IMG/VR virus record: IMGVR_UViG_3300007513_000004
Coordinates: 1 to 64,000 of that record
DNA length: 64,000 bases
Origin: a virus
Reading direction: 5' to 3' (one strand)
The notes below the pieces were generated by a model. That model ran no database searches and was not told where the DNA came from. It saw only the letters and a list, made by a program, of their open reading frames with translations. The translations under genes were made by a program, and so were the position numbers. The number at the start of each line of letters is the position of its first letter. Positions within the stretch are counted from its first letter, which is position 1. This document shows, in pieces, positions 1 to 64,000 of the stretch.

Positions 1-76
1 CTGACTCTGCAAATACAATCCAGCCGTTACTTGCACGACGGATTATTATATCACCAGACTCAATTGTTGGTTTCAT
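1..76 (-). CDS. Partial unknown protein (C-terminus outside window)
   Basis: Only the first 25 codons are visible, beginning MKPTIESGDIIIRRASNG. The start ATG overlaps the stop of the next upstream gene (ATGA), which implies translational coupling. No family recognised. Confidence 0.6.
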   Translation of the reverse strand, partial: MKPTIESGDIIIRRASNGWIVFAES

Positions 77-300
77 TTGATATCCTCGTTAAGTTTAAGT
101 TTCTTAAGGCATAGGTCTAGTGACTCGATCAATACCTTCTCGAACCTTTTGTCGCTCCATCTTTTTAGTCCAAACGATTCCTTAAACCATTCTTTGAACT
201 CGTCTTCGAGTTCGAATACAAGGGTTGCTGTTCCGTCTGGGTTGTCGACTACTTCTGTGATTTCTAGTCTCTGCCAATCTTCCTTTTTAGTCTCGCTCAT
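73..300 (-). CDS. Small unknown acidic/basic protein
   Basis: About 75 residues, rich in charged residues, beginning MSETKKEDWQRLEITEV. The start was chosen because AAGGAAA lies about 10 nt upstream; in-frame ATGs at 351 and 366 are alternatives that would overlap the preceding gene. Its stop overlaps the next ATG. Unknown function. Confidence 0.6.
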   Translation of the reverse strand: MSETKKEDWQRLEITEVVDNPDGTATLVFELEDEFKEWFKESFGLKRWSDKRFEKVLIESLDLCLKKLKLNEDIK

Positions 301-343
301 TACTTTCGTTTCCTTTTGAATAGCAATACGCCTGTCTTGTGAT

Positions 344-646
344 TTACTCATTTGTGCTCTCAACAAACTCTGTCAAATAATCTCGCAACTCTTTTGCTTG
401 CTCAACTTTCATAACGGTTTCGCCAAACTCTCCGTATCGAGAGCGATAGCCAAAAACATATCGAATACCATACCAGATCCGCTTAAAGATGTTTGGTTCG
501 GTGGATAGATGAGACGAAATGTAGATCTCGCTATCCCAATCATCTTGTGGTTCAAAATGCGTGAGCCTTACTGTGTGGGAGTGATCCGAACACTCGCAAA
601 TAACGTGATGCACATAATGATAAACACCATTTAGTTTAATCTTCAT
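344..646 (-). CDS. Conserved phage-type unknown protein
   Basis: About 100 residues from MKIKLNGVYHYVHHV. The segment FKRIWYGIRYVFGYRSRYGEF resembles a tryptophan/tyrosine-rich motif that recurs in phage proteins of unknown function. The start ATG overlaps the stop of the upstream gene as TAATG; an upstream in-frame start at 658 is less likely. Function unknown. Confidence 0.7.
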   Translation of the reverse strand: MKIKLNGVYHYVHHVICECSDHSHTVRLTHFEPQDDWDSEIYISSHLSTEPNIFKRIWYGIRYVFGYRSRYGEFGETVMKVEQAKELRDYLTEFVESTNE

Positions 647-1218
647 TACTCTTCCCACCTTTTTCTTCTAATCTCATCCCAGTTCTTGTGGCATGTATCG
701 CAAAGAGTTCGAATCCAGCCGCCACTTCTTGCTTCTCCTGACTCTCCACACTCTTCGCAGGTTTTACAGGAGAGTGCTTCGGCCTTGTCTATCAACTCAT
801 AGATCTCATCTGTTCCGATTGTCATGTAAAATCTAAGACTACCAAATTTTTCTTTAACTTGTGCTGCTTTTGGATAGCCTCCTATGTAAGCCTCGCAGAA
901 ACAAGCCCTGTAGCTTCCAGGTGGTTCCTCTTCTGAATATGGATCAACATAAATTGATGAACACTTCCCTGGGCTATTTGTTTTACAGGCATAGTGCCTA
1001 TCTCTATCACATGCACAATTAGAGCAACTTAGGTTTGGATTATCGTCAATAAACTTCTGAATCAAAGGTTCAAGCTTGGATGATAGGTCCCAGATAATGT
1101 CGAACCAACCGTCGCCGGGGAATCCCCAGCACATGAGGGTTTCAGTCTTGTCGCCATATCTATCTCCATAGAGAAGGGGAAATGCTTTAACCAGTTTATT
1201 GTCTAGTTCTTCTTTCAT
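646..1218 (-). CDS. Conserved phage/bacterial unknown with C-terminal zinc-binding motif
   Basis: About 190 residues. The recognisable signature is GDGWFDI near the N-terminus, QVKEKFGSLRFY in the middle and two CxxC pairs near the C-terminus (CKTCEECG and LCDTCH), which suggest a zinc ribbon. A second cysteine cluster lies near residues 70-110. The start follows AAGGAG with 6 nt spacing. This family is widespread but uncharacterised. Confidence 0.75.
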   Translation of the reverse strand: MKEELDNKLVKAFPLLYGDRYGDKTETLMCWGFPGDGWFDIIWDLSSKLEPLIQKFIDDNPNLSCSNCACDRDRHYACKTNSPGKCSSIYVDPYSEEEPPGSYRACFCEAYIGGYPKAAQVKEKFGSLRFYMTIGTDEIYELIDKAEALSCKTCEECGESGEARSGGWIRTLCDTCHKNWDEIRRKRWEE

Positions 1219-1246
1219 TACTTGCTCCTTATTCATGTTCTAAAAG

Positions 1247-1813
1247 TTATTTTGCTAAATTATTATTTTCAACAACAGCTTTGCAAAATAACTTAACTTC
1301 ATCATCTGAAAAAGAATGTTTGCAATAATTTGCTATAATCGCTATAAACCTTACGTTATCTTTAATATAGCCTTTAGAGCTATCAATCCGATCAAGGGAA
1401 GCGCGGTATATTGAGCTGTTATTCCCAGGCTTAGAAGAATCCTCTGGAAGAGAAATGCTCCAACCAGTAAGCGGGCATATGCCTTGCTGCCTCTTCCATA
1501 TATCTCTTAGAAACTCTAAAGTAAGATCAGTCTCACCTTTATTAACCCTTCTCTTAACGGACCTCATAACATAGCGGAACTGTGAAAACTCATCCTTAAG
1601 CCTTCTTCTTCCCTTAAAGCTTTCGAGTGTTCCGTTCCCAAGATATTTTCCTAAGCTCTTCTTGTTTTTTGTTCCAGCGCACGATAAGGAGCAGTACCAT
1701 AATCTATCGGGATTTTTATTAATCTGTCTTTTATGCTCCTTCAACAGTTTCTCGAAGTTTGCGTCACAAATGCCGCACGTTAACATTATCTTCTTTGCTT
1801 TATTCTTTCTCAC
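1247..1813 (-). CDS. HNH-family endonuclease
   Basis: 188 residues with a GTG start preceded by GGAGG. The C-terminal half has CPLTGW followed by ASLDRIDSSKGYIKDNVRFI, the typical arrangement of a His-Me finger (HNH) nuclease in which the D-R-I-D and N-V residues flank the metal site. Two N-terminal CxxC pairs (CGIC, CSLSC) suggest a zinc finger for DNA binding. It sits directly downstream of the tmRNA on the same strand, a position typical of free-standing homing-type nucleases next to RNA genes. Whether it is mobile is inference. Confidence 0.8.
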   Translation of the reverse strand: MRKNKAKKIMLTCGICDANFEKLLKEHKRQINKNPDRLWYCSLSCAGTKNKKSLGKYLGNGTLESFKGRRRLKDEFSQFRYVMRSVKRRVNKGETDLTLEFLRDIWKRQQGICPLTGWSISLPEDSSKPGNNSSIYRASLDRIDSSKGYIKDNVRFIAIIANYCKHSFSDDEVKLFCKAVVENNNLAK

Positions 1814-1877
1814 TCTGAACCTCCACTGTCTATTGTGCTAAATTAGTAACAAAAACAGTGGAGGCGCGGAGAATAGA

Positions 1878-2227
1878 TGGTGGAGGCGGGCGGAATCGAA
1901 CCGCCGTCCAAAGCAACTCATACTTCAAGTCATTCACAAGCTTGTCTAGATTTTATAATCTAGCAAATCCTCCCGCTAAGTTATACCATCATATCCGCAG
2001 GATGATATGAGTCGAGTATTTTTTGTTATCAGTGATACTAGTCCACCTATCTCACGTTGGGTAACAAGGCCCTGAGAAGCCCCGGAACTATGCCGCTAAA
2101 GCGACTGGTTCGTAGTAATAATTGTTATTGGCAATTATAGTTTTTTGCAACAAGTTTTGAGTCATTCGTTACCGTAGACTGCTTGCACTATTCGCACTTA
2201 CTACCCTGTCGATACCATTTCGCCCCC
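1878..2227 (-). ncRNA. ssrA: tmRNA (transfer-messenger RNA)
   Basis: The 5' end is GGGGGCGAAATGGTATCGAC and the 3' end carries a T-arm (GGTTCGATTCC) and CGCCTCCACCA; the two ends form a 7-bp acceptor stem with one G-U pair, and CCA is encoded. The tag reading frame at 2132-2088 encodes ANNNYYYEPVALAA followed by TAG, with A at position -4 before the GCC resume codon, as expected. The molecule should rescue stalled ribosomes and tag products for proteolysis with the hydrophobic VALAA end. Phage-borne tmRNAs are known but rare. Confidence 0.95.
2088..2132 (-). other. tmRNA tag-peptide coding segment
   Basis: Fourteen codons plus TAG within the tmRNA: A-N-N-N-Y-Y-Y-E-P-V-A-L-A-A. The C-terminal ALAA matches the protease-recognition end of bacterial tags, while the Asn3-Tyr3 run is unusual. 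Confidence 0.85.
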
Positions 2228-2270
2228 ATATTAAATTTGTTAAAGACCAAGGCAAACTACACCTTATCAG

Positions 2271-2299
2271 ATTATAAACGGTGCTAAAATGATGTTAGA
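2271..2299 (-). promoter_or_regulatory. Promoter for tmRNA
   Basis: Read on the minus strand, TATAAT (2276-2271) is preceded by TTTTAGCACCGTT, which matches the conserved spacer of the phage promoter module found repeatedly between 26 and 52 kb. Transcription would start about 35 nt upstream of the mature tmRNA. Confidence 0.6.
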
Positions 2300-2316
2300 A
2301 ATCTTTTAACACCCTA

Positions 2317-2763
2317 TTAGGCGTGAGATAATTCGTAGATACAATAGTTGTTCTTTCTTTCTTTAACCACAGGGTAATCAAGCGAAACATTCCTCTGATA
2401 ACCCCTGGAGGTTTTGCCCTCTTTCTTTATATCACGCCTAACGGAAAGATAGGCTTTTCCGTTTTTCTTTAAATGTTTTAATATATTTGAGATTAGTTCT
2501 TGCTCATCCTTTTCCTCTACAACATTTAAAACATATGTGCAAAGAATTGTATCATACATATTTCTTTTTAAATCAATTGGATTCCAAAATGGATCATAAG
2601 AATCTATAGACATACTTTTTGATGACAGATACCTTTCGTCTGCACCTTTTCCACATCCATAATCTAAAATCTTTCCATTTATTAAGCCCATCTTCTCCAA
2701 AGATAACAATGGAGAAGATGCACCCTTTCTTGATATAGCCGTGTTATGACTTGCAATGGTCAT
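2317..2763 (-). CDS. Class I SAM-dependent methyltransferase
   Basis: 148 residues. The glycine-rich motif I ILDYGCGKGADERYL, followed by an acidic residue in SIDSYDP and a motif-IV-like YDTILCTYVLNVVEE, identifies the Rossmann methyltransferase fold. Substrate is not predictable. ATG overlaps the upstream stop (ATGA) and is preceded by GGAAAGG. Confidence 0.8.
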   Translation of the reverse strand: MTIASHNTAISRKGASSPLLSLEKMGLINGKILDYGCGKGADERYLSSKSMSIDSYDPFWNPIDLKRNMYDTILCTYVLNVVEEKDEQELISNILKHLKKNGKAYLSVRRDIKKEGKTSRGYQRNVSLDYPVVKERKNNYCIYELSHA

Positions 2764-3092
2764 AGCCTTTCCTTTCTATAAGTCCCTCTGGTAATATGAG
2801 CCTTAATAGCTCGAACCTGTGGAGTCTTTAATCCCAGCTTTTTTGCAATAGCATCTGAATCATCGCCTTCGTCAGTAAGGCGGCTAACATCATTCTTTAA
2901 TTCATCAGTATAAAACATAGGAGTGTAGCTAGTTTTGACGCTTAGCTTTCTTCCCCATTTGGATGTGGCATCCAATTCTGCGCTTCTGGCTTTGGGGTAA
3001 GAGCCCCCTATGTTTTCAACCTCTTGTGTATCCTTACACAGAGAGGCAGACCACAAACCACGTTTGTCCATATAAACATTGATAAACTCCAT
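2760..3092 (-). CDS. Unknown protein with helix-turn-helix-like segment
   Basis: About 110 residues. The C-terminal half (DSDAIAKKLGLKTPQVRAIKA) looks like a helix-turn-helix, so DNA binding is possible. The start ATG at 3092 is set by GGAGG five nt upstream. Coupled to the downstream methyltransferase by a 4-nt overlap. Confidence 0.65.
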   Translation of the reverse strand: MEFINVYMDKRGLWSASLCKDTQEVENIGGSYPKARSAELDATSKWGRKLSVKTSYTPMFYTDELKNDVSRLTDEGDDSDAIAKKLGLKTPQVRAIKAHITRGTYRKERL

Positions 3093-3121
3093 ATTAACCT
3101 CCATGCAGTTTAAGCTTTTGC

Positions 3122-3460
3122 TTAGTGGTCTAGACCTTCATCAGATGGAAACATATCCATTAGTTGAAGGGGTAGATATTCTTTAGCTTTTCTTCTCTCT
3201 TCGTCCGTTGGCTCAAAGCTTTCGCCTTCACGGGTTAAGTCTTCCAACTCACCAGCCGCTCTTACAAGGGCTTCTTCGGGAGAGAGGTTCTTTTCTGAAA
3301 TTAAATAAGAAATCATTTGACTTAATAAATCAAATTCTAAATCTGATGAACTATTTTTGATTAACAAATCAACTGCTTCATCTAAAATATCAGCTTCTTT
3401 TATAAGCCCTAAATCATCAATATCTTGTGCTATTATTGTTAATTCCTTTGCTATCTGCAT
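3122..3460 (-). CDS. Protein with N-terminal LIKLA-type module (divergent copy)
   Basis: 112 residues. Residues 1-35 (KELTIIAQDIDDLGLIKEAD ILDEAVDLL) match the helical module that recurs on about 18 proteins in this window. The rest is acidic and unrecognised (EEALVRAAGELEDL). RBS GGAG five nt before ATG. Confidence 0.65.
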   Translation of the reverse strand: MQIAKELTIIAQDIDDLGLIKEADILDEAVDLLIKNSSSDLEFDLLSQMISYLISEKNLSPEEALVRAAGELEDLTREGESFEPTDEERRKAKEYLPLQLMDMFPSDEGLDH

Positions 3461-3472
3461 TGCTGCTCCGGT

Positions 3473-3676
3473 CTAGTCTAATGTTTTAATATTAGCATCT
3501 TCAAGCAGCTGATCTTCTGTGCCTGCTCTTAACCTTAGTTGATCATCTATATTTTTAGAAAATTTTAGTAACTCTTCAGACGAAAAGGTTTCCAAATGTA
3601 AAAACCCTATATCATCTCTCCAAATTAAATATCTATACTTTTTATAGTAGTCATTAGACTTGGGCTTGACTTTCAT
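3473..3676 (-). CDS. Small unknown protein
   Basis: 67 residues, lysine- and tyrosine-rich N-terminus (KPKSNDYYKKYRYLIW) and acidic C-terminus. No recognised family; weak RBS. Confidence 0.5.
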   Translation of the reverse strand: MKVKPKSNDYYKKYRYLIWRDDIGFLHLETFSSEELLKFSKNIDDQLRLRAGTEDQLLEDANIKTLD

Positions 3677-3705
3677 ATCTATATAATACCTGAAAAGTAA
3701 TAAAT

Positions 3706-3891
3706 CTATTTGCTATTTTTAATATCACGAAGAGCTATTGCTGTTTCTGCAAAAACCTTTTTAAGCTTTTCTCTATAGCCCTCCTGCACCCATCCGTCAT
3801 TGCGAAAGTTTTTCGCTTCATTCTTCCATTCTTTTATTGAAGAAAGTATAGTTTCTAAATCTGCACGTTTTAAATAATCTTTATGATTCAT
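3706..3891 (-). CDS. Small unknown protein
   Basis: 61 residues, mostly predicted helical and charged. ATG at 3891 chosen because AGAGG precedes it by 8 nt. Lies just downstream of the sigma factor gene. Confidence 0.55.
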   Translation of the reverse strand: MNHKDYLKRADLETILSSIKEWKNEAKNFRNDGWVQEGYREKLKKVFAETAIALRDIKNSK

Positions 3892-3892
3892 A

Positions 3893-4732
3893 TCACACAC
3901 CTCTTATGTCATATTGGCTTGCTAATCTTTTCTTCATTCTATCTAAAGCTTTTATCTCTAACTTTCTAACCCACTCTCTAGATATTTTCATATCTTTAGC
4001 CAAATCTCTTAAGGTCTTTGGACTGTCAGAGAAAAACCTTTCTTGTATGATGATCTTTTCATCTGGAGGTAAAGACTTTATAACTTCACACATTGCATTA
4101 GAAACAAACGTATTCTCATTTGTATTAAAGATATGATCCTCTAACGAATGATCGTCCTCAACAAGATCTACCTTTAGAGTTTCTCCATCATTCTTGACTG
4201 GAGAATCAAGCCTTACATCAAACCCTTTTAGGGTTGTAATCATTTGACTTAAAGAGTCTTTGTTTACCCCGATTATTTTTGCAACTCTGTCTAGCTTTTT
4301 ATCTCCGACCAAACCGAGTTCTTCTGCTTCGTTTATGGCTTTGGATAAGTTAGAGAAGATTGCTCTATCTGCTCTTGTTGTTCCCATTCTAACTACGGAT
4401 CTATAGTCCATTACATATCGTCGCATGTTTGCTTTGATCCACCACATAGCATACGTTAAAAACGTAACATTTTGTGTGGAATCAAACATATCGGCGGCCT
4501 TTAATAAGCCTGCCATTCCCTCCTGTATTAAATCATCATATGATATATAATAATTTTTAGCCTTTATCTTTGACGCCTCTTTAGCTACGGCCTTAATGTT
4601 TGATAAAACTAATTTATCAAGCGCTGTTTTATCGCCAATCTGCTGCCAAGACTTTACAAGCCTTATCTGCTTATCGGACGGTAATACTGGATAGCTTTTT
4701 ACAATATGACTTATTAAATCAAAAGCCTGCAT
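3893..4732 (-). CDS. RpoH-like (sigma-32-type) RNA polymerase sigma factor
   Basis: 279 residues. Region 2 is clear: DLIQEGMAGLLKAADMFD, then TFLTYAMWWIKANMRRYV (region 2.3-2.4), followed by VRMGTTRADRAIFSNL, which parallels the RpoH box region. Region 4 ends with a helix-turn-helix (TLRDLAKDMKISREWVRKLE). Region 1.1 is absent, as in group 3/RpoH-like factors. ATG at 4732 follows AAGGAG; the upstream in-frame start has no RBS. It probably redirects host RNA polymerase to phage promoters; the repeated promoter module at 26-52 kb is a candidate target (inference). Confidence 0.9.
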   Translation of the reverse strand: MQAFDLISHIVKSYPVLPSDKQIRLVKSWQQIGDKTALDKLVLSNIKAVAKEASKIKAKNYYISYDDLIQEGMAGLLKAADMFDSTQNVTFLTYAMWWIKANMRRYVMDYRSVVRMGTTRADRAIFSNLSKAINEAEELGLVGDKKLDRVAKIIGVNKDSLSQMITTLKGFDVRLDSPVKNDGETLKVDLVEDDHSLEDHIFNTNENTFVSNAMCEVIKSLPPDEKIIIQERFFSDSPKTLRDLAKDMKISREWVRKLEIKALDRMKKRLASQYDIRGV

Positions 4733-4743
4733 ACACGCTCCTT

Positions 4744-4956
4744 TTACCACTCTTGTTTGTTGTATTTGTTTTTCTCAGATCTATCAAGTCTTCTCTTTCT
4801 GTTTTCAAAAATATTCTCATCATATATGTAGTCCCAACTATCATCATAGTCATCACCAACTTGGGGACTGTCTTGATCAGACTTGTCATCGTCTTTTTCT
4901 GCAACATTATTATTCATTGAATCATCATGATTGGTCAAGCTCTTTTGGCTTTCCAT
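4744..4956 (-). CDS. Small acidic unknown protein
   Basis: 70 residues; strongly acidic middle (EKDDDKSDQDSPQVGDDYDD) and basic end. Immediately upstream of the sigma factor in the same direction, so a role such as an anti-sigma or modifier is possible but unsupported. Confidence 0.55.
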   Translation of the reverse strand: MESQKSLTNHDDSMNNNVAEKDDDKSDQDSPQVGDDYDDSWDYIYDENIFENRKRRLDRSEKNKYNKQEW

Positions 4957-4964
4957 AGTCTGTA

Positions 4965-5207
4965 CTATATCCTCTCTCTTGCTAACCTAGATACAGTAAT
5001 GGTAACGGTATTGTCGTCATTAAGTATCTTGGTCATAATTTTAGTTCCATACTTCTTAGTAGAAAACTCTTTAAAATAATTTTTTTTCCAATTATCAATT
5101 TGATAATTATATCCTGTAATACTTGTAACAACTCTGGATGGATCAGATTCAGATCTGTGTTTAGTTCTCTCCGTCCAGTTAACTTTAAATCTATCAATTT
5201 CATACAT
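4965..5207 (-). CDS. Small unknown protein
   Basis: 80 residues from MYEIDRFKVNWTERTKHR; ATG at 5207 is preceded by GGAG with 7 nt spacing. Beta-rich C-terminus (DDNTVTITVSRLARERI). Unknown function. Confidence 0.55.
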   Translation of the reverse strand: MYEIDRFKVNWTERTKHRSESDPSRVVTSITGYNYQIDNWKKNYFKEFSTKKYGTKIMTKILNDDNTVTITVSRLARERI

Positions 5208-5247
5208 TTTTGACTCCATCTTAATTAAAAAGAGGGTCAAAATATAA

Positions 5248-5460
5248 TCAATATTTAGACCTTCCTCTCTTTCTTTCTGATTTTCTCTGACCCTTTGATG
5301 CTTCTAAAATCTTTGTCCATAAACCATCCCATGTTGTAGATTCTACTGAACCAGAAAAGGTATGGCAAATTGCAACAAAATTATCATCTTTTAAATTTTT
5401 ATAGGATTCCCATTCGAACCCATAGCATTTACGGATAGCTTTGAATTTTAAGTTAGTCAT
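5248..5460 (-). CDS. Small basic unknown protein
   Basis: 70 residues with a basic C-terminal tail (KGQRKSERKRGRSKY) that could contact nucleic acid. No RBS of note. Unknown. Confidence 0.5.
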   Translation of the reverse strand: MTNLKFKAIRKCYGFEWESYKNLKDDNFVAICHTFSGSVESTTWDGLWTKILEASKGQRKSERKRGRSKY

Positions 5461-5564
5461 ATTTTTAACAACTTGTATATAAGTTTAGTTGCTATACTTC
5501 CATTGTAGAATATAGTCATAAAATTTTGATTGTCAATAGTTTTTTATAATTTCTATTAAATAGA

Positions 5565-5999
5565 TTAAGCTGAAATATTAGTTTTAAACACAGCGTCTAG
5601 CACAGGGTATATGCCACCAAAGTTGACTTTGGGATTAACCTTATGGTGATACATGTGATGCTTTGCCCAATCTGCTTCTGACTCATGGTGCGCCTCCCAA
5701 TGTCTATAAGTATAGACTGGAAAGAATGAACAAAGGCCGACAGCAAAGGGTAGGCTTATCGAGCCTAGAACTATCATAATTCCAGCTATTAAAACCTTTG
5801 ACCAATTTGGAAAAAATAATTTCTCTAAGTCTTCTGGTCTTGCATGATGCATACTGTGAATTTTCTTTATCCTTTTTAATACAGGAAGCTTTCCAAGCTT
5901 TCCATGAAATATAAATCTATGGAAAAAATAGAATAAAAATGCACCAAAACAATGACCAGCAATTAGCAGCGAGAAGATGCCAAGTATGTGAAGAAACAA
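5565..5999 (-). CDS. Fatty acid hydroxylase / sterol desaturase family membrane protein
   Basis: 144 residues. Histidine clusters HRFIFH, HSMHH and HHMYHH form the di-iron ligand pattern of the fatty acid hydroxylase superfamily, and three hydrophobic segments (about residues 2-25, 70-95) fit membrane insertion. It would hydroxylate a lipid or carotenoid-type substrate in the host membrane. TTG start at 5999 with AAGGGG upstream. Unusual cargo for a phage; the family is normally about 200-300 residues, so this is a short form. Confidence 0.85.
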   Translation of the reverse strand: MFLHILGIFSLLIAGHCFGAFLFYFFHRFIFHGKLGKLPVLKRIKKIHSMHHARPEDLEKLFFPNWSKVLIAGIMIVLGSISLPFAVGLCSFFPVYTYRHWEAHHESEADWAKHHMYHHKVNPKVNFGGIYPVLDAVFKTNISA

Positions 6000-6056
6000 G
6001 ATAACCGACCCCTTGTATTTTATATTTTTTAATTACCTGATTATCATTGTTTAATG

Positions 6057-6398
6057 CTATTTCTTTTTAGCTTTTCTTATAATTCGTATGATTTCCCAAT
6101 CAAAAGTAAAACTTTCTGTTTTGCTAAGCTTTTCTTTTCCAGAGTATGGAACACAAGCTTCCTTTAACGCATACAAATCTTTCCTTCGAACAAAGCATCC
6201 TTCAAAGCCTTTTGCTTCTATAATTTCTTTTTTATTATGAGCTGAAAGCGATCCCCACTTTGTTTTGGTATGAATCTTTTTTAAAACTCTTTTTTGAATA
6301 ATTGGTCCTGCAAATGTTTTTACCTCTAAAACATCACCAACATCATATTTAATCGCCTTCTTCCGTCTTTTCGTGGTCTTTTTCGTTGTGGTCTTCAT
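6057..6398 (-). CDS. Small basic unknown protein
   Basis: 113 residues, lysine-rich N-terminus (MKTTTKKTTKRRKKAIKY) then a beta-rich segment (DVGDVLEVKTFAGPIIQKRV). Start overlaps the 3' end of the upstream gene by 50 nt; RBS AAAGG present. Unknown. Confidence 0.6.
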   Translation of the reverse strand: MKTTTKKTTKRRKKAIKYDVGDVLEVKTFAGPIIQKRVLKKIHTKTKWGSLSAHNKKEIIEAKGFEGCFVRRKDLYALKEACVPYSGKEKLSKTESFTFDWEIIRIIRKAKKK

Positions 6399-6729
6399 TT
6401 TGATAACCTTTTTCTAAGATTCCTTTTGTGATAAGAAAGTCCTTAAGACTTAATAGTACCATTATTTTTTCAGAATTAAGATAAAACCAAGGGTCTTTTA
6501 AGACAACTACCTTTTGCTGTTGATCAAACTTGTTAATGGCTGATACCGAATACTGATGTTTATCTACGCACCACCAACATGGGATTCTGAATGACAACTT
6601 CTTTGGTGTTTCTTTTATAAAGACCCCCAATTCCATACCCCATCCTCTTACAGAGAATATGCAAATGTCTCCTGGAGCTATTTCGTTTCCCAATAAATCA
6701 ATTGGATTATTTCGATTAGAATCATTCAT
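6349..6729 (-). CDS. Unknown protein
   Basis: 126 residues. The N-terminus (IDLLGNEIAPGDICIFSVRG) resembles small beta-barrel phage proteins of unknown role; the C-terminus is highly charged and overlaps the next gene. Coupled to the preceding gene by an 8-nt overlap. Confidence 0.6.
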   Translation of the reverse strand: MNDSNRNNPIDLLGNEIAPGDICIFSVRGWGMELGVFIKETPKKLSFRIPCWWCVDKHQYSVSAINKFDQQQKVVVLKDPWFYLNSEKIMVLLSLKDFLITKGILEKGYQNEDHNEKDHEKTEEGD

Positions 6730-6940
6730 CTTCTTCGTTATCGTTAGGGTCCTTGTTTATTTGAAGGCTTAACATTACGGCTGCGTAAGAGAAGAGGGAG
6801 AGAAACATAAGCTCAAAGTCATTAATGATAAATCCAAAAATAAAAATAATTGCATTTACTATTAGCAATGATATTAAAAATACTCTATTTTTGAACAACT
6901 CTGCAAGGTTTTTTAACACAAAGATTTTCCTATCTGCCAA
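6722..6940 (-). CDS. Small two-helix membrane protein
   Basis: 72 residues with two hydrophobic segments (about 19-38 and 42-60) and an acidic tail PNDNEEDE. Possibly an inner-membrane phage protein. Confidence 0.6.
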   Translation of the reverse strand: MADRKIFVLKNLAELFKNRVFLISLLIVNAIIFIFGFIINDFELMFLSLFSYAAVMLSLQINKDPNDNEEDE

Positions 6941-6963
6941 AAGGCAAGGACATTTAAAAGACT

Positions 6964-7314
6964 TTAGTCTCCACCATAAATGGTATACAACTCTATTTCA
7001 TCTTCATATGTTTCTATATCTCCACACTCAACAAGGGCTTTGTCTAAAGGCAGGTATTTTTCCCAACGCCATTGACCATCAGAGTCTTGTGAGAAAACCC
7101 CATTGTTGTAGAACCATTCGTTAACTCCTTCTTCGTCAACATCTTTTGCAGCTCTTTGTAACTCTTCCGGACAAAGAAGGTTTGTATGACAATAGGAGGC
7201 AAAGCCTTCTCCGTCTTCTCTGTCATAAACCTCAACTAATTTACACGTTTCTTTTGTGTCATTTGAATCTGTTGAATCAACATGAACTAATATCATTGAA
7301 TATTTCCAGAGCAT
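6964..7314 (-). CDS. Unknown acidic protein
   Basis: 116 residues, acidic, with RBS GGAGG five nt upstream of ATG. Contains EEGVNEWFYNNGVFSQDSDGQWRWEKYLPLD. No family recognised. Confidence 0.65.
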   Translation of the reverse strand: MLWKYSMILVHVDSTDSNDTKETCKLVEVYDREDGEGFASYCHTNLLCPEELQRAAKDVDEEGVNEWFYNNGVFSQDSDGQWRWEKYLPLDKALVECGDIETYEDEIELYTIYGGD

Positions 7315-7396
7315 ATTAACCTCCTAAGTATAAAATGTTTGGCTATAAAGTTGTTATTTATAAATAGCAAATACTTTTTGTGCAAACAAAAATATA

Positions 7397-7759
7397 CTAA
7401 AGCAAAAAAGACTCCCATTCTCCATTCCAATTTGTATAATAGACCTTCTTTACGCCATGTTCTCGTAAAAACTTTTGACAAAAGTGGCATGGTTTAGCCA
7501 TAGTGACTTCTCCATCTTTCTTAAATCTAATAACATGAATGGTATCGACAGCGTTTTCTTTACACTTTTTTAATAATGCCATTTCTGCATGAAGATGATA
7601 ACCTATTTGTCCATCTTTATACTTTCGTCTAAAACGTACAGAGCATTCATCAGAGTTGGTTCCATAGATGAACGAACTTCCTTTCTTGGTCCAAGCCGCA
7701 AGATGAAAGGGCTGCTCGTTATTCATCGCTATTTCACGAACAAATGGTGGATAGTACAC
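7397..7759 (-). CDS. Cytidine/deoxycytidylate deaminase-fold protein
   Basis: About 120 residues. HAEMALL supplies the His ligand and catalytic Glu, and PCHFCQ supplies the two cysteines of the deaminase zinc site. Likely acts on a cytosine nucleotide or base. Start is uncertain: GTG at 7759 with AGGAGAGG 11 nt upstream, or ATG at 7726 without a good RBS. Confidence 0.8.
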   Translation of the reverse strand: MYYPPFVREIAMNNEQPFHLAAWTKKGSSFIYGTNSDECSVRFRRKYKDGQIGYHLHAEMALLKKCKENAVDTIHVIRFKKDGEVTMAKPCHFCQKFLREHGVKKVYYTNWNGEWESFLL

Positions 7760-7798
7760 TTGGCATAAGGCCTCTCCTAATTCATTTGAAAATTATAT

Positions 7799-8062
7799 TT
7801 AACACGGCCAAGTATGATAGATCGTGTAATCTTCTTTTGGAATTACGGCAGAAAATGAAAACAAACTCCATCCGTAACTTCTCCACAGATTAGGACTAGG
7901 CGGGACTATACCTTTCATTTTAATGGTTCGCTTAGAACCAGCTCTATCAAAGGCATTTACCGCATCTTGTCTCTTTTCTGGAAAGCAGCTTTGCTCTGCC
8001 AAAAGGTTGTGCGGAAACTTGCCCGCTCCTGTAACTTCAAAATAATATGTATTACCAGTCAT
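7799..8062 (-). CDS. Small unknown protein, paralogue of 17265-17486
   Basis: 87 residues from MTGNTYYFEVTGAGKFPHNLL. It shares the pattern GxFPxxLL, a central cysteine/proline turn, and a final LWxxxGWxxx with the 17.3-kb gene, so the two are probably paralogues. Overlaps the upstream gene by 11 nt. Unknown function. Confidence 0.6.
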   Translation of the reverse strand: MTGNTYYFEVTGAGKFPHNLLAEQSCFPEKRQDAVNAFDRAGSKRTIKMKGIVPPSPNLWRSYGWSLFSFSAVIPKEDYTIYHTWPC

Positions 8063-8324
8063 ATTCTGGAAACTCCTCATAAATAGGTCCATCGGCATCT
8101 AGCTTTAAATACTTACAATTTAATGATACTGCAAATAAAACAAGAAGCTTAAGTCCTTCGCTATAATTTGAAGAAAAAGCGCTTACCGCTTCTTCGTCCC
8201 CTACGTAAACAATCCATCCACATTCATAATCATTTATTCTCCACGCATCATCTAGTTGCAATAATTCAAGATCATCAAATTCGATGTGAACCGTGGATGC
8301 AACTAGGGTTCTTTCGATCTCCAT
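8052..8324 (-). CDS. Small acidic unknown protein
   Basis: 90 residues, acidic, with a hydrophobic stretch LKLLVLFAVSLNCKYL. No family recognised. Confidence 0.55.
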   Translation of the reverse strand: MEIERTLVASTVHIEFDDLELLQLDDAWRINDYECGWIVYVGDEEAVSAFSSNYSEGLKLLVLFAVSLNCKYLKLDADGPIYEEFPEYDW

Positions 8325-8327
8325 AAC

Positions 8328-8840
8328 TCACCAATCAACAGGATCATTCGCCAAAAATCTATCAATATGAGGCTTTGCCTTTCGTTTTCCTGTTTTATTA
8401 TCAAACTCTTTATTGTAACACTCTATGCACCTGCCGCTATCTACCTTTCTAGCTTTTTGATTACAGACAATACAGGTGAAATAACAATCTTCATCGCTTA
8501 TTACTCCATCAGTTTTTATGTTTGACATTTTAACCTCTAATAAAAATGGCTCTTCTATTTCATGGCCTAATTCGATTAGCTTTATATCGGCAACAAACTT
8601 TGCCTGTTCAAGCGATTCAAAGTTTTTTCCATAGCTTACTTTTGTGCTATACTCAGAATCTTCCAAATAAATCTCATACCCATCATTCGCCTTCTTGTCG
8701 GTGTTTGTAACAATCATTCGTATTGCAGGAAAATTACAAATTGGTATACGAAACTCCCCATCCCTAATTGCGGTTTTGCATCCAAGATCGAACCCAAGTC
8801 GCGAGAATGATGGAGACTCTCGCCAAGCTTTTAGTTTCAT
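8328..8840 (-). CDS. Unknown protein with C-terminal zinc finger
   Basis: 170 residues. The C-terminal CIVCNQKARKVDSGRCIECY has two CxxC pairs 12 residues apart, a treble-clef or ribbon-type zinc site. The N-terminal part is unrecognised. Confidence 0.6.
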   Translation of the reverse strand: MKLKAWRESPSFSRLGFDLGCKTAIRDGEFRIPICNFPAIRMIVTNTDKKANDGYEIYLEDSEYSTKVSYGKNFESLEQAKFVADIKLIELGHEIEEPFLLEVKMSNIKTDGVISDEDCYFTCIVCNQKARKVDSGRCIECYNKEFDNKTGKRKAKPHIDRFLANDPVDW

Positions 8841-8841
8841 A

Positions 8842-9027
8842 TTATGGCTCTATAATCGAACTTTCTTCTGCTTCTTCGTCCTCTACAAAACTAATTATTC
8901 CGGCCGCAGCAAGAGCTTCGATAACTTGAGATAGCATCAACTCAAAAAACTCCATTCGTTGCTGCAACTCTCCTACGTCTTGTGCTAATGACTTTAATAC
9001 AATATCTGTATGATTTGGTATCGACAT
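8842..9027 (-). CDS. Small coiled-coil protein
   Basis: 61 residues; heptad-like helix LAQDVGELQQRMEFFELMLSQ followed by an acidic tail. Similar in size and design to 28937-29125. Unknown. Confidence 0.55.
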   Translation of the reverse strand: MSIPNHTDIVLKSLAQDVGELQQRMEFFELMLSQVIEALAAAGIISFVEDEEAEESSIIEP

Positions 9028-9029
9028 TT

Positions 9030-9500
9030 TTAACTCCTTTGTTTTTCTATAAAAGATTCAATAGAGTCACCCTCTGTAACTCCATCTGGATTAATAATCA
9101 GTACTGGTTTGTCCTGCTTTCTGGCCCGCCTTATCGTAGCCCAAGTGCCAGACCTTACTATCTCTTTTTTCTCCGCTGGTGTTGCTACGATAATATCAAC
9201 ACTATTAACAATTTCTTGATTTCTAGCCAAATAAGATAAAGGCTTTCTAGATTCATCGGCAGAACAAAAGGCTCGTTTTGCCTTCTTCTTGGGAGGATGA
9301 AGAACGGTTTTTACAGGACTGTCAAGATACTTCGCTAGAGCTAAAACAGAATCATGAGCATCTTTGTCGGCACCAACACAATCGCCATGATGAAACTCTG
9401 CAAAGCCAATAGAGTCTAGCTCTATTATAACTGCATCAAATATTAGCTTTTGAGAATCAGTCATTCCTTTTTGCGTTCCAGTGAATCCTACTTTATACAT
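9030..9500 (-). CDS. SLOG-superfamily (DprA/YspA-like) nucleotide-binding protein
   Basis: 156 residues from MYKVGFTGTQKGMT. The Rossmann-type GFTGTQKGMT start, FHHGDCVGADKDAHDS, then RNQEIVNSVDIIVATP and GTWATIRRARKQDKPVLII follow the SLOG pattern for binding nucleotide-derived ligands. Exact ligand unknown. Overlaps the DUF1028 gene by 8 nt. Confidence 0.8.
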   Translation of the reverse strand: MYKVGFTGTQKGMTDSQKLIFDAVIIELDSIGFAEFHHGDCVGADKDAHDSVLALAKYLDSPVKTVLHPPKKKAKRAFCSADESRKPLSYLARNQEIVNSVDIIVATPAEKKEIVRSGTWATIRRARKQDKPVLIINPDGVTEGDSIESFIEKQRS

Positions 9501-10110
9501 ACTTTTCACCCAGAAGTTTTCTAAGCTCAACAACGGGAAAGGGGTGGCTATCAACCCGAAGATTAACAGTAGGACATTCTTCTTTCGAATAAATGATTAA
9601 TGCAGCAGACCTAAAGTCTCCACCGCGTTTATCTCCACCGCGTTTATCTCCAGCTTCAAGAGCAAGCATTAACCTTTCCTTTAAAGATAAATCGCCAGTA
9701 CTTTGAAATACATCATACATATCCTTGATTACATCTTCGCTTGTAAGCAGGTTTCCTTGAACAGAAATATTTTTATCATTTATATGTCCAGACCATTCAA
9801 AACAATCTTTGCCAGTCCAAGCACACGAGTTTCCATTGTTATCCACTATGCCAAGCTGTCTCTTGTCTTTGTCTTTATCTTTTTCCAAAACAACCTCTAA
9901 AACCTCTTCGACTCTTTTGCCTTTAGCCAAAAGCTTCAACCCATCAACTCCTAGTCTTTGGTTCAACAATGACTGAACAGAGATTGCTCCCAATTCAGCC
10001 TTTACATAAGGACATAGTGAGCCAACATTGGGTACTGCCGTAGAAACAGCAATGCCCAACTGGCCTGTTTTGTCGCATCTTGCACATATTGAAAAGGTAT
10101 TTAACTCCAT
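9493..10110 (-). CDS. DUF1028 family (Ntn-hydrolase-like) protein
   Basis: 205 residues. TFSICARCDKTGQLGIAVST at the N-terminus, AISVQSLLNQRLGVDGL, RQLGIVDNNGNSCAWTG and SVQGNLLTSEDVI match the DUF1028 layout. The family is predicted to adopt an N-terminal nucleophile hydrolase fold; the reaction is unknown. A tandem 15-bp duplication at about 9629-9658 gives the repeated residues GGDKRGGDKRGGD. Confidence 0.85.
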   Translation of the reverse strand: MELNTFSICARCDKTGQLGIAVSTAVPNVGSLCPYVKAELGAISVQSLLNQRLGVDGLKLLAKGKRVEEVLEVVLEKDKDKDKRQLGIVDNNGNSCAWTGKDCFEWSGHINDKNISVQGNLLTSEDVIKDMYDVFQSTGDLSLKERLMLALEAGDKRGGDKRGGDFRSAALIIYSKEECPTVNLRVDSHPFPVVELRKLLGEKYV

Positions 10111-10121
10111 ATTGATTAAAA

Positions 10122-10322
10122 TTATACTTTACTATCTACATCTTCTTCAATCAATTCAGCAGTCCAACTATCAGTATCGGTACAATCAACAAACTCCATA
10201 GAGTTATCTACCCACCGACCATTGCCACTCGCAGCTTGGTCAATAGCATCTATTTCATCCAGGGCTTCAACCTCTATTTGAATCTGATGAATTTCTAAAA
10301 CATAAACTGTATACTTATTCAT
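10122..10322 (-). CDS. Small acidic unknown protein
   Basis: 66 residues, acidic, RBS GAGGT four nt before ATG. Resembles short phage proteins of the form YxVxxLExxxxxVEAxDExDA. Unknown. Confidence 0.6.
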   Translation of the reverse strand: MNKYTVYVLEIHQIQIEVEALDEIDAIDQAASGNGRWVDNSMEFVDCTDTDSWTAELIEEDVDSKV

Positions 10323-10355
10323 TTTAACCTCACGGAATGAAATCTTTTCATTTAA

Positions 10356-10766
10356 CTATAAAAGAATATTGTCTGTATATGGCCTTAGGGTTTCAATTGC
10401 AATTCCAAACAGCATCCATGCAGGATAATGCTTTAAGCTTATGATGCCTTTCCAGTTATATTTTATATCTGAATAATCCCAAAGCTTTCGTTTTGTTGGA
10501 AGTCCGATAACTAATTCGACAGCCCATACCCAAAGAGGATATGAAATCCACCTTAATAAGCTTCCGCCACTAATTAATGACATTGTGTAAAAAATAAAAT
10601 CCAAACCATATGTCAGTCCAAAGCCATAAATAGGAAGCATCCATATAGATGCCGTGCCCTTTAAAGATAAGTCTCTATCCCCATTTGAAAAAAATACTCT
10701 AAAAGCATTAAATACAATCTCGACAGCTATTCCTATTGTTGCATATAAAAATATGGACGCAATCAT
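10356..10766 (-). CDS. Putative ABC-transporter-permease-like (CmpB/DUF1113) membrane protein
   Basis: 136 residues with four hydrophobic segments. LWDYSDIKYNWKGIISLKHYPAWMLFGI matches the signature of the putative ABC transporter permease family PF06541. Despite the family name, transport activity is not established. Likely in the host inner membrane. Confidence 0.7.
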   Translation of the reverse strand: MIASIFLYATIGIAVEIVFNAFRVFFSNGDRDLSLKGTASIWMLPIYGFGLTYGLDFIFYTMSLISGGSLLRWISYPLWVWAVELVIGLPTKRKLWDYSDIKYNWKGIISLKHYPAWMLFGIAIETLRPYTDNILL

Positions 10767-10789
10767 TCTATAATAGACCCCTTTGTATA

Positions 10790-10865
10790 TGGAGCGGGGA
10801 ACGGGAATCGAACCCGCAACATTCAGCTTGGAAGGCTGATACTCTACCTATTGAGTTATCCCCGC
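10790..10865 (-). tRNA. tRNA-Gly (anticodon TCC)
   Basis: Cloverleaf with acceptor GCGGGGA/TCCCCGC, T-arm GCGGGTTCGATTCCCGT and anticodon loop CTTCCAA. CCA is encoded. Reads GGA codons. Confidence 0.95.
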
Positions 10866-10870
10866 ACAAT

Positions 10871-11101
10871 TTAACATTTTCTAACCGTTAGTGTAACTTT
10901 TCTTGTAGCTTCAATCATATATCCATCGTGTCTATATGAGAACTTATCTGTTTCGTTTGAATAGCTAATTGAGACTTGATTTGGGGTACGATTTGCTTGG
11001 TCTTTTATTAGTGACGTTAAGTCTTCCGTAACCCCAACCTCATGAAGCTCCTGCGAAAAACGCCGCATAAGCTCTTCATATTTTTCTTTACTCATTTCCA
11101 T
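10871..11101 (-). CDS. Small unknown protein
   Basis: 76 residues; helical N-terminus (KEKYEELMRRFSQELHEVG) then beta strands. Starts in a TAATG overlap with the preceding gene. Confidence 0.6.
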   Translation of the reverse strand: MEMSKEKYEELMRRFSQELHEVGVTEDLTSLIKDQANRTPNQVSISYSNETDKFSYRHDGYMIEATRKVTLTVRKC

Positions 11102-11544
11102 TATATACTCTTAAATAGATATTCAAAATTTGCAGTAGTTTCATTTACTTGCAATTCAATTGCATCATTTCGCAGATGAAACTTGCGAGCCATTTCTGTC
11201 AATGGAGATAGGGTGACAACTCTTGAGATATTATTTTTTTCCATCAAAAGTAATGCTTGATTTATAATTTCTCTACCGGCACCCTTCTGATAGCTCCAAA
11301 CCGTATAAGGAACAGCTATGTTTCCATCGACAGAAGTTAGCACCCCCATTGATACAATGTTCTTTGGAACGTCTGTAGTATAGGCTATGCACATAAAGGC
11401 TTTATACTCTCCATCTTCGCCCCTTAATCCAAAGACTTCTCTGCCAGCCTTCGTTCTAAACTCAACATTCAAACCGGGCCTGACCGGGTCTTTGTTAAAC
11501 CAAGCATCAATATTTTCTGTTACATTTTCAAGTGTATAATTCAT
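11101..11544 (-). CDS. GNAT-like acyltransferase fold protein (tentative)
   Basis: 147 residues. Layout of beta strands around YKAFMCIAY and AVPYTVWSYQKGAGREIINQ, followed by a helix and RVVTLSPLTEMARKFHLRND, resembles GNAT-like phage proteins. No clean acetyl-CoA loop is visible, so the assignment is tentative. Confidence 0.6.
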   Translation of the reverse strand: MNYTLENVTENIDAWFNKDPVRPGLNVEFRTKAGREVFGLRGEDGEYKAFMCIAYTTDVPKNIVSMGVLTSVDGNIAVPYTVWSYQKGAGREIINQALLLMEKNNISRVVTLSPLTEMARKFHLRNDAIELQVNETTANFEYLFKSI

Positions 11545-11795
11545 TTTTGCTTCTTATCGTAACTTTCCTTTGCCTGACCACCCAATGCTCCAATTGAGCC
11601 AAGGAAGTCATGCAACTTTTCATCGCCTGTCTTTGAGCCGGTAAAGTATCCTGGGTTAATGCGAACAACATCAGGTGCGTTTGGCATTTTGCCAGTCTGC
11701 ATATTCCTTTGTATTTCTTCGTCTGTATCACCATAAGGTGACCACCAGCCTCCACCGGGTTGAAGAATCTTTCCATCTGGTCCCATCACACTCAT
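11541..11795 (-). CDS. Small unknown protein
   Basis: 84 residues, glycine-rich (GGGWWSPYGD). RBS GAGG with 6 nt spacing; overlaps neighbours by 4 nt on both sides. Unknown. Confidence 0.6.
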   Translation of the reverse strand: MSVMGPDGKILQPGGGWWSPYGDTDEEIQRNMQTGKMPNAPDVVRINPGYFTGSKTGDEKLHDFLGSIGALGGQAKESYDKKQK

Positions 11796-11977
11796 TTCAT
11801 ACCTCGTATTTCTTTAATCTTTCTACAGATTCTGTGATTTAATACTGCAACTTCTTTTGCTTCATAAGAAGGATGATCAATCATTAACCAGCATAGCAGG
11901 TGATTGACTTCCTCTAGAAGCTCTATATCTTTGTTGGTAGACAAACATGGTTTATCTTGTATATTACGGCTTTCCAT
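11792..11977 (-). CDS. Small helical unknown protein
   Basis: 61 residues, helical, RBS GAGAG five nt upstream. Overlaps the upstream gene. Unknown. Confidence 0.55.
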   Translation of the reverse strand: MESRNIQDKPCLSTNKDIELLEEVNHLLCWLMIDHPSYEAKEVAVLNHRICRKIKEIRGMK

Positions 11978-12224
11978 CGAATCTCTCTTCGTCAGAAAAT
12001 AACCATCCCTTTGCTTTGGTATTCTCCATCAATTCATCATATTCATTTTTAGATATACTTCCAACATATACTATGCCAATATATTTATTAGCCGAACCAT
12101 CGAAGCCAACCTCTTCTATCTTTATGTCTTCAACAAGCTTCTTGAAGAAGGTTTCTAAATAAGAAAACTCATGATAGTCATCACAATCAATCCTAATTGG
12201 CAATTCTATTGTATACTTGCTCAT
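11964..12224 (-). CDS. Small unknown protein
   Basis: 86 residues with alternating strand/helix (YTIELPIRIDCDDYHEF, NKYIGIVYVGSI). RBS GGAAAG. Unknown. Confidence 0.6.
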   Translation of the reverse strand: MSKYTIELPIRIDCDDYHEFSYLETFFKKLVEDIKIEEVGFDGSANKYIGIVYVGSISKNEYDELMENTKAKGWLFSDEERFDGKP

Positions 12225-12593
12225 TTATATTTCTTTCCGGTTCGACTTGAACCTTCTATCATATTGTCTCAGAACGTTTACTAAGCCAAACTTATCATTT
12301 TCAAACACTTTGGTCTTTACTTTGCCTCTTGGTGTATCAATATATTCTCTTATTAGATCAGATATATCTGGAACATCCTCTTCCCATTCGTAAGGATATA
12401 CCTCAAAGTCTCCTGGGTAATCCCAAACAGTCTCTTTGGTTTTGCCCTTACCTATTGTAACCCAATAGCGAGGAATCTGTGGACTAGATGATTGAGACTT
12501 TGGCATCCTATATGCTCTACAATGAATCTGAAAGTTATCGCTTCTATCCATCAGGTTGTAGACAGCTTTCTGTAGTTTGCTCCAACGCTTCAC
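12225..12593 (-). CDS. Unknown basic protein
   Basis: About 122 residues. GTG at 12593 chosen because GGAAGGA is 4 nt upstream; TTG at 12605 is possible. C-terminus is basic (RQYDRRFKSNRKEI). Unknown function. Confidence 0.55.
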   Translation of the reverse strand: MKRWSKLQKAVYNLMDRSDNFQIHCRAYRMPKSQSSSPQIPRYWVTIGKGKTKETVWDYPGDFEVYPYEWEEDVPDISDLIREYIDTPRGKVKTKVFENDKFGLVNVLRQYDRRFKSNRKEI

Positions 12594-12637
12594 TTTTCCT
12601 TCCAATAAGAATGATTCTTCTGCCTCATTCTGTGACT

Positions 12638-12895
12638 CTATAATTGATCTTTCTTCTGCATGATGTAGTCTGGAGCGTGTTCTAATTCATCTTCAAGCAC
12701 GGTTGCTGTGCAGAAGTTCCATACGGCTTGCAACTCTTGAATGTAGGGCTTTCTGCCCCATGCTTCTTCGTATTCTTTGATAACTTCTTCTATAGCATTG
12801 CCAAGAATATCTGCTGGACCATCACCATTGTATAAGCCTATGTTTCCAAACGGAGATATGCCTCCGTTTTTATCAGTAATTGACCACCATCCCAT
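12638..12895 (-). CDS. Conserved small phage-type protein
   Basis: 85 residues beginning MGWWSITDKNGG, with NGDGPADILGNAIEEVIKEYEEAWGRKP. Similar MGWWS-start proteins occur in phages and are uncharacterised. RBS GGGAG. Confidence 0.65.
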   Translation of the reverse strand: MGWWSITDKNGGISPFGNIGLYNGDGPADILGNAIEEVIKEYEEAWGRKPYIQELQAVWNFCTATVLEDELEHAPDYIMQKKDQL

Positions 12896-12909
12896 TGTTT
12901 TCTCCCGTT

Positions 12910-13095
12910 CTATTCTCCAGGCATTTCGCCTTTAATGCAACACTCGCCATGAGATCCGTTTGGACATAGGTAAGTCCAAATGTCTAATTTTTTAGACAAG
13001 AAGATTGTTCCCTCTGGAAACGTAGCTCCAAGAATATTTGAGTGCCACTTTTCAGTTAAGCGAACTAGCGTTTTCTTGTTTTTAGTGATTTTCAA
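12910..13095 (-). CDS. Small unknown protein
   Basis: 61 residues; TTG start with AGAGG 9 nt upstream. Contains CPNGSHGECC. Unknown. Confidence 0.5.
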   Translation of the reverse strand: MKITKNKKTLVRLTEKWHSNILGATFPEGTIFLSKKLDIWTYLCPNGSHGECCIKGEMPGE

Positions 13096-13131
13096 TTTAT
13101 TATCCCTCTGCCTCTTCCCTCTCTATTTTAA

Positions 13132-13208
13132 TGGTCGGGGTAGCTGGATTTGAACCAACGACCCTCTGCTCCCAAAGCAGATGCGCTGCCAGACTGCGCT
13201 ATACCCCG
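13132..13208 (-). tRNA. tRNA-Pro (anticodon TGG)
   Basis: Acceptor CGGGGTA/TACCCCG, T-arm CGTTGGTTCAAATCCAGC, anticodon loop CTTTGGGA, CCA encoded. Reads CCA codons. Confidence 0.94.
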
Positions 13209-13212
13209 TTAT

Positions 13213-13470
13213 CTAACCACCCTTGCAATACCACCAGCCATTGTTGGTCGAAAAAGAAACAACATCTTCTATCTCATGCTCCTCTGTATGCAGGGTGATT
13301 GTGCTAACAATGTTGTCAATTAAACTTATAGTCTGTTCAGAATTGCCGCCGGACCAAAAATCTGTATCTTCGATGCCACAAGCAAAAGCTTCAAGAATCT
13401 GAACAAGCATTTCTGATTCCTCCCTATCTAAAGATAGTTGTATATCATATAGCTTTTCAATATTACTCAT
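13213..13470 (-). CDS. Small acidic unknown protein
   Basis: 85 residues from MSNIEKLYDIQLSLDREES; ATGA overlap with the upstream gene. Helical N-terminus. Unknown. Confidence 0.6.
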   Translation of the reverse strand: MSNIEKLYDIQLSLDREESEMLVQILEAFACGIEDTDFWSGGNSEQTISLIDNIVSTITLHTEEHEIEDVVSFSTNNGWWYCKGG

Positions 13471-13778
13471 ACCGGACACTCCATATTGTGATCTAATTCG
13501 TCAAAGAAAAAGCCTTGATCATCAGCGTAACCTGACTCTATCCATTCAGTAGGCTCGCCCGCCTCACTCCAACATGCTTCGTGATAACAGCAGCACCCAT
13601 CATCGAAATTAATCTCGTAACAGCCCACTCTGCCATACCCGTCATAACTTCCGTGAATAGGGTCACGCCCAGGCCTGATAAGAACAACATTGTTCATCCA
13701 CGCATTAACTTCATTGGTGGCATAGTTACTAAGCATCGGGTGTCCACACTCATTACAGTTCCAGCTAAAAAATCCCAT
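13467..13778 (-). CDS. Small cysteine-rich unknown protein
   Basis: 103 residues beginning MGFFSWNCNECGHPML, with a second cluster CCCYHEACW. The paired cysteines suggest zinc binding. Such MGFFSWxCxxC proteins are frequent in phages and bacteria but uncharacterised. RBS AAGGA. Confidence 0.65.
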   Translation of the reverse strand: MGFFSWNCNECGHPMLSNYATNEVNAWMNNVVLIRPGRDPIHGSYDGYGRVGCYEINFDDGCCCYHEACWSEAGEPTEWIESGYADDQGFFFDELDHNMECPV

Positions 13779-13951
13779 TATTTATCCTTGTCGTCCGAAG
13801 GTTCATCAGCATCTTCATTATAAGACTTTTCTAAATTCTGATTTAACCTTTCTAAGTTTTCATTTAACCTTTTAATTTGACCTAGAACAGCCGGAACTGT
13901 TCCTTCAAAAAATCTTTGACCCATTATTGTCTGAAAGAATTTAGGACCCAT
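13778..13951 (-). CDS. Small coiled-coil protein
   Basis: 57 residues; LKRLNENLERLNQNLEK-type heptads and an acidic tail. The second of two adjacent ATGs (13951) has the best spacing from GGGAGG. Unknown. Confidence 0.55.
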   Translation of the reverse strand: MGPKFFQTIMGQRFFEGTVPAVLGQIKRLNENLERLNQNLEKSYNEDADEPSDDKDK

Positions 13952-14156
13952 CATTTTCCTCCCACGGCTTCTCAAGAAACAGCAGTTCACAAACCTTTCC
14001 TAAGTGTTCTAGAACAGCGGCCTTTTCACCATCCCAAGCTAAAAGCTCTGGAAATGCAGTAATTGACTCATAAATAGTGTTGACGGAACTCTGGCAATCA
14101 TTCTTTGCCATTCCCCGCCAAACGTAACCCATTTTGTACATGAATTCTTCCATCAT
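13941..14156 (-). CDS. Small unknown protein
   Basis: 71 residues; helical. First gene after a phage-type promoter at 14194-14222. Unknown. Confidence 0.55.
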   Translation of the reverse strand: MMEEFMYKMGYVWRGMAKNDCQSSVNTIYESITAFPELLAWDGEKAAVLEHLGKVCELLFLEKPWEENDGS

Positions 14157-14193
14157 CTTTTATTTTTTGCGAACAATAAACCTCTTCAACTAA

Positions 14194-14222
14194 TTTATAA
14201 GCGATGCAAAAATTGAATTAAA
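14194..14222 (-). promoter_or_regulatory. Phage-type promoter
   Basis: On the minus strand, TTTTTGCATCGCT precedes a TATAAA -10 at 14199-14194. Same layout as the promoter family at 26-52 kb (one base shorter spacer core). Drives 14156 and downstream genes. Confidence 0.5.
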
Positions 14223-14472
14223 TTTCTGCTCCCTCAACCTCTCTTGGTGCAAAACTAGCCTCTGCAAACCACATATCTGATGGGTTTGATTTGTACTCAA
14301 CTTTGTTGAGTTGGTATCTGGTTGTATCATCACCATTCTTTATGATGATGTAATCATCATCAGAAAGCCCTTTTCCCCAACCTGCAAGGCGTAATGATAG
14401 TCCGTTGTTTTCAACATCAATAACCTGGTAATTGTGTCCCCACTCTCTAACGCTATAATCATGTGTACTCAT
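14218..14472 (-). CDS. Small unknown protein
   Basis: 84 residues from MSTHDYSVREWGHNYQVIDV; beta-rich. ATG at 14472 follows AGGAG. Unknown. Confidence 0.6.
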   Translation of the reverse strand: MSTHDYSVREWGHNYQVIDVENNGLSLRLAGWGKGLSDDDYIIIKNGDDTTRYQLNKVEYKSNPSDMWFAEASFAPREVEGAEI

Positions 14473-14480
14473 TCTATCTC

Positions 14481-14921
14481 CTAACATTTAAATGAATCAT
14501 AATCAAAATCGGAATGTCCCATTCCATCGAAGATTCCAGAACAATTTAACAAACTTAAAAGATGACACGCATCCGATGGTTCTTCGCCCCAAGACATACC
14601 TCCGGAAAACATATATAATGTATCTTTTAATGTCAGATATGTTACGTCCCGACGATTGTTCAGAATTTCATCTGCCGCCTCTTTGATGCGCCTTCTAACC
14701 ATAGCTCTTATTTTCATAAGATGTAAATCATCTAGTTTATATAAATCATCTTCTTTTAAATCTATTTCTTCTGCATCACTATCTTCATGAAAAAGTAATT
14801 CATCAGCAATCATATCTAAAATATCATTGTTAATATTTTCAATTCGATATTCAACCAAAGGTTTCGCCCTCCTATAAGACGTAGGACATTCGCAATGATA
14901 AAGCAGCATGTCAGCACCCAT
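14481..14921 (-). CDS. Unknown protein
   Basis: 146 residues from MGADMLLYHCECPTS. Acidic centre (EDSDAEEIDLKEDDLYKLDD) and a later helix of arginines (RAMVRRRIKEAADEIL). AGGAG 7 nt upstream. Unknown. Confidence 0.6.
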   Translation of the reverse strand: MGADMLLYHCECPTSYRRAKPLVEYRIENINNDILDMIADELLFHEDSDAEEIDLKEDDLYKLDDLHLMKIRAMVRRRIKEAADEILNNRRDVTYLTLKDTLYMFSGGMSWGEEPSDACHLLSLLNCSGIFDGMGHSDFDYDSFKC

Positions 14922-14923
14922 AA

Positions 14924-15145
14924 TCACTCTCCTATAAGTGAGAGGTCAAAAGGATCAACAAACTTTGCTTCATTTCGGTGGCTCACAGGCATTTGTGTAT
15001 CCAAAATGTCAATGATTTCATGACCTGTGATTTCATCATGTTCAAAAGAATAATCCATATCCATAACAACTTCTTGAATAGAATCTTCTGTTTGACCATT
15101 CTTCAAATAAAGTTTTACACTAACATAAACATATGTATCTTCCAT
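14924..15145 (-). CDS. Small acidic unknown protein
   Basis: 73 residues; beta-rich N-terminus TYVYVSVKLYLKNGQ. RBS AAGGAG with 7 nt spacing. Unknown. Confidence 0.6.
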   Translation of the reverse strand: MEDTYVYVSVKLYLKNGQTEDSIQEVVMDMDYSFEHDEITGHEIIDILDTQMPVSHRNEAKFVDPFDLSLIGE

Positions 15146-15156
15146 CTTAATACTCC

Positions 15157-15324
15157 TTAGACTGCTTGCTTCTTTTCTTCAAGCGGCAAAACTTCTGTAA
15201 TATTCCATTCTGGATGGACTTCGTTAAATATTTCCATTATTCGCTTTGCGGTATAATCAATTGCCTCTATAGTGTGTTCTGTTTCAACATCGTTGTTTAG
15301 AACTTTAATTATCCATTTATTCAT
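15157..15324 (-). CDS. Small unknown protein (55 aa)
   Basis: 55 codons from MNKWIIKVLNNDVETEHTI to EKKQAV. Fills an otherwise empty gap between two genes on the same strand, with coding-like composition. Unknown. Confidence 0.6.
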   Translation of the reverse strand: MNKWIIKVLNNDVETEHTIEAIDYTAKRIMEIFNEVHPEWNITEVLPLEEKKQAV

Positions 15325-15327
15325 ACT

Positions 15328-16023
15328 TCACTTAACCCCAAGAGTTTTCTTCTCTTTTTTAGAAAGAGTTTTTAATATGACCCTTTTGTTAGAGGACAAA
15401 AGTTTATCAACCCATTCTGGATTTTTACATACATAAAACGAGTAAGCGGCATCCTCCCACTCTTCCAGAGAGGCTTCAAACCATACTCCATCGGTATCTC
15501 GCCTAACAAGAAAGGTTGAAGAATCCTCGGTTTCAATAAGGTTGGGACTCTTCTCGTCTACCCTCCAAGGGGGGCGCTTATCTTTCGGCTCTCTAAGGGT
15601 TCCTTTTTCATCTACATAAAAGGTCCAGTCGCTCTTGTAAAGAGGAGACAGTCCGCCATAACCTGTGCGGTGTGGCTTTCCATCTTTAAAGACAGGGTTG
15701 CGTTCGACAAAGTCAAATAGATGTTGAAAGATATGGTCCTGCACAATACCTCTGCGGTCCATGTTCTCACATATTTCAGAATAAACCTTGTTCCAAGGAC
15801 GGCCACAATTCTTTTTTAAAAACCTAACAAGTGGCTTGAGATATTCGTTAAATTGCTTTCTTTCGTCCCACCTGCGAGACTTTGGCTTCATAGAAGAATT
15901 GCGAGGAAGGCTGTCATAGTCTCCTTCTCTCGATTTTCTTCTTGCTTCCTTAACCTCTCTATTCTTCATACTAGACCCAACGCGGGGCGTAGTAACAAGA
16001 AGCTTGTCCATATCTTTACGCAT
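15328..16023 (-). CDS. Conserved unknown protein
   Basis: 231 residues. Basic N-terminus, then NEYLKPLVRFLKKNCGRPWNKVYSEICENM and GIVQDHIFQHLFDFVE, a pattern shared by a widespread bacterial/phage family of unknown function. RBS AAGG six nt upstream. Confidence 0.7.
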   Translation of the reverse strand: MRKDMDKLLVTTPRVGSSMKNREVKEARRKSREGDYDSLPRNSSMKPKSRRWDERKQFNEYLKPLVRFLKKNCGRPWNKVYSEICENMDRRGIVQDHIFQHLFDFVERNPVFKDGKPHRTGYGGLSPLYKSDWTFYVDEKGTLREPKDKRPPWRVDEKSPNLIETEDSSTFLVRRDTDGVWFEASLEEWEDAAYSFYVCKNPEWVDKLLSSNKRVILKTLSKKEKKTLGVK

Positions 16024-16031
16024 TGTAAACC

Positions 16032-16235
16032 TTACTTGTAATAACCAATGCCTTTGAAGTTAAAATTACCTGAGCGCACAGCATTTAACTCTGCCTCTTT
16101 AGCCTCATCATATCGAGGGTGTTCTGTTTCTCTCTCCGAACAGTCTGTGCATATTAATCTTTCATCAAACCAAGACATAGAATACATGCTTGTTTTTACG
16201 CCACAACATTGACAAGAGCCTTTCCATTCAGTCAT
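16032..16235 (-). CDS. Small zinc-finger-like protein
   Basis: 67 residues with CQCCG near the start and ICTDC 20 residues later, consistent with a four-cysteine zinc site. Unknown role. Confidence 0.6.
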   Translation of the reverse strand: MTEWKGSCQCCGVKTSMYSMSWFDERLICTDCSERETEHPRYDEAKEAELNAVRSGNFNFKGIGYYK

Positions 16236-16244
16236 TTTATTTCC

Positions 16245-16454
16245 TTAGATTTCCGACTCTTCAAGTTCTGCTTTAAACTCTAATCTCAAACAGCCTTTTG
16301 TCATTTTAATCTTTGGCTTATCGTTATTTAGATAGCAGGCCAAAGAGCATGTTTCCACTGTTGATTTAGATCTAGATAGCCAACAAACTATCGCTTCGGT
16401 TAATTCCTCTTCTGAAAGAAGGATGGTTATAGTATTTTCTTTTATGACTTTCAT
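16245..16454 (-). CDS. Small unknown protein
   Basis: 69 residues; strand-helix-strand pattern (NTITILLSEEELTEAIVCWL). Next to tRNA-Thr. Unknown. Confidence 0.55.
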   Translation of the reverse strand: MKVIKENTITILLSEEELTEAIVCWLSRSKSTVETCSLACYLNNDKPKIKMTKGCLRLEFKAELEESEI

Positions 16455-16470
16455 TGTTATATTAAATTTA

Positions 16471-16545
16471 TGGAGCCACCTGTCAGACTTGAACTGACGA
16501 CCTGATGCTTACAAAGCAACTGCTCTACCACTGAGCTAAGGTGGC
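16471..16545 (-). tRNA. tRNA-Thr (anticodon TGT)
   Basis: Acceptor GCCACCT/AGGTGGC, T-arm TCAGTTCAAGTCTGA, anticodon loop CTTTGTAA, CCA encoded. Reads ACA codons. Confidence 0.95.
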
Positions 16546-16547
16546 AG

Positions 16548-16817
16548 CTACATTACAACTTCTTTAAGCCATTCTCTATTCTTATTCTTAAATCTAATAC
16601 TGCCATCTTTTTGCCTAACAGCGTATCCTTTCCAGAAGCAAGCCTTAAGATTTCTCAAGCTCTTTATATCAATCCGAGAAGCCATAAGGTTATTGGAACA
16701 ATGAACCATTGATTCTGCTCCAGATTTAGATGATTCAAGATTCCATTTTATTATGGAACCGCAATCTGGACATTTGTTGTTCCAGCTTTTTGGTTCATCA
16801 TCATAATTGAATGTCAT
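16548..16817 (-). CDS. Small unknown protein with CxxC
   Basis: 89 residues. KCPDCGSIIKW plus later single cysteines (VHCSNN, KACFW) may form a zinc site. Directly follows the upstream stop codon. Unknown. Confidence 0.55.
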   Translation of the reverse strand: MTFNYDDEPKSWNNKCPDCGSIIKWNLESSKSGAESMVHCSNNLMASRIDIKSLRNLKACFWKGYAVRQKDGSIRFKNKNREWLKEVVM

Positions 16818-17174
16818 TTAAAATTGTGCGTCCTGTCTTATCTCATCAAATACTGGCCATGAATGATAAAGATAATCCTCTACCCAGCTTGCAACACGGG
16901 GTTCGTGTCCTCCGATGTGCCACTCTGTAATCTCTTCAACTGGAAGTCCGGTTGTTCCGCAATAATTCTTGCCATTCTTCCAGTTATAAATGGTTGCAAC
17001 GAGCCCCCCTTCAAATTCAATTTGCCACTCTGCATCTGTTTTATAATTATCATACGATCCAGATGGTTCTCCAAGTTTTTCAACGAGAAGATGATAGCTA
17101 ACTGTAATCCCCCTCAAATAGCATGACCCATTAATACTTATATCTTCATCGTTTATGCGAACAATCTTAGGCAA
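16818..17174 (-). CDS. Unknown protein
   Basis: 118 residues; TTG start with AGGAG six nt upstream. Contains EWQIEFEGGLVATIYNWKNG, typical of conserved phage proteins of unknown function. Confidence 0.65.
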   Translation of the reverse strand: MPKIVRINDEDISINGSCYLRGITVSYHLLVEKLGEPSGSYDNYKTDAEWQIEFEGGLVATIYNWKNGKNYCGTTGLPVEEITEWHIGGHEPRVASWVEDYLYHSWPVFDEIRQDAQF

Positions 17175-17268
17175 AACAAGCTCCTATTAAATCTCTAATG
17201 GCCGCTTTAGCCGCCTTCTTTATAATCATTGTATAAATTACAATGATTATTAATATCCAAAAAATCAT
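17167..17268 (-). CDS. Tiny membrane protein (33 aa)
   Basis: MIFWILIIIVIYTMIIKK then a basic/alanine segment; one membrane helix. ATGA overlap with the upstream stop and overlap with the next start support translation. Confidence 0.45.
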   Translation of the reverse strand: MIFWILIIIVIYTMIIKKAAKAAIRDLIGACFA

Positions 17269-17486
17269 TTTATTATTTTCCACCCAAATGCTTGCCACAA
17301 TTTTTCATCTGGTTTACAAGCACTTTCTAGAGTTACATATCTTACGTTGCTATAAGCGGTAGGGGTTAATCTTGTTACACTAAACGGAATAGAGCTATAG
17401 TCATTTATAGACAACGGATAACACTTCTGAGTTGTTAACAGCGTTGATGGAAACTCTCCCCTTCCACAAACAACAAACCTATACAT
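17265..17486 (-). CDS. Small unknown protein, paralogue of 7799-8062
   Basis: 73 residues with GEFPSTLL and a final KLWQAFGWKIIK, matching the 8-kb protein in order of motifs. Unknown function. Confidence 0.6.
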   Translation of the reverse strand: MYRFVVCGRGEFPSTLLTTQKCYPLSINDYSSIPFSVTRLTPTAYSNVRYVTLESACKPDEKLWQAFGWKIIK

Positions 17487-17535
17487 GAGCTATAGACGGC
17501 CCACGCATAGGTTGTGTGTTAATATTGATGATGCT

Positions 17536-17607
17536 TTATTCATGATAATGAACAATTATATATATTCCAATCATTATTACAAATGACCAAATAAAAGCTA
17601 TTAACAT
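17536..17607 (-). CDS. Possible 23-aa membrane peptide
   Basis: MLIAFIWSFVIMIGIYII followed by VHYHE and stop; a single hydrophobic helix between tRNA-Asn and the next gene. No clear RBS, so uncertain. Confidence 0.25.
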   Translation of the reverse strand: MLIAFIWSFVIMIGIYIIVHYHE

Positions 17608-17611
17608 TAAA

Positions 17612-17687
17612 TGGCTCCCCGAGCAGGACTTGAACCTACGACAAGGTGGTTAACAGCCACCTGCTCTACCAACTGAGCTATCGGGGA
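17612..17687 (-). tRNA. tRNA-Asn (anticodon GTT)
   Basis: Acceptor TCCCCGA/TCGGGGA, T-arm GTAGGTTCAAGTCCTGC, anticodon loop CTGTTAA, CCA encoded. Confidence 0.95.
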
Positions 17688-17692
17688 ATATA

Positions 17693-17884
17693 TCAATCAA
17701 AGCGAACCTTTTTAAGTCTTGGGTCGGCCTCTCTGCCGGTTCTATAGGGAGGTCTTTCTTCTCCCAACATATATCCCAACTCTTTTTCAAGACCTGCTGT
17801 TGACTTCCCTTTCTTTTCAAATTTGCGAATCTTGCTACTGATACGCCGAATATGTTGATTTTTTCTTTGCGCTTTACTACCCAT
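17693..17884 (-). CDS. Small basic protein, paralogue of 44809-44988
   Basis: 63 residues. MGSKAQRKNQHIRRISSKIR continues into KFEKKGKSTAGLEKELGYMLGEE, which is nearly identical to the protein at 44.8 kb. Highly basic N-terminal half suggests RNA or DNA binding. Both copies sit beside tRNA genes. RBS AAGGA. Confidence 0.7.
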   Translation of the reverse strand: MGSKAQRKNQHIRRISSKIRKFEKKGKSTAGLEKELGYMLGEERPPYRTGREADPRLKKVRFD

Positions 17885-18018
17885 GATTTTTCCTTATTAA
17901 CTAAATTTAACTGCTGGCACCCGCCCGTCAATTCTTATCCAACCAAAATAACAATTGACAACACCAACTTTCCGCTCCTTCTGTATCAAAATATTGAGCG
18001 ACAACACTTTGAATAAAA

Positions 18019-18096
18019 TGGTAGGGCTACTCGGACTTGAACCGAGAACCTACTGCTTATGAGGCAGTTGCTCTAACCTGATTGAGCTATAGCCCT
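18019..18096 (-). tRNA. tRNA-Met (or Ile2), anticodon CAT
   Basis: Acceptor AGGGCTA/TAGCCCT, T-arm CTCGGTTCAAGTCCGAG, anticodon loop CTCATAA, CCA encoded. Elongator Met versus lys2C-modified Ile cannot be decided from sequence alone. Confidence 0.92.
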
Positions 18097-18127
18097 ATAT
18101 AGTATGTTTTAAACATCATAAATTTTT

Positions 18128-18203
18128 TGGTGAGCCGTATAGGACTCGAACCTATAACCTAAAGATTAAAAGTCTTTTGCTCTGCCTGTTGAGCTAACGG
18201 CCC
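18128..18203 (-). tRNA. tRNA-Lys (anticodon TTT)
   Basis: Acceptor GGGCCGT/ACGGCTC, T-arm ATAGGTTCGAGTCCTAT, anticodon loop CTTTTAA, CCA encoded. A second tRNA-Lys(TTT) is at 44455. Confidence 0.95.
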
Positions 18204-18241
18204 ATATTGTATACATACCATGCTGATTGACAACCAAATCT

Positions 18242-18463
18242 TTAGACAAATTTAGCTAAGTCAACAAGACTGGATCGCAACAGCGGTACAGCAGATGTTT
18301 CACAAACTACTTGCTCTGGAGGGTTTCCGTGCGTAATAACACAGCCGCCTTCTGCTCCAAAGCTTTCAATCTTGTGAATTCTGTCCACAGCAATAAGCAC
18401 AGTGTCCCGCTCTTTGTTGCCCAACAGTTTAGACCTTGTTTCTACTTTTAAAAATAAACTCAT
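18242..18463 (-). CDS. Small unknown protein
   Basis: 73 residues; beta-rich (DTVLIAVDRIHKIESFG). Preceded by a phage-type promoter at 18500-18528. Unknown. Confidence 0.6.
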   Translation of the reverse strand: MSLFLKVETRSKLLGNKERDTVLIAVDRIHKIESFGAEGGCVITHGNPPEQVVCETSAVPLLRSSLVDLAKFV

Positions 18464-18499
18464 TCGTTGTTTCCCTCTGGATATATTTCTGCCTATGTA

Positions 18500-18528
18500 T
18501 TCATAGGCGATGCAAAAATCGAATTTAA
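18500..18528 (-). promoter_or_regulatory. Phage-type promoter
   Basis: Minus strand: TTAAAT -35, spacer with TTTTTGCATCGCC, TATGAA -10. The -10 lies in a CCTATG-TATT-CATAGG dyad. Upstream of the 18242-18463 gene. Confidence 0.5.
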
Positions 18529-18620
18529 AAATTTAGTACCCACAAATTATAAAATTGCTTTGCCGGAAGTTTGGTTATACTAATTTAGTTACAAATATTG
18601 TAAGTTATTTAGGAGGAGTG

Positions 18621-19343
18621 ATGGTTGGTGATTTAATTTCAGTTTTGAACGAGTTAACAGATAGGGGTTTAACCAAAGAATCTGAATATTTATACGGAAT
18701 ATTCGAGAAGATTGCTTATGAATCCGAAGCCAGAGCAGAAGCTCTTTTAAACAGGGCTGATCCAAAAAGAAACCCTGAACCTAATGAGAGAAGCGTGGCA
18801 GCAGATCGCCTTGTAAACCTGCTCAAAAACCCCAATCGACCGGAGTTTGGCTATAAAGAACTTGCCAATTTAATTGCTCGAAGTGGCGTGCAAGACACTT
18901 TTGATTCAGAGGGCTTTCTTGGAGGGTCTCTGACCAATGCAGAAGTAACCGTATTGAGGCAGTTGCTGAGTCACGATGAAGCGCCAAGAGAAAGCGGATT
19001 TCGAAACCCCCGTTGGGAACAGGCTTATCGAGAGCAGCAGAGTGCTGGTCGAGAAGACGACACAAAGAAACCAAGATATGATCAGTATGAGGAAGACAAC
19101 CGGGCTGAAGATGTAGAGTTGATAGAAAGAATCCTAAACGCACTAGAGGGTCGAACAAAGCCTGTAAAAATAAAACGAAGCAGCGGCGTTAGTGAAGCAT
19201 GTGTTCTCACAAGAAATGGTGACTATACAACCTTTATAGTTCCGGTTTCAGATGTTAAATTGGGTCACAAGGTTTTATCAATAGATCATCTAATTGAAGA
19301 TTCGTTTCTATTTTTAAATCAAGATTTGGCCGAAATGTTCTAA
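18621..19343 (+). CDS. Protein with N-terminal LIKLA-type module (divergent)
   Basis: 240 residues. ATG at 18621 follows AGGAGG. Residues 1-33 (DLISVLNELTDRGLTKESEY LYGIFEKIAY) fit the recurring module. The remainder is charged and unrecognised with a C-terminal segment RTKPVKIKRSSGVSEACVLT. First gene of the plus-strand ExbB/ExbD operon. Confidence 0.7.
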   Translation: MVGDLISVLNELTDRGLTKESEYLYGIFEKIAYESEARAEALLNRADPKRNPEPNERSVAADRLVNLLKNPNRPEFGYKELANLIARSGVQDTFDSEGFLGGSLTNAEVTVLRQLLSHDEAPRESGFRNPRWEQAYREQQSAGREDDTKKPRYDQYEEDNRAEDVELIERILNALEGRTKPVKIKRSSGVSEACVLTRNGDYTTFIVPVSDVKLGHKVLSIDHLIEDSFLFLNQDLAEMF

Positions 19344-19349
19344 AGTAAA

Positions 19350-19856
19350 ATGGCACAATATAAGGTATTTTTAAATTGGTGGTTAGTATTTGTTTTAATA
19401 ATACTATTGTTTTTCCAAGGAACGCTCTCTGGCCTAACGGAGCAAGTATGGCAAAGTGATTTTACAAAATTAAGTTTTGTAAATTTATTATTACTATTGG
19501 GAACGTCAGTATGGTGCGGTTTTCAATCTTGGAATTTTAGCAGTTTAGTTAGTCAGCAAAGAATCCCAACTACAGCTATAAAAAGAATAGAGCAAAAGGT
19601 AGAAGCCGGATGGTTTGTTAGCGACCTAACTCTAACAATCGGCATGATAGGCACGGTGATAGGCTTTATAGCAATGCTTGGTGGGTTTATAAACTTAGAT
19701 ATAGAAAATATAGAGACAATACAAGACTTGATTACAGAACTAGGGTCTGGAATGTCAACGGCTCTATATACAACGCTAACTGGACTAATAAGCAGTGTAT
19801 TATTAAAAATACAATGTTTTAACCTTAGCTACTCTATAGATAAGTTTACAAAATGA
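19350..19856 (+). CDS. ExbB/TolQ/MotA-like proton-channel protein
   Basis: 168 residues. N-terminal membrane helix (about 9-26), a second at 40-58, then SDLTLTIGMIGTVIGFIAML and LGSGMSTALYTTLTGLISSV, the two conserved channel helices of the MotA/TolQ/ExbB family. It would use the ion gradient across the inner membrane to drive work on a partner. The partner is encoded immediately downstream with an ATGA overlap. Shorter than typical ExbB (about 240). Confidence 0.85.
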   Translation: MAQYKVFLNWWLVFVLIILLFFQGTLSGLTEQVWQSDFTKLSFVNLLLLLGTSVWCGFQSWNFSSLVSQQRIPTTAIKRIEQKVEAGWFVSDLTLTIGMIGTVIGFIAMLGGFINLDIENIETIQDLITELGSGMSTALYTTLTGLISSVLLKIQCFNLSYSIDKFTK

Positions 19857-20443
19857 AAAAAAATTATCATTCAAATTTAGCGTTTTTAGACTTATTATTC
19901 AATACACTTTTGTGCTTTGTTGCTTTGTTTGCTATTGCTTTAATTATAGTAAGTCCAGAGAAAGAAACAAAAAATGTAGAGTCAAAAGCTGAGTTTATTA
20001 TAACTGCCAGTTGGCCGGGAGATATCAATGATGATATAGACTTATATGTTGAAGACCCCGAAGGAAATATAGTATACTTTAAAAAGCAAGAAGCAGGTTT
20101 GATGCATTTAGACAGAGATGACTTAGGCTCTCCCAATGATAGAATGAAAACAAAGGTTGGAATTATAGAGCATGATGACAATAGAGAGATCGTTACAGTA
20201 AGAGGCTATATGCCAGGGGAGTATGTTGTAAATATACATGCTTATACAAAAAGAGAAGATGAAGATGTTCCAGTATTGGTAACTGTTGATAAAATAAATC
20301 CTTTTCGTACAATAGTATCTAAGACTATTGAGTTGAGCAGCCAAGGAGACGAGGTGACGGTGTGTAGATTTATACTAAATTCAAATGGAGAAGTTCTTTC
20401 CACAAATGAATTACCAAAATCCTTTACACATTTCGGATGGTAG
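19853..20443 (+). CDS. ExbD-like partner with periplasmic domain
   Basis: 196 residues. One N-terminal membrane helix (about 10-29, FLDLLFNTLLCFVALFAIAL) preceded by a short cytoplasmic part, as in ExbD/TolR/MotB; the aspartate at residue 12 is a candidate for proton coupling. The periplasmic part includes ASWPGDINDDIDLYVEDPEG, resembling beta-sandwich (DUF2135-like) domains rather than classic ExbD or OmpA domains. Confidence 0.75.
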   Translation: MKKNYHSNLAFLDLLFNTLLCFVALFAIALIIVSPEKETKNVESKAEFIITASWPGDINDDIDLYVEDPEGNIVYFKKQEAGLMHLDRDDLGSPNDRMKTKVGIIEHDDNREIVTVRGYMPGEYVVNIHAYTKREDEDVPVLVTVDKINPFRTIVSKTIELSSQGDEVTVCRFILNSNGEVLSTNELPKSFTHFGW

Positions 20444-20444
20444 T

Positions 20445-21017
20445 ATGGAAGTCACTCTTATATTCGTAATATTAAGCACCATCTTACTATGGGCGGTTAT
20501 AGGTTCCAAGGGAAATTGGACATTAAAGATGGCCGCAATATTTGTTACTTTAATGTTTTCTTTAAACATTATGAGATCATTAGAGAACCTGTCTGGCTGG
20601 CCCTCCGAAGATGATTTGCCCAATCAGTTTTTGGTTCATTGGGTAATGGTAGAAGAGCCAAGCAAAGAGTTCAAAACAGATGGGGGCATTTACTTATGGG
20701 TGCAGAATTTAGACAATGAAACTTATGAAGTTTTGGAGTTCTTTAAGAACAATGAAGACTTTCAACCCAGGGCTTATAGGCTAGACTACTCCGCTGAGTT
20801 ACACGAAATGGCTTTGAAAATGAGGCTTCGACTGTTAGATGGAAGACCAATACTTGGAATGAATGAAGAAGAGTTTAATGAACTTAACTCTCCAGACCGA
20901 TTGCTTCAATTATTATTAGAGGATAATAAGAAAAAACAAATTGGCTCAATACACAATGATGATTCCGACGACCTATTCTTTTATGAGCTACCACCCTCGG
21001 GCGCTCAACAAAAGTAA
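20445..21017 (+). CDS. Third membrane protein of the ExbB/ExbD-like operon
   Basis: 190 residues from MEVTLIFVILSTILLWAVIG; two N-terminal hydrophobic segments (about 3-20 and 27-42) then a soluble acidic domain. ATG at 20445 lies one base after the upstream stop; an in-frame ATG at 20385 would overlap it by 59 nt. Unknown, but operon position suggests it is part of the motor complex. Confidence 0.65.
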   Translation: MEVTLIFVILSTILLWAVIGSKGNWTLKMAAIFVTLMFSLNIMRSLENLSGWPSEDDLPNQFLVHWVMVEEPSKEFKTDGGIYLWVQNLDNETYEVLEFFKNNEDFQPRAYRLDYSAELHEMALKMRLRLLDGRPILGMNEEEFNELNSPDRLLQLLLEDNKKKQIGSIHNDDSDDLFFYELPPSGAQQK

Positions 21018-21031
21018 GATTAAACAAGTCT

Positions 21032-21547
21032 TTAGTCTATTCGGCGCGATTTATTTTTGAAGTCAAGTATATTGGACTGCATTTCTTCGCATCTTTTTAA
21101 GATGCTATACAGATCGCTTGGCGGCAATTGGCTTCTGTTATACAGCCTTAAGCTTTTCCAGTCTACAATGCTGGATAACCCAAGAGCATAAGCTACCCAT
21201 TCACTGCAATACCATTTGTTTATATGCTTTACTCTGAATGGAAGAATATGAGATAGGGTCATTCCAATCCAATCGTAAGATTGATCACAAGTTAGATCAT
21301 AGAAGTCCTGTATTGCCTCCACCTGTTCTGCCGTCGCTCTTAGGTTGATAAAATCCCACTCGTGAAGAAGTTGATCTTCAAGCATGTTATTTCGCACTCT
21401 AGGGCTATCTGGAGGGTATATGCCCATCCACCCCTTGTTGTCCGGTAGAACCAGCTCTACATGGCTGTATGGGCTTCTAGTCCACAATCTTATAAACCTG
21501 TCTCTCAACCGTCCATGGCCCTTATAAAATGCTATTTTGATATTCAT
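21032..21547 (-). CDS. Permuted papain-like (YiiX/NlpC-P60 type) amidase/peptidase
   Basis: 171 residues. RSPYSHVELVLPDN places the catalytic His early; SYDWIGM and WYCSEWVAYALGL place the Cys later, and PPSDLY follows. This permuted order is typical of YiiX-like hydrolases common in phages. Could act on lipids, peptides or cell-wall amides. Confidence 0.75.
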   Translation of the reverse strand: MNIKIAFYKGHGRLRDRFIRLWTRSPYSHVELVLPDNKGWMGIYPPDSPRVRNNMLEDQLLHEWDFINLRATAEQVEAIQDFYDLTCDQSYDWIGMTLSHILPFRVKHINKWYCSEWVAYALGLSSIVDWKSLRLYNRSQLPPSDLYSILKRCEEMQSNILDFKNKSRRID

Positions 21548-21604
21548 CTAATATACCTTAGGTAATAATATGTTTATTTGGTTTGGTTTGACGCGAAATT
21601 ATTT

Positions 21605-22627
21605 TTAAGAAACAGGCCCAGGTGTATCGGGATATATTCCAGAGTCATATATTGTTTTTCTTATTATTTCCATTCTTCTTTCTGCATCAATCTTCTCTCT
21701 TCTTAATTTCAGACCTACATTTTTGACCAGCCTAGATACATCGTGGGTTATCACAGGCTCTTCTCCTTTCGCAAGTTCTGCTAACTCATTCATGCCGCCT
21801 GTCTCTGCTAGGATTAAAGCATACGCAATCAATGGAGGGGGAGTTCCTGTGAGAGCTTGTGTTCTTCCGGCTAATGGCGCTCCTTCCAATGCAGCCTGTA
21901 AAGAATTAACGTCTATTTCATTAAAGTCTGCAAGACCTAATGGCCTCGCTCTGCATTGGCCTCTTCTCTTTATTGCTCCGGTCAACCCTTTGTATAAACA
22001 GTTTCTGTTTTTTCTTATGTATAAATCTATCAATTTTGTTTTTGGTCTTCCTATATTATCGAAATTCCATATTGCCAAAGCCGGTATAGCAAAAGCTGCC
22101 ATTGTTCCAAAGCCCAAGTTGAATATACGCTTCATCACAACGCCTTGTAAATGAGATTCCGGTTGGGAACTTATCCAGTCTTGCCAGCTTGAATATTCGG
22201 GAATATTCATAAACATCGAAAACAATGGAGAAGCGGAAGATATGTTGAGCCTTTGTGCTAATTGTGTGCCCAATTGTTTTCCAGCACCTTGTTCAGCCCT
22301 GTCTCTTGTGTCAAGACTTTCTTCTGCAGAAGTCTTTAAGATAAGTTCGTCTACAATGCCTGCCTCTTTAATTAATCCTCTGCTATCCAATTCGTTAGCA
22401 AGAACGATTAGTTTTTTGACAACAAGATCATCAGATGCAAAAGAGTGAACCCTACGCTCCTCCTTCGCGACCCGCTTCTTTGAGGGCTTCCTTGGTCCGA
22501 ACCATCTAAGTATCTTCTTGGGATTGGTCTTTGATACAAGAGCCCATTCTACACGGTCCTTCTTGCCTTTACCTCGCGTCGTCCTTTTCTTTCTTACAAG
22601 CTTTGATTCTTTTATCATATCATTCAT
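21605..22627 (-). CDS. Protein with internal LIKLA-type module
   Basis: 340 residues. Basic N-terminal region with VEWALVSKTNPKKILRWFGP, a motif common in phage proteins, then the recurring module at about residues 70-100 (KLIVLANELDSRGLIKEAGI). The rest has a hydrophobic stretch (GFGTMAAFAIPALAIW). C-terminus is charged. Unusual in that the module is not at the extreme N-terminus. Confidence 0.7.
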   Translation of the reverse strand: MNDMIKESKLVRKKRTTRGKGKKDRVEWALVSKTNPKKILRWFGPRKPSKKRVAKEERRVHSFASDDLVVKKLIVLANELDSRGLIKEAGIVDELILKTSAEESLDTRDRAEQGAGKQLGTQLAQRLNISSASPLFSMFMNIPEYSSWQDWISSQPESHLQGVVMKRIFNLGFGTMAAFAIPALAIWNFDNIGRPKTKLIDLYIRKNRNCLYKGLTGAIKRRGQCRARPLGLADFNEIDVNSLQAALEGAPLAGRTQALTGTPPPLIAYALILAETGGMNELAELAKGEEPVITHDVSRLVKNVGLKLRREKIDAERRMEIIRKTIYDSGIYPDTPGPVS

Positions 22628-22681
22628 GTTAGTTTGTTTAGTTTAGTTGACGCGAAATTATTTTTGCAACCTAACGGTTGT

Positions 22682-23458
22682 CTATTGCTTTTCCCAGTTA
22701 ACATCTTTTAATAAAATTCCATCTATCCTAGTGTTGCTAAGTGGTTTGTGCAGCCTGCTCCCTCTATCGTCAATATAGTATGCAGTATTTCCATCCGGCC
22801 TCATATACTTTCTCCAGCCTTTAAATCTATATTCAGTTAGATCGCCAGTCTGTGCTTGGGGAGGACTTTCCTCTACCGGCTTTAAGTCATCAGGTAGTCT
22901 CTGTATGAGGTTATCATAACCTGGCCTTCCCTTTTTTATAGAAACAGTCTTCGTGGCGTTTCCCGCTGAATCAAAGAAGCTTGTATTTATCTTTCCTGAG
23001 GTTATTAAAAACTTTGGGCCACCTTTCTCTGGAGGCACATAAACATACTTATAAGGATCTCCAGCTGTATTTATATAATACTCTTCGCCTAAACCATATC
23101 GTCGCAAAACCTTTGCCGTATAAGAACTTGGGCCTATTGCCGTCTTAATCATTCTATAGTTTCTATCTGCTGCCAACTTTTTCCCAGCCTGGAGTCTATT
23201 CTGCGTTTGGGTAATACACTTGTTGTATTGAGGAGGGCCCTTTGTAAGACCCTTGGCTGCACAATGATCTTCTTCCTTTGTCGTATAGGAGGTTGAACCT
23301 TCGCCAAGGTTTGGACTCATACAGCCGTTTAAATCATTGTTCCAGACCATTGGTGGCTTACAATATGCGCTCTTTATTATTGCATCTAAATAGTCAGCTT
23401 CTTTTGTTAAGCCTTTGCTATCCAGATGTGTTGCCAATTTAATTAATTCATTAATCAT
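22682..23458 (-). CDS. Protein with N-terminal LIKLA-type module
   Basis: 258 residues. Residues 1-32 (ELIKLATHLDSKGLTKEADY LDAIIK) are a strong copy of the module, ending KSAY. The body has CKPPMVWNNDLNGCMSPN and later FKGWRKYMRPDGNTAYYIDD. Unrecognised body. RBS AGGAG seven nt upstream. Confidence 0.75.
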   Translation of the reverse strand: MINELIKLATHLDSKGLTKEADYLDAIIKSAYCKPPMVWNNDLNGCMSPNLGEGSTSYTTKEEDHCAAKGLTKGPPQYNKCITQTQNRLQAGKKLAADRNYRMIKTAIGPSSYTAKVLRRYGLGEEYYINTAGDPYKYVYVPPEKGGPKFLITSGKINTSFFDSAGNATKTVSIKKGRPGYDNLIQRLPDDLKPVEESPPQAQTGDLTEYRFKGWRKYMRPDGNTAYYIDDRGSRLHKPLSNTRIDGILLKDVNWEKQ

Positions 23459-23533
23459 TTTATAATCTCCTAAAAATTGCCTTGCCCGTTCGAGAAGCTT
23501 TTGGCTTTAATAATATCATTCTTTAAAAGAATA

Positions 23534-24373
23534 TTAATAGGCAATATACGGGCTGGTTTCAAAGTCTTTTGAGAAGGATGCATCAAGAACAACAAGCTCT
23601 CCATTGGAGTTTGTTCCGAGGTTTCCAACCCCCAAATCTTTTGCGTCTATACCAAGCTTTGCCGAGAGCATAGCCAGCCTTCTAAACATTGGGTCTTTAT
23701 TTGCTGAATCCAATAGCTTGCGAATACTCTTCTCTTCTTCGGCGGGGGAACTGAATGGCACATAGGTTCTTAAAGAATTTATAAAAATAAAATCTTCTTC
23801 CCATTGTTTCTCGGTTTCTTTATACGCCGCCCAATGCAATAGTCTTCCTAGTACACTGGAGATAAAAGAAATATTTTGTTCTTCTATTTCCCTGATTAAC
23901 TCAGGAAAGAATTGTCCCAATTCTTTTTCATCCCTTATAACGGATACCTTATCCATTACAACCCAATCGAATTCGGAAGCTTTCATTGGTCTGTCGGAAC
24001 TTGCCGATCTACGTCCATGATGGTGAACTCTTGGAAACAGACCTCCGAATTCTGCTTGTCTATTGAACTCTGACTCATTCATCATTGATCCTCTAGGTCT
24101 TCTAGCTATCTTGACAACAAACGAATCATCCCCCGTTATTCCGATTGCATATCTGAAAGCTCCTGCTCCTGCCCAATAAAGGTTTTTATATTTCTCATGT
24201 ACCGCACGCTTTGCTTCCATGCCATCCGAATGATATAAATCCGTTGCAAGCTGCGGCAACTCTTGAAGCCAATCCCCATAATAACTGTGGATCATTTCTT
24301 CCAACTCTTCGGCCTCTTCTTCATGCTCCATATCTCTCAGGGCTATTGCCAGCTTATTTAATTTATATCTCAT
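23534..24373 (-). CDS. Protein-kinase-like / phosphotransferase-fold protein
   Basis: 279 residues. GAGAFRYAIGI (glycine loop), VVKIARRP (candidate catalytic Lys), NESEFNRQ (Glu), DWVVMDKV (hinge), AKDLGVGNLGTNSNGELVVLDAS (catalytic-loop and DFG-like Asp). The first 20 residues may be a weak form of the LIKLA module. Could phosphorylate a host or phage protein. Confidence 0.7.
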   Translation of the reverse strand: MRYKLNKLAIALRDMEHEEEAEELEEMIHSYYGDWLQELPQLATDLYHSDGMEAKRAVHEKYKNLYWAGAGAFRYAIGITGDDSFVVKIARRPRGSMMNESEFNRQAEFGGLFPRVHHHGRRSASSDRPMKASEFDWVVMDKVSVIRDEKELGQFFPELIREIEEQNISFISSVLGRLLHWAAYKETEKQWEEDFIFINSLRTYVPFSSPAEEEKSIRKLLDSANKDPMFRRLAMLSAKLGIDAKDLGVGNLGTNSNGELVVLDASFSKDFETSPYIAY

Positions 24374-24402
24374 CTCTTTCTTTTAACTTCCGAACTCTAT
24401 TC

Positions 24403-24507
24403 CTATTGTAAACGTCCACCAAACCAAACCCAACCGAAAGCATAAAGCATTATGTCCGCAATCCATACATCCGTATGACACCTCGGCTCCCATGCTTTTG
24501 CAATCAT
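24403..24507 (-). CDS. Possible small protein (34 aa)
   Basis: MIAKAWEPRCHTDVWIADIM then LYAFGWVWFGGRLQ; AGGA 10 nt upstream. Fills part of a large intergenic gap. Confidence 0.35.
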   Translation of the reverse strand: MIAKAWEPRCHTDVWIADIMLYAFGWVWFGGRLQ

Positions 24508-25080
24508 TTATATCTATCCTGCAAAACGGTAACATAACTTCTCTCCTATCTAATCTTTATCTTTTATTAGTATGCGTGTGTGTGCATGCCCTGTGTATAC
24601 TTTGCATGCGTGTGTGCGCACTCTATACAGTGCGTGTGGGCGAAGCTCTTTCCGGGGTGCTCGGGCCCTCTTGATTTAAGCGGCCTGTTTCCTTATACAA
24701 AAGTTGAAAAAAATTACCAGTAGAAAAATTTTGAATCCACGTTTTTTCTTATATGAAAAGGCAAAAAAGGTCTGGAGAGAAAAGGGTCGGTGTAGGCGTT
24801 TTTCGCCGTTTTCACAGAAAACTCAAGAATTTCTACCGGAAATATACCCTTTTTGTTCTCAGAAAAAAAGGTCGTCTGTTTTCACAGAAAAAAGGTTCTT
24901 TGGCCCCCAGAAAAAAGGCATTGATGCTTTTTAAAACAAAAAGTCTTTCTCAGCTGGGGAAAAATAAGTCTTTATATACTATATATAATAAAAAAGGCGA
25001 CCTCCGGTTAAGAAAGCCGCCCAATTTGAAGCTGAGTATAATTATATTATTATATCCAACCCATCCCTATGGTATTCGGG
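24508..25080. other. Long A/T-rich intergenic region with TG-repeat tract
   Basis: No convincing gene. Contains an alternating purine-pyrimidine tract (GTGTGTGTGCATGC and repeats, 24565-24640), several AGAAAAAAGG direct repeats (24770-24930) and a terminator at 24986-25022. Confidence 0.6.
24986..25022 (-). terminator. Rho-independent terminator
   Basis: On the minus strand GGCGGC pairs with GTCGCC followed by TTTTTT. Ends the transcript of the 25081-25521 gene. Confidence 0.6.
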
Positions 25081-25521
25081 TTATTCATCTTCTGGAATGT
25101 AATCTAATTCTCCTTCAAACATTTCTTCTTCATCTCTATCTCTCTCATCTCTATCTTCATCCTTAATGAATGTGAAATTCATTTGGTAATTGGAATCATC
25201 CGAGTTATGAAACGGATCATACAAAGAATATTCTATTTTATTATCTGTATACATTGAAGTATCCCATTGACTTTGATACTCGGGTAATCCACCCATGTCT
25301 GTGGGACTTACATTCGCAGTATCAAATGTAAATTCAAATGTATTGTTAGAATCTTCTACAACAAAAGGATGAGTTGGTTCATTGAGACTAAGAAAACTTT
25401 TCACAGTATCAACATCAACATCGAAATAAATTTCTTTATCTGTTAATGCATTATACAAGTTGTATGAATCTTCTTCCATTTTATAAATGTAGAAGTTTAA
25501 TGTTTTATTTGTTCCTGCCAT
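25081..25521 (-). CDS. Unknown acidic protein
   Basis: 146 residues, strongly acidic C-terminus (DEDRDERDRDEEEMFEGELD). RBS GGAG seven nt upstream. Beta-rich centre (NNTFEFTFDTANVS). Unknown. Confidence 0.6.
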   Translation of the reverse strand: MAGTNKTLNFYIYKMEEDSYNLYNALTDKEIYFDVDVDTVKSFLSLNEPTHPFVVEDSNNTFEFTFDTANVSPTDMGGLPEYQSQWDTSMYTDNKIEYSLYDPFHNSDDSNYQMNFTFIKDEDRDERDRDEEEMFEGELDYIPEDE

Positions 25522-25855
25522 TTTGGTACTCCGATGTTTGTTAAGACTTATCTTTCAAATTGATTTAAAGCTAAATACATTTTACTTAGCCGGGTTGGAA
25601 TAGTCTGGAAATAAAAACTAAAATTATGTCAAGACTATTCTGTTCCAATTATAGATAAAAATAATAATATAAAATCTTGGTTGAATATCAAATTGATAAA
25701 CATTCTATTTGTCTGCCCCACTTATTGTCCGTTACAAACTGAGGACATACCGCTCCACATTGGAATAGTCGGTGCCAAACTTCTGTTAAATAATATCTTA
25801 ACAAATTTTGCTGGGTAGGATGGTAAGATAAACGATGGCCGGTTAGAATAGTATG
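25522..25855. other. Intergenic region with TTGGAATAGTC repeats
   Basis: No gene seen. TTGGAATAGTC occurs at about 25594 and 25761, a variant (GTTAGAATAGT) at 25840 and an inverted variant (AAGACTATTCTG) at 25630. May be a protein-binding array. Confidence 0.5.
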
Positions 25856-26170
25856 TTAAACTTTTGCCCGAAGGATCGGCTCGTAACTCTCAGTCATGAA
25901 GTCTGCACCAAACATTTTCTCCCAACCTAGGTATCTCGTTTTATCGGAAAAGAAAATATCTAAACTATAATGATATTCATCATTAGTTCTGTCTTCTTTA
26001 ATTATCTTATCAGTATTTAATTCAACTTCCTTCATCCCAAAGTATCTGGCTTCAACGAAATAAACATAGTAATAGTTACCATTGCTCTTTTCAAATAAAG
26101 AAATATGGCCCAGCAAATCGCCTCCGCCTCCTGGAGATAAATTTACCATCGTTCTGTCGATAAGTTTCAT
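25856..26170 (-). CDS. Unknown protein
   Basis: 104 residues. C-terminus ends RAKV because the stop lies inside a TGTTAAACTTTTGCCC boundary motif read on the opposite strand. Unknown. Confidence 0.6.
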   Translation of the reverse strand: MKLIDRTMVNLSPGGGGDLLGHISLFEKSNGNYYYVYFVEARYFGMKEVELNTDKIIKEDRTNDEYHYSLDIFFSDKTRYLGWEKMFGADFMTESYEPILRAKV

Positions 26171-26289
26171 AACAGAAGTTATGATATTATTAATAGGATG
26201 TTAAGTTTTTGCCCAGGATATTTCATAGCAGTTAAAGCTGGTCTCGAAATCGAGATCCAAGTTTAATTATCATTAGATGGGCATTTAGC

Positions 26290-26398
26290 GAGCCTTAAAG
26301 TCGCAGCTCCAGAGCTCATGAAGTTTTAAAGACTATTAGATAAGTATCTAATAAAGATTAAAATAAGGAGGCAGCCTGCCGGCACAACTTTAAGGCTC
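26290..26398. repeat. Long inverted repeat with nested hairpin
   Basis: GAGCCTTAAAGT (26290-26301) is perfectly complementary to ACTTTAAGGCTC (26387-26398). Inside, TATTAGAT-AAGT-ATCTAATA (26334-26353) is a perfect hairpin. It sits upstream of the promoter at 26418. Could be an RNA or operator structure. Confidence 0.7.
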
Positions 26399-26417
26399 TA
26401 TACATCTGGATGTATTT

Positions 26418-26446
26418 TTCATTTTTAATTTTGCATCGACTACTTC
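26418..26446 (+). promoter_or_regulatory. Phage-type promoter
   Basis: TTCATT -35, 17-bp spacer containing TTTTGCATCGAC, TACTTC -10. Precedes the 26500 gene by about 50 nt. Confidence 0.55.
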
Positions 26447-26499
26447 ATTTCGTAGGGCACAATGTCCTGCACCAACCAATGAGAAAAGGAAAAGATAAA

Positions 26500-27003
26500 A
26501 TGAGCGACAAGACTGCAATTTTTGAGAATGATAACACTGAGTCTCCTCTCCAGGTGATTCGTCAGACTATGAGCGTTTCGCTGTCCGATGGCGGCGCGGC
26601 CCAGGTTTCTTTTGCCACTAATCGTGGTAAGGGTTCCGGTGCCCAGGTTCTTGCTGTCGATGACTTTGCCGAGGTTGTGAGTACTCTCCAGGGTTACTCT
26701 GATGCTGGTATCGAAGAGCGTGAGGAAGAGCAGCTTTCTCCTGCTGATACGATTCGTCGTACCATCCGTATTGAGGATGGTGTGGTCAGCTTCCGTACCC
26801 GTTCGGGTAAGGGCGCGAAGCCTGCTAAGATTCCTGCGAGTCAGTTCGCGGAAGTCTGCGAGCTTCTGTCTGGTACTCTGTCTGCGGTGGAGGCTGCTGG
26901 TCAGTCTCTTTCTCCGGCTGATGAGACTGCTGATGAAGCAGCCGAAGAGCCTGCTATGGACGGAGACTACTCCGACTATGAGGACATGGGTGACGACGAG
27001 TAA
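26500..27003 (+). CDS. Duplicated-domain protein, copy 1 of three paralogues
   Basis: 167 residues. Two related halves: IRQTMSVSL...VSFATNRGKGSGAQVL and IRRTIRIEDGVVSFRTRSGK, each with a basic glycine/lysine loop (RGKGSG, SGKGAK), and a long acidic tail. Near-identical in plan to 34530-34934 and 37888-38328. GC-rich, biased codons versus neighbours suggest high expression. The basic loops plus acidic tail could fit a nucleic-acid-binding protein; unknown. Confidence 0.8.
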   Translation: MSDKTAIFENDNTESPLQVIRQTMSVSLSDGGAAQVSFATNRGKGSGAQVLAVDDFAEVVSTLQGYSDAGIEEREEEQLSPADTIRRTIRIEDGVVSFRTRSGKGAKPAKIPASQFAEVCELLSGTLSAVEAAGQSLSPADETADEAAEEPAMDGDYSDYEDMGDDE

Positions 27004-27020
27004 TTAATACTCTGAAACGA

Positions 27021-27060
27021 AAAAGCCCACCCGGTTTAACTTCCGGGTGGGCACTCGTTT
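27021..27060. terminator. Bidirectional-looking terminator
   Basis: GCCCACCCGG-TTTAACTT-CCGGGTGGGC stem (27025-27052) flanked by A-rich and T-rich stretches after the 27003 stop. Confidence 0.75.
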
Positions 27061-27070
27061 AATCTATATG

Positions 27071-27274
27071 TCAAACTTTTGCACGAGGATATGTTGTGCC
27101 GTCGTCTGCCTTATTCCAATTACCGCCTTCTCTTCTGGCTAATTGTGCTGGAGTTAACCTGTGTTCAGGAATGTCTTTTTCTCTATCTGCCCAACTGCGA
27201 GAAGACCCCACCGGTTTGTCCCAATCGAGAAAAAGACATTCCATCACCGATAGGTCCTGGAGCAGTTTCTTCAA
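27071..27274 (-). CDS. C-terminal part of a frameshifted LIKLA-module protein (possible)
   Basis: 67 codons in the +1 frame relative to 27183-27452. The segment DWDKPVGSSRSWADREKDIP continues to a natural-looking C-terminus ending RAKV. It probably continues the upstream protein through a +1 shift near 27235 at a run of T (minus strand TTTTT), or is a separate coupled gene. Confidence 0.5.
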   Translation of the reverse strand: MKKLLQDLSVMECLFLDWDKPVGSSRSWADREKDIPEHRLTPAQLARREGGNWNKADDGTTYPRAKV

Positions 27275-27452
27275 CCTCGCCCTCAGCCCCTACAAGCCAA
27301 CCAGGACCTTCGGCCCCTTCTACTGGGTTTCCATCAATATCTAATGGAATTCCTCCAGCAAATTTAAAAATTACTTTATCAATAACATCAGCTTCTTTCA
27401 CAAGGCCTCTGCTATCTAGTTCGCTGGCTAATTTAATTAATTCTACAATCAT
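27183..27452 (-). CDS. LIKLA-module protein, N-terminal part
   Basis: 89 residues. ELIKLASELDSRGLVKEADV is a clear module, then IDKVIFKFAGG and a proline/glycine/glutamate-rich linker. The frame ends soon after it enters the overlap with 27071-27274, suggesting +1 frameshifting or an indel. Confidence 0.6.
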   Translation of the reverse strand: MIVELIKLASELDSRGLVKEADVIDKVIFKFAGGIPLDIDGNPVEGAEGPGWLVGAEGEVEETAPGPIGDGMSFSRLGQTGGVFSQLGR

Positions 27453-27571
27453 TATAGTCTCACGATATTAATTAAAATAATTAATAGAACTTTAAAGCTC
27501 TCGATAAAACTCTCTATAGAACAAAATTTCTTTGATTAATCTTTTAAAATTACTGGTAGAAATCTTTTTCA

Positions 27572-27754
27572 TCAATCGACTTCTTTACCAAGAGTTAACT
27601 TAACTAATTGAGCTGCATTTTGCTTCAAAGTTCTAAGACCCTTTCTGGCCCTGGTTCCTGCCGCAGCATTACCAGCAGCATTCTTTGAAACATCAGTTTC
27701 TAAACTTGCAACCAACTCTTTAATCTCTTCCCATTTACTTTCTACTGTAGCCAT
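27572..27754 (-). CDS. Histone H1/HC1-like DNA-binding protein
   Basis: 60 residues. WEEIKELVASLETDVSKNAA followed by AGTRARKGLRTLKQNAAQLVK follows the HC1-like pattern (alanine-rich helix, AGTRxRK). Likely a nucleoid-associated protein that coats or compacts DNA. Ideal RBS AGGAGG. Confidence 0.7.
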   Translation of the reverse strand: MATVESKWEEIKELVASLETDVSKNAAGNAAAGTRARKGLRTLKQNAAQLVKLTLGKEVD

Positions 27755-27806
27755 AACTACCTCCTTTGTTTTTTATTATACTATTTGTCAAACTTTTGCC
27801 CAAGGG

Positions 27807-28208
27807 CTACCTGTGGCCCCAGTAAGATTGCGAAGCCTGATTTGGCTCAATAATCCTTACTGTAGTTTGATCATGCCAACATTGACATTCTTCATCATAC
27901 TCTGGGCCGGAGATTTTCTTAATCAAAATCCCATCATCCCTTACTCCTAAAGAGAAATAGTGAGTGGCATTAAACCCAACCTCAAACCATTCCACGGCAT
28001 CGCCACTGAAAGGATCTTTATAAGAATAAGGCCCTGTGGGATCGGAAGAGCAAGAGATAAGCCACTCCTTAATATTGTCGGGACAAAGATTTAGAGCCGC
28101 CTCGGTAGCCGCCCTTCTTTCTGCCCTATATTCCCGATCTCGCTGCTTTGCTGCAATCTCATCTCTGTCGAAATGCCAATCGGGAATCGATGCGAGATCA
28201 TCAATCAT
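27807..28208 (-). CDS. Unknown protein
   Basis: 133 residues from MIDDLASIPDWHFDRDEIAAK; ATG chosen by GGAAG six nt upstream. Charged helix (KQRDREYRAERRAATEAAL), then GDAVEWFEVGFNATHYFSLG. Unknown. Confidence 0.6.
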   Translation of the reverse strand: MIDDLASIPDWHFDRDEIAAKQRDREYRAERRAATEAALNLCPDNIKEWLISCSSDPTGPYSYKDPFSGDAVEWFEVGFNATHYFSLGVRDDGILIKKISGPEYDEECQCWHDQTTVRIIEPNQASQSYWGHR

Positions 28209-28428
28209 GGTTATCTTCCTGTTCTTCCGTAAAGGTTTCAATATTTTCTACAGTTGTGTAAAAGCCTTCCTCGTCATCAATCTGATAACTCATAGAAACA
28301 GCTTTAGATTGATTATGATATCTAACGGCATAATCAATATGCCCCCACTCTGGGAGGTTGGTTATAAAATTATGACCACTATAAAATCTTTCGCCCCAGG
28401 GGACGCCACCACGTTCAATTACAAACAT
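28201..28428 (-). CDS. Small unknown protein
   Basis: 75 residues from MFVIERGGVPWGERFYSGHN; starts in a TAATG overlap, GGAGG upstream. Unknown. Confidence 0.6.
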   Translation of the reverse strand: MFVIERGGVPWGERFYSGHNFITNLPEWGHIDYAVRYHNQSKAVSMSYQIDDEEGFYTTVENIETFTEEQEDNHD

Positions 28429-28682
28429 TATTCCATAACCTCCGCGTCGTAAACTTTGATCCATTGTTTTTGCTTTTGCGAAAAAGCAAGCGATTGACGA
28501 GAAATATGATTAATTAATTCTTCCCGCTTTTGTGCCTGCGAGCGTCGGATAGGCTCTTCCATCATTAATTCAAAACGAGCCTTGGCTACGCCATAATCCT
28601 TTCCGCTTGACCACCCCATAATATTTCCTGCCAAGTATGCCAAAATTCCAACACAACTAATGACAATTATTTCTGCAATCAT
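28428..28682 (-). CDS. Small membrane-anchored protein
   Basis: 84 residues; N-terminal membrane helix (IIVISCVGILAYLAGNIMGW) then a charged helix (RRSQAQKREELINHIS). RBS GGAGG. Coupled to both neighbours. Confidence 0.6.
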   Translation of the reverse strand: MIAEIIVISCVGILAYLAGNIMGWSSGKDYGVAKARFELMMEEPIRRSQAQKREELINHISRQSLAFSQKQKQWIKVYDAEVME

Positions 28683-28837
28683 TATTCGGCCCTCCGATAA
28701 TTATTAAAACAATATCCTGCCAAAACTGTGCATAACAATGCAAAGCCCCAGCTGTGGGCAGTAAACGCTTGCCATGCAAATACAGTATTTAGAATTGCGC
28801 AAAACAAGCTGACTCTTCGAGAACTTAAAAAATCCAT
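28682..28837 (-). CDS. Small membrane protein (51 aa)
   Basis: MDFLSSRRVSLFCAILNTVF with two hydrophobic segments (9-26, 31-44); ideal RBS AGGAG and a TAATG overlap with the next gene. Confidence 0.6.
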   Translation of the reverse strand: MDFLSSRRVSLFCAILNTVFAWQAFTAHSWGFALLCTVLAGYCFNNYRRAE

Positions 28838-28855
28838 AGTATTCTCCTATATGTA

Positions 28856-28932
28856 TGGCACGCCCGATAGGATTCGAACCTATGACCCTCGGCTTAGAAG
28901 GCCGATGCTCTATCCAACTGAGCTACGGGCGC
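28856..28932 (-). tRNA. tRNA-Arg (anticodon TCT)
   Basis: Acceptor GCGCCCG/CGGGCGT with one G-U, T-arm ATAGGTTCGAATCCTAT, anticodon loop CTTCTAA, CCA encoded. Reads AGA codons. Confidence 0.95.
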
Positions 28933-28936
28933 TCAA

Positions 28937-29125
28937 TTAAAATTGATGCTCGCCTTCATCTGAATCAACAATCACTCCGCCGTCTCTTAAGGCGATGATT
29001 AAAGTAAGCATAGTATTTTCAATAAAGGTAAGTCTTTCATCAAACGAAGTAACCTGTTCAACCATTAATCTGCATTGGTTCGTAAGCCTCTGCACTTGCT
29101 CTTCCCATAAATCTCTAGTATCCAT
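28937..29125 (-). CDS. Small coiled-coil protein
   Basis: 62 residues, helical with acidic tail; TAATG coupling to the upstream gene. Similar design to 8842-9027. Unknown. Confidence 0.55.
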   Translation of the reverse strand: MDTRDLWEEQVQRLTNQCRLMVEQVTSFDERLTFIENTMLTLIIALRDGGVIVDSDEGEHQF

Positions 29126-29349
29126 TATTCTGACTCTATATCTTTTGGTGCTGTTAACATTATAACACCTAGAAAGTCTAAAATGTCATCCAGCATGGCT
29201 ATTTTTTCTTTCACGCCTTCTTGGTCGCTAGAAAATTCTAAGTCTCTTATAAAAGATAGCAACGCATTATATTGCGCTTCAACTTCTGCGGAATCTTTGA
29301 AAACCTTAATTTGGCTCTTCAACGACTCTATCGTCAGAACTATCTCCAT
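29125..29349 (-). CDS. Small acidic helical protein
   Basis: 74 residues, helical (IESLKSQIKVFKDSAEVEAQ). Overlaps both neighbours. Unknown. Confidence 0.55.
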   Translation of the reverse strand: MEIVLTIESLKSQIKVFKDSAEVEAQYNALLSFIRDLEFSSDQEGVKEKIAMLDDILDFLGVIMLTAPKDIESE

Positions 29350-29857
29350 TACCCTCTTCTTTTATAATTTTCTGAAGTTGACCCATCAGAGCTTCTCCCC
29401 AAGCATCTTCTGTTTCTTGGGACGCCTGATAGTCTTCACTATAATACTCATCTTCTGTAATATAACCTGCATGACGTATAACTTCTCCATCCGGAGGTGA
29501 TAAATAGGTATCACAATCCATGTGCAAGTGCGCGGTCCAACGGTCCTTGGGCAGCGTCATACTCCCAGAGAGGGGAACCAACTCTCGGCATCCTTCCTCT
29601 TTTACAAAGAAGAATTCATCTTCTTGCAAGCCAACACTATCTGCGCCATGCAAGTCCTTGTGCCAACTCGGCTCATAATAAACCTGATGAATCTTGCCGG
29701 GAAAAGCCGTAGGTCCATCATAAAAATATGATGCAACAGTTGGCATAGCCTCCCACCACTCTTTCAGTTCTTCGGCAGACATTTCGGGAATCCAAACCCA
29801 ATGTCTATATCCGTATTCTTCTTCAAGAAGGACGACAATTTCTTCGGCCAAGCTCAT
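29306..29857 (-). CDS. Unknown acidic protein
   Basis: 183 residues; RBS GAGG six nt upstream. Contains SAEELKEWWEAMPTVASYFY and a highly acidic C-terminus. Unknown. Confidence 0.65.
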   Translation of the reverse strand: MSLAEEIVVLLEEEYGYRHWVWIPEMSAEELKEWWEAMPTVASYFYDGPTAFPGKIHQVYYEPSWHKDLHGADSVGLQEDEFFFVKEEGCRELVPLSGSMTLPKDRWTAHLHMDCDTYLSPPDGEVIRHAGYITEDEYYSEDYQASQETEDAWGEALMGQLQKIIKEEGNGDSSDDRVVEEPN

Positions 29858-29874
29858 TCCACACCTCAGTTTTG

Positions 29875-30078
29875 TTACTTGATAACTGATGATAAAACAG
29901 TATTAATTTTTTCTTGAAGATCATAGTTAAGTTTGATCTCAAGAATATTATTAATTTTCTTGCCTGCCTTTTCCAGCAAGCCCTTGGGTGTCTGCACACC
30001 CGCGCATGTGTTACAAGGGTCAACCTCGCCACATAACTCACAGGCTCCTTGGCCTGGATATACCGTTGTTCTATTCAT
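29875..30078 (-). CDS. Small cysteine-rich protein
   Basis: 67 residues; CELCGEVDPCNTC gives two CxxC pairs for zinc. RBS AGGAAGG. Unknown. Confidence 0.6.
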   Translation of the reverse strand: MNRTTVYPGQGACELCGEVDPCNTCAGVQTPKGLLEKAGKKINNILEIKLNYDLQEKINTVLSSVIK

Positions 30079-30089
30079 TGTCCTTCCTA

Positions 30090-30242
30090 TTAACTATCAA
30101 TTCTAATGCGTGCGCGCACGGGTTCTCTGTCATCATCCTGCACGGTACTCGTTATCCTTTCCATGCTATTGGCAATAGAAAAGAGGGGAAAACTTAAAGC
30201 CATTACCCCAAGGCAGGCTACTATATAAAAAAGAAACTCCAT
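30090..30242 (-). CDS. Small membrane protein (50 aa)
   Basis: MEFLFYIVACLGVMALSFPL is a membrane helix, then a basic C-terminus (REPVRARIRIDS). GGAG upstream. Confidence 0.5.
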   Translation of the reverse strand: MEFLFYIVACLGVMALSFPLFSIANSMERITSTVQDDDREPVRARIRIDS

Positions 30243-30259
30243 GTAAAACTCCATAATGT

Positions 30260-31387
30260 TTATTCATAATCCCTGACGGCAATTCCGACAGGGAATCTTG
30301 GACGACCATCGTCCGTTAACTCTTGATACCTGACTGTCAAGTATTTTCCAATATAATCATCTAAATTTTTATAGATTACTGCGCGTTCTTCATGACTTCC
30401 GCGTGGACGCACACTAAACTCAAGTCCATCGGAAGTGGTACAGCGATATACGACAAGACCAGCTTCCCGACCGGAACCGTCCTCTCCACCAATAATCTTA
30501 AACTCATCATCAACAAATCTCTTTACCTTTTGCAAATCATATGAACGATGCTTGTACTTGTACGCACTCGCTTGGTTGCGCACCATCATGCCCTCATAGC
30601 CTTGCTGAACAAACATGCTTTCATACATATCAAACTCTGCTTGGTCAACAACATCATATGTTGATATGATTTTAATATTCTTTCCAATGATGGTCCACCC
30701 CTGACAATAATGTGGAAACATTGTTGAGCCAACTCCTTTTTGCGGCAACCTACACTCAAATGCGAGAGAAGGGTGTGGGGAATCATAGATATGATATTCA
30801 AGCAAATCTGTATCATCCCTCTTCTTCTTGACGGCAGCAATGATTCTTTGGAACGTCCACCCATGCACGTACAACTCTCCATCCGTGCATTGCCCGTTCG
30901 CGAGCATGGCACAAAGCTGTGCATTAATCTTATCGGGGATATCAATAACCTTTCCCTTGCGCGACCACATAGTTACAACACCATCGTCTTTGCGTGCGAG
31001 CATACGCACTCCATCCAGCTTAGGCTGAACAAGACAGGGAAAGTTAATCTTCGCGCTATGCTTGTCATACCTGTGCGCGAGCATAGGTAGGAACAATCCT
31101 TCTGACGTAGTAGGAATCTTATCCTTATCCTCTACATATCCTGAATCCTTTTTACGGCTATGTGCAGATTGAGCTTCAGAACATGCCTGTTCGTAGACAG
31201 AGGTTTCGTTTGCTCTACCGAGATTCTTGCCCTCTCCAACATAGCGTTGGTCAAGTTGTTTCTTGCCGTCCTCATAGCCATGTTCAGTTTCGATGTAACA
31301 GGAGCCGTCACCCATCTTGAGAACCGAGATATTCCACTCTTTAATCTTTCCATTGGTGGACTTTCCATATAGTGTAGGTAGATTCAT
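30260..31387 (-). CDS. ATP-dependent DNA ligase
   Basis: 375 residues. Motif I is QPKLDGVRML with the lysine adenylation site at about residue 115; DGELYVHG (motif III), EGMMVRN (IV) and LQKVKRF (V) follow in order, then an OB-fold C-terminus (DDEFKIIGGEDGSGREAG). Seals nicks during phage replication and recombination. N-terminal 100 residues are divergent. RBS AAGGAAA. Confidence 0.92.
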   Translation of the reverse strand: MNLPTLYGKSTNGKIKEWNISVLKMGDGSCYIETEHGYEDGKKQLDQRYVGEGKNLGRANETSVYEQACSEAQSAHSRKKDSGYVEDKDKIPTTSEGLFLPMLAHRYDKHSAKINFPCLVQPKLDGVRMLARKDDGVVTMWSRKGKVIDIPDKINAQLCAMLANGQCTDGELYVHGWTFQRIIAAVKKKRDDTDLLEYHIYDSPHPSLAFECRLPQKGVGSTMFPHYCQGWTIIGKNIKIISTYDVVDQAEFDMYESMFVQQGYEGMMVRNQASAYKYKHRSYDLQKVKRFVDDEFKIIGGEDGSGREAGLVVYRCTTSDGLEFSVRPRGSHEERAVIYKNLDDYIGKYLTVRYQELTDDGRPRFPVGIAVRDYE

Positions 31388-31396
31388 AATATTTCC

Positions 31397-31687
31397 TTAC
31401 AAGCATCCGTCTTTGCGGGCTGTTTCGTATAGATAGTTTGCCGAGGTTGCAAGAAAATCCTCTTGCTTGTGCCACCTATCTCGTTCTCTTTCCCAAACAG
31501 GTTGGGAAACCTTGCCTTGTTTGTAATCTTGAACAGTCAAGCTAAAATCTTTGCCGGAGACATCTCTGAGATTTTGAACATTCAGAATATCCTCAAGTAC
31601 GGGCGTGCATCTTGCCTCAAACTGTTCTTGAGTTTCCTGACTGGAGCATCCCAAGCAAAGAAATAACAATGGTATATATTTTAACAT
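31397..31687 (-). CDS. Putative lipoprotein
   Basis: 96 residues. Signal peptide MLKYIPLLFLCLGC with a lipobox (L-C-L-G-C) suggests lipid attachment at Cys14. The body is helical. Could be an outer-membrane-facing spanin or entry-exclusion protein, but no partner is recognised. Confidence 0.65.
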   Translation of the reverse strand: MLKYIPLLFLCLGCSSQETQEQFEARCTPVLEDILNVQNLRDVSGKDFSLTVQDYKQGKVSQPVWERERDRWHKQEDFLATSANYLYETARKDGCL

Positions 31688-31902
31688 TATGCTTCCGCCA
31701 TGTCTGCAAAGGATAACGCAACTTCGCTCATGTATACGTCCGTACCTTCTTTGGAGATTTGAACAAGAGGCTCTCCATCAACCATCCTGATATCAACAAA
31801 GCCCTTTTTATATAAACTCAATAGAGTTTTATCAAAGGCCACCTCGTCTGATGGGCCACTTTTAATCTTGTTTTCCATATATTCAATAACATCCTTACTC
31901 AT
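31687..31902 (-). CDS. Small unknown protein
   Basis: 71 residues from MSKDVIEYMENKIKSG; GAGGAGG six nt upstream decides the start. Unknown. Confidence 0.55.
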   Translation of the reverse strand: MSKDVIEYMENKIKSGPSDEVAFDKTLLSLYKKGFVDIRMVDGEPLVQISKEGTDVYMSEVALSFADMAEA

Positions 31903-32482
31903 CTTCATCCTCCTCATAGTATTCTTCTGTGTTTTCAAAAGTTAGGCAACCCTCTTCCCAAACAGCTTCTCCCCGAAAGCCCATACCCGGTTCATCATAT
32001 TGCAAATGAAAGGCAAGGCTGGGCCAATCTTCTGCCACCTTCTCAAAAAACTCCATAGGCGGCCCCCATGCTGTAGTAAAACTATACTGCAAATCGTTAT
32101 CTTCGGAAACATCTAAAGAACTATCGCAGCCTCCCCATTTACAACCCCAATGTGTTCCTTCCCATTTGTATCCACCATACGGGCGAATCTGACCAACAAG
32201 CTCTCCAAGTTCAACAGCTCTTGTGTCATCATAAGGAAAGCATCTAAAGTCTTCCGGCACAGGGTAAAGAGCGTGAAACGAAAGGTCCACAGTGTCTCCC
32301 GGCTCTGGAGGAGAAGATACCATAGACTGCAACCTAATATCATCATGCAAAGGCCAGCTCTCACCACTATGAGGAGAAAAGCTATTGTACGACTGTGTTG
32401 GTCCCCGCGCTTTTACGCGAAACCTTTTGATATCCTTCTCTGGACCTGTAATATACAATGAGTTCATACACCAATTAGGCAT
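31895..32482 (-). CDS. Api92-like (DUF1281-type ferredoxin-like) protein
   Basis: 195 residues. Starts MPNWCMNSLYITGP and has GTHWGCKWGG, FTTAWGPPMEFFEKVA and FHLQYDEPGMGFRGE, the ordered signatures of the Api92/YubB family carried by phages and plasmids. Function unknown. Confidence 0.85.
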   Translation of the reverse strand: MPNWCMNSLYITGPEKDIKRFRVKARGPTQSYNSFSPHSGESWPLHDDIRLQSMVSSPPEPGDTVDLSFHALYPVPEDFRCFPYDDTRAVELGELVGQIRPYGGYKWEGTHWGCKWGGCDSSLDVSEDNDLQYSFTTAWGPPMEFFEKVAEDWPSLAFHLQYDEPGMGFRGEAVWEEGCLTFENTEEYYEEDEDE

Positions 32483-32483
32483 T

Positions 32484-32657
32484 TTATTCCTCGTCTGTTA
32501 GGTTGTTTCCAATCTCTTTAGCTTTACTTACAGTTGCTTCAATGCCTGCATCCACCGAGGCCTTTACGCTTGCAAGGCTTTTCGGATTATTTGTTGCCCA
32601 ATAAAGCAATCCATATACCCCAATACATACTAATGCGATTCTAAATAATTGTTTCAT
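32484..32657 (-). CDS. Small membrane protein (57 aa)
   Basis: MKQLFRIALVCIGVYGLLYW then a hydrophilic tail; ideal RBS AGGAG. One membrane helix. Confidence 0.6.
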   Translation of the reverse strand: MKQLFRIALVCIGVYGLLYWATNNPKSLASVKASVDAGIEATVSKAKEIGNNLTDEE

Positions 32658-32665
32658 AAGCTCTC

Positions 32666-33055
32666 CTATTCAAGTTCTTGAAGTTTCTCCTCAAACAATG
32701 CACAGTGGCTATCGCATGGTCCAAGCTGCACACCTTCTTTGCACGCATACGTGGACCCCTCAAGCTCTTCTCCCATGATAAACGCACCATGCTCGCAGTC
32801 CATACAAATTTGTGAAGAAGGCCAAGTATTTATTGTAACAGAATCTCCATCATCCCAAATGTCATCTTGGGCAAAAACATTACAACTTTCGTGCTTATCT
32901 CTCAATTCTTGTATTAGTTCAAGCCTTCTTCTTAGCGCATCGTAATGATTGCTTGTGGGAGCAAGCCCTTCCTCAACATCCTTTAGCAAGGCTGAGACAT
33001 GATGAGACAACATCGTGTATTGCCATTCAAGGTCTAATTTATAAATATCTTTCAT
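32666..33055 (-). CDS. Unknown protein with C-terminal cysteines
   Basis: 129 residues; helical N-terminus (ALRRRLELIQELRDKHESC) and CMDCEHGAFIM plus later Cys pairs. TAATG coupling. Possibly a small zinc protein. Confidence 0.6.
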   Translation of the reverse strand: MKDIYKLDLEWQYTMLSHHVSALLKDVEEGLAPTSNHYDALRRRLELIQELRDKHESCNVFAQDDIWDDGDSVTINTWPSSQICMDCEHGAFIMGEELEGSTYACKEGVQLGPCDSHCALFEEKLQELE

Positions 33056-33267
33056 TACCACAACCTACCATTGTTATAATCTGCGCCACAGTCCTTACAG
33101 TAAACATCTTCATAGTTGCCCCCACAATTCTTATGTGGGCAGCAATCTACGTGCATAAGATAAATGCCTCCGCTAACAGCTCTGTCGCGAGTATACTCTT
33201 CTGTCTCAAAGACATTATCAAAACATACGCCGCAAGTGCCGATAGCAGCTTTAGCTTCACTCTTCAT
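33055..33267 (-). CDS. Small zinc-ribbon-like protein
   Basis: 70 residues with CGVC, CCPHKNCGG and CKDCG clusters typical of a zinc ribbon. ATG at 33267 follows GGAG. Unknown target. Confidence 0.6.
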   Translation of the reverse strand: MKSEAKAAIGTCGVCFDNVFETEEYTRDRAVSGGIYLMHVDCCPHKNCGGNYEDVYCKDCGADYNNGRLW

Positions 33268-33505
33268 TCCACTTTCTCCATGCCTCAAGCTGTGGGTCAT
33301 CATCCTCTCCCCAACGCTGATTTAGCCCTTGTTCAAGAAACAAACCTTCTTGGTCCAATGCCCAAGCAATAGCTGCTTCCGAAGTTAGAATGTTACTATC
33401 ATCAAGAAAATCAAGAATATCTTTATCATCCCAACACTCGTCCACAGACGTACACGTACCTCTGCCTACCTTTGGATGACTACGAATTGCGTCTACTCTG
33501 TGCAT
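33257..33505 (-). CDS. Small unknown phage-type protein
   Basis: 82 residues from MHRVDAIRSHPKVGRGTCTS; GGGAG six nt upstream. The pattern RSHPKVGRGTCxSVDEC recurs in phage proteins of unknown function. Confidence 0.6.
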   Translation of the reverse strand: MHRVDAIRSHPKVGRGTCTSVDECWDDKDILDFLDDSNILTSEAAIAWALDQEGLFLEQGLNQRWGEDDDPQLEAWRKWNEE

Positions 33506-33506
33506 C

Positions 33507-33698
33507 TTATTCTCCCGCCTCTTCACTTGTTGCCAAGTCGTGCCCAATTTTGTGCAAAACTTTTACAATTGTTTCTATGGTTTCTTTATCTTCCAAGTCT
33601 AACCCTGTATACATAGCCTCTGAGTATAGAATATCCCAAACAGCTTTCTCTAAACCTTCAGAAAGGTCCACCTGTTTGCTCAACATTGGTGAGGTCAT
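33507..33698 (-). CDS. Small unknown protein
   Basis: 63 residues, helical (DKETIETIVKVLHKIGHDLA). Unknown. Confidence 0.55.
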   Translation of the reverse strand: MTSPMLSKQVDLSEGLEKAVWDILYSEAMYTGLDLEDKETIETIVKVLHKIGHDLATSEEAGE

Positions 33699-33702
33699 AA
33701 CT

Positions 33703-33957
33703 CTACCCTTCCTCTTTCCAGCGGTCAGTCTTTGAGAAAATCATTGTTGCTTCTTTCGCATCCTCACGCGCAAGTGCATCCTCTGAACGCTTACTGCCAG
33801 AAAGAGCCTTATCTTTGTGATACATGGTTCTACGAGAAGTGTTTACATCCTTTTGAGAAGCATAACGAAGGCGAGTAATCTCCCCACCATCTGATAGATA
33901 CTGCTCAACCATAGCGTTTAGTTCATCGTTAGAAATTCTTTTTGTATCGTCTGACAT
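33703..33957 (-). CDS. Small unknown protein
   Basis: 84 residues from MSDDTKRISNDELNAMVEQY; GGAG six nt upstream. Charged helical C-terminus. Unknown. Confidence 0.55.
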   Translation of the reverse strand: MSDDTKRISNDELNAMVEQYLSDGGEITRLRYASQKDVNTSRRTMYHKDKALSGSKRSEDALAREDAKEATMIFSKTDRWKEEG

Positions 33958-33991
33958 TGTATTCTCCAATATGTAATGTAAAATGTAATCA

Positions 33992-34015
33992 CCGGGGTTG
34001 AAAGGTCAACCCCGG
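33992..34015 (-). terminator. Terminator-like hairpin
   Basis: CCGGGGTTGA-AAGG-TCAACCCCGG, a 10-bp perfect stem, just past the 34025 stop on the minus strand. Confidence 0.6.
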
Positions 34016-34024
34016 CGAAGATGA

Positions 34025-34285
34025 TTAGAAGATTGAAATGGAAGGTCCGTTGCTTTTCTTTGCAGTCCTAACAGACTTCTTCTTTTCAGGCTTTTCAGTT
34101 ACAAAGTCTGACCTTGAACAGCCTCCTGCAATAGCAGACCTTTGAAGCTCACTCCAGAGAGAGACTGGAGCAACAGTGTTTGCTCCGGGGTAAAGCCCTC
34201 CGTTGCCAGATACTCCAACCCAATAGTTGCCTTTCTTTGTCTTACAGTAACGGTATTTGTTTCCGTCAAAAATAGCCTCAATCAC
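34025..34285 (-). CDS. Unknown basic protein
   Basis: 86 residues. GTG at 34285 selected because CGGAGG is six nt upstream. Middle contains KKGNYWVGVSGNGGLYPGAN; C-terminus is lysine-rich (EKPEKKKSVRTAKKSNG). Unknown. Confidence 0.6.
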   Translation of the reverse strand: MIEAIFDGNKYRYCKTKKGNYWVGVSGNGGLYPGANTVAPVSLWSELQRSAIAGGCSRSDFVTEKPEKKKSVRTAKKSNGPSISIF

Positions 34286-34331
34286 AATAAACCTCCGGTT
34301 TACCCCACGTTGAATCAAGGGGGTTCACAAT

Positions 34332-34360
34332 GAGGTATTCGATGCAAAAACCGTGCCAAA
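34332..34360 (-). promoter_or_regulatory. Promoter region with sigma-54-like overlap
   Basis: On the minus strand TTTTTGCATCGAA leads to TACCTC, matching the phage promoter layout; the same stretch reads TTGGCACGGTTTTTGCA, a good sigma-54 -24/-12 match. Drives the 34285 gene. Confidence 0.5.
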
Positions 34361-34387
34361 TAATATTTGAGGACAGTTTGTGGTATT

Positions 34388-34441
34388 TGTTAAACTTTTG
34401 CCCGGGGATTATTTGATTTCTGTTTTATCATCGACTACTTT
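34388..34441 (+). promoter_or_regulatory. Phage-type promoter with boundary motif
   Basis: TGTTAAACTTTTGCCC (34388-34403), then TTGATT -35 (34413), spacer TCTGTTTTATCATCGAC and TACTTT -10 (34436-34441). Upstream of 34530. Confidence 0.65.
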
Positions 34442-34529
34442 GTATCACAAGGGGTTGAGCCCTTGACCCGCCATCGGGAAGGTGGAGAGCAGCCTCGCTG
34501 GTGTCGGGGCAAACACAAATGGAGTTGTA

Positions 34530-34934
34530 ATGAACATTTTTGGAAATGACAACGAGAGTCCCGCCGCCATTCTTCGTCAGACGATGAGCGTCAGCCTTAC
34601 TGATGACGGTATTCCGGTGGTTTCTTTCGCCACTAACCGTGGCAAGGGTAGCGGTTCGCAGGTGATTCCGGTTGCCGAGTTTTCCGAGTACGTTTCGACG
34701 TTGGAAGACATTTTGGAGTCCGGTATCCCCGAGGATGCTGATGAGGATTTGTCGGCAGGAGAGATGGTGCGTCGTACCATTCGTCAGGATGACGGTGTTA
34801 TCTCCTTCCGCGTGCGTGGAGGAAAGGGTGCAAAGCCCGCCAAGGTCAGCACTGATAACTTCGCAGAAGTTGTCGAGCTTCTTCGGTCCACGGTCGATGC
34901 GGTTGAAGGAGCCTGTGAGTCGCTGACAAAGTAG
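34530..34934 (+). CDS. Duplicated-domain protein, copy 2
   Basis: 134 residues from MNIFGNDNESPAAILRQTMS. Same two-repeat plan as 26500-27003 (VSFATNRGKGSGSQVI and VISFRVRGGKGAKPAK) but lacks the long acidic tail. RBS GGAG. Paralogue; unknown function. Confidence 0.8.
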   Translation: MNIFGNDNESPAAILRQTMSVSLTDDGIPVVSFATNRGKGSGSQVIPVAEFSEYVSTLEDILESGIPEDADEDLSAGEMVRRTIRQDDGVISFRVRGGKGAKPAKVSTDNFAEVVELLRSTVDAVEGACESLTK

Positions 34935-34996
34935 CGTACACACGCATGCACAATGTACGCACAATGCGTGCGTGTGCGCGAAGTCCCCTCCGCGCA

Positions 34997-35034
34997 GGGT
35001 AGCGTCGTTAATAGCGGCGCTACCCACTCTTTTA
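34997..35034 (+). terminator. Rho-independent terminator
   Basis: GGGTAGCG (34997) pairs with CGCTACCC (35018) followed by ACTCTTTT. Ends the 34530 transcript. Confidence 0.7.
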
Positions 35035-35069
35035 ACCTATATGTCAAACTTTTGCCCAGAGGGCAATGG

Positions 35070-35399
35070 TTAGCCAGTCAAAAGATTGATAAAGATATAA
35101 TAATGAAAGATACTTACGGCGAAATAGGCAACAAGTAAAATTCCAATACCCAATTGAGATAACCTGTTGTAAAGAAATTTATTTAATAAATAAATACTTG
35201 GCAAAGATAAAGTTAACTTTGTTATAACAAAGTTAAGCAATGACTTTTCAATTGGGCCGGACAAAACCGGATTAAGTTCTGGAATGTCATAACATGCAAA
35301 CCACACGATAGTCGCAATTAAATCAAACAACACCAGCATCAAAAGTAATTTGGTATGCCGTTGTTTAAAAAAACTTACATATCGCGCATTAGGTGTCAT
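35070..35399 (-). CDS. DUF5658-like membrane protein
   Basis: 109 residues, three to four hydrophobic helices. LLLMLVLFDLIATIVWF and IPELNPVLSGPIE match the pattern of DUF5658-like small membrane proteins (Glu-Leu-Asn-Pro). Unknown role. Confidence 0.65.
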   Translation of the reverse strand: MTPNARYVSFFKQRHTKLLLMLVLFDLIATIVWFACYDIPELNPVLSGPIEKSLLNFVITKLTLSLPSIYLLNKFLYNRLSQLGIGILLVAYFAVSIFHYYIFINLLTG

Positions 35400-35426
35400 A
35401 TCACATTACTACCGTTAACTATCCAT

Positions 35427-35528
35427 TTATTCAAACATGTTCCAAACTTCATAAGCCAAACATGTGCCAGCAAGAATCCATAGTGACGATAAAACGCCAG
35501 AGCCAGCAATAATCAATAATGAGTCCAT
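35427..35528 (-). CDS. Tiny membrane protein (33 aa)
   Basis: MDSLLIIAGSGVLSSLWILA then a short tail; AAGGAGG five nt upstream and a promoter at 35570. Real despite its length. Confidence 0.55.
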   Translation of the reverse strand: MDSLLIIAGSGVLSSLWILAGTCLAYEVWNMFE

Positions 35529-35569
35529 CAAAACCTCCTTCGTCAAGGGCAGTCGTCGCCCTCTAACCC

Positions 35570-35598
35570 TATGTAGTCGGTGTAAATTTCTTGACAAA
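35570..35598 (-). promoter_or_regulatory. Phage-type promoter
   Basis: Minus strand TTTACACCGAC leads to TACATA -10 (35575-35570); upstream the boundary motif at about 35627. Drives the 33-aa gene. Confidence 0.45.
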
Positions 35599-35660
35599 AA
35601 ACTTGTAATTACTTTACAAATTGATTTGTAAAACTTTTGCCCAGAACTGGACATTAAAAA

Positions 35661-35689
35661 TCGAATTCTATTTTATCATCGGCTATTTT
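35661..35689 (+). promoter_or_regulatory. Phage-type promoter
   Basis: TCGAAT -35, spacer with TTTTATCATCGGC, TATTTT -10 (35684). Directly upstream of a noncoding transcript candidate. Confidence 0.55.
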
Positions 35690-35694
35690 AGAGT

Positions 35695-35866
35695 GAAGGA
35701 AAAACGAAGGCAATGCAAAGAGGCAACCAGAATGGCCGTCACGAATCATATCTGATATCCAATTAGTGTTAGAATAGATATATTCAAAGAGCGGGCTGTC
35801 AAGCGGTTACTTTACCGAAAGCGGCGCTACTGTTTAGTCCTTGAGTACCGGGGAAACTCGGTACTC
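35695..35866 (+). ncRNA. Candidate small RNA (about 170 nt)
   Basis: Bounded by a phage-type promoter at 35661-35689 and the terminator hairpin GAGTACCG-N8-CGGTACTC at 35843-35866. Only a 17-codon reading frame lies inside. Likely an untranslated RNA. Confidence 0.45.
35843..35866 (+). terminator. Rho-independent-type hairpin
   Basis: Perfect 8-bp stem with a GGGAAACT loop, followed by ATTTATCTTT. Confidence 0.6.
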
Positions 35867-35899
35867 ATTTATCTTTATTGTAAATTTTTTGCCCGAAGG

Positions 35900-35940
35900 G
35901 AAAACCCCGAAGGCACCTAGTACCTTCGGGGTTGAGTTTA
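35900..35940. terminator. Second terminator-like hairpin
   Basis: CCCCGAAGG (35905) pairs with CCTTCGGGG (35923), flanked by AAAA and TTGAGTTTA; may stop minus-strand transcripts from the GP88-like gene. Confidence 0.5.
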
Positions 35941-36047
35941 ATGCCATTGGCATGACCCGCTCACGGGTGAATTATCGGAATGTTTCTGTTTCCAGCCGCT
36001 TGACCCGTTGCAACGGCGCGGCATCTTGTTTATAGTAACCTCCTCGA

Positions 36048-36680
36048 TTAGTGTTTGTGATAGTCGACGTTTGATACCTTGGGGTTCCAACAAGCCCGGC
36101 ACGATCCGCACTTGCCGTCTTGCTTAAGAGCGGGGCAACCATGGCCCATACCCGCATCAATCGTACTCGTAGGCAGGTCGGTGCGCGGCGGCTTGCCACC
36201 TATCATCGTAGCCGATAGCCGGATGACAAGGTTAACGGGCCATGCTGCTACCCGTGCGAACGCTTCCCGGATCATCTTACCTTCACGAGACGGTGCCCAG
36301 AACTCTGCCCATGGTAGGCGTTCGGCTACCTCTACCCACATCAGAACATGATCGACGCTCTGAAAGTCACCGCTATCATGGATACGGAAGTATGGATCGT
36401 CCGGGTTAGTGTAGTGACCGATTAGCTTAACCATACCATCGGTCCATAGTGGATGGGTCAAAGCCTGATAGCGGCGCTCGTGCCCTAACTTGACGTTCGG
36501 GTACATGTAGTTATTTTTCATGGCGTAGCAGTTGCTACAACTTGATCCCTCTATCCCGGCAAGGATACTGCCCAGGATACAGCGTGTTGCACTTAGTGCG
36601 GTGCTGAACCCTGGCATCTTGCTCGGCTTACCTAATCCGCTACGATGCCCGGTTATCTCTTTCGCTTGTTTTAGATTCAT
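36048..36680 (-). CDS. GP88-like phage protein
   Basis: 210 residues from MNLKQAKEITGHRSGLGKPS; SKMPGFSTALSATRCILG and SCSNCYAMKNNYMYPNV match the phage gene product 88 family with a CxxC motif, then PYFRIHDSGDFQSVDH. C-terminal Cys cluster (CPALKQDGKCGSCRAC). Suggests a metal-cluster protein, but function is unestablished. RBS GAAGGGA. Confidence 0.8.
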   Translation of the reverse strand: MNLKQAKEITGHRSGLGKPSKMPGFSTALSATRCILGSILAGIEGSSCSNCYAMKNNYMYPNVKLGHERRYQALTHPLWTDGMVKLIGHYTNPDDPYFRIHDSGDFQSVDHVLMWVEVAERLPWAEFWAPSREGKMIREAFARVAAWPVNLVIRLSATMIGGKPPRTDLPTSTIDAGMGHGCPALKQDGKCGSCRACWNPKVSNVDYHKH

Positions 36681-36739
36681 TGTGTTCCCTTCAATGATTT
36701 GATTTGGTATTGTCAGTATTACCGCCACGTCATCTACTG

Positions 36740-37505
36740 TCTACAAGTTTTTCAAAAAAGTTTATAATCCCGCTCGGCGCACCCGTCTGGCCCGGTTTAC
36801 ACCGTCGCCCCGTTGATACCGTAGCGGTACTGAATAATATCGGACCCTGCATATTGGGTGAGCATATAATGAAAGGGGTGAGCATTAGCACGTCTGCCCA
36901 CTTACCTGTGACCACCAAACATATTTATATATGTATGATGTACGCACACGGGTGAGTAACACCCTGCACAGGCTTTCTCCCTGTTCTTGTCCTTTGGAGA
37001 CGCTGAACAGCAAGCAATACTTCTGACCGACATTCTGTGCTCAAGTTGGTAAGCTGTACACTTCCCCCGCTTGTTACACGTTATCATTCAACCTCATGGT
37101 AAGGTATCCTAATAACCCCTTTCGGGACGACAAAATCGTTGCCGACTTTGCCAGAGAGACTTCTGCCTTCAGAAGTTAAGTTCTATCAGATTTCTCCGAT
37201 TTACCATGACTCTTTAGTCAGTGCCCTTATCCCGTTTCCACGATGAACCTACAAGTCCGCAGATACCCTCGGCTGCACTTCCACAGTAGTATGTGGACTC
37301 ATGCCTTAGATTACTGAATGATATTCAAGGCCACTACACCTCTTAACTCATTCCCCCTCACAGCCAAGCGGCAGGTCCATATGAATAGCACCCTTCTTGG
37401 GCGGGGTTCTCTCTATCTCCGAAGAGTGCAGGAGCCGGTAACTCCACCTGCATTTAAAGACCCAAGAACGGGGGTCAGTTTAAGTTTTCAAAGAACTTTC
37501 GCTCT
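36740..37505 (-). ncRNA. Large structured noncoding RNA candidate (GOLLD/ROOL-like class)
   Basis: About 765 nt without a plausible gene, starting just after a phage promoter at 37511-37539 and running on the minus strand. Contains many perfect hairpins: ACTTCTG-CCTT-CAGAAGT (37159-37176), TGACT-CTTT-AGTCA (37207-37220), TCCACA-GTAGTA-TGTGGA (near 37271) and a GNRA-type CCCGAAAGGG on the RNA strand near 37120. Size and phage setting fit ornate large RNAs such as GOLLD or ROOL, but I cannot run a covariance search. Confidence 0.6.
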
Positions 37506-37510
37506 GTCAT

Positions 37511-37539
37511 AACATAGTTGATGTTAAAACAGAATCCAA
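37511..37539 (-). promoter_or_regulatory. Promoter of the large noncoding RNA
   Basis: Minus strand TTGGAT -35, spacer TCTGTTTTAACATCAAC (17), TATGTT -10; best match to the module consensus. Confidence 0.65.
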
Positions 37540-37587
37540 AAATTTTCGGGGAAAAGATTTACATAAATGTAAAAGTTTTGCCCCGAT

Positions 37588-37620
37588 GAGTTTATCATAC
37601 GCGTCTGCGCAGATAAACTC
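37588..37620 (-). terminator. Hairpin downstream of 37631 gene
   Basis: GAGTTTATC (37588) and GATAAACTC (37612) form a 9-bp stem just after the 37631 stop. Confidence 0.5.
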
Positions 37621-37630
37621 AAAGGGAATT

Positions 37631-37825
37631 TTAGAGGTTTTTCCAACTCCAAGGTTCGCCGTCCAGCTTTCGCTGAAGTCGAATTCTGAAGCCCAAAGCC
37701 TTATGCCCCGTCAACGGAGTCAATAACTCAATGGCATACTTGACCTCGTCCTCGGTTGCTTTTCGCAAAAGAGCATCGCGGGCAAAGCCATAAACGAATT
37801 TCCGGTGTTCTGGATTGTCAGGCAT
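37631..37825 (-). CDS. Small unknown protein
   Basis: 64 residues, basic; RBS GAGG eight nt upstream. ARDALLRKATEDEVKYAIEL is helical. Unknown. Confidence 0.55.
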   Translation of the reverse strand: MPDNPEHRKFVYGFARDALLRKATEDEVKYAIELLTPLTGHKALGFRIRLQRKLDGEPWSWKNL

Positions 37826-37887
37826 GTGTGTGTCCTCAAGTTAGGTGGCGAGGGCAGCGGGCGGAAAGTCCACCCGCCGCCTTTGTC

Positions 37888-38328
37888 TTACTCTTCGTCG
37901 GGAGAGCCGCCAGCAAGCTGACTACCCGCGTTCTCGACAGCATCAAGAGTGCTGCGGAGAAGTCCCACGACCTCTGCAAATTCACCGACTGGCATCTTGG
38001 CTGGCTTGGCACCCTTACCGGAACGAACCCGGAAGGAAATCACACCTTCGTCAGACTTGATAGTTCGGCGCACCGTTTCAGCGGCAGAAAGCAACTCTTG
38101 CTCGGCAGTCTCGGGGATGCCATTATCAACGTAGCTTTCCAATGTTTCAACGTAATCCCGATATTCCTCAACAGGAAGAATCTGGGCACCTGAACCCTTG
38201 CCGCGATTCGTGGCAAAGCTGACGACCGCTTGGCCGTCGTCGTCCAGAGAAACAGCCATTGTCTGACGAATCGTCTGGGCCGGAGACTCATTGTGCTCCG
38301 ATGCAAAAATGTTAGTTTTGTCGCTCAT
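37888..38328 (-). CDS. Duplicated-domain protein, copy 3
   Basis: 146 residues; TIRQTMAVSLDDDGQAVVSF and VISFRVRSGKGAKPAKMPV reproduce the two-repeat plan of the 26.5- and 34.5-kb proteins. GGAG seven nt upstream. Paralogous to both. Confidence 0.8.
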   Translation of the reverse strand: MSDKTNIFASEHNESPAQTIRQTMAVSLDDDGQAVVSFATNRGKGSGAQILPVEEYRDYVETLESYVDNGIPETAEQELLSAAETVRRTIKSDEGVISFRVRSGKGAKPAKMPVGEFAEVVGLLRSTLDAVENAGSQLAGGSPDEE

Positions 38329-38384
38329 TTATTCTACTCCATGCGGCATTTTTGGTTGATAGCTATATTGCTCGCCGCTACTGC

Positions 38385-38413
38385 GATATAGCCGATGCTA
38401 AAATGAAAATCGA
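38385..38413 (-). promoter_or_regulatory. Phage-type promoter (proximal)
   Basis: Minus strand TCGATT -35, TTTTAGCATCGGC spacer core, TATATC -10; 60 nt before 38328. Confidence 0.5.
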
Positions 38414-38451
38414 AAATCTCTATCTCTTTCTCTTTCTTCTCTCTCTGCTAC

Positions 38452-38480
38452 AAAGTAGTTGATGTTAAAATCAAATTGAA
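38452..38480 (-). promoter_or_regulatory. Phage-type promoter (distal)
   Basis: Minus strand TTCAAT -35, spacer TTTTAACATCAAC, TACTTT -10. Boundary motif TGTCAATCTTTTGCCC at 38492 lies between this and the plus-strand promoter at 38517. Confidence 0.55.
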
Positions 38481-38516
38481 AAATTGCCAAATGTCAATCT
38501 TTTGCCCCGTCTGTTT

Positions 38517-38545
38517 TTGAATTCTGTTTTATCATCAGATACATA
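38517..38545 (+). promoter_or_regulatory. Phage-type promoter
   Basis: TTGAAT -35, spacer TCTGTTTTATCATCAGA, TACATA -10. Upstream of 38568. Confidence 0.6.
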
Positions 38546-38567
38546 GAAACATAAGGAGTAAAGCAAT

Positions 38568-38810
38568 ATGTTCATCACAAAAACTTCAATGATTTCTGGC
38601 AGAACCAATACTCTTTGGGTTGAAGGCTTGACCCAGGATATGCTAAAGGCATGGGAAAACGGAGCCTTGATTCAAGACGCCTTGGCAGGAATTCCGCAGG
38701 AATTGCGAGAATTCGTAATGACTGGTGTCTCCCCTGACGAATGGAATAGAACATTCCCGGAAGAGGAAGAAGAGGAATGGGACGAAGATGATAAGAGCCT
38801 TCAGAACTAG
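38568..38810 (+). CDS. Small acidic unknown protein
   Basis: 80 residues with a glutamate/aspartate-rich end (PEEEEEEWDEDD). RBS AAGGAG. Unknown. Confidence 0.65.
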   Translation: MFITKTSMISGRTNTLWVEGLTQDMLKAWENGALIQDALAGIPQELREFVMTGVSPDEWNRTFPEEEEEEWDEDDKSLQN

Positions 38811-38873
38811 TAAAAGTTTTGCCCAGTGTAGGTTTGCTTCCTGATAAGAAAATATACCGAGAGGGCTGAAAAT

Positions 38874-38902
38874 TTCAACTTTATTTTAGCATCAAATACA
38901 TT
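38874..38902 (+). promoter_or_regulatory. Phage-type promoter
   Basis: TTCAAC -35, spacer with TTTTAGCATCAAA, TACATT -10. Upstream of 38920. Confidence 0.55.
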
Positions 38903-38919
38903 TAGACAGGAGAAAAGAA

Positions 38920-39249
38920 ATGGGACTTGACCAATATGGATTTGCCAGAAAAGGCGAAGAACAACTTGATATCGCCTACTGGAGAAAGCATGCCAACCTC
39001 GAAGGCTGGATGGCACGCCTTTATGTTGAAAGAGGTGGGGTAGAGGAAGAGTTCAACTGTACCGAACTACGACTTTTTGCAGATGACCTTTTAGCGTTGG
39101 AACATCAATATCAAAATCTCACCCTTGCTTCTGGCTTCTTTTGGGGAGTCTCGGAAGAGGAAGACGATGCGACGACCAGAGCATTTATTGAAGATGCTAA
39201 ATCGTTGATGGCCGATGGATACGAAATCATTTACACCTCATGGTGGTAG
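38920..39249 (+). CDS. Conserved phage protein (MGLDQY family)
   Basis: 109 residues. MGLDQYGFARKGEEQLDIAY and WRKHANLEGWMARLY follow a conserved phage protein pattern (MGLDxY ... AYWRKHxxLxGWM). Unknown function. RBS AGGAG. Confidence 0.75.
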   Translation: MGLDQYGFARKGEEQLDIAYWRKHANLEGWMARLYVERGGVEEEFNCTELRLFADDLLALEHQYQNLTLASGFFWGVSEEEDDATTRAFIEDAKSLMADGYEIIYTSWW

Positions 39250-39258
39250 GAGAATAAA

Positions 39259-39450
39259 ATGGCAAGAGGAATCAACAGGGGCCATCAACGGCGAAGCGAA
39301 ATTGCAGAACGAGTAAAAGTTCTCGCAGAGGAAAGGGCCACGCGCACACCTGCGCAACAACTGGCCTTGCTGGATAAGCGGTTGGGCAAGGACACAGGCG
39401 CACGCAAGGAGCGTGCCAAGTTGACCGCCGAAATAGAATCTAAAAAGTAA
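39259..39450 (+). CDS. Small basic protein
   Basis: 63 residues, strongly basic (RGINRGHQRRSEIAERVK). Ideal RBS AGGAG. May bind nucleic acid. Unknown. Confidence 0.6.
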   Translation: MARGINRGHQRRSEIAERVKVLAEERATRTPAQQLALLDKRLGKDTGARKERAKLTAEIESKK

Positions 39451-39470
39451 ATCTTTTGCCCGGAGCCAGA

Positions 39471-39686
39471 ATGAACATCGAGATTTGTGTCGTGGACGTA
39501 GACGCGGCTTGTTATAATTCGCAAGCCTTGTGTGCTGCCGAGGCACAATTCCCCGGTGGGGCATGGAAGGCTTTTGGTCACCAAGAGGGTACGCCAGCAG
39601 AAAGCACAATTGTGCGTACGCATAGAATTTCGCTCGCTTATGGTCTGCCGAGCTGGGCCTATTGCTACTGGCGGGAGGTAGTTTAA
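39471..39686 (+). CDS. Small unknown protein
   Basis: 71 residues from MNIEICVVDVDAACYNSQAL. Its RBS (CGGAG) is part of the CTTTTGCCCGGAG boundary motif, so the motif sits directly on the ribosome-binding site. Unknown. Confidence 0.6.
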   Translation: MNIEICVVDVDAACYNSQALCAAEAQFPGGAWKAFGHQEGTPAESTIVRTHRISLAYGLPSWAYCYWREVV

Positions 39687-39754
39687 AATTAAAGTTCAGG
39701 CCCAGGAATAATTTAATTTACTTTATTCAATATGTAAAGTTTTTGCACAAGTGC

Positions 39755-39859
39755 TTATGAATACATAATAATAATGAATATCATAAATAAAGCAATAGAA
39801 GAAAAAGCACCAGTTGCAATTATTACATTACACCATCTGATGAATCTATGTATACTCAT
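39755..39859 (-). CDS. Tiny membrane protein (34 aa)
   Basis: MSIHRFIRWCNVIIATGAFS then a hydrophobic end; start overlaps the upstream stop. One membrane helix. Confidence 0.45.
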   Translation of the reverse strand: MSIHRFIRWCNVIIATGAFSSIALFMIFIIIMYS

Positions 39860-40133
39860 TTTCCTGCATCCTAATTTCAGCCATCGGCAGCCACCCGCTC
39901 CATGATTCTTTTTCACCTGGTCGTCCCCACCGAGATAAAGATACATTCTCTTCAAGCGAACGTACGCGTATCCACTTTGCACCACGAGTACAGAACGATG
40001 GTACGGTAGGCTCCTGCAGGATGATAAATCCCGAGCTCCCGTGCTCATGGATTTTATTCCTTGTACGTTGTGATACCTTCTTCCGATCTTGAATCGGAAA
40101 GATATTTATATGGTCGCCTATTTGAAATTCCAT
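39846..40133 (-). CDS. Unknown protein
   Basis: 95 residues from MEFQIGDHINIFPIQDRKKV; beta-rich with basic patches. Unknown. Confidence 0.55.
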   Translation of the reverse strand: MEFQIGDHINIFPIQDRKKVSQRTRNKIHEHGSSGFIILQEPTVPSFCTRGAKWIRVRSLEENVSLSRWGRPGEKESWSGWLPMAEIRMQENEYT

Positions 40134-40196
40134 CAATCACTCGAATCTGTGCTCATTATATTACCACATTCTGCACATTCGCGTATACAAGTTTCA

Positions 40197-40568
40197 TCAT
40201 GCCGGACCACCTTCCGAGCGTCCCTCGATAGGTTGCCGCTCCATCTGAATATCTCCAGAGCAGAGTCCGATGCAAACCTCCAGCATATTCATCCCGAGAG
40301 ATTCTGTATCAACCGGGATGCCCCAATTGCATTCCCGGTCTGGAATCCTCTCAACGAAGATGCCGCTATACTCAACGTTTCCCAAGATGGTAAATGTCGA
40401 CTCATGGCACTTTGGCACCGTAACGGTAACTCGCTCGCCGGATTCATCTTCCTTATCATAAGTAAGGCCGATTCGGGTCATTTGAAGTCTTGACTTTTTA
40501 AAGCCGAGCCTTTTCATGCGGCCAAAAAACTGTCGCCGTGTCATCGGTTTACCTGGGAGTGTTAGCAT
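40197..40568 (-). CDS. Unknown protein
   Basis: 123 residues from MLTLPGKPMTRRQFFGRMKR; basic helical N-terminus. AAAGGA eight nt upstream. Unknown. Confidence 0.6.
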   Translation of the reverse strand: MLTLPGKPMTRRQFFGRMKRLGFKKSRLQMTRIGLTYDKEDESGERVTVTVPKCHESTFTILGNVEYSGIFVERIPDRECNWGIPVDTESLGMNMLEVCIGLCSGDIQMERQPIEGRSEGGPA

Positions 40569-40689
40569 TTTTCTTTTCCTTTCGTTCAAATTCACGTTCA
40601 AATTCACGCTTGCGACGTTCTTTGATTTGAGCAAGCAGATGCTCCTGCCTGCTCCGGTCTGGCGCGTATACCACTCTAATTCCCCACAT
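40549..40689 (-). CDS. Small charged protein (46 aa)
   Basis: MWGIRVVYAPDRSRQEHLLA followed by a basic/acidic helix containing a 12-bp tandem repeat that encodes EFEREFER. Ideal RBS GGAGG. Overlaps the next gene. Confidence 0.55.
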   Translation of the reverse strand: MWGIRVVYAPDRSRQEHLLAQIKERRKREFEREFERKEKKNANTPR

Positions 40690-40713
40690 TTCCTGCCTCC
40701 ATGCTTACATATG

Positions 40714-40742
40714 AATGTAAGTGATGATAAAATGAAAATCAA
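40714..40742 (-). promoter_or_regulatory. Phage-type promoter
   Basis: Minus strand TTGATT -35, spacer with TTTTATCATCACT, TACATT -10. Drives 40689. Confidence 0.6.
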
Positions 40743-40792
40743 AAATATATGTCAATTTATTGCCCGGAGGGCGGCTATAAGGAAAGCCAGAT

Positions 40793-41122
40793 TCATCGCC
40801 TAATCCTTTTTCGATGTTGAAGCCAAGAAATTCCTTCTTCATCGCAAATATACCTATATGTAGTCTTGGTATAAACCTGTCCAACCTTTATCTTTCCATC
40901 AACATGGTTGCGCCTGCAAGTATGTGTTGATGAGCAAACGAATCGTACCCAGTTGCCATCTTCCCATTCATATCCAGATTCTTGAAGCCAAGGCCTGCTG
41001 GACTCCGCAATAGCACCTTCGTCACAATCACACCCGCCCTCGCTCATGTGATACCGAGTACCACAATAACCACAGTTGGTATAATAGCATCCCCAATCGT
41101 CTGGCACATTATCATAAGACAT
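40793..41122 (-). CDS. Cysteine-rich unknown protein
   Basis: 109 residues from MSYDNVPDDWGCYYTNCGYC; clusters NCGYCG and EGGCDCDEG suggest zinc binding; CSSTHTCRRNHVDGK is basic. AGGAG seven nt upstream. Unknown. Confidence 0.6.
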   Translation of the reverse strand: MSYDNVPDDWGCYYTNCGYCGTRYHMSEGGCDCDEGAIAESSRPWLQESGYEWEDGNWVRFVCSSTHTCRRNHVDGKIKVGQVYTKTTYRYICDEEGISWLQHRKRIRR

Positions 41123-41132
41123 CTTTACTCTC

Positions 41133-41708
41133 CTAAAACTTTGAAGGGAACATATTGATAGAGGCCTGCTTTCTCGTATCCACGAACACAACGCGACTCC
41201 TGCATCCTCGACAGATATGGCCATTGGGCCTCTTTGGCATACGAACCTTCCAGCCCTCGGCGGCACAACCAGTGCAAGTCCACTTGACTTTCTTTTCCTG
41301 CTTCCGACGCAGACCTTCCGTATTGTAGTTATGACAACGATGGTTCTTATACTCTCCGGTGATGTTAGTCATCATCTGCTGGAAACGTCGGGTATGACCC
41401 TTTTCGTTATACTTGTGAACCAAGAAGGCATGAACCATTTCGTGAATCAGAGTTCTCTCAATCTTAGCAAGGTCATAGCCCTCATTTCGAAACAACTTAT
41501 CGGACAGGTCAATCTTGGTAGGCTCAAGATTTTGGCCTCTCGCATAACGGTTGGCAAAAGTTTCGACAAGCCCGCTTCGCTTGTAACGGCAGTAGCCTGC
41601 CGTAGTGGTCATACGGTTATTCCATACGACCGGGATATCGGGAATCTCGCTATTGAAATGCTCATCATTCAATCGGATAAACATTGCTCTGATGTTGGGT
41701 CTGGTCAT
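41133..41708 (-). CDS. SprT-like zinc metalloprotease
   Basis: 191 residues. LIHEMVHAFLVHKYNEKGHT holds the HExxH active site with a third ligand downstream; the C-terminal CTGCAAEGWKVRMPKRPNGH and CRGCRSR form a zinc ribbon. SprT/Spartan relatives cleave DNA-protein cross-links. RBS GGGAG. Probably supports phage DNA repair. Confidence 0.88.
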   Translation of the reverse strand: MTRPNIRAMFIRLNDEHFNSEIPDIPVVWNNRMTTTAGYCRYKRSGLVETFANRYARGQNLEPTKIDLSDKLFRNEGYDLAKIERTLIHEMVHAFLVHKYNEKGHTRRFQQMMTNITGEYKNHRCHNYNTEGLRRKQEKKVKWTCTGCAAEGWKVRMPKRPNGHICRGCRSRVVFVDTRKQASINMFPSKF

Positions 41709-41726
41709 GGTTTTCTCCCTTGTTAC

Positions 41727-41755
41727 AAAGTAACTGATGGAAAAATGAAAATGAA
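41727..41755 (-). promoter_or_regulatory. Phage-type promoter
   Basis: Minus strand TTCATT -35, TTTTTCCATCAGT spacer core, TACTTT -10. Drives the SprT-like gene. Confidence 0.6.
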
Positions 41756-41795
41756 AAAAGGCGCAAAACTTTTGCCCAACAATTTAAAAGCAAGC

Positions 41796-41830
41796 TGGCA
41801 TAGTTCTTGCTAATGCAAGAATCGTGCCAA
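41796..41830. repeat. TTGGCAC-type palindrome, copy A
   Basis: TGGCAT-N5-TTGC then GCAAG-N4-GTGCCA, an almost perfect dyad. One of five. Each half also matches a sigma-54 -24/-12 element. Confidence 0.6.
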
Positions 41831-41965
41831 TTAAATATGTTAAAGTTTTGCCCGGCAAAGTGTAGGGGCAGGCCCTACACCCAACCCCCTTACTCTTCCC
41901 TGCTACCTTTAGGATGGCACCAGGGTCGAACCACTAATGGTAGTTGCCAAATCTACACGGGGCCT

Positions 41966-42014
41966 CCCCGAGGCTGGAACTGAACCAGCTTCACCATTAG
42001 CGCACTTCTCGGGC
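41966..42014 (-). other. tRNA-like minihelix
   Basis: On the minus strand, GCCCGAG (42014-42008) pairs with CTCGGGG (41972-41966) and brackets a T-arm-like hairpin GCTGG-TTCAGTT-CCAGC (41989-41973). The D and anticodon arms are replaced by about 18 nt. The acceptor resembles tRNA-Leu at 44545. Could be a decayed tRNA. Confidence 0.35.
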
Positions 42015-42032
42015 CGACCGGCAGCCCTTGTC

Positions 42033-42404
42033 TTATTCTTCGGAAGAAGACTCTTCCATGGCCTTCCACATCTTAGCTTGCAGTCGTTTTGAGTTTGGAA
42101 ACCGCATTGCCTCAAGTTGTGCTAACTCCAGCTTTACCTCTGGAGTCGCATCGACCTCGCCATCAAAAATGGCGAGATGCAGGTCGGCAGCTTCTTTGCT
42201 CATCGGACTATGCTCTTGAGCTTTGCCATTGATATACATGATTGGAGCTTCACCTTGAAACATCTCAAGAAAGCCAACAAGCTGTCTCCTATGTGCTGCC
42301 TTCTTTTCTTCAGGCGACATAGCTTCATATTCCGCATCCCGCCTGTGCTGCTCAGCAGTCTTCGCCACAGGCTCTGTTCCTTTCCAGTCTTTCTTTTTAC
42401 TCAC
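42033..42404 (-). CDS. Unknown acidic/basic protein
   Basis: 123 residues; GTG at 42404 follows GGAG with 5 nt spacing. SPEEKKAAHRRQLVGFLEMF and TPEVKLELAQLEAMRFPNSK are helical. Unknown. Confidence 0.6.
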   Translation of the reverse strand: MSKKKDWKGTEPVAKTAEQHRRDAEYEAMSPEEKKAAHRRQLVGFLEMFQGEAPIMYINGKAQEHSPMSKEAADLHLAIFDGEVDATPEVKLELAQLEAMRFPNSKRLQAKMWKAMEESSSEE

Positions 42405-42630
42405 ACACTCTCCTTTGTTGTTGTGCAAAAGTTTTTCATATTGTGATTAGGGTTGATGACTCTTCTTATAGAAGAATGAAACAGTGCGGCTTGCCCACGT
42501 CCTTTGCCATCTTTGGGTTCGAATCCCTTTGCTTGCGCGCAAGCAGGAAGAGCCCCTAGCTCCTCCCTTTGTATGAAAAAGTCGGCAGAGTATTGTCCCC
42601 CCGCTCTGCCAGCGGTCGATACGTCGATCT
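42405..42630 (-). other. Structured 5' leader
   Basis: About 225 nt between a promoter at 42636-42664 and the 42404 start. Contains GGCAGAG/CTCTGCC (42584 and 42604), GAGCCCCTAGCTC and CTTGCGCGCAAG hairpins. Could be a regulatory leader. Confidence 0.4.
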
Positions 42631-42635
42631 ATACA

Positions 42636-42664
42636 AATGTAGTTGATGATAAAATGAAAATGAA
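42636..42664 (-). promoter_or_regulatory. Phage-type promoter
   Basis: Minus strand spacer core TTTTATCATCAAC followed by TACATT -10. Confidence 0.6.
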
Positions 42665-42665
42665 A

Positions 42666-43001
42666 TTAGATAGACAATTCCATCCAAGCATATTCGTGTT
42701 CATCCGCTTCCAAGATACACATGTCTTCCTCGTCGTCAACAAGATTATCAGAAAGACGAGGATATGCGTAAATAATAGGATTAGGAGGTGAGGTTGGATC
42801 TCCAAGACGACGAGTAACAGAAAGACCCGCCACAAAAGTACCAACGGTAGATGCTGCCATATAATGAAAATCACGAAGATCGACAGGACCATCGGCCTCC
42901 ATAAGAGCCAAAATATCTGCTAAAGCGACTTGAACGCTATTAGCTGCACGAGATGCTTCCTCGGTCCAAGCATCCTCTCCTTCAAATAGACGACGAGCCA
43001 T
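42666..43001 (-). CDS. Unknown acidic protein
   Basis: 111 residues from MARRLFEGEDAWTEEASRAA; overlaps the upstream gene's 3' end. Strongly acidic C-terminus (DDEEDMCILEADEHEYAW). Unknown. Confidence 0.6.
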   Translation of the reverse strand: MARRLFEGEDAWTEEASRAANSVQVALADILALMEADGPVDLRDFHYMAASTVGTFVAGLSVTRRLGDPTSPPNPIIYAYPRLSDNLVDDEEDMCILEADEHEYAWMELSI

Positions 43002-43341
43002 TTTCTTCTTCCTCTTCTTCCTCATCCGCCCAAACGAATGGATTGGTTGTGTCAAGTTCGCTGTTTGCAACGAACGCTATAAATTCCGCTACTTGGTCTG
43101 GGGTTAGCCAGCCCTTAACTTGGTCGCCACCACAGTTGTGCCATTCTCCATCACTGTTCCATGCAGCAACCTCAACGCTCTTTGCTCCCCAATCATCGAC
43201 TCCCATCGGTGCATCAAAAGGCGCATTGCGTCCGCGCTCATCCGTGGGCTCGCAATAGTTGCTCGGCCCCCACTGAACGGAAACGGTATTCCCATTCGCA
43301 AAAGAAATCTGAAAGCCTTTGTTGCCCATTGCTCTAAACAT
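42982..43341 (-). CDS. Conserved phage/bacterial unknown protein
   Basis: 119 residues from MFRAMGNKGFQISFANGNTV. The MGNKGFQxxFANGxTVSVQWGP segment is a recurring signature of uncharacterised bacterial and phage proteins; VKGWLTPDQVAEFIAFV follows. Poly-Glu tail. RBS GGGAG. Confidence 0.75.
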   Translation of the reverse strand: MFRAMGNKGFQISFANGNTVSVQWGPSNYCEPTDERGRNAPFDAPMGVDDWGAKSVEVAAWNSDGEWHNCGGDQVKGWLTPDQVAEFIAFVANSELDTTNPFVWADEEEEEEENGSSSI

Positions 43342-43361
43342 TTGTTGTCTCCCTATGTGAC

Positions 43362-43390
43362 AATGTAACTGATGATAAAACAGAAATGAA
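43362..43390 (-). promoter_or_regulatory. Phage-type promoter
   Basis: Minus strand TTCATT -35, spacer TCTGTTTTATCATCAGT, TACATT -10. Drives 43341. Confidence 0.65.
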
Positions 43391-43439
43391 ATAATACCGT
43401 GCAAAAACTTAACATGTGTGTGCAAATCTTTTGCACGGT

Positions 43440-43471
43440 GGTGCAGCCTAACCCACCCTTTAGGCTGCACC
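43440..43471. repeat. Strong hairpin
   Basis: GGTGCAGCCTA and TAGGCTGCACC form an 11-bp stem, after the 43504 gene on the minus strand. Confidence 0.6.
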
Positions 43472-43503
43472 GATTTTCTGCAGGGGGTAGGCCCCGTCAC
43501 ACA

Positions 43504-43635
43504 TTACGCGCAGTTAAGATAATGCCAACCGAAGAAGACCAAGGCAGTCCAGGCTGCAACATCAATAGCTACCACAATCGGAAGCAGGGTCAAACGATGA
43601 GCTAAAACCCATTCAATAGCAGTAGTGCGCCACAT
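43504..43635 (-). CDS. Small membrane protein (43 aa)
   Basis: MWRTTAIEWVLAHRLTLLPI with a hydrophobic helix to VFFGWHYL; ideal RBS GGAGG five nt upstream. Confidence 0.55.
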   Translation of the reverse strand: MWRTTAIEWVLAHRLTLLPIVVAIDVAAWTALVFFGWHYLNCA

Positions 43636-43646
43636 AGTTTCCTCCA

Positions 43647-43961
43647 TTATCGGGGCCGACAAGGCCCCTGAGTGGTTCCGGCAGGTCGCGGAGACTTCTT
43701 CCAAAGTCGAAGCTCTGCCTGTTCCGGGGGCGGTGCAATCTCAAAGCCGGAAACGTGAAGCGCAAGGCCCACATGCTTTGAGGTTGTCTGGCTATAATAC
43801 TCGCCACCGCCTCGCGTGTAGTTGAAGACTCGACCAGATTGGCGGTCGCCAATCACAAGGTCATAGGACAAGAGATGCGAACCATCCGTAGTAAGCGACC
43901 CTCGACCATTCGAAGCCTTACTACCAGCAGCCCACGCTCTCACAACTTGTTCATTCGTCAT
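43647..43961 (-). CDS. Unknown basic protein
   Basis: 104 residues from MTNEQVVRAWAAGSKASNGR; the segment LLSYDLVIGDRQSGRVFNYT is beta-rich. GC-rich. The end carries a GGGGCC/GGCCCC hairpin. Unknown. Confidence 0.6.
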   Translation of the reverse strand: MTNEQVVRAWAAGSKASNGRGSLTTDGSHLLSYDLVIGDRQSGRVFNYTRGGGEYYSQTTSKHVGLALHVSGFEIAPPPEQAELRLWKKSPRPAGTTQGPCRPR

Positions 43962-43988
43962 TTTCAAAACCCTCCAGGTTAGTACTCC

Positions 43989-44017
43989 TATGTAGCTGAT
44001 GATAAAACAGAGTTGAG
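43989..44017 (-). promoter_or_regulatory. Phage-type promoter (divergent pair, minus)
   Basis: Spacer TCTGTTTTATCATCAGC with TACATA -10 on the minus strand. Shares the central boundary motif GCAAATCTTTTGCCC with the plus-strand promoter at 44050. Confidence 0.6.
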
Positions 44018-44049
44018 ATTTTTATGCAAATCTTTTGCCCAGGGCTAAT

Positions 44050-44078
44050 TTGGTTTCTGTTTTATCATCAGCTACATA
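44050..44078 (+). promoter_or_regulatory. Phage-type promoter (divergent pair, plus)
   Basis: TTGGTT -35, spacer TCTGTTTTATCATCAGC, TACATA -10. Same spacer as the minus partner. Confidence 0.65.
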
Positions 44079-44188
44079 AAGACATAAGGAAAGGAACACT
44101 GTTCGCGCTGCCTCCCCATAGGGAATAAGGTGGCCGTCTGGAATCGAAAGATTAGGTTCCCAACCTTTTGACTCACAAAGGAGATTCA

Positions 44189-44446
44189 ATGTTCATCAGC
44201 GCAGAAAAGATTATTGAGCTAATTCAGGCCGCCAACGATTGTGTAGAGAGGTTGCCGGAAGCTGAACAGTGGATTCATGTTAGTGATATTGCCGCTACCC
44301 TTCAGAAGCTGATTGATGATGAAGAGGCAAGGTTGGAAACTTTGGCCGACCAATGGCACGGCGAGGAGTGGGTGGAAATCGACCTTGGGCGGGAACCAAC
44401 TGAAAAAGAGCTTGAAGTAGACTTTAACTGGCCTCATGGAGTATAA
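44189..44446 (+). CDS. Unknown acidic protein
   Basis: 85 residues from MFISAEKIIELIQAANDCVE; helical. RBS AAAGGAG. An ~110-nt untranslated leader follows the promoter. Unknown. Confidence 0.6.
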   Translation: MFISAEKIIELIQAANDCVERLPEAEQWIHVSDIAATLQKLIDDEEARLETLADQWHGEEWVEIDLGREPTEKELEVDFNWPHGV

Positions 44447-44454
44447 GACTTTTT

Positions 44455-44530
44455 GGGTCCATAGCTCAACAGGCAGAGCGCCGGACTTTTAATCCGTAGG
44501 TTCAGGGTTCGAGTCCCTGTGGACTCACCA
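44455..44530 (+). tRNA. tRNA-Lys (anticodon TTT), plus strand
   Basis: Acceptor GGGTCCA/TGGACTC, T-arm CAGGGTTCGAGTCCCTG, anticodon loop CTTTTAA, CCA encoded. Same anticodon as 18128 but opposite strand and different acceptor stem. Confidence 0.95.
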
Positions 44531-44544
44531 TTTATCAAACTTTT

Positions 44545-44629
44545 GCCCGAGTGGTGGAATCGGTATACACAGCAGACTTAAAATCTGCCGCCTTTGGGCT
44601 TGCCGGTTCGAGTCCGGCCTCGGGTACCA
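44545..44629 (+). tRNA. tRNA-Leu (anticodon TAA)
   Basis: Class II tRNA with long variable arm; acceptor GCCCGAG/CTCGGGT, T-arm GCCGGTTCGAGTCCGGC, anticodon loop CTTAAAA, CCA encoded. Its 5' GCCCGAG is the end of a TATCAAACTTTTGCCCGAG boundary motif. Confidence 0.95.
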
Positions 44630-44634
44630 AATAA

Positions 44635-44663
44635 ATCAAATCCATTTTAACATCAATTACATT
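44635..44663 (+). promoter_or_regulatory. Phage-type promoter
   Basis: Spacer core TTTTAACATCAAT, TACATT -10. Follows tRNA-Leu. Confidence 0.5.
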
Positions 44664-44785
44664 GAGTCATGGGAGGGGAGAAGTAGAACGGCAAGGCCTC
44701 CAGGCGATGAGCCAACCGCTAAATGCGGCATACGGCGTCCGCCCTAAACCAATTGCTGCGCTATTGCTTCCCCCTCCCTTTTTCT
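44664..44785 (+). ncRNA. Structured RNA / attenuator leader candidate
   Basis: GGGAGGGGAGAAG (44671) can pair with CTTCCCCCTCCC (44767-44778), followed by TTTTTCTTT. Inner hairpins CCGC-TAAAT-GCGG and GGCG-TC-CGCC. Looks like a small RNA with its own terminator, or an attenuator for the downstream 44809 gene. Confidence 0.45.
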
Positions 44786-44808
44786 TTCACCAACCAGGAA
44801 TAAATCAA

Positions 44809-44988
44809 ATGGGAAATAAAGCACAACGACAGAACCAGCACGTTCGTCGCATCAACAGCAAAATCCGCAAGTTCGAAAAGCGGGGCTGGTCTACGGCGGG
44901 GCTGGAAAAGGAGCTTGGCTTTATGCTGGGCGAGGACCGCCCTTCCTTCAAAACTGGGCGAGATGCTCGCCCAGCAGACAAGGAATAA
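44809..44988 (+). CDS. Small basic protein, paralogue of 17693-17884
   Basis: 59 residues; MGNKAQRQNQHVRRINSKIR then KFEKRGWSTAGLEKELGFM. About 75% identical by eye to the 17.7-kb protein. Tandem to tRNA-Leu and tRNA-Lys. Suggests a tRNA-associated RNA-binding role, unproven. Confidence 0.7.
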   Translation: MGNKAQRQNQHVRRINSKIRKFEKRGWSTAGLEKELGFMLGEDRPSFKTGRDARPADKE

Positions 44989-44990
44989 AA

Positions 44991-45022
44991 CAACCGGGGC
45001 TTTGCCCCGGGCCTTTCTTTAT
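44991..45022 (+). terminator. Rho-independent terminator
   Basis: CCGGGGC-TTT-GCCCCGG (44994-45010) followed by GCCTTTCTTT. Confidence 0.7.
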
Positions 45023-45049
45023 CTTAAATGTCAAACTTTTGCCCGAGGG

Positions 45050-45310
45050 CTACCGAGGGAGTACCCATATATCATCGGATGAAGGATCTCCATATTGTGT
45101 ACACACGCACTTGGATCGAGTAACAGACTCCATCCTTGTTCCAAGATCATCGCACGATTGTTTACATTGAGTTATCGTAGCTTCCTTCAAATTGCAATTT
45201 GACATAAGCATCCCAGCGGTGACCGTGAGGCAAATATAGAATACAGATTTGCTGATTGCTCCAGTTACGGAGATTATCAACTGTCTGTCCGTGTCTGCAT
45301 GCTTATCCAT
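45050..45310 (-). CDS. Small membrane protein with cysteines
   Basis: 86 residues from MDKHADTDRQLIISVTGAIS; membrane helix about 17-36 then several cysteines. AAGGAAGG upstream of ATG 45310. Unknown. Confidence 0.55.
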   Translation of the reverse strand: MDKHADTDRQLIISVTGAISKSVFYICLTVTAGMLMSNCNLKEATITQCKQSCDDLGTRMESVTRSKCVCTQYGDPSSDDIWVLPR

Positions 45311-45992
45311 TCCTTCCTTCCTTATACTCTCCATGAAACCCACAACAGTGAAAGTTTATTCCTTTAATCTGCCAATCCTGCAAAACATGATGGTGACCAA
45401 AATACCAATCCACAGGCGCATGGTCACAATAGTCCATGACATTCTGGAGATTTTTGGGGGTGGGATTGGTGTTTCGGTTGAGTCTGTCAATCTCCACACA
45501 AATTGGCGCATCATGGGTTACCACAATTTCTGGCTTCGCCATTTCCATTGACTCGAAGAATGTGTTGAATTCTGCGGCGGAGGGACTTTCCTCGGCCCAC
45601 CAAGAAACTCCTTCGACTCGATGTGCCCGGTCTGTCGATTCGGCACCTCCGAAGAAAATATGCGACTTTCCATCGAGGTCGATAGCCGAACCACGGATGA
45701 CATAAAAGCAGCCTGGCGCCAACTCCACGGTTTTGTCGGAATCTTGGGCCGCCTGCAATTCAAGCCATTTAGTCCAATTTTCATGATTTCCACCGCAGGT
45801 ATACCACGCCGGGCCGGCTCGGCCTTGCCTCTCCCTCTTTGCAAAATACTTTGCGATTGGGCAATTGCTGGCCCAAAGAGCCCCAAAGTCTCCGACTTGA
45901 ACCACAATATCAACACCTGCTGCAATAGCAGCCCGGTCAATTGCAGCAACGTCATCAACCCTGCCATGAATATCGCCAACGTAAAAAATCAC
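45303..45992 (-). CDS. Calcineurin-like metallophosphoesterase
   Basis: 229 residues; GTG start with AGGAGG. YVGDIHGR (GDxHG), VVQVGDFGALW (GD), CGGNHENW (GNHE), VTHDAP and FGHHHV give the full metal-ligand set. Hydrolyses phosphate esters or nucleotides; substrate unknown. Confidence 0.9.
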   Translation of the reverse strand: MIFYVGDIHGRVDDVAAIDRAAIAAGVDIVVQVGDFGALWASNCPIAKYFAKRERQGRAGPAWYTCGGNHENWTKWLELQAAQDSDKTVELAPGCFYVIRGSAIDLDGKSHIFFGGAESTDRAHRVEGVSWWAEESPSAAEFNTFFESMEMAKPEIVVTHDAPICVEIDRLNRNTNPTPKNLQNVMDYCDHAPVDWYFGHHHVLQDWQIKGINFHCCGFHGEYKEGRNG

Positions 45993-46007
45993 TCTGCCTC
46001 CTGTTAT

Positions 46008-46036
46008 ATGGTAACCGATGGATAAATAGAAATCAA
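46008..46036 (-). promoter_or_regulatory. Phage-type promoter
   Basis: Minus strand TTGATT -35, spacer TCTATTTATCCATCGGT, TACCAT -10. Drives the phosphoesterase. Confidence 0.6.
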
Positions 46037-46067
46037 AAAGAAATGTAAAAGTTTTGCCCGGGCTTAT

Positions 46068-46096
46068 TTCAAATCTGTTTGAGCATCGGTTACTTT
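46068..46096 (+). promoter_or_regulatory. Phage-type promoter; possibly leaderless
   Basis: TTCAAA -35, spacer TCTGTTTGAGCATCGGT, TACTTT -10 (46091-46096). The next ATG at 46102 lies at the expected start site, so the mRNA may be leaderless. Confidence 0.5.
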
Positions 46097-46101
46097 ACGA
46101 T

Positions 46102-46395
46102 ATGGAAAAGAACATTCAGACTTTGGTGGAGTTGTGGCGGGATGCCGAGGCCAGGAAGTTGGAGGCCGACCGTAACGAGTTTGGTGCCAAGATGGAGGTT
46201 CGACGGGCTTTGTCCAAGTCTCTTGGAAGCTACACTGAACCGGGAACCAGTGGCGTTGGAATCTGCGCTGCGGCCATCGATATTGGTCATTGGGCCTGTG
46301 AAACGAGCCCTGTCGCGGTCTGCGTCTATGATGATTGGTCCGACCCGATTCATGACAACTGCCTTTACTGCAACAACCCAGAGGAACGAAAATGA
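46102..46395 (+). CDS. Unknown protein
   Basis: 97 residues from MEKNIQTLVELWRDAEARKL; helical N-terminus, then a cysteine-containing C-terminus (HDNCLYCNNPEERK). The start may be leaderless. Unknown. Confidence 0.6.
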   Translation: MEKNIQTLVELWRDAEARKLEADRNEFGAKMEVRRALSKSLGSYTEPGTSGVGICAAAIDIGHWACETSPVAVCVYDDWSDPIHDNCLYCNNPEERK

Positions 46396-46502
46396 CTTGG
46401 AAAGCCTTTCTTAAATCAAAACTGCGCGAGCGGTCCATCAGTAATCAGACAGTATATATTTCTGTCTTTGTAGCATTCTTCGCCGGGTGGGTCGTGGGAT
46501 AG
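46392..46502 (+). CDS. Small membrane protein (36 aa)
   Basis: MTWKAFLKSKLRERSISNQT then TVYISVFVAFFAGWVVG; one membrane helix. ATGA overlap with the upstream gene. Confidence 0.5.
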   Translation: MTWKAFLKSKLRERSISNQTVYISVFVAFFAGWVVG

Positions 46503-46510
46503 GCATTTTA

Positions 46511-46630
46511 ATGCCAATAATAAAAACTAAATTATTTACGTCCCCGCCAGCCAATCGTGGGACTGCTCCTTCCAAATTACGAACGCGAATTATAAAATCC
46601 TTTAGCGCAAACCGCCGGGCAAAAAGTTGA
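46511..46630 (+). CDS. Possible basic peptide (39 aa)
   Basis: MPIIKTKLFTSPPANRGTAP to NRRAKS; basic. Ends inside a reversed boundary motif. RBS weak. Confidence 0.3.
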   Translation: MPIIKTKLFTSPPANRGTAPSKLRTRIIKSFSANRRAKS

Positions 46631-46645
46631 CATTTATAATAAAAA

Positions 46646-46665
46646 GAGGCTGCCGAGGCAGCCTC
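46646..46665 (-). terminator. Rho-independent terminator (minus)
   Basis: GAGGCTGCC-GA-GGCAGCCTC perfect stem; on the minus strand it is followed by TTTTTATTAT. Terminates 46680. Confidence 0.75.
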
Positions 46666-46679
46666 GATATTTAGGCAAT

Positions 46680-47129
46680 TTAGCAACCGTATCGGCGCTC
46701 CATCGCAACCTCCGCTTCGTATTCGGCCTCCCACCGTGCTCGTTCTTCCAAGTCCTGTAGAACCTTCCGATTATTATCGGAGAGCCTATCCTCGTCAACG
46801 ACTGGCGAAACTCGCTTGCCGCCACATTCGTAGCAGGTCACGTCATAGCTTCCAGAAAAATAGTCCCGCTCGAAATCCGGGTCATCATAGAAGTCATCGG
46901 AGGTCAATCCGTTGCAATCGATGGAAGGATTGACGTGGGAGCCTCGACCGGAGCAGGTGGCGCACACCTCAAACTTTACGGGCAGCAGCTCAAAGAATTC
47001 CTCGCCATCCTCATCCTCAATGGCGACTTGAACCATCATCTGGCTCTCGTCAAAGGAATTATACCAAGTGCCACGGCGGGCCGCTCGGGTGCGGGGGTCG
47101 TTGTAATAGTTGTAATCATCGATGGACAT
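46680..47129 (-). CDS. Conserved phage protein with zinc ribbon
   Basis: 149 residues. N-terminal IDDYNYYNDPRTRAARRGTW; CATCSGRGSHVNPSIDCNGL and TCYECGGKRV form a DnaJ-type zinc ribbon. Related uncharacterised proteins occur in phages. RBS GAGGAG. Confidence 0.7.
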   Translation of the reverse strand: MSIDDYNYYNDPRTRAARRGTWYNSFDESQMMVQVAIEDEDGEEFFELLPVKFEVCATCSGRGSHVNPSIDCNGLTSDDFYDDPDFERDYFSGSYDVTCYECGGKRVSPVVDEDRLSDNNRKVLQDLEERARWEAEYEAEVAMERRYGC

Positions 47130-47151
47130 TAGACACTCCTCTGTGTATGGA

Positions 47152-47180
47152 TGAGTAAACGATGGAAAAACAAAGTTGAA
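47152..47180 (-). promoter_or_regulatory. Phage-type promoter
   Basis: Minus strand TTCAAC -35, TTTTTCCATCGTT spacer core, TACTCA -10. Drives 47129. Confidence 0.5.
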
Positions 47181-47222
47181 ATAAGCATGTGCAAATCTTT
47201 TGCCCAGAGTAATATTTATCTT

Positions 47223-47363
47223 ATGAAGTGGTTAGATGACATAAAACAGAAACTATGGTGGAGAGGAATTACTGGCAAGGATCTTGCAGTACTTACGCTC
47301 ATGCCCGTATCTTTCGTAGCAATTATATTGTTTTTAATTTGGGGGCTGGCGCAAGGTATGTAA
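47223..47363 (+). CDS. Small membrane protein (46 aa)
   Basis: MKWLDDIKQKLWWRGITGKD then a hydrophobic helix; follows a boundary motif without an obvious promoter core. Confidence 0.5.
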   Translation: MKWLDDIKQKLWWRGITGKDLAVLTLMPVSFVAIILFLIWGLAQGM

Positions 47364-47378
47364 ATATTTTGCCCGGCG

Positions 47379-47582
47379 TTATAATAAATAAACAAGGCTG
47401 GCGACTAAAACAACACCAGCAGAGAATATTGCCATTGGAACATAGGCTCCAGCGGTGAACGAAAGTGTTGCGCCCGCAGCAGATATCATAAAGGCAAAGT
47501 ACATAACTATAGCTATCAACTCCCCAATATGTTCTGGAACGCCCATTGCCCAGCTTCTATATTTTGCAATTAAGTTATTCAT
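47379..47582 (-). CDS. Small two-helix membrane protein
   Basis: 67 residues; two hydrophobic helices (about 18-42 and 46-66). Unknown. Confidence 0.55.
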   Translation of the reverse strand: MNNLIAKYRSWAMGVPEHIGELIAIVMYFAFMISAAGATLSFTAGAYVPMAIFSAGVVLVASLVYLL

Positions 47583-47641
47583 TTAACGATGATACTCCGG
47601 GCAAAAAATTGACACAAAGGTTGAACCAAAAGGCTCTCAGT

Positions 47642-47857
47642 CTAAAAGTCATCCCGAGAAACCTTCTTGCGGCAAGCCTTCTTGCTCTGCTCCTTACGAG
47701 CATCACCGTGAGAGCCGGAACCGTTCCGAAGAATCAGTCCAAGCATATCAAGGTTGCGAGTCTTACGTCGCTTACCCTCTCCGCGCATGGTGGCGCGAAG
47801 TTCCCGCTCCTCACGGCGGGCATTACGCTTGCGGTTCTTTCGTGCTGTCTTGGCCAT
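47642..47857 (-). CDS. Small highly basic protein
   Basis: 71 residues, lysine/arginine-rich throughout (KTARKNRKRNARREERELRA). Ideal RBS AAGGAGG. Likely nucleic-acid binding, e.g. RNA. Unknown. Confidence 0.65.
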   Translation of the reverse strand: MAKTARKNRKRNARREERELRATMRGEGKRRKTRNLDMLGLILRNGSGSHGDARKEQSKKACRKKVSRDDF

Positions 47858-47876
47858 GATAGCCTCCTTCTGTCTC

Positions 47877-47905
47877 TATGTAACCGATGGAGAAATAGAA
47901 ATCAA
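47877..47905 (-). promoter_or_regulatory. Phage-type promoter
   Basis: Minus strand TTGATT -35, TTTCTCCATCGGT, TACATA -10. Drives 47857. Confidence 0.55.
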
Positions 47906-47933
47906 AAATGTGTTGTAAAACTTTTGCCCAGGC

Positions 47934-48368
47934 TCACCGTCTAATTTTTACATTAGGTATGTCAGCAATCCGGTCAGCCAGTAAATCTCGACCATCAGGA
48001 CAAGAGCGATTCAACATAGTCAGTATAGACTGAATCTCAACCCAAAGCTGTTCTGGGAGCACAAGACAGGAGTATCCAAGATAAACCTTGACCCAATCCT
48101 CTCCCAAGCTACGAAAGGCGCAATCGGATGCAGCGTAAAGATGCTCCGGCTTTACCGAGAAGATTGCGCCCTTTACTGTAAATTCGATGGGTTCCGTATC
48201 AGTAAAGGCAAAGCCACCAGGGTCGAGGTGGGCAACATCAATAGCGGTTTTTTCCTCTGGAGTAACACTATATCGTTCAGCTATGTCATCCTCACACACG
48301 CTCGTACCAACGAGTGAAATGTGCAAACGAATTTTGGAATCTGCGGGGTAACGGATTGACTCAAGCAT
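47934..48368 (-). CDS. Unknown protein
   Basis: 144 residues; RBS AGGAGG. Beta-rich with EPIEFTVKGAIFSVKPEHLY and LVLPEQLWVEIQSILTMLN. Unknown. Confidence 0.65.
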   Translation of the reverse strand: MLESIRYPADSKIRLHISLVGTSVCEDDIAERYSVTPEEKTAIDVAHLDPGGFAFTDTEPIEFTVKGAIFSVKPEHLYAASDCAFRSLGEDWVKVYLGYSCLVLPEQLWVEIQSILTMLNRSCPDGRDLLADRIADIPNVKIRR

Positions 48369-48383
48369 ACTTCCTCCTGTGTG

Positions 48384-48412
48384 TATGTATGTGATGATAA
48401 AATAATACTGGA
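48384..48412 (-). promoter_or_regulatory. Phage-type promoter
   Basis: Minus strand spacer core TTTTATCATCACA, TACATA -10. Drives 48368. Confidence 0.5.
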
Positions 48413-48468
48413 AAAGTCTGGGGAAAAGATTGACATACGTGTGAATGTTTTGCCCAAATGGGAGTGGG

Positions 48469-48497
48469 CCCGGTGGAATTACCCCAATTCCACCGGG
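48469..48497. repeat. Perfect 12-bp hairpin
   Basis: CCCGGTGGAATT-ACCCC-AATTCCACCGGG. Lies after the P-loop kinase stop. Confidence 0.65.
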
Positions 48498-48515
48498 CGG
48501 CGTGTGCCCATCACC

Positions 48516-48986
48516 TCACACGCCCTCTCGCTCCCAAGGGGGACGCGGGTTACCATTTCTCCAATCATGCTCCCAACGCTCACGCATGTTAGAGATACCC
48601 GTAGCATCAACCCCGTGCTGATTGCGAGTTGCCAACTCCTCATCTGTGCAGCCTCCATCATAAAGAGAGACTACCGAAACCTCGTATCCATGTTCCTCTG
48701 CCATACGCAAGTACGGCTCCATTTCCCATCGCTGGGTAAAAGTATTGTGAACCACCACGGTCGCTGCCAGTCGATTCCTCATGGAATTTTCGGCCTGCTC
48801 CTGACACCAAAAGTGTGCAGCGGGCAGCTTTCGAGGGTTAAAATTGTAAATTCCATCCTCATCAAGAAAGAAATCATCAGCGGCAAAGAAGCACTTGCCA
48901 AGCGGTGCGCCTACGTTCAGTAGCATCCGACCAAGCCTTGTCTTTCCTGAACCGGAAATTCCGCGAACCAAAATAAGTCTATACAT
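48516..48986 (-). CDS. P-loop nucleotide kinase-like ATPase
   Basis: 156 residues. GISGSGKTRLGRML (Walker A) and FFAADDFFLDEDGIYNFNP, which resembles the NEDD4-binding-protein-2/PNKP-type kinase fold; VVHNTFTQRWEMEPYLRMAE follows. Could phosphorylate nucleic-acid ends or a nucleotide. RBS GAGG. Confidence 0.8.
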   Translation of the reverse strand: MYRLILVRGISGSGKTRLGRMLLNVGAPLGKCFFAADDFFLDEDGIYNFNPRKLPAAHFWCQEQAENSMRNRLAATVVVHNTFTQRWEMEPYLRMAEEHGYEVSVVSLYDGGCTDEELATRNQHGVDATGISNMRERWEHDWRNGNPRPPWEREGV

Positions 48987-49027
48987 GCGTGTCCTCGTTG
49001 GGCAAAAAATTGTCATACTTCTCCCTT

Positions 49028-49046
49028 GGAGGCCCCCGGCACAATG
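49028..49046. repeat. GC-rich hairpin after the 49068 gene
   Basis: CCCCGGC-ACAAT-GCCGGGG just past the 49068 stop on the minus strand; possible terminator without clear T run. Confidence 0.5.
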
Positions 49047-49067
49047 CCGGGGAACCTCGGGAGGCGG

Positions 49068-49511
49068 CTACTTCTTGACGGCTGCTCCATCAAACTTGAC
49101 GTAGCCTTTGGTAGCAATCCGGGGAAGGTTATCGACAATCTCCGAATCAAACATATCGAGCATCGTCCGATACTTGACCTGCTCATCGGCGGTCAACGAG
49201 CTAACCCGCTTCTCCATCGCAGCTTTGGTCAGACCGGAAAGCCGATTCCAAAGTTCGATAATGTGGTCCGGCGCATACTCTCGCGTGCATCCAAGCTCTT
49301 GAAGGAGCATACAGATAGTCGGAACCGACCGTGCGCGGTTTGTGCCTGCGCGTGTACTGGATGGTCCTCGGGAGAGGACACCTTCCACCTCGGCGGTGAA
49401 CTTGACATGCACATCCGACTCGGGTACAAGCACGGATTCGTCGTTGCAGGATTGAAGGTTGATAACTTTGGCGAGGGCCAACTGTTCGATGGGCGAAAGG
49501 GTCTGGGACAT
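49068..49511 (-). CDS. Unknown protein
   Basis: 147 residues; helical. RSVPTICMLLQELGCTREYA and LTADEQVKYRTMLDMFDSEI. GGAG upstream. GC-rich relative to the genome. Unknown. Confidence 0.65.
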   Translation of the reverse strand: MSQTLSPIEQLALAKVINLQSCNDESVLVPESDVHVKFTAEVEGVLSRGPSSTRAGTNRARSVPTICMLLQELGCTREYAPDHIIELWNRLSGLTKAAMEKRVSSLTADEQVKYRTMLDMFDSEIVDNLPRIATKGYVKFDGAAVKK

Positions 49512-49558
49512 TGATTGTCTCTCCTAAAGAGGGTGGGTTTGTCTCCCTCTTACATCAT

Positions 49559-49587
49559 AATGTAGCCGATGATAAAACAGAATCGAA
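49559..49587 (-). promoter_or_regulatory. Phage-type promoter
   Basis: Minus strand TTCGAT -35, spacer TCTGTTTTATCATCGGC, TACATT -10. Drives 49511. Confidence 0.65.
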
Positions 49588-49639
49588 AAATGAAATGTTA
49601 AAGTTTTGCCCAGCGGTCTGCAATAATCATGCCAAAAAG

Positions 49640-49674
49640 TTGGCACAGTTCTTGCATTAGCAAGAAGCATGCCA
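49640..49674. repeat. TTGGCAC-type palindrome, copy B
   Basis: TTGGCAC-N5-TTGC then GCAAG-N4-ATGCCA; a nearly perfect dyad upstream of a boundary motif at 49684. Confidence 0.65.
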
Positions 49675-49754
49675 GTTAATTAAGTTAAAGTTTTGCCCGA
49701 TTAAATAAATAATTAACTTAATCTGGGCAAAAAGTTGACATTTAAAACAAATAA

Positions 49755-50022
49755 AAAGAAGGGGGGCAAAGGCCCCTCTGGGTAGCGCGGCTTGTGTGCA
49801 AAACAGCAGCAGGGGAGCTTGCTCTTTGAGAGGTGTGTGGTTCGCGACCCGAACAAATCTCGTGACATCCCTTGGCTTTTCAGTTTGCCTTGCCTTCCCA
49901 GAGGGGCATAGCTGCTCATTACTTTACCGGGGGTCTATCCTGTACCCCGAACAGTTACACGGTATGAGTCAACCGTGCGGTGTATAACTAGTATTCCACC
50001 GTTTCTGAATCTCTCTCCTTGT
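49755..50022 (-). ncRNA. Structured noncoding RNA candidate
   Basis: Minus-strand transcript from the promoter at 50028-50056. Includes CACGGT-N8-ACCGTG, an 11-bp long-range stem GCCCCTCTGGG/CCCAGAGGGGC (49772-49782 with 49897-49907) and a terminator-like GGGGC-N4-GCCCC with TTCTTTTT just after. The same AGAGGGG strand can pair either way, like a terminator/antiterminator switch. No credible gene. Confidence 0.5.
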
Positions 50023-50027
50023 GTTCT

Positions 50028-50056
50028 AAAGTAATTGATGCAAAAATCGAAATGAA
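50028..50056 (-). promoter_or_regulatory. Phage-type promoter of RNA candidate
   Basis: Minus strand TTCATT -35, TTTTTGCATCAAT, TACTTT -10. Confidence 0.55.
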
Positions 50057-50092
50057 AAACATATTTGCAAAGTTTTTGCCCATACGTAAGGC

Positions 50093-50128
50093 TTGGCACA
50101 CTTTTTGCTAATGCAAGAAACATGCCAA
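50093..50128. repeat. TTGGCAC-type palindrome, copy C
   Basis: TTGGCACACTTTTTGC facing GCAAGAAACATGCCAA. Confidence 0.65.
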
Positions 50129-50164
50129 CAAACATGTCAATGTTTTGCCCTTGGGCAAAAGTTT
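50129..50164. repeat. Head-to-head boundary motifs
   Basis: TGTCAATGTTTTGCCC, TT, then GGGCAAAAGTTTGACA: two copies of the 16-bp motif in opposite orientation form a near-perfect dyad. Confidence 0.7.
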
Positions 50165-50183
50165 GACACAAAGCATAAAAGAA

Positions 50184-50203
50184 GGCCGGGCATATGCCCG
50201 GCC
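50184..50203 (-). terminator. Terminator of ArdC gene
   Basis: GGCCGGGCATATGCCCGGCC, perfect palindromic stem, followed on the minus strand by TTCTTTTATG. Confidence 0.75.
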
Positions 50204-50234
50204 TTGCGTATGGCCCCACTCGGGGCGTCTGGCC

Positions 50235-51176
50235 CTACTTGCGCTGGCCCTCCCCCTTGTCGATGAGGTAGCGCATGACCTTGCCCGCTTCATTCGCGGC
50301 CCGCTGAATCACGGTAGGGTCATCCTTGAGAGCCTTCCGCCAGTTGGCAAGGTAGGCCACATGGTTGTCCATCAAACCCTCTCGCTTGACTCCCAGATAG
50401 GCGCATGTGAACGCCGCGCCAATCTCGGCAACCAACTCCTCGTAAGCATACGCCTCCGAGCCGAAGCCCGTGAACTTGACGATGCCATCCCGGTTGAGTC
50501 GGTCCTTTGCACCTGACCAGTGGGCGTGCTCATGGATGGTAGTGGCCCAAAAATCAGCAACAGTGGTGAAGGCTCCGGCCTCGGGCACCATGATGTAGTC
50601 CTCGCGAGGGGAGTAGAAAGCACGCCCGCCGCCCGTGCGGAAATCCGCGTCGATACCTTTGACAAGTGCAGCCGCCGCCTCATGGCCCACCTTTGGGTCA
50701 ACCTCTGAAATCTCGGCAGACGGTAGGGGGTTCGTCGTTTGCTGGTTGTTGAAAGTGTACGAGCTTCCAAATCCGATGAACTTTGTGGACCCCTTGACCA
50801 AGAGACTCGCGCCACAGGGCTTGCACTTTTTTGCAAATCCACATGGGCGGCCACAACTGTTGCAGGCCAGCTTCGGGAAGAAAATAGGAGTCCCCTTCTC
50901 GCCTTTGCGCACGTAGTTGCCGCTCTTTTGCCACTGGCCAAACCCGGCCCAACGGTTGTCACCAAACTGAACCCCGGCCATCATCAGCATAAAGCCATTG
51001 AAGTTTCCGCCGTAGGCGCGGCCCGTCAGGATGTTGATTGGCATCCCACCAGCAAGGGACCTATCCCACGGCATAATCCAAGGGGTGCCGTCCTCGGGCG
51101 GGTTGTCGAGGGCTTCGATAATCTGCGCGGCTATACGCTCGCACGTCTCTTGAATCTTGTCGTTGGGCTTGCTCAT
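50235..51176 (-). CDS. ArdC-like antirestriction protein
   Basis: 313 residues. N-terminal IAAQIIEALDNPPEDGTPW and MPINILTGRAYGGNFNGFM match the ArdC N-domain; a Cys-rich insert CNSCGRPCGFAKKCKPCG; then TTIHEHAHWSGAKDRLNRDG is the HExxH zincin-like site with YEELVAEIGAAF as third-ligand helix. Protects incoming DNA from host restriction. RBS GGAGG. Confidence 0.92.
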   Translation of the reverse strand: MSKPNDKIQETCERIAAQIIEALDNPPEDGTPWIMPWDRSLAGGMPINILTGRAYGGNFNGFMLMMAGVQFGDNRWAGFGQWQKSGNYVRKGEKGTPIFFPKLACNSCGRPCGFAKKCKPCGASLLVKGSTKFIGFGSSYTFNNQQTTNPLPSAEISEVDPKVGHEAAAALVKGIDADFRTGGGRAFYSPREDYIMVPEAGAFTTVADFWATTIHEHAHWSGAKDRLNRDGIVKFTGFGSEAYAYEELVAEIGAAFTCAYLGVKREGLMDNHVAYLANWRKALKDDPTVIQRAANEAGKVMRYLIDKGEGQRK

Positions 51177-51224
51177 GGTGGTCCTCCGGGGACTAAAGCG
51201 GGTATTGACGGGGGCTTACATACA

Positions 51225-51253
51225 TGAGTAACCGATGCTCAAATAGAAATGAA
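51225..51253 (-). promoter_or_regulatory. Phage-type promoter
   Basis: Minus strand TTCATT -35, TTTGAGCATCGGT, TACTCA -10. Drives ardC-like gene. Confidence 0.55.
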
Positions 51254-51259
51254 AAAACC

Positions 51260-51530
51260 AATTGCCAATCTTTTGCCCAGACAGGTGTGCTTCTTTATGC
51301 AAAAACCATGCCAACCCAATTGACAAAGTTTTGCCCAGACTCAGACGCATTTCCTTGCAAGAACCATGCCAATGTGTATGAAAATGTTTTGCCCAAATGT
51401 AAAAACATATTTTACAAAACCTCGACAGAGGTTGGCATGGTTCTTGCTAATGCAAGAACTGTGCCATATGTTATGCAAATGTTTTGCCCAATGCTTTGGG
51501 CAAAAAAATGACATGTGTACGAAAATACAC
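51260..51530. repeat. Cluster of boundary motifs and dyads
   Basis: Four TTTTGCCC motifs (about 51266, 51319, 51376, 51475) and one inverted copy (51487), with half-sites of the TTGGCAC palindrome between them. No gene seen in this stretch. Confidence 0.65.
51432..51466. repeat. TTGGCAC-type palindrome, copy D
   Basis: TTGGCATGGTTCTTGC facing GCAAGAACTGTGCCA. Confidence 0.65.
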
Positions 51531-51567
51531 ACGTCTTTACATTTTCTTTACATCGGACAAAAGAAAA

Positions 51568-51595
51568 CCCCTCACCGCCTTTCGGCGGTGAGGGG
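51568..51595 (-). terminator. Strong terminator
   Basis: CCCCTCACCGCC-TTTC-GGCGGTGAGGGG, 12-bp stem; on the minus strand followed by TTTTCTTTTG. Ends 51624. Confidence 0.8.
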
Positions 51596-51623
51596 GTAGG
51601 AGGTTAGCCCCGCCCCGGCCCTA

Positions 51624-52322
51624 CTATGCGTAGGGGATGGGGAGGGGGGAGGAGGCGTCAAACTCGACCCAATCGGCGTCCAGCCACATGTCGGCGGGGA
51701 CGTGCCGCCACTCGATGCGAACTCGGCGGTAGCGGCCAGCGTAGGCACCGGAGCCGAAGGGACGGAGCCAGCACACGGGCTTGCCTTTCGGGGTGGTCAG
51801 GTCCTGACCCTCGGCCCAGACCTTGCTGGCATCGGCGCGGCGCATCATCAGCACCCCGTCAATCTCGGTCAGGAGGCAGACGTAAACCGGGACACCAGCA
51901 TCGACGGCGGCAAGGAAGGCGGCCAGCGGGGTTCCGGCCTTGGCACAGTCGGCCTCAGCATCCCAGACGCCGCTGGTCAGGTCGCGATTCCCGTAGGGGT
52001 CGCCGGTGCTTCCCTTGAAGTTGACCGGGACCATTTCGACAATCGCCGGGTAGGGGTGGCCCGCGAGCGACGGGTGAACCACGGGCCACACGTCATCAAA
52101 GAGGCCCAGACCCCGGCCACGCTGCAAGGGGCGGCCCAATCGGTCCAGGTCGCCATTCTGCGCGACACCATCCCGGCACGGAGGGACCGCGACACCAGCC
52201 GCTTCCATCCAATATGCGACGTGCTTGTACCCGTCGCCCACTCCGGCACCCATTCCGCCCGCTTCCGCGAGGCGGCAGCCGCCCTCAATCTCAAGTCCGT
52301 TTCTGTCGTTCTTCTTAGTCAT
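51624..52322 (-). CDS. GC-rich unknown protein
   Basis: 232 residues, high GC compared with neighbours. N-terminal glycine-rich (GLEIEGGCRLAEAGGMGAGV); HPSLAGHPYPAIVEMVPVNF and RVRIEWRHVPADMWLDADWV. RBS AGGAGG. The composition suggests horizontal acquisition from a GC-rich source. No family recognised. Confidence 0.65.
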   Translation of the reverse strand: MTKKNDRNGLEIEGGCRLAEAGGMGAGVGDGYKHVAYWMEAAGVAVPPCRDGVAQNGDLDRLGRPLQRGRGLGLFDDVWPVVHPSLAGHPYPAIVEMVPVNFKGSTGDPYGNRDLTSGVWDAEADCAKAGTPLAAFLAAVDAGVPVYVCLLTEIDGVLMMRRADASKVWAEGQDLTTPKGKPVCWLRPFGSGAYAGRYRRVRIEWRHVPADMWLDADWVEFDASSPLPIPYA

Positions 52323-52338
52323 AGTGACCTCCTACACA

Positions 52339-52367
52339 TAGGTAAGTGATGCTCAAACAGAAATGAA
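52339..52367 (-). promoter_or_regulatory. Phage-type promoter
   Basis: Minus strand TTCATT -35, spacer TCTGTTTGAGCATCACT, TACCTA -10. Drives 52322. Confidence 0.6.
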
Positions 52368-52394
52368 AAACTATTGCCCAAACAAAACGAAAGG

Positions 52395-52431
52395 TTGGCA
52401 CGCGTCTTGCTATATGCACAAAGCATGCCAA
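52395..52431. repeat. TTGGCAC-type palindrome, copy E
   Basis: TTGGCACGCGTCTTGC facing GCACAAAGCATGCCAA, imperfect centre. Confidence 0.6.
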
Positions 52432-52544
52432 CTTATATGCTTATATATTTTTGACATTTGCCAGCGCATGTTGGCACGGCGCGTGCCACCGCCTACGACG
52501 CATTTCCTGCTCAGGGTATATTTTATTTTGTTTTCTATACCCTA

Positions 52545-52573
52545 TAAAAGAAAAAACCAGCGGTTTGCTGGTT
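52545..52573 (-). terminator. Terminator of the 52.7-64 kb minus-strand operon
   Basis: AACCAGC-GGTTT-GCTGGTT; on the minus strand followed by TTTTCTTTTATAG. Confidence 0.65.
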
Positions 52574-52708
52574 CTTGTATAAGGACTATATAAGGTAGAT
52601 TATATAGTTTATGTTCTTAGGGGATTATTTAAATTACTTATAGGGTTATTGTTATTGGGAACTTACTGTTCTCTCATACTCTAATCAAAAACAATCCGCT
52701 TTTTATTA

Positions 52709-53116
52709 TTATATAATTTGCTTATTATAAAAGAAGTTATAACCAAAGCTTAAAGCCTCTTGTATTTCCCTGCCACCCAAAACATTAGAAATTGCATTGC
52801 CTTTTTTATCATTATATTTCCATCCAGCTTGTGATTCTCTTGTCCAATCATTAATGGCCTGCCAAACAGGCTGTACAGGACTCGCTTTAGCTGCAAGTAA
52901 AGCTTTAGCCTGCTCTTCTGAGGTTGGCTTCAAAGTTATCTTGAAAAGTCCTGGTCGAACTCTTTCCATTGTAACAGGAATATCCAGTTTTGCTCCAGCA
53001 AGAATTTCTTTAAGCTTTGCAACAACTCTGGTGGGTCCTTCGCGCTGCTCACGACGTTGCATACGCTTTTCGGCTTTTGGAGACCTGTCTCTGTTGAGCC
53101 TTCTTAACCACGGCAT
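52709..53116 (-). CDS. C-terminal part of frameshifted LIKLA-module protein
   Basis: Up to 135 codons. RSPKAEKRMQRREQREGPTR then VVAKLKEILAGAKLDIPVTM and SQAGWKYNDKKGNAISNVLG. Lies in the +1 frame relative to the N-terminal module at 53049-53189. Either a +1 shift joins them or an indel split the gene. Its own ATG lacks a good RBS. Confidence 0.55.
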   Translation of the reverse strand: MPWLRRLNRDRSPKAEKRMQRREQREGPTRVVAKLKEILAGAKLDIPVTMERVRPGLFKITLKPTSEEQAKALLAAKASPVQPVWQAINDWTRESQAGWKYNDKKGNAISNVLGGREIQEALSFGYNFFYNKQII

Positions 53117-53189
53117 CCAAATAATCAGCTTCTTTGTGAAGGCCTTTCTTATCCAAATGTGTTGCTAGTTTTATTAATTCGTTAATCAT
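53049..53189 (-). CDS. LIKLA-module N-terminal part, frame ends early
   Basis: 46 residues: ELIKLATHLDKKGLHKEADY LDAVVKKAQ then a short tail and TGA. RBS AAGGA. The real protein probably continues in the +1 frame (52709-53116). Confidence 0.6.
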   Translation of the reverse strand: MINELIKLATHLDKKGLHKEADYLDAVVKKAQQRQVSKSRKAYATS

Positions 53190-53478
53190 CTTTCTTTTTC
53201 CTTGTCGATTTTGCTATGGCCTTATCATCGCATGGTATACAGAGGTTTCCCGTTGGCGTACTTTCGTGTTCCGTTTTGCATCCGCATGTGGGACAATCGC
53301 GATAATGATATCCTTCATCCATGCCTCCGCGATCATCGTCATACCAGGGATCTCGATATCTTCTTCCCCAGATATCTCTTGGGAGAGCTTTCTTTATAAC
53401 TGCATCAATATAATCAGCTTCTTTGTGAAAACCTTTATTATCTAAATGTGTTGCTAGCTTTATTAATTCGTTAATCAT
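53182..53478 (-). CDS. LIKLA-module protein with zinc-ribbon-like C-terminus
   Basis: 98 residues. Strong module (ELIKLATHLDNKGFHKEADY), then DCPTCGCKTEHESTPTGNLC IPCD giving two CxxC pairs. GGAG seven nt upstream decides the start at 53478. Confidence 0.75.
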   Translation of the reverse strand: MINELIKLATHLDNKGFHKEADYIDAVIKKALPRDIWGRRYRDPWYDDDRGGMDEGYHYRDCPTCGCKTEHESTPTGNLCIPCDDKAIAKSTRKKKDD

Positions 53479-53780
53479 TTTATAATCTCCGTGTAATCCG
53501 GTATCGTGTCTTGACCTATTAAGTTTTCCCCTCTCCAAATAATACCAAGCTCTGCCTGCTTTTCTTTAAGATTCTTTCCCGTATCATTTGGCACAAAGGC
53601 TTGCGGTGTTCGACCATATTGAAATGTTCCAACAACAACTGTATTCCATACATTTTTAATACGCACATTTTTAATGGGTGCTTCCGCATTCTTTTTAATC
53701 ACAGCATCAATATAATTAGCTTCTTTGTGAAGGCCCTTCTTATCCAAGTGTGTTGCCAGTTTTATTAATTCATTTATCAT
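53475..53780 (-). CDS. LIKLA-module protein, short body
   Basis: 101 residues. ELIKLATHLDKKGLHKEANY IDAVIKKNAEA, then a beta-rich body (KNVRIKNVWNTVVVGTFQYG). Unknown body. Confidence 0.7.
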   Translation of the reverse strand: MINELIKLATHLDKKGLHKEANYIDAVIKKNAEAPIKNVRIKNVWNTVVVGTFQYGRTPQAFVPNDTGKNLKEKQAELGIIWRGENLIGQDTIPDYTEIIK

Positions 53781-53792
53781 TATTCTCTTCCC

Positions 53793-54959
53793 TTATTGGG
53801 CGCTTGCCCAAAACATATCGCCCTCATACTCTTTCAAGGCTTCGCCCAAATCTTCATCCTCATCGGTCCTTGCGGCTATTGCCTCCTCCATACTTGAGTA
53901 TTGAGGCTCTTGAGGTCTTCCGGTTCCGAAAAGTTCGTTAACATCTTGAGTAGAAATCGGAGAAGGTTGACCCATAGGAACTGCAGAAGGAACCGGAGGC
54001 GGAGGCGGAGCATCTTGGACCATTGCTGCCAAACTTGGAATCTCATCCCACTTCTTCCAGCCAGGCCAGCCTGTTGTCCAGACTAAATGCCTGGCATTAA
54101 TATCTTCTGAAACCTTAGCCGCTATTTCCTCTACGGATAATTTGGCCTGACCGCTTGGGCCATGATAATGCATTGTGGCTGTCTCCGGAATAGGCGGAGG
54201 GGCTGCTCCTTCTGGGGCGGCTCCCTCTGGGGCTGCAACCGCAGCTGCACCTCCGGCGGCCATCACGGCTGCAACAGCATCTTTTTCTGACATTTCTTTT
54301 TCCGCCATAAGCTGAGAAGCCCTTACGGCCTGCTCTTCGGTTAAGCTCTCTCTCTCCATTAAATCTTTAATTTTTTCTGCTGCTTTGTATTGTTCTTCGA
54401 AAATATCAACTAGGACATTCCAAGCATCAACCCATCCATTTTCATTGTCCAGACCGGTCAACATTCTGGTCGCCGCATTGGCTCCCCAGTAATCATAGAT
54501 GTTATCTTGAAAATATTTTTCATCTATTTTAATATTTTCAAAATCTCCTTTCATCATCTTTTTCATTCTTACATCAAAGATTTCTCGAACAAAGGTTCCG
54601 CCTCTCGCCTTCCCGGCCGGAAAAGAACCAGGGCCGTCTATAAGGTCAGCCTGAGTCAAAGTTGTTCTGAAAGATTCCCAAAGATCTCCGGCAGGGGTGG
54701 CCGTTAGGTCTGTTACTCCCATTGTCTCAAAAACAGACATAGCATCTTCGCTTGCTTTGCTGACGCCAACAGCGGCAGTGGTTCCTGCTACGGCTGCGAT
54801 GATAGCTGCCGTCAGGTATGACACTCCAAAAATGGTTGCAGTTATCGGTTCTGCCATTTTTATCAATGCATCTATCTCATCAGATTCTTTCATCAATCTT
54901 CTTGAATCTAATTCGTTTGCAATTTTAACAAGCTGTTCCAAGGAAGCATTGTTTAACAT
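53793..54959 (-). CDS. Large LIKLA-module protein with hydrophobic and Ala/Pro-rich segments
   Basis: 388 residues. Module at about 8-37 (QLVKIANELDSRRLMKESDE), then a hydrophobic segment (SYLTAAIIAAVAGTTAAVGV), a helical central part with EEQYKAAEKIKDLMERESLT, an alanine/proline low-complexity run (AAPEGAAPEGAAPPPIPETA) and a C-terminal DEDLGEALKEYEGDMFWASA. Possibly a structural or membrane-interacting protein. Confidence 0.7.
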   Translation of the reverse strand: MLNNASLEQLVKIANELDSRRLMKESDEIDALIKMAEPITATIFGVSYLTAAIIAAVAGTTAAVGVSKASEDAMSVFETMGVTDLTATPAGDLWESFRTTLTQADLIDGPGSFPAGKARGGTFVREIFDVRMKKMMKGDFENIKIDEKYFQDNIYDYWGANAATRMLTGLDNENGWVDAWNVLVDIFEEQYKAAEKIKDLMERESLTEEQAVRASQLMAEKEMSEKDAVAAVMAAGGAAAVAAPEGAAPEGAAPPPIPETATMHYHGPSGQAKLSVEEIAAKVSEDINARHLVWTTGWPGWKKWDEIPSLAAMVQDAPPPPPVPSAVPMGQPSPISTQDVNELFGTGRPQEPQYSSMEEAIAARTDEDEDLGEALKEYEGDMFWASAQ

Positions 54960-55279
54960 GACCTTTGTCTCCTAGTTGTTAACTCAAATATTACCATGTC
55001 CATTTGACTTTACCTTCACCTTTAATCCACTTTATTACCACTTCAACCCACTTTGCTCCACTATTTACCACCACATAGAAATTATGGGCGAGTTTATCTT
55101 TGATAATCAAAGGCAAATAGATGTATAAAGAGGGTCTGTTCTCTGAAATTCCATTTTTATATAAAAAGATGTGTAATAAAAACCAATGATTTTCAATAAA
55201 AAATTAGTGATGAAAAAAGATGCTTATTGAAACGAATAAGAGATTTTTAAAAAACATATAATTTATATAGTGAAACGAA
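54960..55279. other. Intergenic region without clear gene
   Basis: AT-rich. Contains a pyrimidine-rich stretch (55010-55075) with repeated CCACTTTA-like units. On the minus strand this gives a 60-codon open frame without a start codon. Confidence 0.5.
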
Positions 55280-55474
55280 TCAATCAAAGCATCCTATTTC
55301 ATCTGCCCTAATTAGTAATTTCATATGCTGATTTGTGGTCAAACCTTTCTTTCCCAGAGAAATATTTTCATAGCTTTGCTCTATCCTTGGAAGAAGTATT
55401 TTGCATTCCGGTTCGCGGGGCGGTTCACAATAACTAATCATTACAAAAAAGAATATAGATAATTTAAAATTCAT
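55280..55474 (-). CDS. Small exported or lipoprotein-like protein
   Basis: 64 residues; N-terminal hydrophobic MNFKLSIFFFVMISYCEPP with a Cys after Ser-Tyr, so lipidation is possible but the lipobox is atypical. Unknown. Confidence 0.5.
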   Translation of the reverse strand: MNFKLSIFFFVMISYCEPPREPECKILLPRIEQSYENISLGKKGLTTNQHMKLLIRADEIGCFD

Positions 55475-55480
55475 TTAAGA

Positions 55481-55948
55481 TTAAACATCTTCGGGGTTTA
55501 TAAGGCTCCATATATCCTGCCATCTTGCGCTGGGCTTTTGATGATCAGGAGGAACAACATCGTAAACCTTTCGGCCTTCCTCTATTTCTTCCATCTGTTC
55601 TGGACTAACCTTTACCACGGATGCTTCGCCAGAATATGTTTCCTCATCATCTAAAACGACTATATGAAAGTTCATATCTCCAGGCGGCTCTTTGTCTAAC
55701 TCGTCTATAGCCTTTTGTATTTCTGGCCAATTTTCTGCAAGATAACTTCTGTATTCCTCTGGAGTTCTACGCCTTTCTGATCGATCTTTCTTCTTTTCTC
55801 TATATTCATCAAGGTCAACTAATTCGCCAAAGCCTTCTGGACTATCCAGTTCTGTCGAAAGCTTTACAAGGGAATCCAAAAGATCCGCTTCTTTCAGAAG
55901 ACCTCTGCTGTCCAGTTCGTTTGCTATTTTAATTAATTCCTTTAACAC
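55481..55948 (-). CDS. LIKLA-module protein, charged body
   Basis: 155 residues; GTG start. ELIKIANELDSRGLLKEADL LDSLVKLST, then a highly charged segment (DEYREKKKDRSERRRTPEEY) and MNFHIVVLDDEETYSGEASV. Unknown body. Confidence 0.7.
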   Translation of the reverse strand: MLKELIKIANELDSRGLLKEADLLDSLVKLSTELDSPEGFGELVDLDEYREKKKDRSERRRTPEEYRSYLAENWPEIQKAIDELDKEPPGDMNFHIVVLDDEETYSGEASVVKVSPEQMEEIEEGRKVYDVVPPDHQKPSARWQDIWSLINPEDV

Positions 55949-56217
55949 TTTAGGCCACTATTTCCTTCCAGCCTTTCTATGATAATTAAGCATCCAAGAT
56001 TGTACCAATCCTTAAAATAATAATAGAAGCCATGCTCCTTTAGGATGCCAAAAACAAGATCTTTCATGCCAGCACTGTTGCCTGTAATAATCTGAATGGG
56101 GAAGTTTTCCAATAAAACAAAATTAGTTACAGCAGTCTCCGCTTGATCATAGTCCATCCCATGTAAATCAAGGGTTTTTATACTATCTTTTCTTTTTTTT
56201 AGTCTTTTTTTTCGCAT
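55942..56217 (-). CDS. Smr-domain protein
   Basis: 91 residues. KTLDLHGMDYDQAETAVTNF and IITGNSAGMKDLVFGILKEH contain the DLHGxxxxxA and TGxGxxS-like signatures of Smr domains. Smr proteins are nucleases or nucleic-acid binders. Stand-alone short form with a basic N-terminus. Confidence 0.82.
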   Translation of the reverse strand: MRKKRLKKRKDSIKTLDLHGMDYDQAETAVTNFVLLENFPIQIITGNSAGMKDLVFGILKEHGFYYYFKDWYNLGCLIIIERLEGNSGLKC

Positions 56218-56310
56218 ATTCTTCTAACCTTACACAGTTTGATGTTATATTAATATTTTCAAAAACTTACAAGATGGTCATGAAGACTGTCGATACAAAG
56301 GAGCCGTAAT

Positions 56311-56721
56311 ATGTTAGAATTATTACAAAACTTACTAAATCTTGCCGTAGAACTAGGTATGTCTCTATGGGGCTTGTTGATGTTACTTCTTAGCTTTTCA
56401 GCGGAAACACTTCACTTGTTGCATACAGAGATGCCTCGCCTTGAAGGCTTGCTAGCAGGAGTTTTGCTAGCATGGTTGATGGCAAGGCGAAACAAACACC
56501 CACTGCTTCGCGCTTTAAGCGCACCGCTCAAGCTTGTCTTGGACATACTTGACTTAGTGTGGGACCAATGTGTTGAAGTTCTTCAGGATGTATTGGGAAC
56601 AGCAAAGAATTGGGTAAAAGGATCTTTAGGATGGGTTCGCAATAAGGTTGTGGGATTATACAACTGGAATATGAATCTATTAAAAGGACTTCTGTCCAAG
56701 CTTAAGAGAAAGTCAGAATAA
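56311..56721 (+). CDS. Membrane/amphipathic protein of unknown role
   Basis: 136 residues; leucine-rich with two to three hydrophobic helices (LLQNLLNLAVELGMSLWGLL, LLAGVLLAWLMARR) and a basic C-terminal end (LSKLKRKSE). AAAGGAG RBS. Only plus gene in this operon. Could be a holin-like or structural membrane protein; unproven. Confidence 0.65.
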   Translation: MLELLQNLLNLAVELGMSLWGLLMLLLSFSAETLHLLHTEMPRLEGLLAGVLLAWLMARRNKHPLLRALSAPLKLVLDILDLVWDQCVEVLQDVLGTAKNWVKGSLGWVRNKVVGLYNWNMNLLKGLLSKLKRKSE

Positions 56722-56753
56722 CGATAATAATCATTGTTATTTTGATACTTTAA

Positions 56754-56780
56754 AAGCAAGGCTTCGGCCTTGCTTTTTTA
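56754..56780. terminator. Terminator between convergent genes
   Basis: AAGCAAGGC-TTCG-GCCTTGCTT followed by TTTTA, ending the 56311 gene and overlapping the Nudix stop region. Confidence 0.75.
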
Positions 56781-57182
56781 GTCTTTACTATATTGAGACC
56801 ATATTTCCAATATCTTTATTAAAGATTCCGGCGTTGGTATAAATTGTAACTCTCGAAGCTTTGTAGGATGAACCCATTGATAGTCATCACTCTCCCAGTC
56901 TATCTTGACTTCTCCTTCCCAGTCAAATGATGTAAAGAAATGAATTTCTTTGTCTTCATCTTTAATTATTGTATCTAAATACATTAAAGTTAAAGGGTTT
57001 ACCTTCAGGGATGTTTCTTCAAAGGTTTCTCGAACAGCACATTCTTTAGCCGTCTCTCCCTCATCTGCGCCACCGCCAGGAAAGCACCAGTAGCCCACAA
57101 AGGTCTCCACTGCGGGACTTCTCTTGACAATGAGAATCTCCTCTTTTTCGTTGAAAACAATTATGACACCAGCATAAAGCAT
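56778..57182 (-). CDS. Nudix hydrolase
   Basis: 134 residues. GGGADEGETAKECAVRETFE followed by ETSLKV is a complete Nudix box (GX5EX7REUXEEXGU). Likely hydrolyses nucleoside diphosphate derivatives; substrate unknown. Confidence 0.92.
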   Translation of the reverse strand: MLYAGVIIVFNEKEEILIVKRSPAVETFVGYWCFPGGGADEGETAKECAVRETFEETSLKVNPLTLMYLDTIIKDEDKEIHFFTSFDWEGEVKIDWESDDYQWVHPTKLRELQFIPTPESLIKILEIWSQYSKD

Positions 57183-57213
57183 TTTGATATTCCATTTTAT
57201 ATTATACTATTAA

Positions 57214-57504
57214 TTAGTTTAAAGTTTCTTTAGAATTTGAATGAAAAGATCCCCAGATATTATTTAGCACATCAAGATCTGGAAGCGATTCTCTCCACGC
57301 GTAAAGCTCTTCAATTGCAACTATTGCATTGCGTAGATCTCGTATAATATAAACCAATTCAATCTCAAGACCCCTGAGCCTCTCTTCGGTGCTTGTCAGG
57401 CGAGCTTGCGACTCTTCATCAAGAGGACAGGGCTGTACATCAACGGCTTTATCCCAAAGCTGTTTTAGTCGCTGATAATTACCTTTTGCAGCAATTTTTT
57501 TCAC
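57214..57504 (-). CDS. Unknown helical protein
   Basis: 96 residues; GTG at 57504 chosen because AGGAG is 6 nt upstream; a TTG at 57546 would add an N-terminal CKCN segment. RLRGLEIELVYIIRDLRNAI is coiled-coil-like. Unknown. Confidence 0.6.
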   Translation of the reverse strand: MKKIAAKGNYQRLKQLWDKAVDVQPCPLDEESQARLTSTEERLRGLEIELVYIIRDLRNAIVAIEELYAWRESLPDLDVLNNIWGSFHSNSKETLN

Positions 57505-57669
57505 CTGAATCTCCTGCCAATTACATTTACAGTAATAAGAGTTCAAATTTGTGTTAAACTATTTTAAGTAGTTAAAATTGCATTATTTATAGGTTTTTCA
57601 ACCATTTTATGATATTATTTACCATCTTTTTCTTTTTTTCTTCCCGCCCCGGGAAGACTCTTGGTCCGC

Positions 57670-57897
57670 TCACGTATCGACCAAATCATGGGTTTCATTT
57701 TCCTGCTCTGTATCTTCAAGCATTTCAGACAGATTTTTAAAATAATATAGCTCATCACCAAGGCTTTGCTCGCAATCTGATTCATCTCTTTCAAGACTAT
57801 GAGATATCTTTTTAATTATAACATCCAAATAATCAGCCTCGACCTGCAAGCCGTTGCTGTCTAAGAAGTCTGCAAGTTTAATTAGTTCACTTATCAT
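57670..57897 (-). CDS. LIKLA-module protein, very short body
   Basis: 75 residues. ELIKLADFLDSNGLQVEADY LDVIIKKIS then an acidic tail. Nearly the bare module. Coupled to the next gene. Confidence 0.7.
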   Translation of the reverse strand: MISELIKLADFLDSNGLQVEADYLDVIIKKISHSLERDESDCEQSLGDELYYFKNLSEMLEDTEQENETHDLVDT

Positions 57898-57899
57898 CT

Positions 57900-58934
57900 T
57901 TAGCCTACCAATGTACCTTCTTCTGAAATATTAGTCGATTGCTTGGACTTATCCACAATTGCGGCTTCTTCTTCGTTTAGATTATAATTAGTCATATGAA
58001 TGAGCCTGTCTGGATCAAGCTTAAACGAAGAAGAAGAATCTTCATGCTCTTCAAACAGCGTTGCAATCTCCTCAGTGGTTAGAGGTCGGTTCTCCCTATC
58101 TCCCAAAGCCTCATTTAAAGTACTTAATTCATCTGGCGCTTTAAGCTCTGAGTTGGGTGTCGATAAGAACTCCTTCCCAGCAGAGGTAACTCCCAATACG
58201 GTGATATGCCAATGAGGCCCTGCCTTAGCCCTTTCTTCCTCGGACAGCTCCATTCTCCTTTCGTCAATTGGATCTAATCTGACCAAATTATTCTTTATAA
58301 TATATTGTAGCATTCTAGATATTTCTTCATCACTATTGCTTACAATGCCATAGTCTATAGCTTCCCCATCCTGATGAGAAGATATACCGCCTGCATCTTC
58401 TATTATCTTTGCAGAAATCTCCATCCCCTCTGGTTTGATAGCATAGCGATGCTCCGGAGGTTGCGCATATTCTTCCCATACAGAAATCAAGTCTTGTGCG
58501 ATAGATCCAGCACTAGCATGACAGCTTGCACAGTTGGAGTAAAGATTTGCTATATATTTGCTTCCTGTATTTTCAGTTCCCAAAAGACCATTCGCAACAC
58601 CGTCTGGTCCTCCATTCTTTTTCCACAGCCCAAGCATGGCCTGGACCTGTCTAAGGGGAGGTCTTAACCCACTTGTTACTATAGGTTCTGAAAATCCCAA
58701 CAACTCTGATAGCTTATCCATTATTAGCGCGAAACCTTGGGCTTCCTGAGTGACATTCAAATCAGAACCACTAAAGGAAACCTCTGTATCTTCCCAGTTG
58801 CCAGAGTAAGCTCCGGCTGCTGGTAGACTCATTTTTTCAGAATATTTTTTAATTATTTCATCTAAACAATTAGCTTCGATAATCAAATTTTTATTATCTA
58901 AAAAATCAGCCAACTTTATCAGCCTGCTTAACAT
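57900..58934 (-). CDS. LIKLA-module protein with M15-type peptidase domain
   Basis: 344 residues. Module LIKLADFLDNKNLIIEANCL at 5-24; then a region with TSGLRPPLRQVQAMLGLWKK, a helical part, and ISSHQDGEAIDYGIVSNSDE plus GPHWHITVLG, which supply the SxHxxGxAxD and HxH metal ligands of M15 (VanY-like) D,D-carboxypeptidases/endolysins. A CxxC pair (CASC) is also present. Could digest peptidoglycan at entry or exit. Confidence 0.82.
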   Translation of the reverse strand: MLSRLIKLADFLDNKNLIIEANCLDEIIKKYSEKMSLPAAGAYSGNWEDTEVSFSGSDLNVTQEAQGFALIMDKLSELLGFSEPIVTSGLRPPLRQVQAMLGLWKKNGGPDGVANGLLGTENTGSKYIANLYSNCASCHASAGSIAQDLISVWEEYAQPPEHRYAIKPEGMEISAKIIEDAGGISSHQDGEAIDYGIVSNSDEEISRMLQYIIKNNLVRLDPIDERRMELSEEERAKAGPHWHITVLGVTSAGKEFLSTPNSELKAPDELSTLNEALGDRENRPLTTEEIATLFEEHEDSSSSFKLDPDRLIHMTNYNLNEEEAAIVDKSKQSTNISEEGTLVG

Positions 58935-59539
58935 TAGCTCTCCAAGAGATCCCCTAAGTCAACAGTCTGGTGTGTTGATCGCTCTCTCTTTGACCCACCT
59001 ATTGTTCTCTCAAGCTCTTTTATCGTCGCCCCAGTTTGCGCCATGGCCTCTCGGGCTCTAGCCTCAGCCTCTTGTTGCTTGAGGTCTCCTTGTGCCTTAT
59101 AGGGGTCAAGGTCATCATATTCTGCTTCTTTTTCTGCACCTGCATCAGGAGGAGAGCCTTTCTCCAACACTAGTTCTTTTTTTCCAGAGAAGAAATCTAA
59201 AACAGCTTTGACCGTCGCCGTATGTTCATCGGCACTTAACATGTCCGTTAGTTCGTCAATGTCCGTTTCTGCGTCTTGGCCAAATACGGGAGTTCCGCCG
59301 ACAATCCATCCCGCCACTTTTCGAGCATCGGCCATCTTTGCGTTCTCTCGGGCATAGAAGTTATGCATTTCTTCGCCAGCCTCTGCTCCGGGAGCTTCCA
59401 AAGACTTAGCGTGTTCTTCATGCTCCATCCCCTCGTCTCTTCCCGCTGTCTTTCCCAATAATGAATCAAGATAGTCAGCTTCTTTTCTCAAGCCTTTCTT
59501 GTCCAATTCATTTGCTAGTTTTATAAGTTGTTTAATCAT
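58934..59539 (-). CDS. LIKLA-module protein, charged body
   Basis: 201 residues. QLIKLANELDKKGLRKEADY LDSLLGKTAG, then a highly charged body including ADARKVAGWIVGGTPVFGQD. DNA for the module is identical over about 75 nt to that at 60371-60445. Confidence 0.7.
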   Translation of the reverse strand: MIKQLIKLANELDKKGLRKEADYLDSLLGKTAGRDEGMEHEEHAKSLEAPGAEAGEEMHNFYARENAKMADARKVAGWIVGGTPVFGQDAETDIDELTDMLSADEHTATVKAVLDFFSGKKELVLEKGSPPDAGAEKEAEYDDLDPYKAQGDLKQQEAEARAREAMAQTGATIKELERTIGGSKRERSTHQTVDLGDLLES

Positions 59540-59548
59540 TAGTTCACC

Positions 59549-59884
59549 TTATCTATATTTAATAATCTTAAGATTTGAGTAATCACCGCCCCCGCGAGCT
59601 GTGGTGTCGGTGCCAATAAGATTCTTTGGACCTTCAAAATTTTCATAGCTTCCATCAGACGAAGTAAACTTGTAATTGGGAGGCTTTGCATAAGGAGTTG
59701 ACATCAAAGTGCCAATCCTCTTTGCTTTTGGACACGGATCCTCTCCTGGGCATTGATCACTTGTGGTAATATCATCAACCAATGTCCTAGCCGTTTTCTT
59801 AATCACAGCATCAATATAATTGGCCTCTCTATGAAGCCCCTTCCTATCCAAATGTGTTGCTAGCTTTATTAATTCGTTAATCAT
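59549..59884 (-). CDS. LIKLA-module protein, short basic body
   Basis: 111 residues from ATG 59884. ELIKLATHLDRKGLHREANY IDAVIKKTA, then a body with CPGEDPCPKAKRIGTLMSTP. Unknown. Confidence 0.7.
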   Translation of the reverse strand: MINELIKLATHLDRKGLHREANYIDAVIKKTARTLVDDITTSDQCPGEDPCPKAKRIGTLMSTPYAKPPNYKFTSSDGSYENFEGPKNLIGTDTTARGGGDYSNLKIIKYR

Positions 59885-60461
59885 TCTGCTCAGGCCCCCA
59901 GTTTGGATCAGTCCACGATGGATGACCAGTCTCTTCCTTGGGCCACACCTTTGCCTTAACTCCAGAAACTGACACAATTAGACCTTCCTGGGAGGCAAAA
60001 TAAGGCAGTCCATCGAGCCACCGACCGTCCGCTCCTCTGTATTTCTTAGATGATTTTCCGACAATCCTATCCCACATTGGGTCAGACCATGGTTTGGAAT
60101 TTCCTTGTGTATCTGTAAACATTATTGTTGACTCCAAAGGCGATGCTCTTCCCTTATATTTTACATCATACAAAGCTTGCGGAAGCTCTACTTTTATTTT
60201 GTCCTCATCTACCCCAAAGTGTGCTGCGCCCAATGGCCGAGCGTTTTTGAAAACGGAGCCAAAAACATTAAAGATAGACATGGGAGAATCAAGTTTGGCA
60301 TTCCCCAGGTCCACAACCTTTGGGTTTGGATGCTTTTTTTCTACGGGGAAGCTCACCCTGGCCCCCGCTGTCTTTCTCAATAATGAATCAAGATAGTCAG
60401 CTTCTTTTCTCAAGCCTTTCTTGTCCAATTCATTTGCTAGTTTTATAAGTTCATTAAGCAT
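59877..60461 (-). CDS. LIKLA-module protein, unknown body
   Basis: 194 residues from ATG 60461. ELIKLANELDKKGLRKEADY LDSLLRKTAGA then VVDLGNAKLDSPMSIFNVFG and ESTIMFTDTQGNSKPWSDPM. RBS AGGAGGGG. Unknown body. Confidence 0.72.
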   Translation of the reverse strand: MLNELIKLANELDKKGLRKEADYLDSLLRKTAGARVSFPVEKKHPNPKVVDLGNAKLDSPMSIFNVFGSVFKNARPLGAAHFGVDEDKIKVELPQALYDVKYKGRASPLESTIMFTDTQGNSKPWSDPMWDRIVGKSSKKYRGADGRWLDGLPYFASQEGLIVSVSGVKAKVWPKEETGHPSWTDPNWGPEQND

Positions 60462-60924
60462 TTGCGACCCCTCCTGCCGAGTCAGTGTTTGCTGCGGCCA
60501 ATAATCCGAAGCTGGTTCTAAGATTTGCAATAAATGGCTCAACCTCTGCACCGCCATGAAGCCTCCCGGCATCAGACAGCCAATACCCTATGTCATCATC
60601 TGTCAGCGGTGGATTATAATCATCTTTTGCGCTATTAAAAGCAGCTTTTGTTTCTTGAAGAGTAATTAAGGATGCTCCCAAGTCTTTTTCTTTGTAAGAT
60701 ATGTTTCCACCTGCACCCTCAGGTACAATATGGCCTTTTATTATATTCCTTTTAAGCTTAGGAATAACATTTTCACCAACGAAATATTCTATTAATTCAA
60801 GAAAACTCTGTTGCTCATCTGACATGCCGGCGTGCTTTTTAAGCATGTCATCCAAATAATCAGCCTCTTTGCACAAGCCTCTGCTATCCAAAAAGTCCGC
60901 CAATTTTATAAGTTCATTAATCAT
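60454..60924 (-). CDS. LIKLA-module protein, unknown body
   Basis: 156 residues. ELIKLADFLDSRGLCKEADY LDDMLKKHAG; body with ELIEYFVGENVIPKLKRNII and NPPLTDDDIGYWLSDAGRLH. Unknown. Confidence 0.72.
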   Translation of the reverse strand: MINELIKLADFLDSRGLCKEADYLDDMLKKHAGMSDEQQSFLELIEYFVGENVIPKLKRNIIKGHIVPEGAGGNISYKEKDLGASLITLQETKAAFNSAKDDYNPPLTDDDIGYWLSDAGRLHGGAEVEPFIANLRTSFGLLAAANTDSAGGVANA

Positions 60925-60954
60925 TTGATTCTCTATAATAATCCCACTTTGTTT

Positions 60955-61743
60955 TTAAAAATTAGTAGGTATCTCTTCTTCCGGTTCTTCCGCTTCTTCT
61001 TCGGCGCTTGAAGCTCCCTGATTTGGAAGAATCACGGCCCACACAGGACTCTCCGTGCCGCCCCATTGAGACGACTTGGGCACCTCCTGCCCCTCTATGG
61101 TCATACCACCGGGAAAGGCCGAAGCAAGAGCATATAGATCGCCATCATCGCGCACATCCGCAAGACGCTCTTCGACCAAAGCTTTCGTTGCTTCATCAGC
61201 ATACTTGGGGTCATAGTTAGGAACAATTACCGTTGTCTCATCCGTTGAAAAATCTTCAATACTTGCCGACGTTGCAACCTTGGCCACGGGAATGTCCACC
61301 CAATCACCCGCCTCTTGGCTAAACTCTCGCTTATGAGGAGGGCCATCTTGCCTTTCGGCATCGGGCAACTCCATAGCATGTTCATAAGGTTTAACAAGCT
61401 CGTATCCGCCTCCTGGAAACTTTGCGGAATAAAATGGACTGCCGCCAGATTTTAAATCAGCCGTGGACAAGAAATCAAGAATTTGTTGAGGACTTATGTT
61501 TCCGGAGAAGATAGATCCAATGCCAAGCTCTTGGTGCGTTCCGATATGATCAAGAACTTCTTTTCCAACCAATACAACCTTGCCATCGGTTCGATTTACA
61601 AGCGTCACATCTCCAACCTTTTCAAAGGTTGAGTCTCCCATTTCTTCGGCAAACTTTAAGATCACAGCATCCAATCTGTCCGCGAGCTTTAGATGCCCTT
61701 TCTCATCCAGAGTATTTGCAACTTTTATTAATTTATTAAGCAT
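60955..61743 (-). CDS. LIKLA-module protein, unknown body
   Basis: 262 residues. KLIKVANTLDEKGHLKLADR LDAVILKFAEE, then a beta-rich body (DVTLVNRTDGKVVLVGKEVL) and an acidic C-terminus. RBS AAGGAG. Unknown. Confidence 0.72.
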   Translation of the reverse strand: MLNKLIKVANTLDEKGHLKLADRLDAVILKFAEEMGDSTFEKVGDVTLVNRTDGKVVLVGKEVLDHIGTHQELGIGSIFSGNISPQQILDFLSTADLKSGGSPFYSAKFPGGGYELVKPYEHAMELPDAERQDGPPHKREFSQEAGDWVDIPVAKVATSASIEDFSTDETTVIVPNYDPKYADEATKALVEERLADVRDDGDLYALASAFPGGMTIEGQEVPKSSQWGGTESPVWAVILPNQGASSAEEEAEEPEEEIPTNF

Positions 61744-61761
61744 TTATTTTCTCCTTGATTA

Positions 61762-63999
61762 TTATAATTGTTTTGATTCTAAAGCAAACTTTCGAAGCTC
61801 CAGCCATCTCGAAAAGTCCGAAGCAATATTTTCGTCCAAGCCCGCCTCTTCTTCGTCCTCTTCATCTTCTTGTTCCAAACCCAGCGGTTCGACAGGCTCA
61901 TGCTCAAACCCTTCAGGCTCAAGGCTCTTAAGGTCGGGCACGGCCTCTTGCGGCTCCTCGGCAGCCGGAGGCGCTTCTTTTATAAAGATATCAAACCTTT
62001 CCATCCGTCGAACCTGATCACATTCGCCAGAATAAAGCCTTTCCAAATCCTCTTCATCCAATAAGAAATTAAAAAACGGAATACTTTTTACTTCTTTTAA
62101 ATATTCTTCTTTATTATTTTTTGAAATTCTATTTAATTCATTTCTTTTGCCTTCATAAAATTTTAACACTTTATTCATCACAATCTTAACGCCATTAATT
62201 GATCTGTTCCATACCTTTTGCTTTTCTCCCTTTTTTACATAAGAGCTTACATGCTGGGGATCTTCTTCGGCAATATCCATTCTTCTCCATCCATAAAATT
62301 TTGACATAAGCATACTTGTTTCTGTTTCAGAATACAAAAGCAAAGCATTTCCAAGCTTGGAGTTTACACTTAACATAAGCTTGAAAAAGTTAAAAGCAAA
62401 ATCTTCCACGCCTCTTTCTGTATCAAAGATATCCGAATTTCTTTTGTGAAGAGAACGCAAATAAAGATTGCCATCGGAACATAGTCCGTAAATATTATTC
62501 TTGGAAAAAATCTCTTTCATCTTATCCAACTTCAGTTTGGCTCTTTCTTCGGAAGATGCAGACACTCTTTCATTATACGGTCGAGACTCATCCAAAAGCT
62601 TAATGGCCTCGACTCGATCTCTTTCCAGCTGCTCAATTTCCGACGCTCCATCGGTTACGATGGCCTCTATGGTATGCGCGCAAGGCTCTCCCATAATGGG
62701 GGTCTCATGAGTTATCGGCTTTTTAATTATCCTATTGGACTTTAATACAACACTTCTTATGTATTTTCTTACATCGCCAATTGTTCGAAAGTATGTTTTT
62801 TTGGCATATGTGCGAACCATTGGGTCGGTTATAAGGCTTGTGCTATGCTCTGGGTTTGCCGCTCTTCCAAACCTTGTATCTTTACCGATATCTAATTTAG
62901 CAGCCTTACCATAATATCCTTGAAGCTTATGCCTTGTGAGCCATTTTTCGCCCATCTCCATCTCCAGGGCTTGTCCAGATACATTATGACTTGGCTGATT
63001 GGCATACATGTCTTCTTCGCTCATTCCTTTTCGGTATTGCTCACGAGCCCATGTATACTTCTCTCTATACTGCTCTTGCTCCCATTCGTTTCTTTTTTTT
63101 CTATATTCACAAGGCAAAAAGTTGGTGGCATTTTGTTTAAATGCAGGTATTGCAGCATAGCTGAGTGCTTCTAAGTCTTTTTGAACATCTTCCGAAAATC
63201 CATTTAATAGAATAATTTTTGTTAACTCTTGAACAAGAGGGCTGCGCACATGGTTCCATTGCCTTCCCGGCTTGCCCTGCACGTCCCACAGAGTCTTTAT
63301 TGATAATTCTTTATTGATAATTTTATAAACAAACTCTTCTAAAGACTCCTCTTCTATGTTGTCAACATATTTGTCGTTGATTCTTCTGATTACAGACATA
63401 AAATTCTCTTGCCTTCTCGCTCCGCTATCAGACCTTCTTTTGACTCTTCCGACCAAGTTTCCTCTGATCTTTCTTCGCAAGTATGAATCTTCTTCTGGTT
63501 CTAAATTCTCTGTATCAAAAGAGGTTAGGCCTGCGGCCACATCCTTCATTTCATCATCATATTCGCTTGCCAATGCTCTTTCTATATTTTCAGGATGGTT
63601 GCTGCCTGCTTGAGCACCGGGCCATTTTATCGGAATCCAAGGAGCTTGCTCCAAAGAGCACTGGCCACCGGATACGCCTCTGACAAATCTTGTTCCGACC
63701 AGATTATAAAGCATTATCGTTAGGTCTTGTTCTCTTTCGATTCTCAAGTTCCTTCTTACTCTGCCATCCTCTTTGTCCCAAGGTGGCGTATCTGGACTTC
63801 TGAGGTTTAGGTTTTCTAAATAAAAAATCTCTATAGGCCTATGAGCCCTCGTCCAAATGGCCCCACAGGATGTTGCGGAAATATCAAAGCCATCTTCGGC
63901 AGAATCGATATCTTCAATTATGTTTCTAAAAAGCTTTATCTCTCGCGCAACCACAGATCTCATTTCATTATAATCACGAGGACTTAACTTCTTTCTCAT
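61762..63999 (-). CDS. Large unknown protein (possibly continuing beyond the window)
   Basis: At least 745 residues; the ATG at 63999 sits at the edge of the window, so an upstream start cannot be excluded. Contains many charged helical stretches, a Gly-Ser segment TRFVRGVSGGQCSLEQAPWI, and a low-complexity acidic C-terminus (EQEDEEDEEEAGLDEN). No structural or enzymatic motif recognised. Large size and position suggest a virion or internal protein. Confidence 0.6.
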   Translation of the reverse strand: MRKKLSPRDYNEMRSVVAREIKLFRNIIEDIDSAEDGFDISATSCGAIWTRAHRPIEIFYLENLNLRSPDTPPWDKEDGRVRRNLRIEREQDLTIMLYNLVGTRFVRGVSGGQCSLEQAPWIPIKWPGAQAGSNHPENIERALASEYDDEMKDVAAGLTSFDTENLEPEEDSYLRRKIRGNLVGRVKRRSDSGARRQENFMSVIRRINDKYVDNIEEESLEEFVYKIINKELSIKTLWDVQGKPGRQWNHVRSPLVQELTKIILLNGFSEDVQKDLEALSYAAIPAFKQNATNFLPCEYRKKRNEWEQEQYREKYTWAREQYRKGMSEEDMYANQPSHNVSGQALEMEMGEKWLTRHKLQGYYGKAAKLDIGKDTRFGRAANPEHSTSLITDPMVRTYAKKTYFRTIGDVRKYIRSVVLKSNRIIKKPITHETPIMGEPCAHTIEAIVTDGASEIEQLERDRVEAIKLLDESRPYNERVSASSEERAKLKLDKMKEIFSKNNIYGLCSDGNLYLRSLHKRNSDIFDTERGVEDFAFNFFKLMLSVNSKLGNALLLYSETETSMLMSKFYGWRRMDIAEEDPQHVSSYVKKGEKQKVWNRSINGVKIVMNKVLKFYEGKRNELNRISKNNKEEYLKEVKSIPFFNFLLDEEDLERLYSGECDQVRRMERFDIFIKEAPPAAEEPQEAVPDLKSLEPEGFEHEPVEPLGLEQEDEEDEEEAGLDENIASDFSRWLELRKFALESKQL

Positions 64000-64000
64000 C

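Follow-up and report, generated by a model that had tools for sequence, protein, structure and literature searches.

The window analysed here, a stretch of 64,000 nucleotides, comes from a virus contig of 223 kb that carries a tmRNA and nine tRNA genes. On its minus strand, a gap with no plausible gene is bounded by a 64-aa gene (37631-37825, minus strand) and a gene of the GP88 family, and within it lies a free-standing structured RNA gene at approximately 37505-36873 (Table 1). An earlier note, made from the sequence alone, had proposed at 36740-37505 a minus-strand structured RNA of about 770 nt. The strand and the folding are borne out by a minimum free energy z-score of -3.95, compared with -1.64 for the plus strand, and by covariation across 28 relatives. 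The proposed extent holds on the 5' side and is about 130 nt too long on the 3' side: since the boundary of the family is a conserved hairpin at 36901-36878, the RNA measures about 630-640 nt. The earlier reading that no plausible gene is present also stands, the longest start-to-stop frame within the RNA being about 61 codons. In the RNA alignment only 25% of the indel lengths are divisible by three and no frame stays open throughout, hence the RNA is non-coding. Almost certainly, the RNA is genuine, conserved and non-coding, and belongs to a class that Rfam does not include.

The wider window encodes two similar proteins of 150 and 146 aa, whose genes are on opposite strands and some 3 kb from each other (34482-34934, plus; 37888-38328, minus). 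They share the motifs VSFATNRGKGSG and VISFRVR, have no Pfam or PHROGs match, and likewise occur as two copies in a related contig (3300008952_000015). Phage-encoded tmRNA genes were seen in the window (1878-2227, minus strand) and in a relative (L036, 346-766), with the tag peptides ANNNYYYEPVALAA and ANNNYYFEESRLAA.

Table 1. Features of the RNA gene and its surroundings, in window positions; helix ranges without window positions are alignment columns.
Feature	Positions	Strand	Basis or remark
Structured non-coding RNA gene	36873..37505	-	28-sequence alignment A2, covariation, compared ends; start placed from the promoter position
Putative promoter, copy of a phage-wide promoter-like motif (ATTCTGTTTTAnCATCAnCTAnnTTATGA)	37507..37536	-	recurrence in the window
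boxA-like element GUUCUUUGAAA (predicted NusB/S10 antitermination signal)	37486..37496	-	RNA 5' end
5' hairpin P1 (GACCC...GGGTC)	37459..37476	-	pseudoknot of loop 37468-37464 with 37413-37409
5' domain, helices 129-132/185-188 and inner helices	37354..37406	-	pseudoknot 37384-37381 / 37361-37358
Helices P10-P15	37237..37353	-	covariation
Pseudoknot of 37251-37246 (AGGUU, in conserved UUGUAGGUUCAUCG) with 37182-37177 (AACUU)	37177..37251	-	covariation
Central domain (model R1), containing two GNRA hairpins (37153-37128, 37126-37117)	37019..37176	-	covariation
Palindromic hairpin loop UGUACA	37055..37060	-	candidate loop-loop contact between two RNA copies
3' domain, invariant stem CUGUUC/GAACAG and helices P31-P36	36905..37014	-	helices 30-36
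Conserved 3'-end hairpin GUGGGC-AGACGUGCUAAU-GCUCAC	36878..36901	-	loop 36893-36888 pairs with 36947-36942 (pseudoknot)
Spacer ahead of the downstream gene, outside the conserved RNA	36740..36872	-	no counterpart in relatives
Downstream GP88-family gene (PF17338)	36048..36680	-	family match; neighbours vary among relatives

Relatives and conserved structure

The relatives of the RNA are found in about 30 uncultivated phage contigs of 15-317 kb. The first of them was reached via a neighbouring gene and is a 128-kb contig with a copy of the region that is 72% identical (L017, genome G001); this copy, the closest homologue, folds with a z-score of -6.1. Words identical in the window and this first relative were scanned against viral contigs, followed by words conserved in the growing set, and iterated nhmmer retained the final contigs. 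An exact long pattern built from the window alone had 0 matches. No real match to the RNA was found among 50,697 phage records and 72,556 plasmids, and the 84,980 bacterial and archaeal species genomes, scanned with one pattern only, returned a single chance match. None of the cultivated phages in the searched collection carried the RNA; as the searches reach only ~65-70% identity, and as near relatives of the window may be missing from the collection, more distant relatives may still occur in cultivated phages. A 25-nt match in a Staphylococcus phage and seven loci of the pattern scan (L025, L029, L030, L032, L034, L035 and L037) were rejected as chance matches. According to the covariance model of the central domain (R1), each phage searched has one copy of the RNA. 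Two big contigs of 242 kb and 236 kb break off within the RNA gene, at the end (L048) and at the start (L023) respectively, perhaps an assembly break at shared sequence.

Alignment A2 comprises 28 sequences, which are full-length except for short or cut ones. RNAalifold yielded 166 nested pairs, 109 of them with changes on both sides, and the full model, four pseudoknots included, has 181 pairs. In this model 94.4% of the cells are paired, compared with 79.9% in shuffles and 40-46% in slid registers. Both sides changed with pairing kept in 123 of the 181 pairs (79 in shuffles), the both-side-changed cells numbered 694 (198 in shuffles) and the covariation score was 0.397 (0.174 in shuffles). 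The earlier note had named a lack of compensatory changes in relatives as evidence against a structured RNA; such changes are abundant. A covariation test of single pairs over all column pairs has little power at 28 sequences, therefore helices were tested instead; the single-pair test nevertheless gave eight significant pairs, of which six lie in the structure and the other two are at least 96% paired. A phylogenetic null let the columns evolve independently of one another along the inferred tree; relative to it, 38 four-pair helices were significant at E<=0.05, the best of them scoring 1.96 and the top null value being 0.61.

Six of the helices that beat this null fall outside the nested fold. 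They delimit two pseudoknots in the interior (A2 columns 304-309/415-420 and 152-155/181-184), a third at the 5' hairpin (46-50/122-126) and an extra helix at columns 669-672/714-717. In the fourth pseudoknot, the 3'-end hairpin pairs through its loop with columns 662-667. The pseudoknot of the P1 loop (46-50/122-126) is 97.5% paired, with UA/CG and CG/GC exchanges and a helix E of 0.00 against the phylogenetic null; the one in the 5' domain (152-155/181-184) is 92.7% paired, both sides changing. The pseudoknot between 37251-37246 and 37182-37177 is 100% paired in 25 sequences, in the variants AGGUU/AACUU, AGAUU/AAUCU and AAAUU/AAUUU, and in the 3'-hairpin loop the column pair 666-743 shows five pair types and is paired throughout. 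The best covarying hairpin is 37297-37280, with double changes in six of six pairs. The GNRA-type loops noticed earlier are upheld: CCC-GAAA-GGG at 37126-37117 is almost invariant, and the stem that carries the GCAA/GAAA loop of 37153-37128 covaries. A pairing of boxA with columns 413-417, which appeared in the RNAalifold structure, lacked covariation and was left out of the model. Both the class as such and its fold are established, and the structure is very probably largely as modelled.

Signals at the two ends of the RNA

The promoter that the earlier note had placed ahead of the RNA was recovered as a copy (37536-37507) of a recurring phage promoter-like motif and is not a good sigma-70 match (7/12). 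At 10 or fewer mismatches of 30, the motif has at least 12 copies in the window, while shuffled sequence gives fewer than one; these are 29904-, 34416+, 35664+, 37536-, 38477-, 38520+, 38877+, 43387-, 44053+, 44638+, 46071+ and 49584-. Its phage-wide consensus is approximately ATTCTGTTTTATCATCAGCTACATTnnGACATAAGGA, and the matching motif of the close relative G001, TTATTTTCTACATCRGTTATATCGTTGTG, precedes the RNA and other genes there. A promoter-like pair that matches at 9 or more of 12 positions lies upstream of the RNA in 74% of the members, compared with 17% of shuffles; examples are TTGACA-17-TACATT in L084 and L087 and TTGAAC-17-TATAAT in L057.

The exact gamma-proteobacterial boxA consensus GYTCTTTAANA (PMC5725501) is found in seven members, and the form in the window, GUUCUUUGAAA, is inexact. 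In a first test, the boxA-like pattern was detected at 22 of 23 five-prime ends, with L092 carrying a weaker form, and it was also present in two full copies fetched later; the background is 1.1% per 65 nt for the boxA-like pattern and 0.04% for the exact consensus. In GC-rich lineages the element sits ~35 nt further upstream. An untranslated transcript of 630 nt is exposed to Rho, and boxA is the known remedy, as in rRNA. On these grounds, Nus-factor antitermination may be proposed, and the conserved element probably functions as an antitermination signal.

At the 3' end, many members have a T-run or a second terminator after the conserved hairpin, and the window copy has no clear terminator at this place. 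In L017 (G001), the RNA is flanked by other genes than in the window and is followed by a strong intrinsic terminator.

Known RNA classes and the genomic neighbourhood

Rfam models, at gathering and at permissive thresholds, matched neither the RNA in the window nor any relative checked, while a known ROOL of a Ligilactobacillus plasmid, the positive control, was found at 130 bits in the same search. The covariance search against large RNA classes that the earlier note had recommended gave no match, an outcome that the note had listed among those speaking against its proposal, and membership in GOLLD, ROOL or HEARO was not borne out. The ROOL model (RF03087) matched none of 22 phages at thresholds up to E=10, the only signals of the GOLLD model (RF02032) were noise at E>=0.85 that lay elsewhere than at the RNA, in a run whose positive control was ROOL only, and HEARO, OLE and the other large-RNA models of Rfam matched none of the members. 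Conversely, R1 matched neither the ROOL locus nor the lncRNA of phage ICP1. Since the same search recovers a known ROOL, the RNA is, as judged from sequence, a new class akin to GOLLD and ROOL in size, complexity and tRNA neighbourhood and not a detectable member of either. The earlier comparison therefore holds for the size, the phage setting and the large, ornate, free-standing character of the RNA and fails for membership. It is long and non-coding, with compensatory changes and pseudoknots, as in large ornate structured RNAs, it lies in phages near tRNA islands, the ROOL-type setting, and it has a boxA consensus at the transcript 5' end.

Like the new RNA, ROOL is of ~600-650 nt with several pseudoknots, is encoded by phages and plasmids, often near tRNA islands, and has no known partner protein; it differs in that no similarity in sequence or covariance model is detectable, and in that no boxA was seen ahead of the single ROOL locus read. 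GOLLD is likewise giant, ornate, phage-encoded and found in a tRNA neighbourhood, but has a variable 5' half and a conserved 3' half, whereas both halves of the new RNA are conserved, and its model does not match at the new locus. With rRNA leaders the RNA shares a boxA antitermination signal that opens a long untranslated transcript (PMC5725501), but it is a phage gene with no match to rRNA models. The abundant non-coding transcript of ~800 nt in ICP1 is also a large phage RNA, compared by its authors with GOLLD and ROOL (PMC7567579); ICP1, however, has no tRNAs, and the transcript was rejected as a relative, with no similarity in the ORF-less gap and no R1 match.

The RNA of the window falls in a zone at 10.8-44.6 kb that contains all nine tRNA genes of the contig. 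The nearness to tRNA genes suggested by the earlier note applies to the relatives and less to the window, where the nearest tRNA is 7.4 kb away: in ten genomes with both, the RNA is nearer to a tRNA than expected (combined p ~6e-5), the window phage individually not being significant. Among 55 tRNAs, 51 are on the same strand as the RNA. In L036, tRNA-Lys ends ~10 nt before the RNA, and in L031, L061, L064 and L070 tRNA-Ser lies 50-60 nt before it; four searched phages have the RNA with no detected tRNA gene. No family of neighbouring proteins is shared by more than five of the 28 loci, so a dedicated partner protein is not suggested. The linkage with GP88 is local, because none of 13 viral loci with GP88 relatives carries the RNA. 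Genes for FKBP-like peptidyl-prolyl isomerases, recognised by eye near the RNA in L061, L064, L070, L044 and L059, have a lineage-specific link to it.

The terminases of the carrier phages are of at least two unrelated types, one T4/cyanophage-like, and they do not group as the RNAs do. In L031 (G005), from a phage with the second type, the RNA falls inside the clade of the first type, the comparison being with L017 (G001) and L036/L028. As the two groupings conflict, they suggest that the RNA gene was exchanged between phage lineages.

A possible self-assembling RNA and its alternatives

A 6-nt palindrome occupies the same hairpin loop in 23 of 25 sequences and is of three kinds (UGUACA, UAGCUA and UGGCCA). 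Its retention despite sequence change suggests self-pairing between RNA copies and is the pattern that symmetric loop-loop contacts would produce; because it reflects about two independent replacements, is absent from L084 and is only 4 nt long in L089, we treat it as suggestive only. GOLLD is described as a 14-mer cage whose RNA increases in level when the phage lyses its host. ROOL, GOLLD and OLE are homo-oligomers, ROOL being an octameric RNA-only cage (PMC12286853). Given this precedent, the knotted fold, the full-length conservation and the lack of a partner gene, a structural self-associating RNA is our best guess; by analogy, the folded RNA may bind itself in a structural role. Self-assembly as such we regard as quite possible, somewhat short of an even prospect.

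The steps that involve the promoter and boxA are read from conserved signals. The RNA would be driven by its own promoter, phage-specific here and an ordinary sigma-70 promoter in other lineages; in some relatives its gene directly follows tRNA genes of the same strand. With boxA first in the transcript, the host NusB/S10 (Nus) complex would most likely load on RNA polymerase and shield the untranslated transcript from being terminated by Rho, as it does for rRNA, so that synthesis would be high and run to completion. The transcript then adopts a compact multi-domain fold with four or more pseudoknots and the conserved hairpin at its end. The product would be a stable structural RNA, copies of which most likely bind each other, like the ROOL and GOLLD cages, through the self-complementary loop and the 3'-loop contact, which could also be intermolecular; its role would lie late in infection, near the phage translation genes. 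That no partner gene occurs in more than five of 28 loci fits an RNA working without a dedicated phage protein. Taken as a whole, a boxA-antiterminated, folded, probably self-assembling RNA scaffold is the best explanation, one that we see as evenly poised between right and wrong.

The RNA might instead form an RNA-protein particle that acts on translation by binding host ribosomes or tRNAs during infection and does not self-assemble. The tRNA neighbourhood, the tmRNA nearby in some genomes, the many conserved unpaired stretches and the ribosome binding reported for GOLLD from pull-downs (PMC12286853) would fit, but four RNA-carrying phages have no detected tRNA gene, and we consider this reading unlikely, though worth keeping in mind. 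A very diverged GOLLD or ROOL, beyond recognition by the Rfam models, would share the length, several pseudoknots, phage origin and tRNA neighbourhood; the failure of the ROOL, GOLLD, HEARO and OLE models in the members and of R1 at a true ROOL locus, which Rfam's ROOL model does find, makes this improbable.

An abundant RNA with a boxA could also act on host transcription, as decoy or regulator, by titrating NusB/S10 from host rRNA synthesis; the constancy of boxA, which few other primary-sequence features match, would fit this. Such a decoy would hardly need a pseudoknotted body of 600 nt and carries a single boxA per molecule, so that we regard it as quite improbable. We find it still harder to credit a ribozyme, such as a self-splicing intron or the RNA of a mobile element: the size, the pseudoknots and possible movement between phages, as read from the conflict with the terminase grouping, are in its favour, but Rfam gave no group I/II intron or HEARO match, there is no internal ORF, no gene is interrupted, and each phage has one copy with its own promoter and end. 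Finally, the position just upstream of GP88 in the window would agree with a role in cis, as leader or riboswitch, for the downstream gene; as the downstream genes vary among lineages, and L017 has other neighbours and a strong terminator, this possibility is largely refuted and has next to no credence with us. Returning to the self-assembling scaffold, we tentatively propose, with more doubt than confidence, that this new phage RNA class may combine rRNA-like synthesis through boxA with an RNA-only particle built via the self-complementary loop and thus be a third independent cage or scaffold next to GOLLD and ROOL.

In bacteria and their phages, only a handful of RNA classes are so large and intricate. 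Large phage RNAs such as GOLLD and ROOL can form RNA cages of unexplained purpose, hence the interest of a new class. An independent class that covaries strongly, has defined ends, spans several distinct lineages and offers an assembly loop open to testing allows shared traits to be sought, and those to be compared across such RNAs are high untranslated transcription via boxA, tRNA neighbourhood and self-assembly. The alignment thus provides a ready target for probing and cryo-EM.

Follow-up and report, generated by a model that had tools for sequence, protein, structure and literature searches.

Why would one virus place the same short segment on a series of otherwise unrelated proteins? The question is raised by a 64,000-nucleotide stretch of viral DNA ("the window"), which lies within a virus record of 223,402 b (G000) and in which, according to the original prediction, about 18 genes share a helical module. 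We took six-frame open reading frames from the whole record, the window included, and searched them with a 31-residue HMM of the module (residues 1-31) at a threshold of E<1e-3. Across the whole record this returned 22 copies scoring 24-59 bits, against a top score of 7.2 bits in 10x shuffled proteins. A blind all-versus-all search for short segments common to dissimilar proteins gave the module as its sole large component (23 proteins in G000, 15 in G001 and 11 in G002).

Sixteen of the 18 listed genes were significant, and all of their copies are on the (-) strand. The module forms the N-terminus of 53049-53189 (46 aa; copy at 53097..53189), 53182-53478 (53386..53478; the body has CxxC pairs), 53475-53780 (53688..53780), 55481-55948 (55856..55948; GTG start), 57900-58934 (58842..58934), 58934-59539 (59447..59539), 59549-59884 (59792..59884), 59877-60461 (60369..60461), 60454-60924 (60832..60924), 60955-61743 (61651..61743), 22682-23458 (23366..23458) and 27183-27452 (27360..27452), and in divergent form that of 3122-3460 (3377..3448). 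The short protein 57670-57897 (75 aa) bears a copy at 57805..57897, and in 53793-54959 the copy (54858..54941) lies near the N-terminus, at residues 9-34. The copy at 22331..22417, residues ~71-96 of 21605-22627, looks internal because no ATG, GTG or TTG codon directly precedes it, as had been proposed. The body of 53049-53189 probably runs on in another frame as 52709-53116, and 53793-54959 has a hydrophobic segment and a sub-threshold match to GYF_2. The two remaining genes were less clear. The (+) strand copy at 18621..18713, the N-terminus of 18621-19343, was marginal (11.3 bits, E 0.005). On its own, 23534-24373 gave no HMM score; its N-terminus (24287..24373, (-) strand), MRYKLNKLAIALRDMEHEEEAEELEEMIH, resembles a degenerate copy, and a homologue of its body (E 7e-7) in another contig, at G006:102256, bears a full one.

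Beyond the window the same record holds six clear copies, at 71439, 80514, 81189, 95596, 96678 and 110494. Two of these six are at the extreme C-terminus of their proteins. The view that the module is N-terminal with one internal exception therefore stood only in part: most copies are N-terminal, but C-terminal and inter-domain copies also occur, 22 distinct ones end no more than 15 residues from a C-terminus, among them the copy in the 784-aa nucleotidyltransferase-HAD protein 110494-112848, others are internal, and five proteins bear two or three copies each. Gene starts were taken from simple ORF rules, and about 10 copies counted as N-terminal are preceded by an open frame of >100 aa, which makes their start codon uncertain and leaves them possibly internal.

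On virus contigs we collected 164 distinct copies, with 6-22 on each large contig studied, attached to otherwise unrelated bodies. The consensus of 158 non-redundant copies is xxLIKLANxLDxxGLxKEADxLDxII over a length of ~28-31 residues (hereafter the LIKLA tag), and A7, L10, D11, G14, A19 and D23 are conserved at 90-98% among them. AlphaFold2 modelled 57670-57897 as a hairpin of helices 2-14 and 18-36 with a pLDDT of 85-89 across residues 1-30, and it returned the hairpin for each of the three copies in a head-cluster protein (pLDDT ~60-75). The module is thus predicted to be a helix-turn-helix hairpin, and the helices of this hairpin are amphipathic. A search by sequence found no relative of the module among solved structures.

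The original prediction also noted two genes with about 75 identical nucleotides over the module, and this held up on alignment. The module DNA of genes 58934 and 59877 is identical at 86 of 90 nucleotides, including an identical run of 74 nt, while the flanks match at only 11 of 40 positions upstream and 22 of 60 downstream. Because identity is low on both sides, the module moved as a unit, alone.

As for its wider distribution, searching other phage genomes yielded copies on virus contigs and no credible ones in isolate phages (INPHARED, by tblastn) or plasmids. In cellular genomes, a limited scan with short exact patterns gave no copies.

The bodies attached to the module are unusually variable. 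Only 14 of 72 tagged proteins (19%) had a body homologue in another contig, compared to 644 of the 1183 untagged genes with lengths of 60-450 aa (54%, p 4e-9), a pattern that fits interchangeable cargo attached to an unchanging dock. Recognised bodies include PolyA_pol/CCA (E 2e-30) with a HAD-like domain, peptidoglycan-binding, endolysin-like and lysozyme-like domains, GDSL lipase and LysM; a match to ArdC_N was marginal (24.1 bits vs a cut-off of 22.6). Polyvalent-type effector domains were found in some tagged proteins only. Multi-domain tagged proteins such as PolyA_pol + HAD-like are few and most tagged proteins are small. The M15 peptidase that had been proposed as the body of 57900-58934 was recognised from motifs by eye, and neither Pfam nor PDB searches confirmed it; likewise, a PDB sequence search did not confirm a kinase-like body assigned from motifs by eye. 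One tagged protein has a tail-fibre-like match. Tag-like segments were seen, by eye only, in the lysozyme protein 89590-92154.

Two further records extend the view of this phage. Positions 51733-119403 of G000 equal record G009 (100% identity), and 119568-223401 equal the initial 103.8 kb of record G004 (99.999%). Given 99.999% identity over 103.8 kb, G000 and G004 appear to be overlapping parts of a single phage population. A conserved head cluster, common to G004 and six relatives, encodes a major capsid protein (MCP), protease, portal and terminase; G015 and G016 end before the MCP. The MCP, at G004:113500-114552, is 46% identical to the major head protein of phage G. The protease (G004:119771-123223) has 1150 aa and in its N-terminal part shows homology to gp19 of phage G and to gp331 of Tunturi_5, the latter annotated as a head maturation protease. 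The original prediction had called for a co-occurring prohead protease, and one is therefore present in the overlapping record and its relatives. Pfam gave no match for the head protein or the protease-like protein, and Foldseek found nothing significant with the weak head-protein model (pLDDT 53). Genes for GroEL and a UvsX-like recombinase lie near the head cluster in the relatives.

The tag itself is present in this cluster. A conserved head-cluster protein with a DQHG..FQ motif (162-428 aa) bears 1-3 copies in G002, G003, G004, G007, G015 and G016. It is tagged in 6 of 7 relatives, a figure biased, as are all co-occurrence figures here, by the collection of contigs through the tag; in G001 the orthologue is without a tag and a neighbouring gene is tagged. 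A tagged gene immediately precedes the terminase operon in G001, G003, G004 and G007. Among 153 ortholog clusters, hhalign identified a weaker copy in a 181-aa protein encoded after the portal (probability 82, E 1e-5), below which the ranking holds a few borderline clusters and then drops steeply. In addition, 57900-58934 contains a second shared segment of ~50 aa (57954..58103, (-) strand; consensus LTTEEI..LF.EHED.SS.FKLD..RL..MT..NL.EEEAAIV), which is also found in the head-cluster protein G004:138062-139162. The head cluster accounts for a minority of the tagged genes.

Copies had been said to end often near K-x-A, perhaps at a protease cut. The pattern was upheld: Ala occurs within 4 residues past the LIKLA tag in 94 of the 132 copies that have a body behind them and in 4 of 22 C-terminal copies (p 3e-6), or in 4 of 13 when only C-terminal tails of at least 3 residues are counted (p 0.005), although both p values are optimistic because the copies are related by descent. 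The Ala pattern fits a processing site or hinge that is relevant only when a body follows, and a cut at the K-x-A junction is a suggestion from sequence. Neither of two known protease motifs was enriched past the tag ([LI]xE, 0.84 near vs 1.68 far per 100 residues; [AGS]xE, 2.63 vs 2.49). Conserved [ILVMF]xKxA sites, such as IVKYA close to the N-terminus of the MCP, occur in 7 of 21 head ortholog clusters vs 16 of 131 elsewhere, but this enrichment is weak (p 0.02 uncorrected) and the motif was picked after inspection.

What, then, does the module do? By analogy with T4 propeptides it had been proposed as a sorting or packaging signal. That reading is the best supported, because the tag occurs in conserved head-cluster proteins, was confined to viruses within the searches made, and is attached to bodies resembling injected effectors. 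The T4-style N-terminal propeptide part is not supported, given the 22 C-terminal copies, the internal copies and the absence of [LI]xE enrichment. An address tag for particle loading is the most likely explanation since the same hairpin sits on many unrelated proteins, including head-cluster ones; a constant tag, fast-changing effector-like bodies and tagged head proteins form the picture that a cargo-loading signal would give. On balance we consider it somewhat more likely than not that the module is a position-independent hairpin that docks unrelated cargo in the prohead, so that the cargo is packaged and delivered to the next host. The hairpin would dock many cargo proteins during assembly, and these would be packaged together with the genome and then enter the next host cell. 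Its partner would likely be in the prohead core, either the conserved head-cluster protein with 1-3 copies or a protein that binds those copies. In copies with a body behind the tag, the head-maturation protease may release the cargo by cutting near K-x-A.

Several other explanations were weighed. The hairpin might dock cargo to another phage structure, such as the tail or baseplate, an intracellular assembly compartment or a membrane-bound complex. Tagged peptidoglycan hydrolases and the tail-fibre-like match are of types also found in tails, and many tagged genes are distant from the head genes; however, no tagged gene lies in the tail/baseplate region of G000 (~161-211 kb) while conserved ones occur in the head cluster, and we regard this reading as unlikely. 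It is improbable that the module is a segment spread by recombination with no targeting role, for instance a stabilising or translation-promoting leader. That the module alone was copied, with sharp limits at the DNA level, would suit such a segment, but a leader is hard to reconcile with copies at C-termini and inside proteins, and the retention of A7, L10, D11, G14, A19 and D23 in at least 90% of copies implies selection on the hairpin.

Another candidate role is recruitment of proteins to the phage-encoded GroEL chaperonin: a GroEL gene adjoins the head cluster in relatives, the hairpin helices are amphipathic, and PMC10052503 cites work (its reference 29) in which the N-terminus of a T4 head protein directs proteins to GroEL. 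Yet C-terminal copies exist, and the strong conservation of the polar D11, G14 and D23 suggests a specific interface and not generic chaperonin binding; we find this very improbable. Least probable of all is that the module is a single TPR-like repeat unit that makes generic contacts within one multi-protein complex. It is a helix-turn-helix of ~30 residues with a TPR-like A/G/A spacing, and some weak Foldseek matches are to TPR, but none of the 25 Pfam families listed for 95 members is a TPR family, no sequence relative of solved structure was found, and TPRs usually occur in arrays while the module is mostly single. TPR membership was rejected.

The full-text searches carried out found no description of such a tag, and comparison with known systems shows both likenesses and differences. 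Encapsulin cargo-loading peptides are short peptides that load cargo into an HK97-fold shell, but they are C-terminal and belong to a cellular compartment. The first 10 residues of the T4 protein IPIII are enough to target it to the prohead core, with gp21 cleaving after [LI]xE (PMC9026906). As in the T4 capsid-targeting sequence (CTS), a short element is common to unrelated small proteins and would load the prohead core, and a prohead protease is encoded, here in the G004-type head clusters. The LIKLA tag is, in contrast, a hairpin of ~28 residues with 6-22 copies per large contig, and we do not class it as a T4 CTS member because it fails both the N-terminal-only position and the [LI]xE motif. 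The giant myoviruses phiKZ and SPN3US also have heads with many proteins, some of them paralogous, that are processed by a prohead protease; according to the available portions of PMC5694885 and PMC10052503, however, their propeptides are particular to a protein or paralogue family and are cut after a Glu motif, [AGS]xE, and those portions describe no short module on unrelated bodies. The cargo analogy comes from the polyvalent proteins of phages and conjugative elements, which combine 2-15 disparate domains in one polypeptide, are predicted to be packaged and injected, and resemble tagged proteins in their classes of body, namely ART-PolyVal, Pol-beta-type nucleotidyltransferases and peptidases (PMC5512222). 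The account of polyvalent proteins concerns effector domains, while here a dedicated tag is placed mostly on small single-body proteins.

The head itself is of the Bacillus phage G type, with homologous MCP (gp27), portal (gp14) and protease (gp19 homologue). Neither the LIKLA tag nor the second type described below was found in phage G, Tunturi_5 or Rctr197k, which have the same MCP family (for phage G, in a module search of the full genome and a blind search of the first 400 kb). The tag is therefore inessential to this head type.

A 485-kb phage related by its MCP, LR745208, has no LIKLA tag and carries 11 copies of another module, MTTLRSKLIRLAHENPALRPHLLPLLKEA, mostly at the N-terminus. 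The pattern of this second tag is LRSKLIRLAHENPxLRPxLLPLLKxA, and it occurs in 2-23 copies on each of 13 contigs, several of them huge, in N-terminal, C-terminal, internal and repeated positions. Homology of the two tags was rejected (hhalign probability 11 over 7 columns); both share an LI[KR]LA opening and a K-x-A end, and Ala follows the second tag in 45 of the 51 copies that precede a body. Its bodies include ART-PolyVal (E 4e-12), RelA_SpoT, pentapeptide repeats and DUF2958. Among the second-tag contigs >140 kb, the MCP family is present in 8 of 8 (36-37% identity) and the protease family lies 3-4 kb from the MCP in 5 of 8, and the terminase of the first group was matched in 0 of 7 second-tag contigs tested. 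Short exact patterns of the second tag gave one match in cellular genomes, on a 10-kb contig of a MAG. We tentatively propose, as a possibility short of even likelihood, that giant phages with phage-G-type heads evolved a general packaging code at least twice independently, in which a short helical tag, with no sequence relation from one lineage to another, marks an open set of effectors at either end or at a domain boundary and is read by a tag-bearing prohead protein.

If loading of cargo is indeed the role of the tag, it constitutes a modular signal for placing proteins in large capsids, and how giant phages select, among hundreds of proteins, those that enter the head becomes testable. We infer that tagged proteins are located in the virion and injected; the tag would then serve as a sequence reader of virion cargo, naming the injected effectors of uncultured giant phages from their genomes. 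Should the packaging code hold as well, the capsid would be a programmable protein-delivery vehicle.

Positions 119568-223401 of the window's record (G000) correspond to positions 1-103834 of G004, a second IMG/VR record, at 99.999% over 103.8 kb. The window's record is therefore a partial genome, and the head genes of its phage are probably carried on G004. Within the window the phage encodes a tmRNA (1878-2227; tag ANNNYYYEPVALAA) and nine tRNA genes between 10790 and 44629.

A segment of about 50 aa, HED.SS.FKLD..RL..MT..NL.EEEAAIV, is common to the M15-like protein (where it spans window 57954-58103) and the module-bearing head-cluster protein at G004:138062-139162, and related segments were also found in the virus contigs G007 and G015. 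At window 52709-53189, the module ORF at 53049 overlaps a 135-aa ORF (52709-53116) that lies in a different frame directly after the module. A frameshift may therefore part the tag from its body, whether by error, by mutation or as a programmed event.

A second tag family, LRSKLIRLAHENPxLRPxLLPLLKxA, occurs in 2-23 copies per contig on 13 other contigs (copies at 18730 and 26357 of L189, both on the (+) strand, and in L190-L255). It has no sequence relation to the first (LIKLA) tag; many of the 13 contigs share a major capsid protein family with the first-tag group. The terminase large-subunit genes of two compared contigs (G014:86460-89294 and G017:68030-70864) are 949-aa open frames, each interrupted near query residue 185 by about 350 inserted codons that keep the frame and look intein-like.

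Elsewhere in G000, a PrkA/YeaG-like serine-kinase gene, also present in large Thermus phages (32-36% identity), lies beside a gene matching a sporulation-protein family (130966-135464; L004:6966-11464). By eye, genes resembling those for sugar-nucleotide enzymes and glycosyltransferases form a block at 145134-161624, ahead of the tail genes. Several lipoprotein-like genes were likewise recognized by eye (73724-74476, L001:9724-10476; 84276-87398, L002:276-3398), one with GDDDDSAVDTSGDDDDS repeats and two with WCGxC thioredoxin-like motifs; they may offer a clue to the host.
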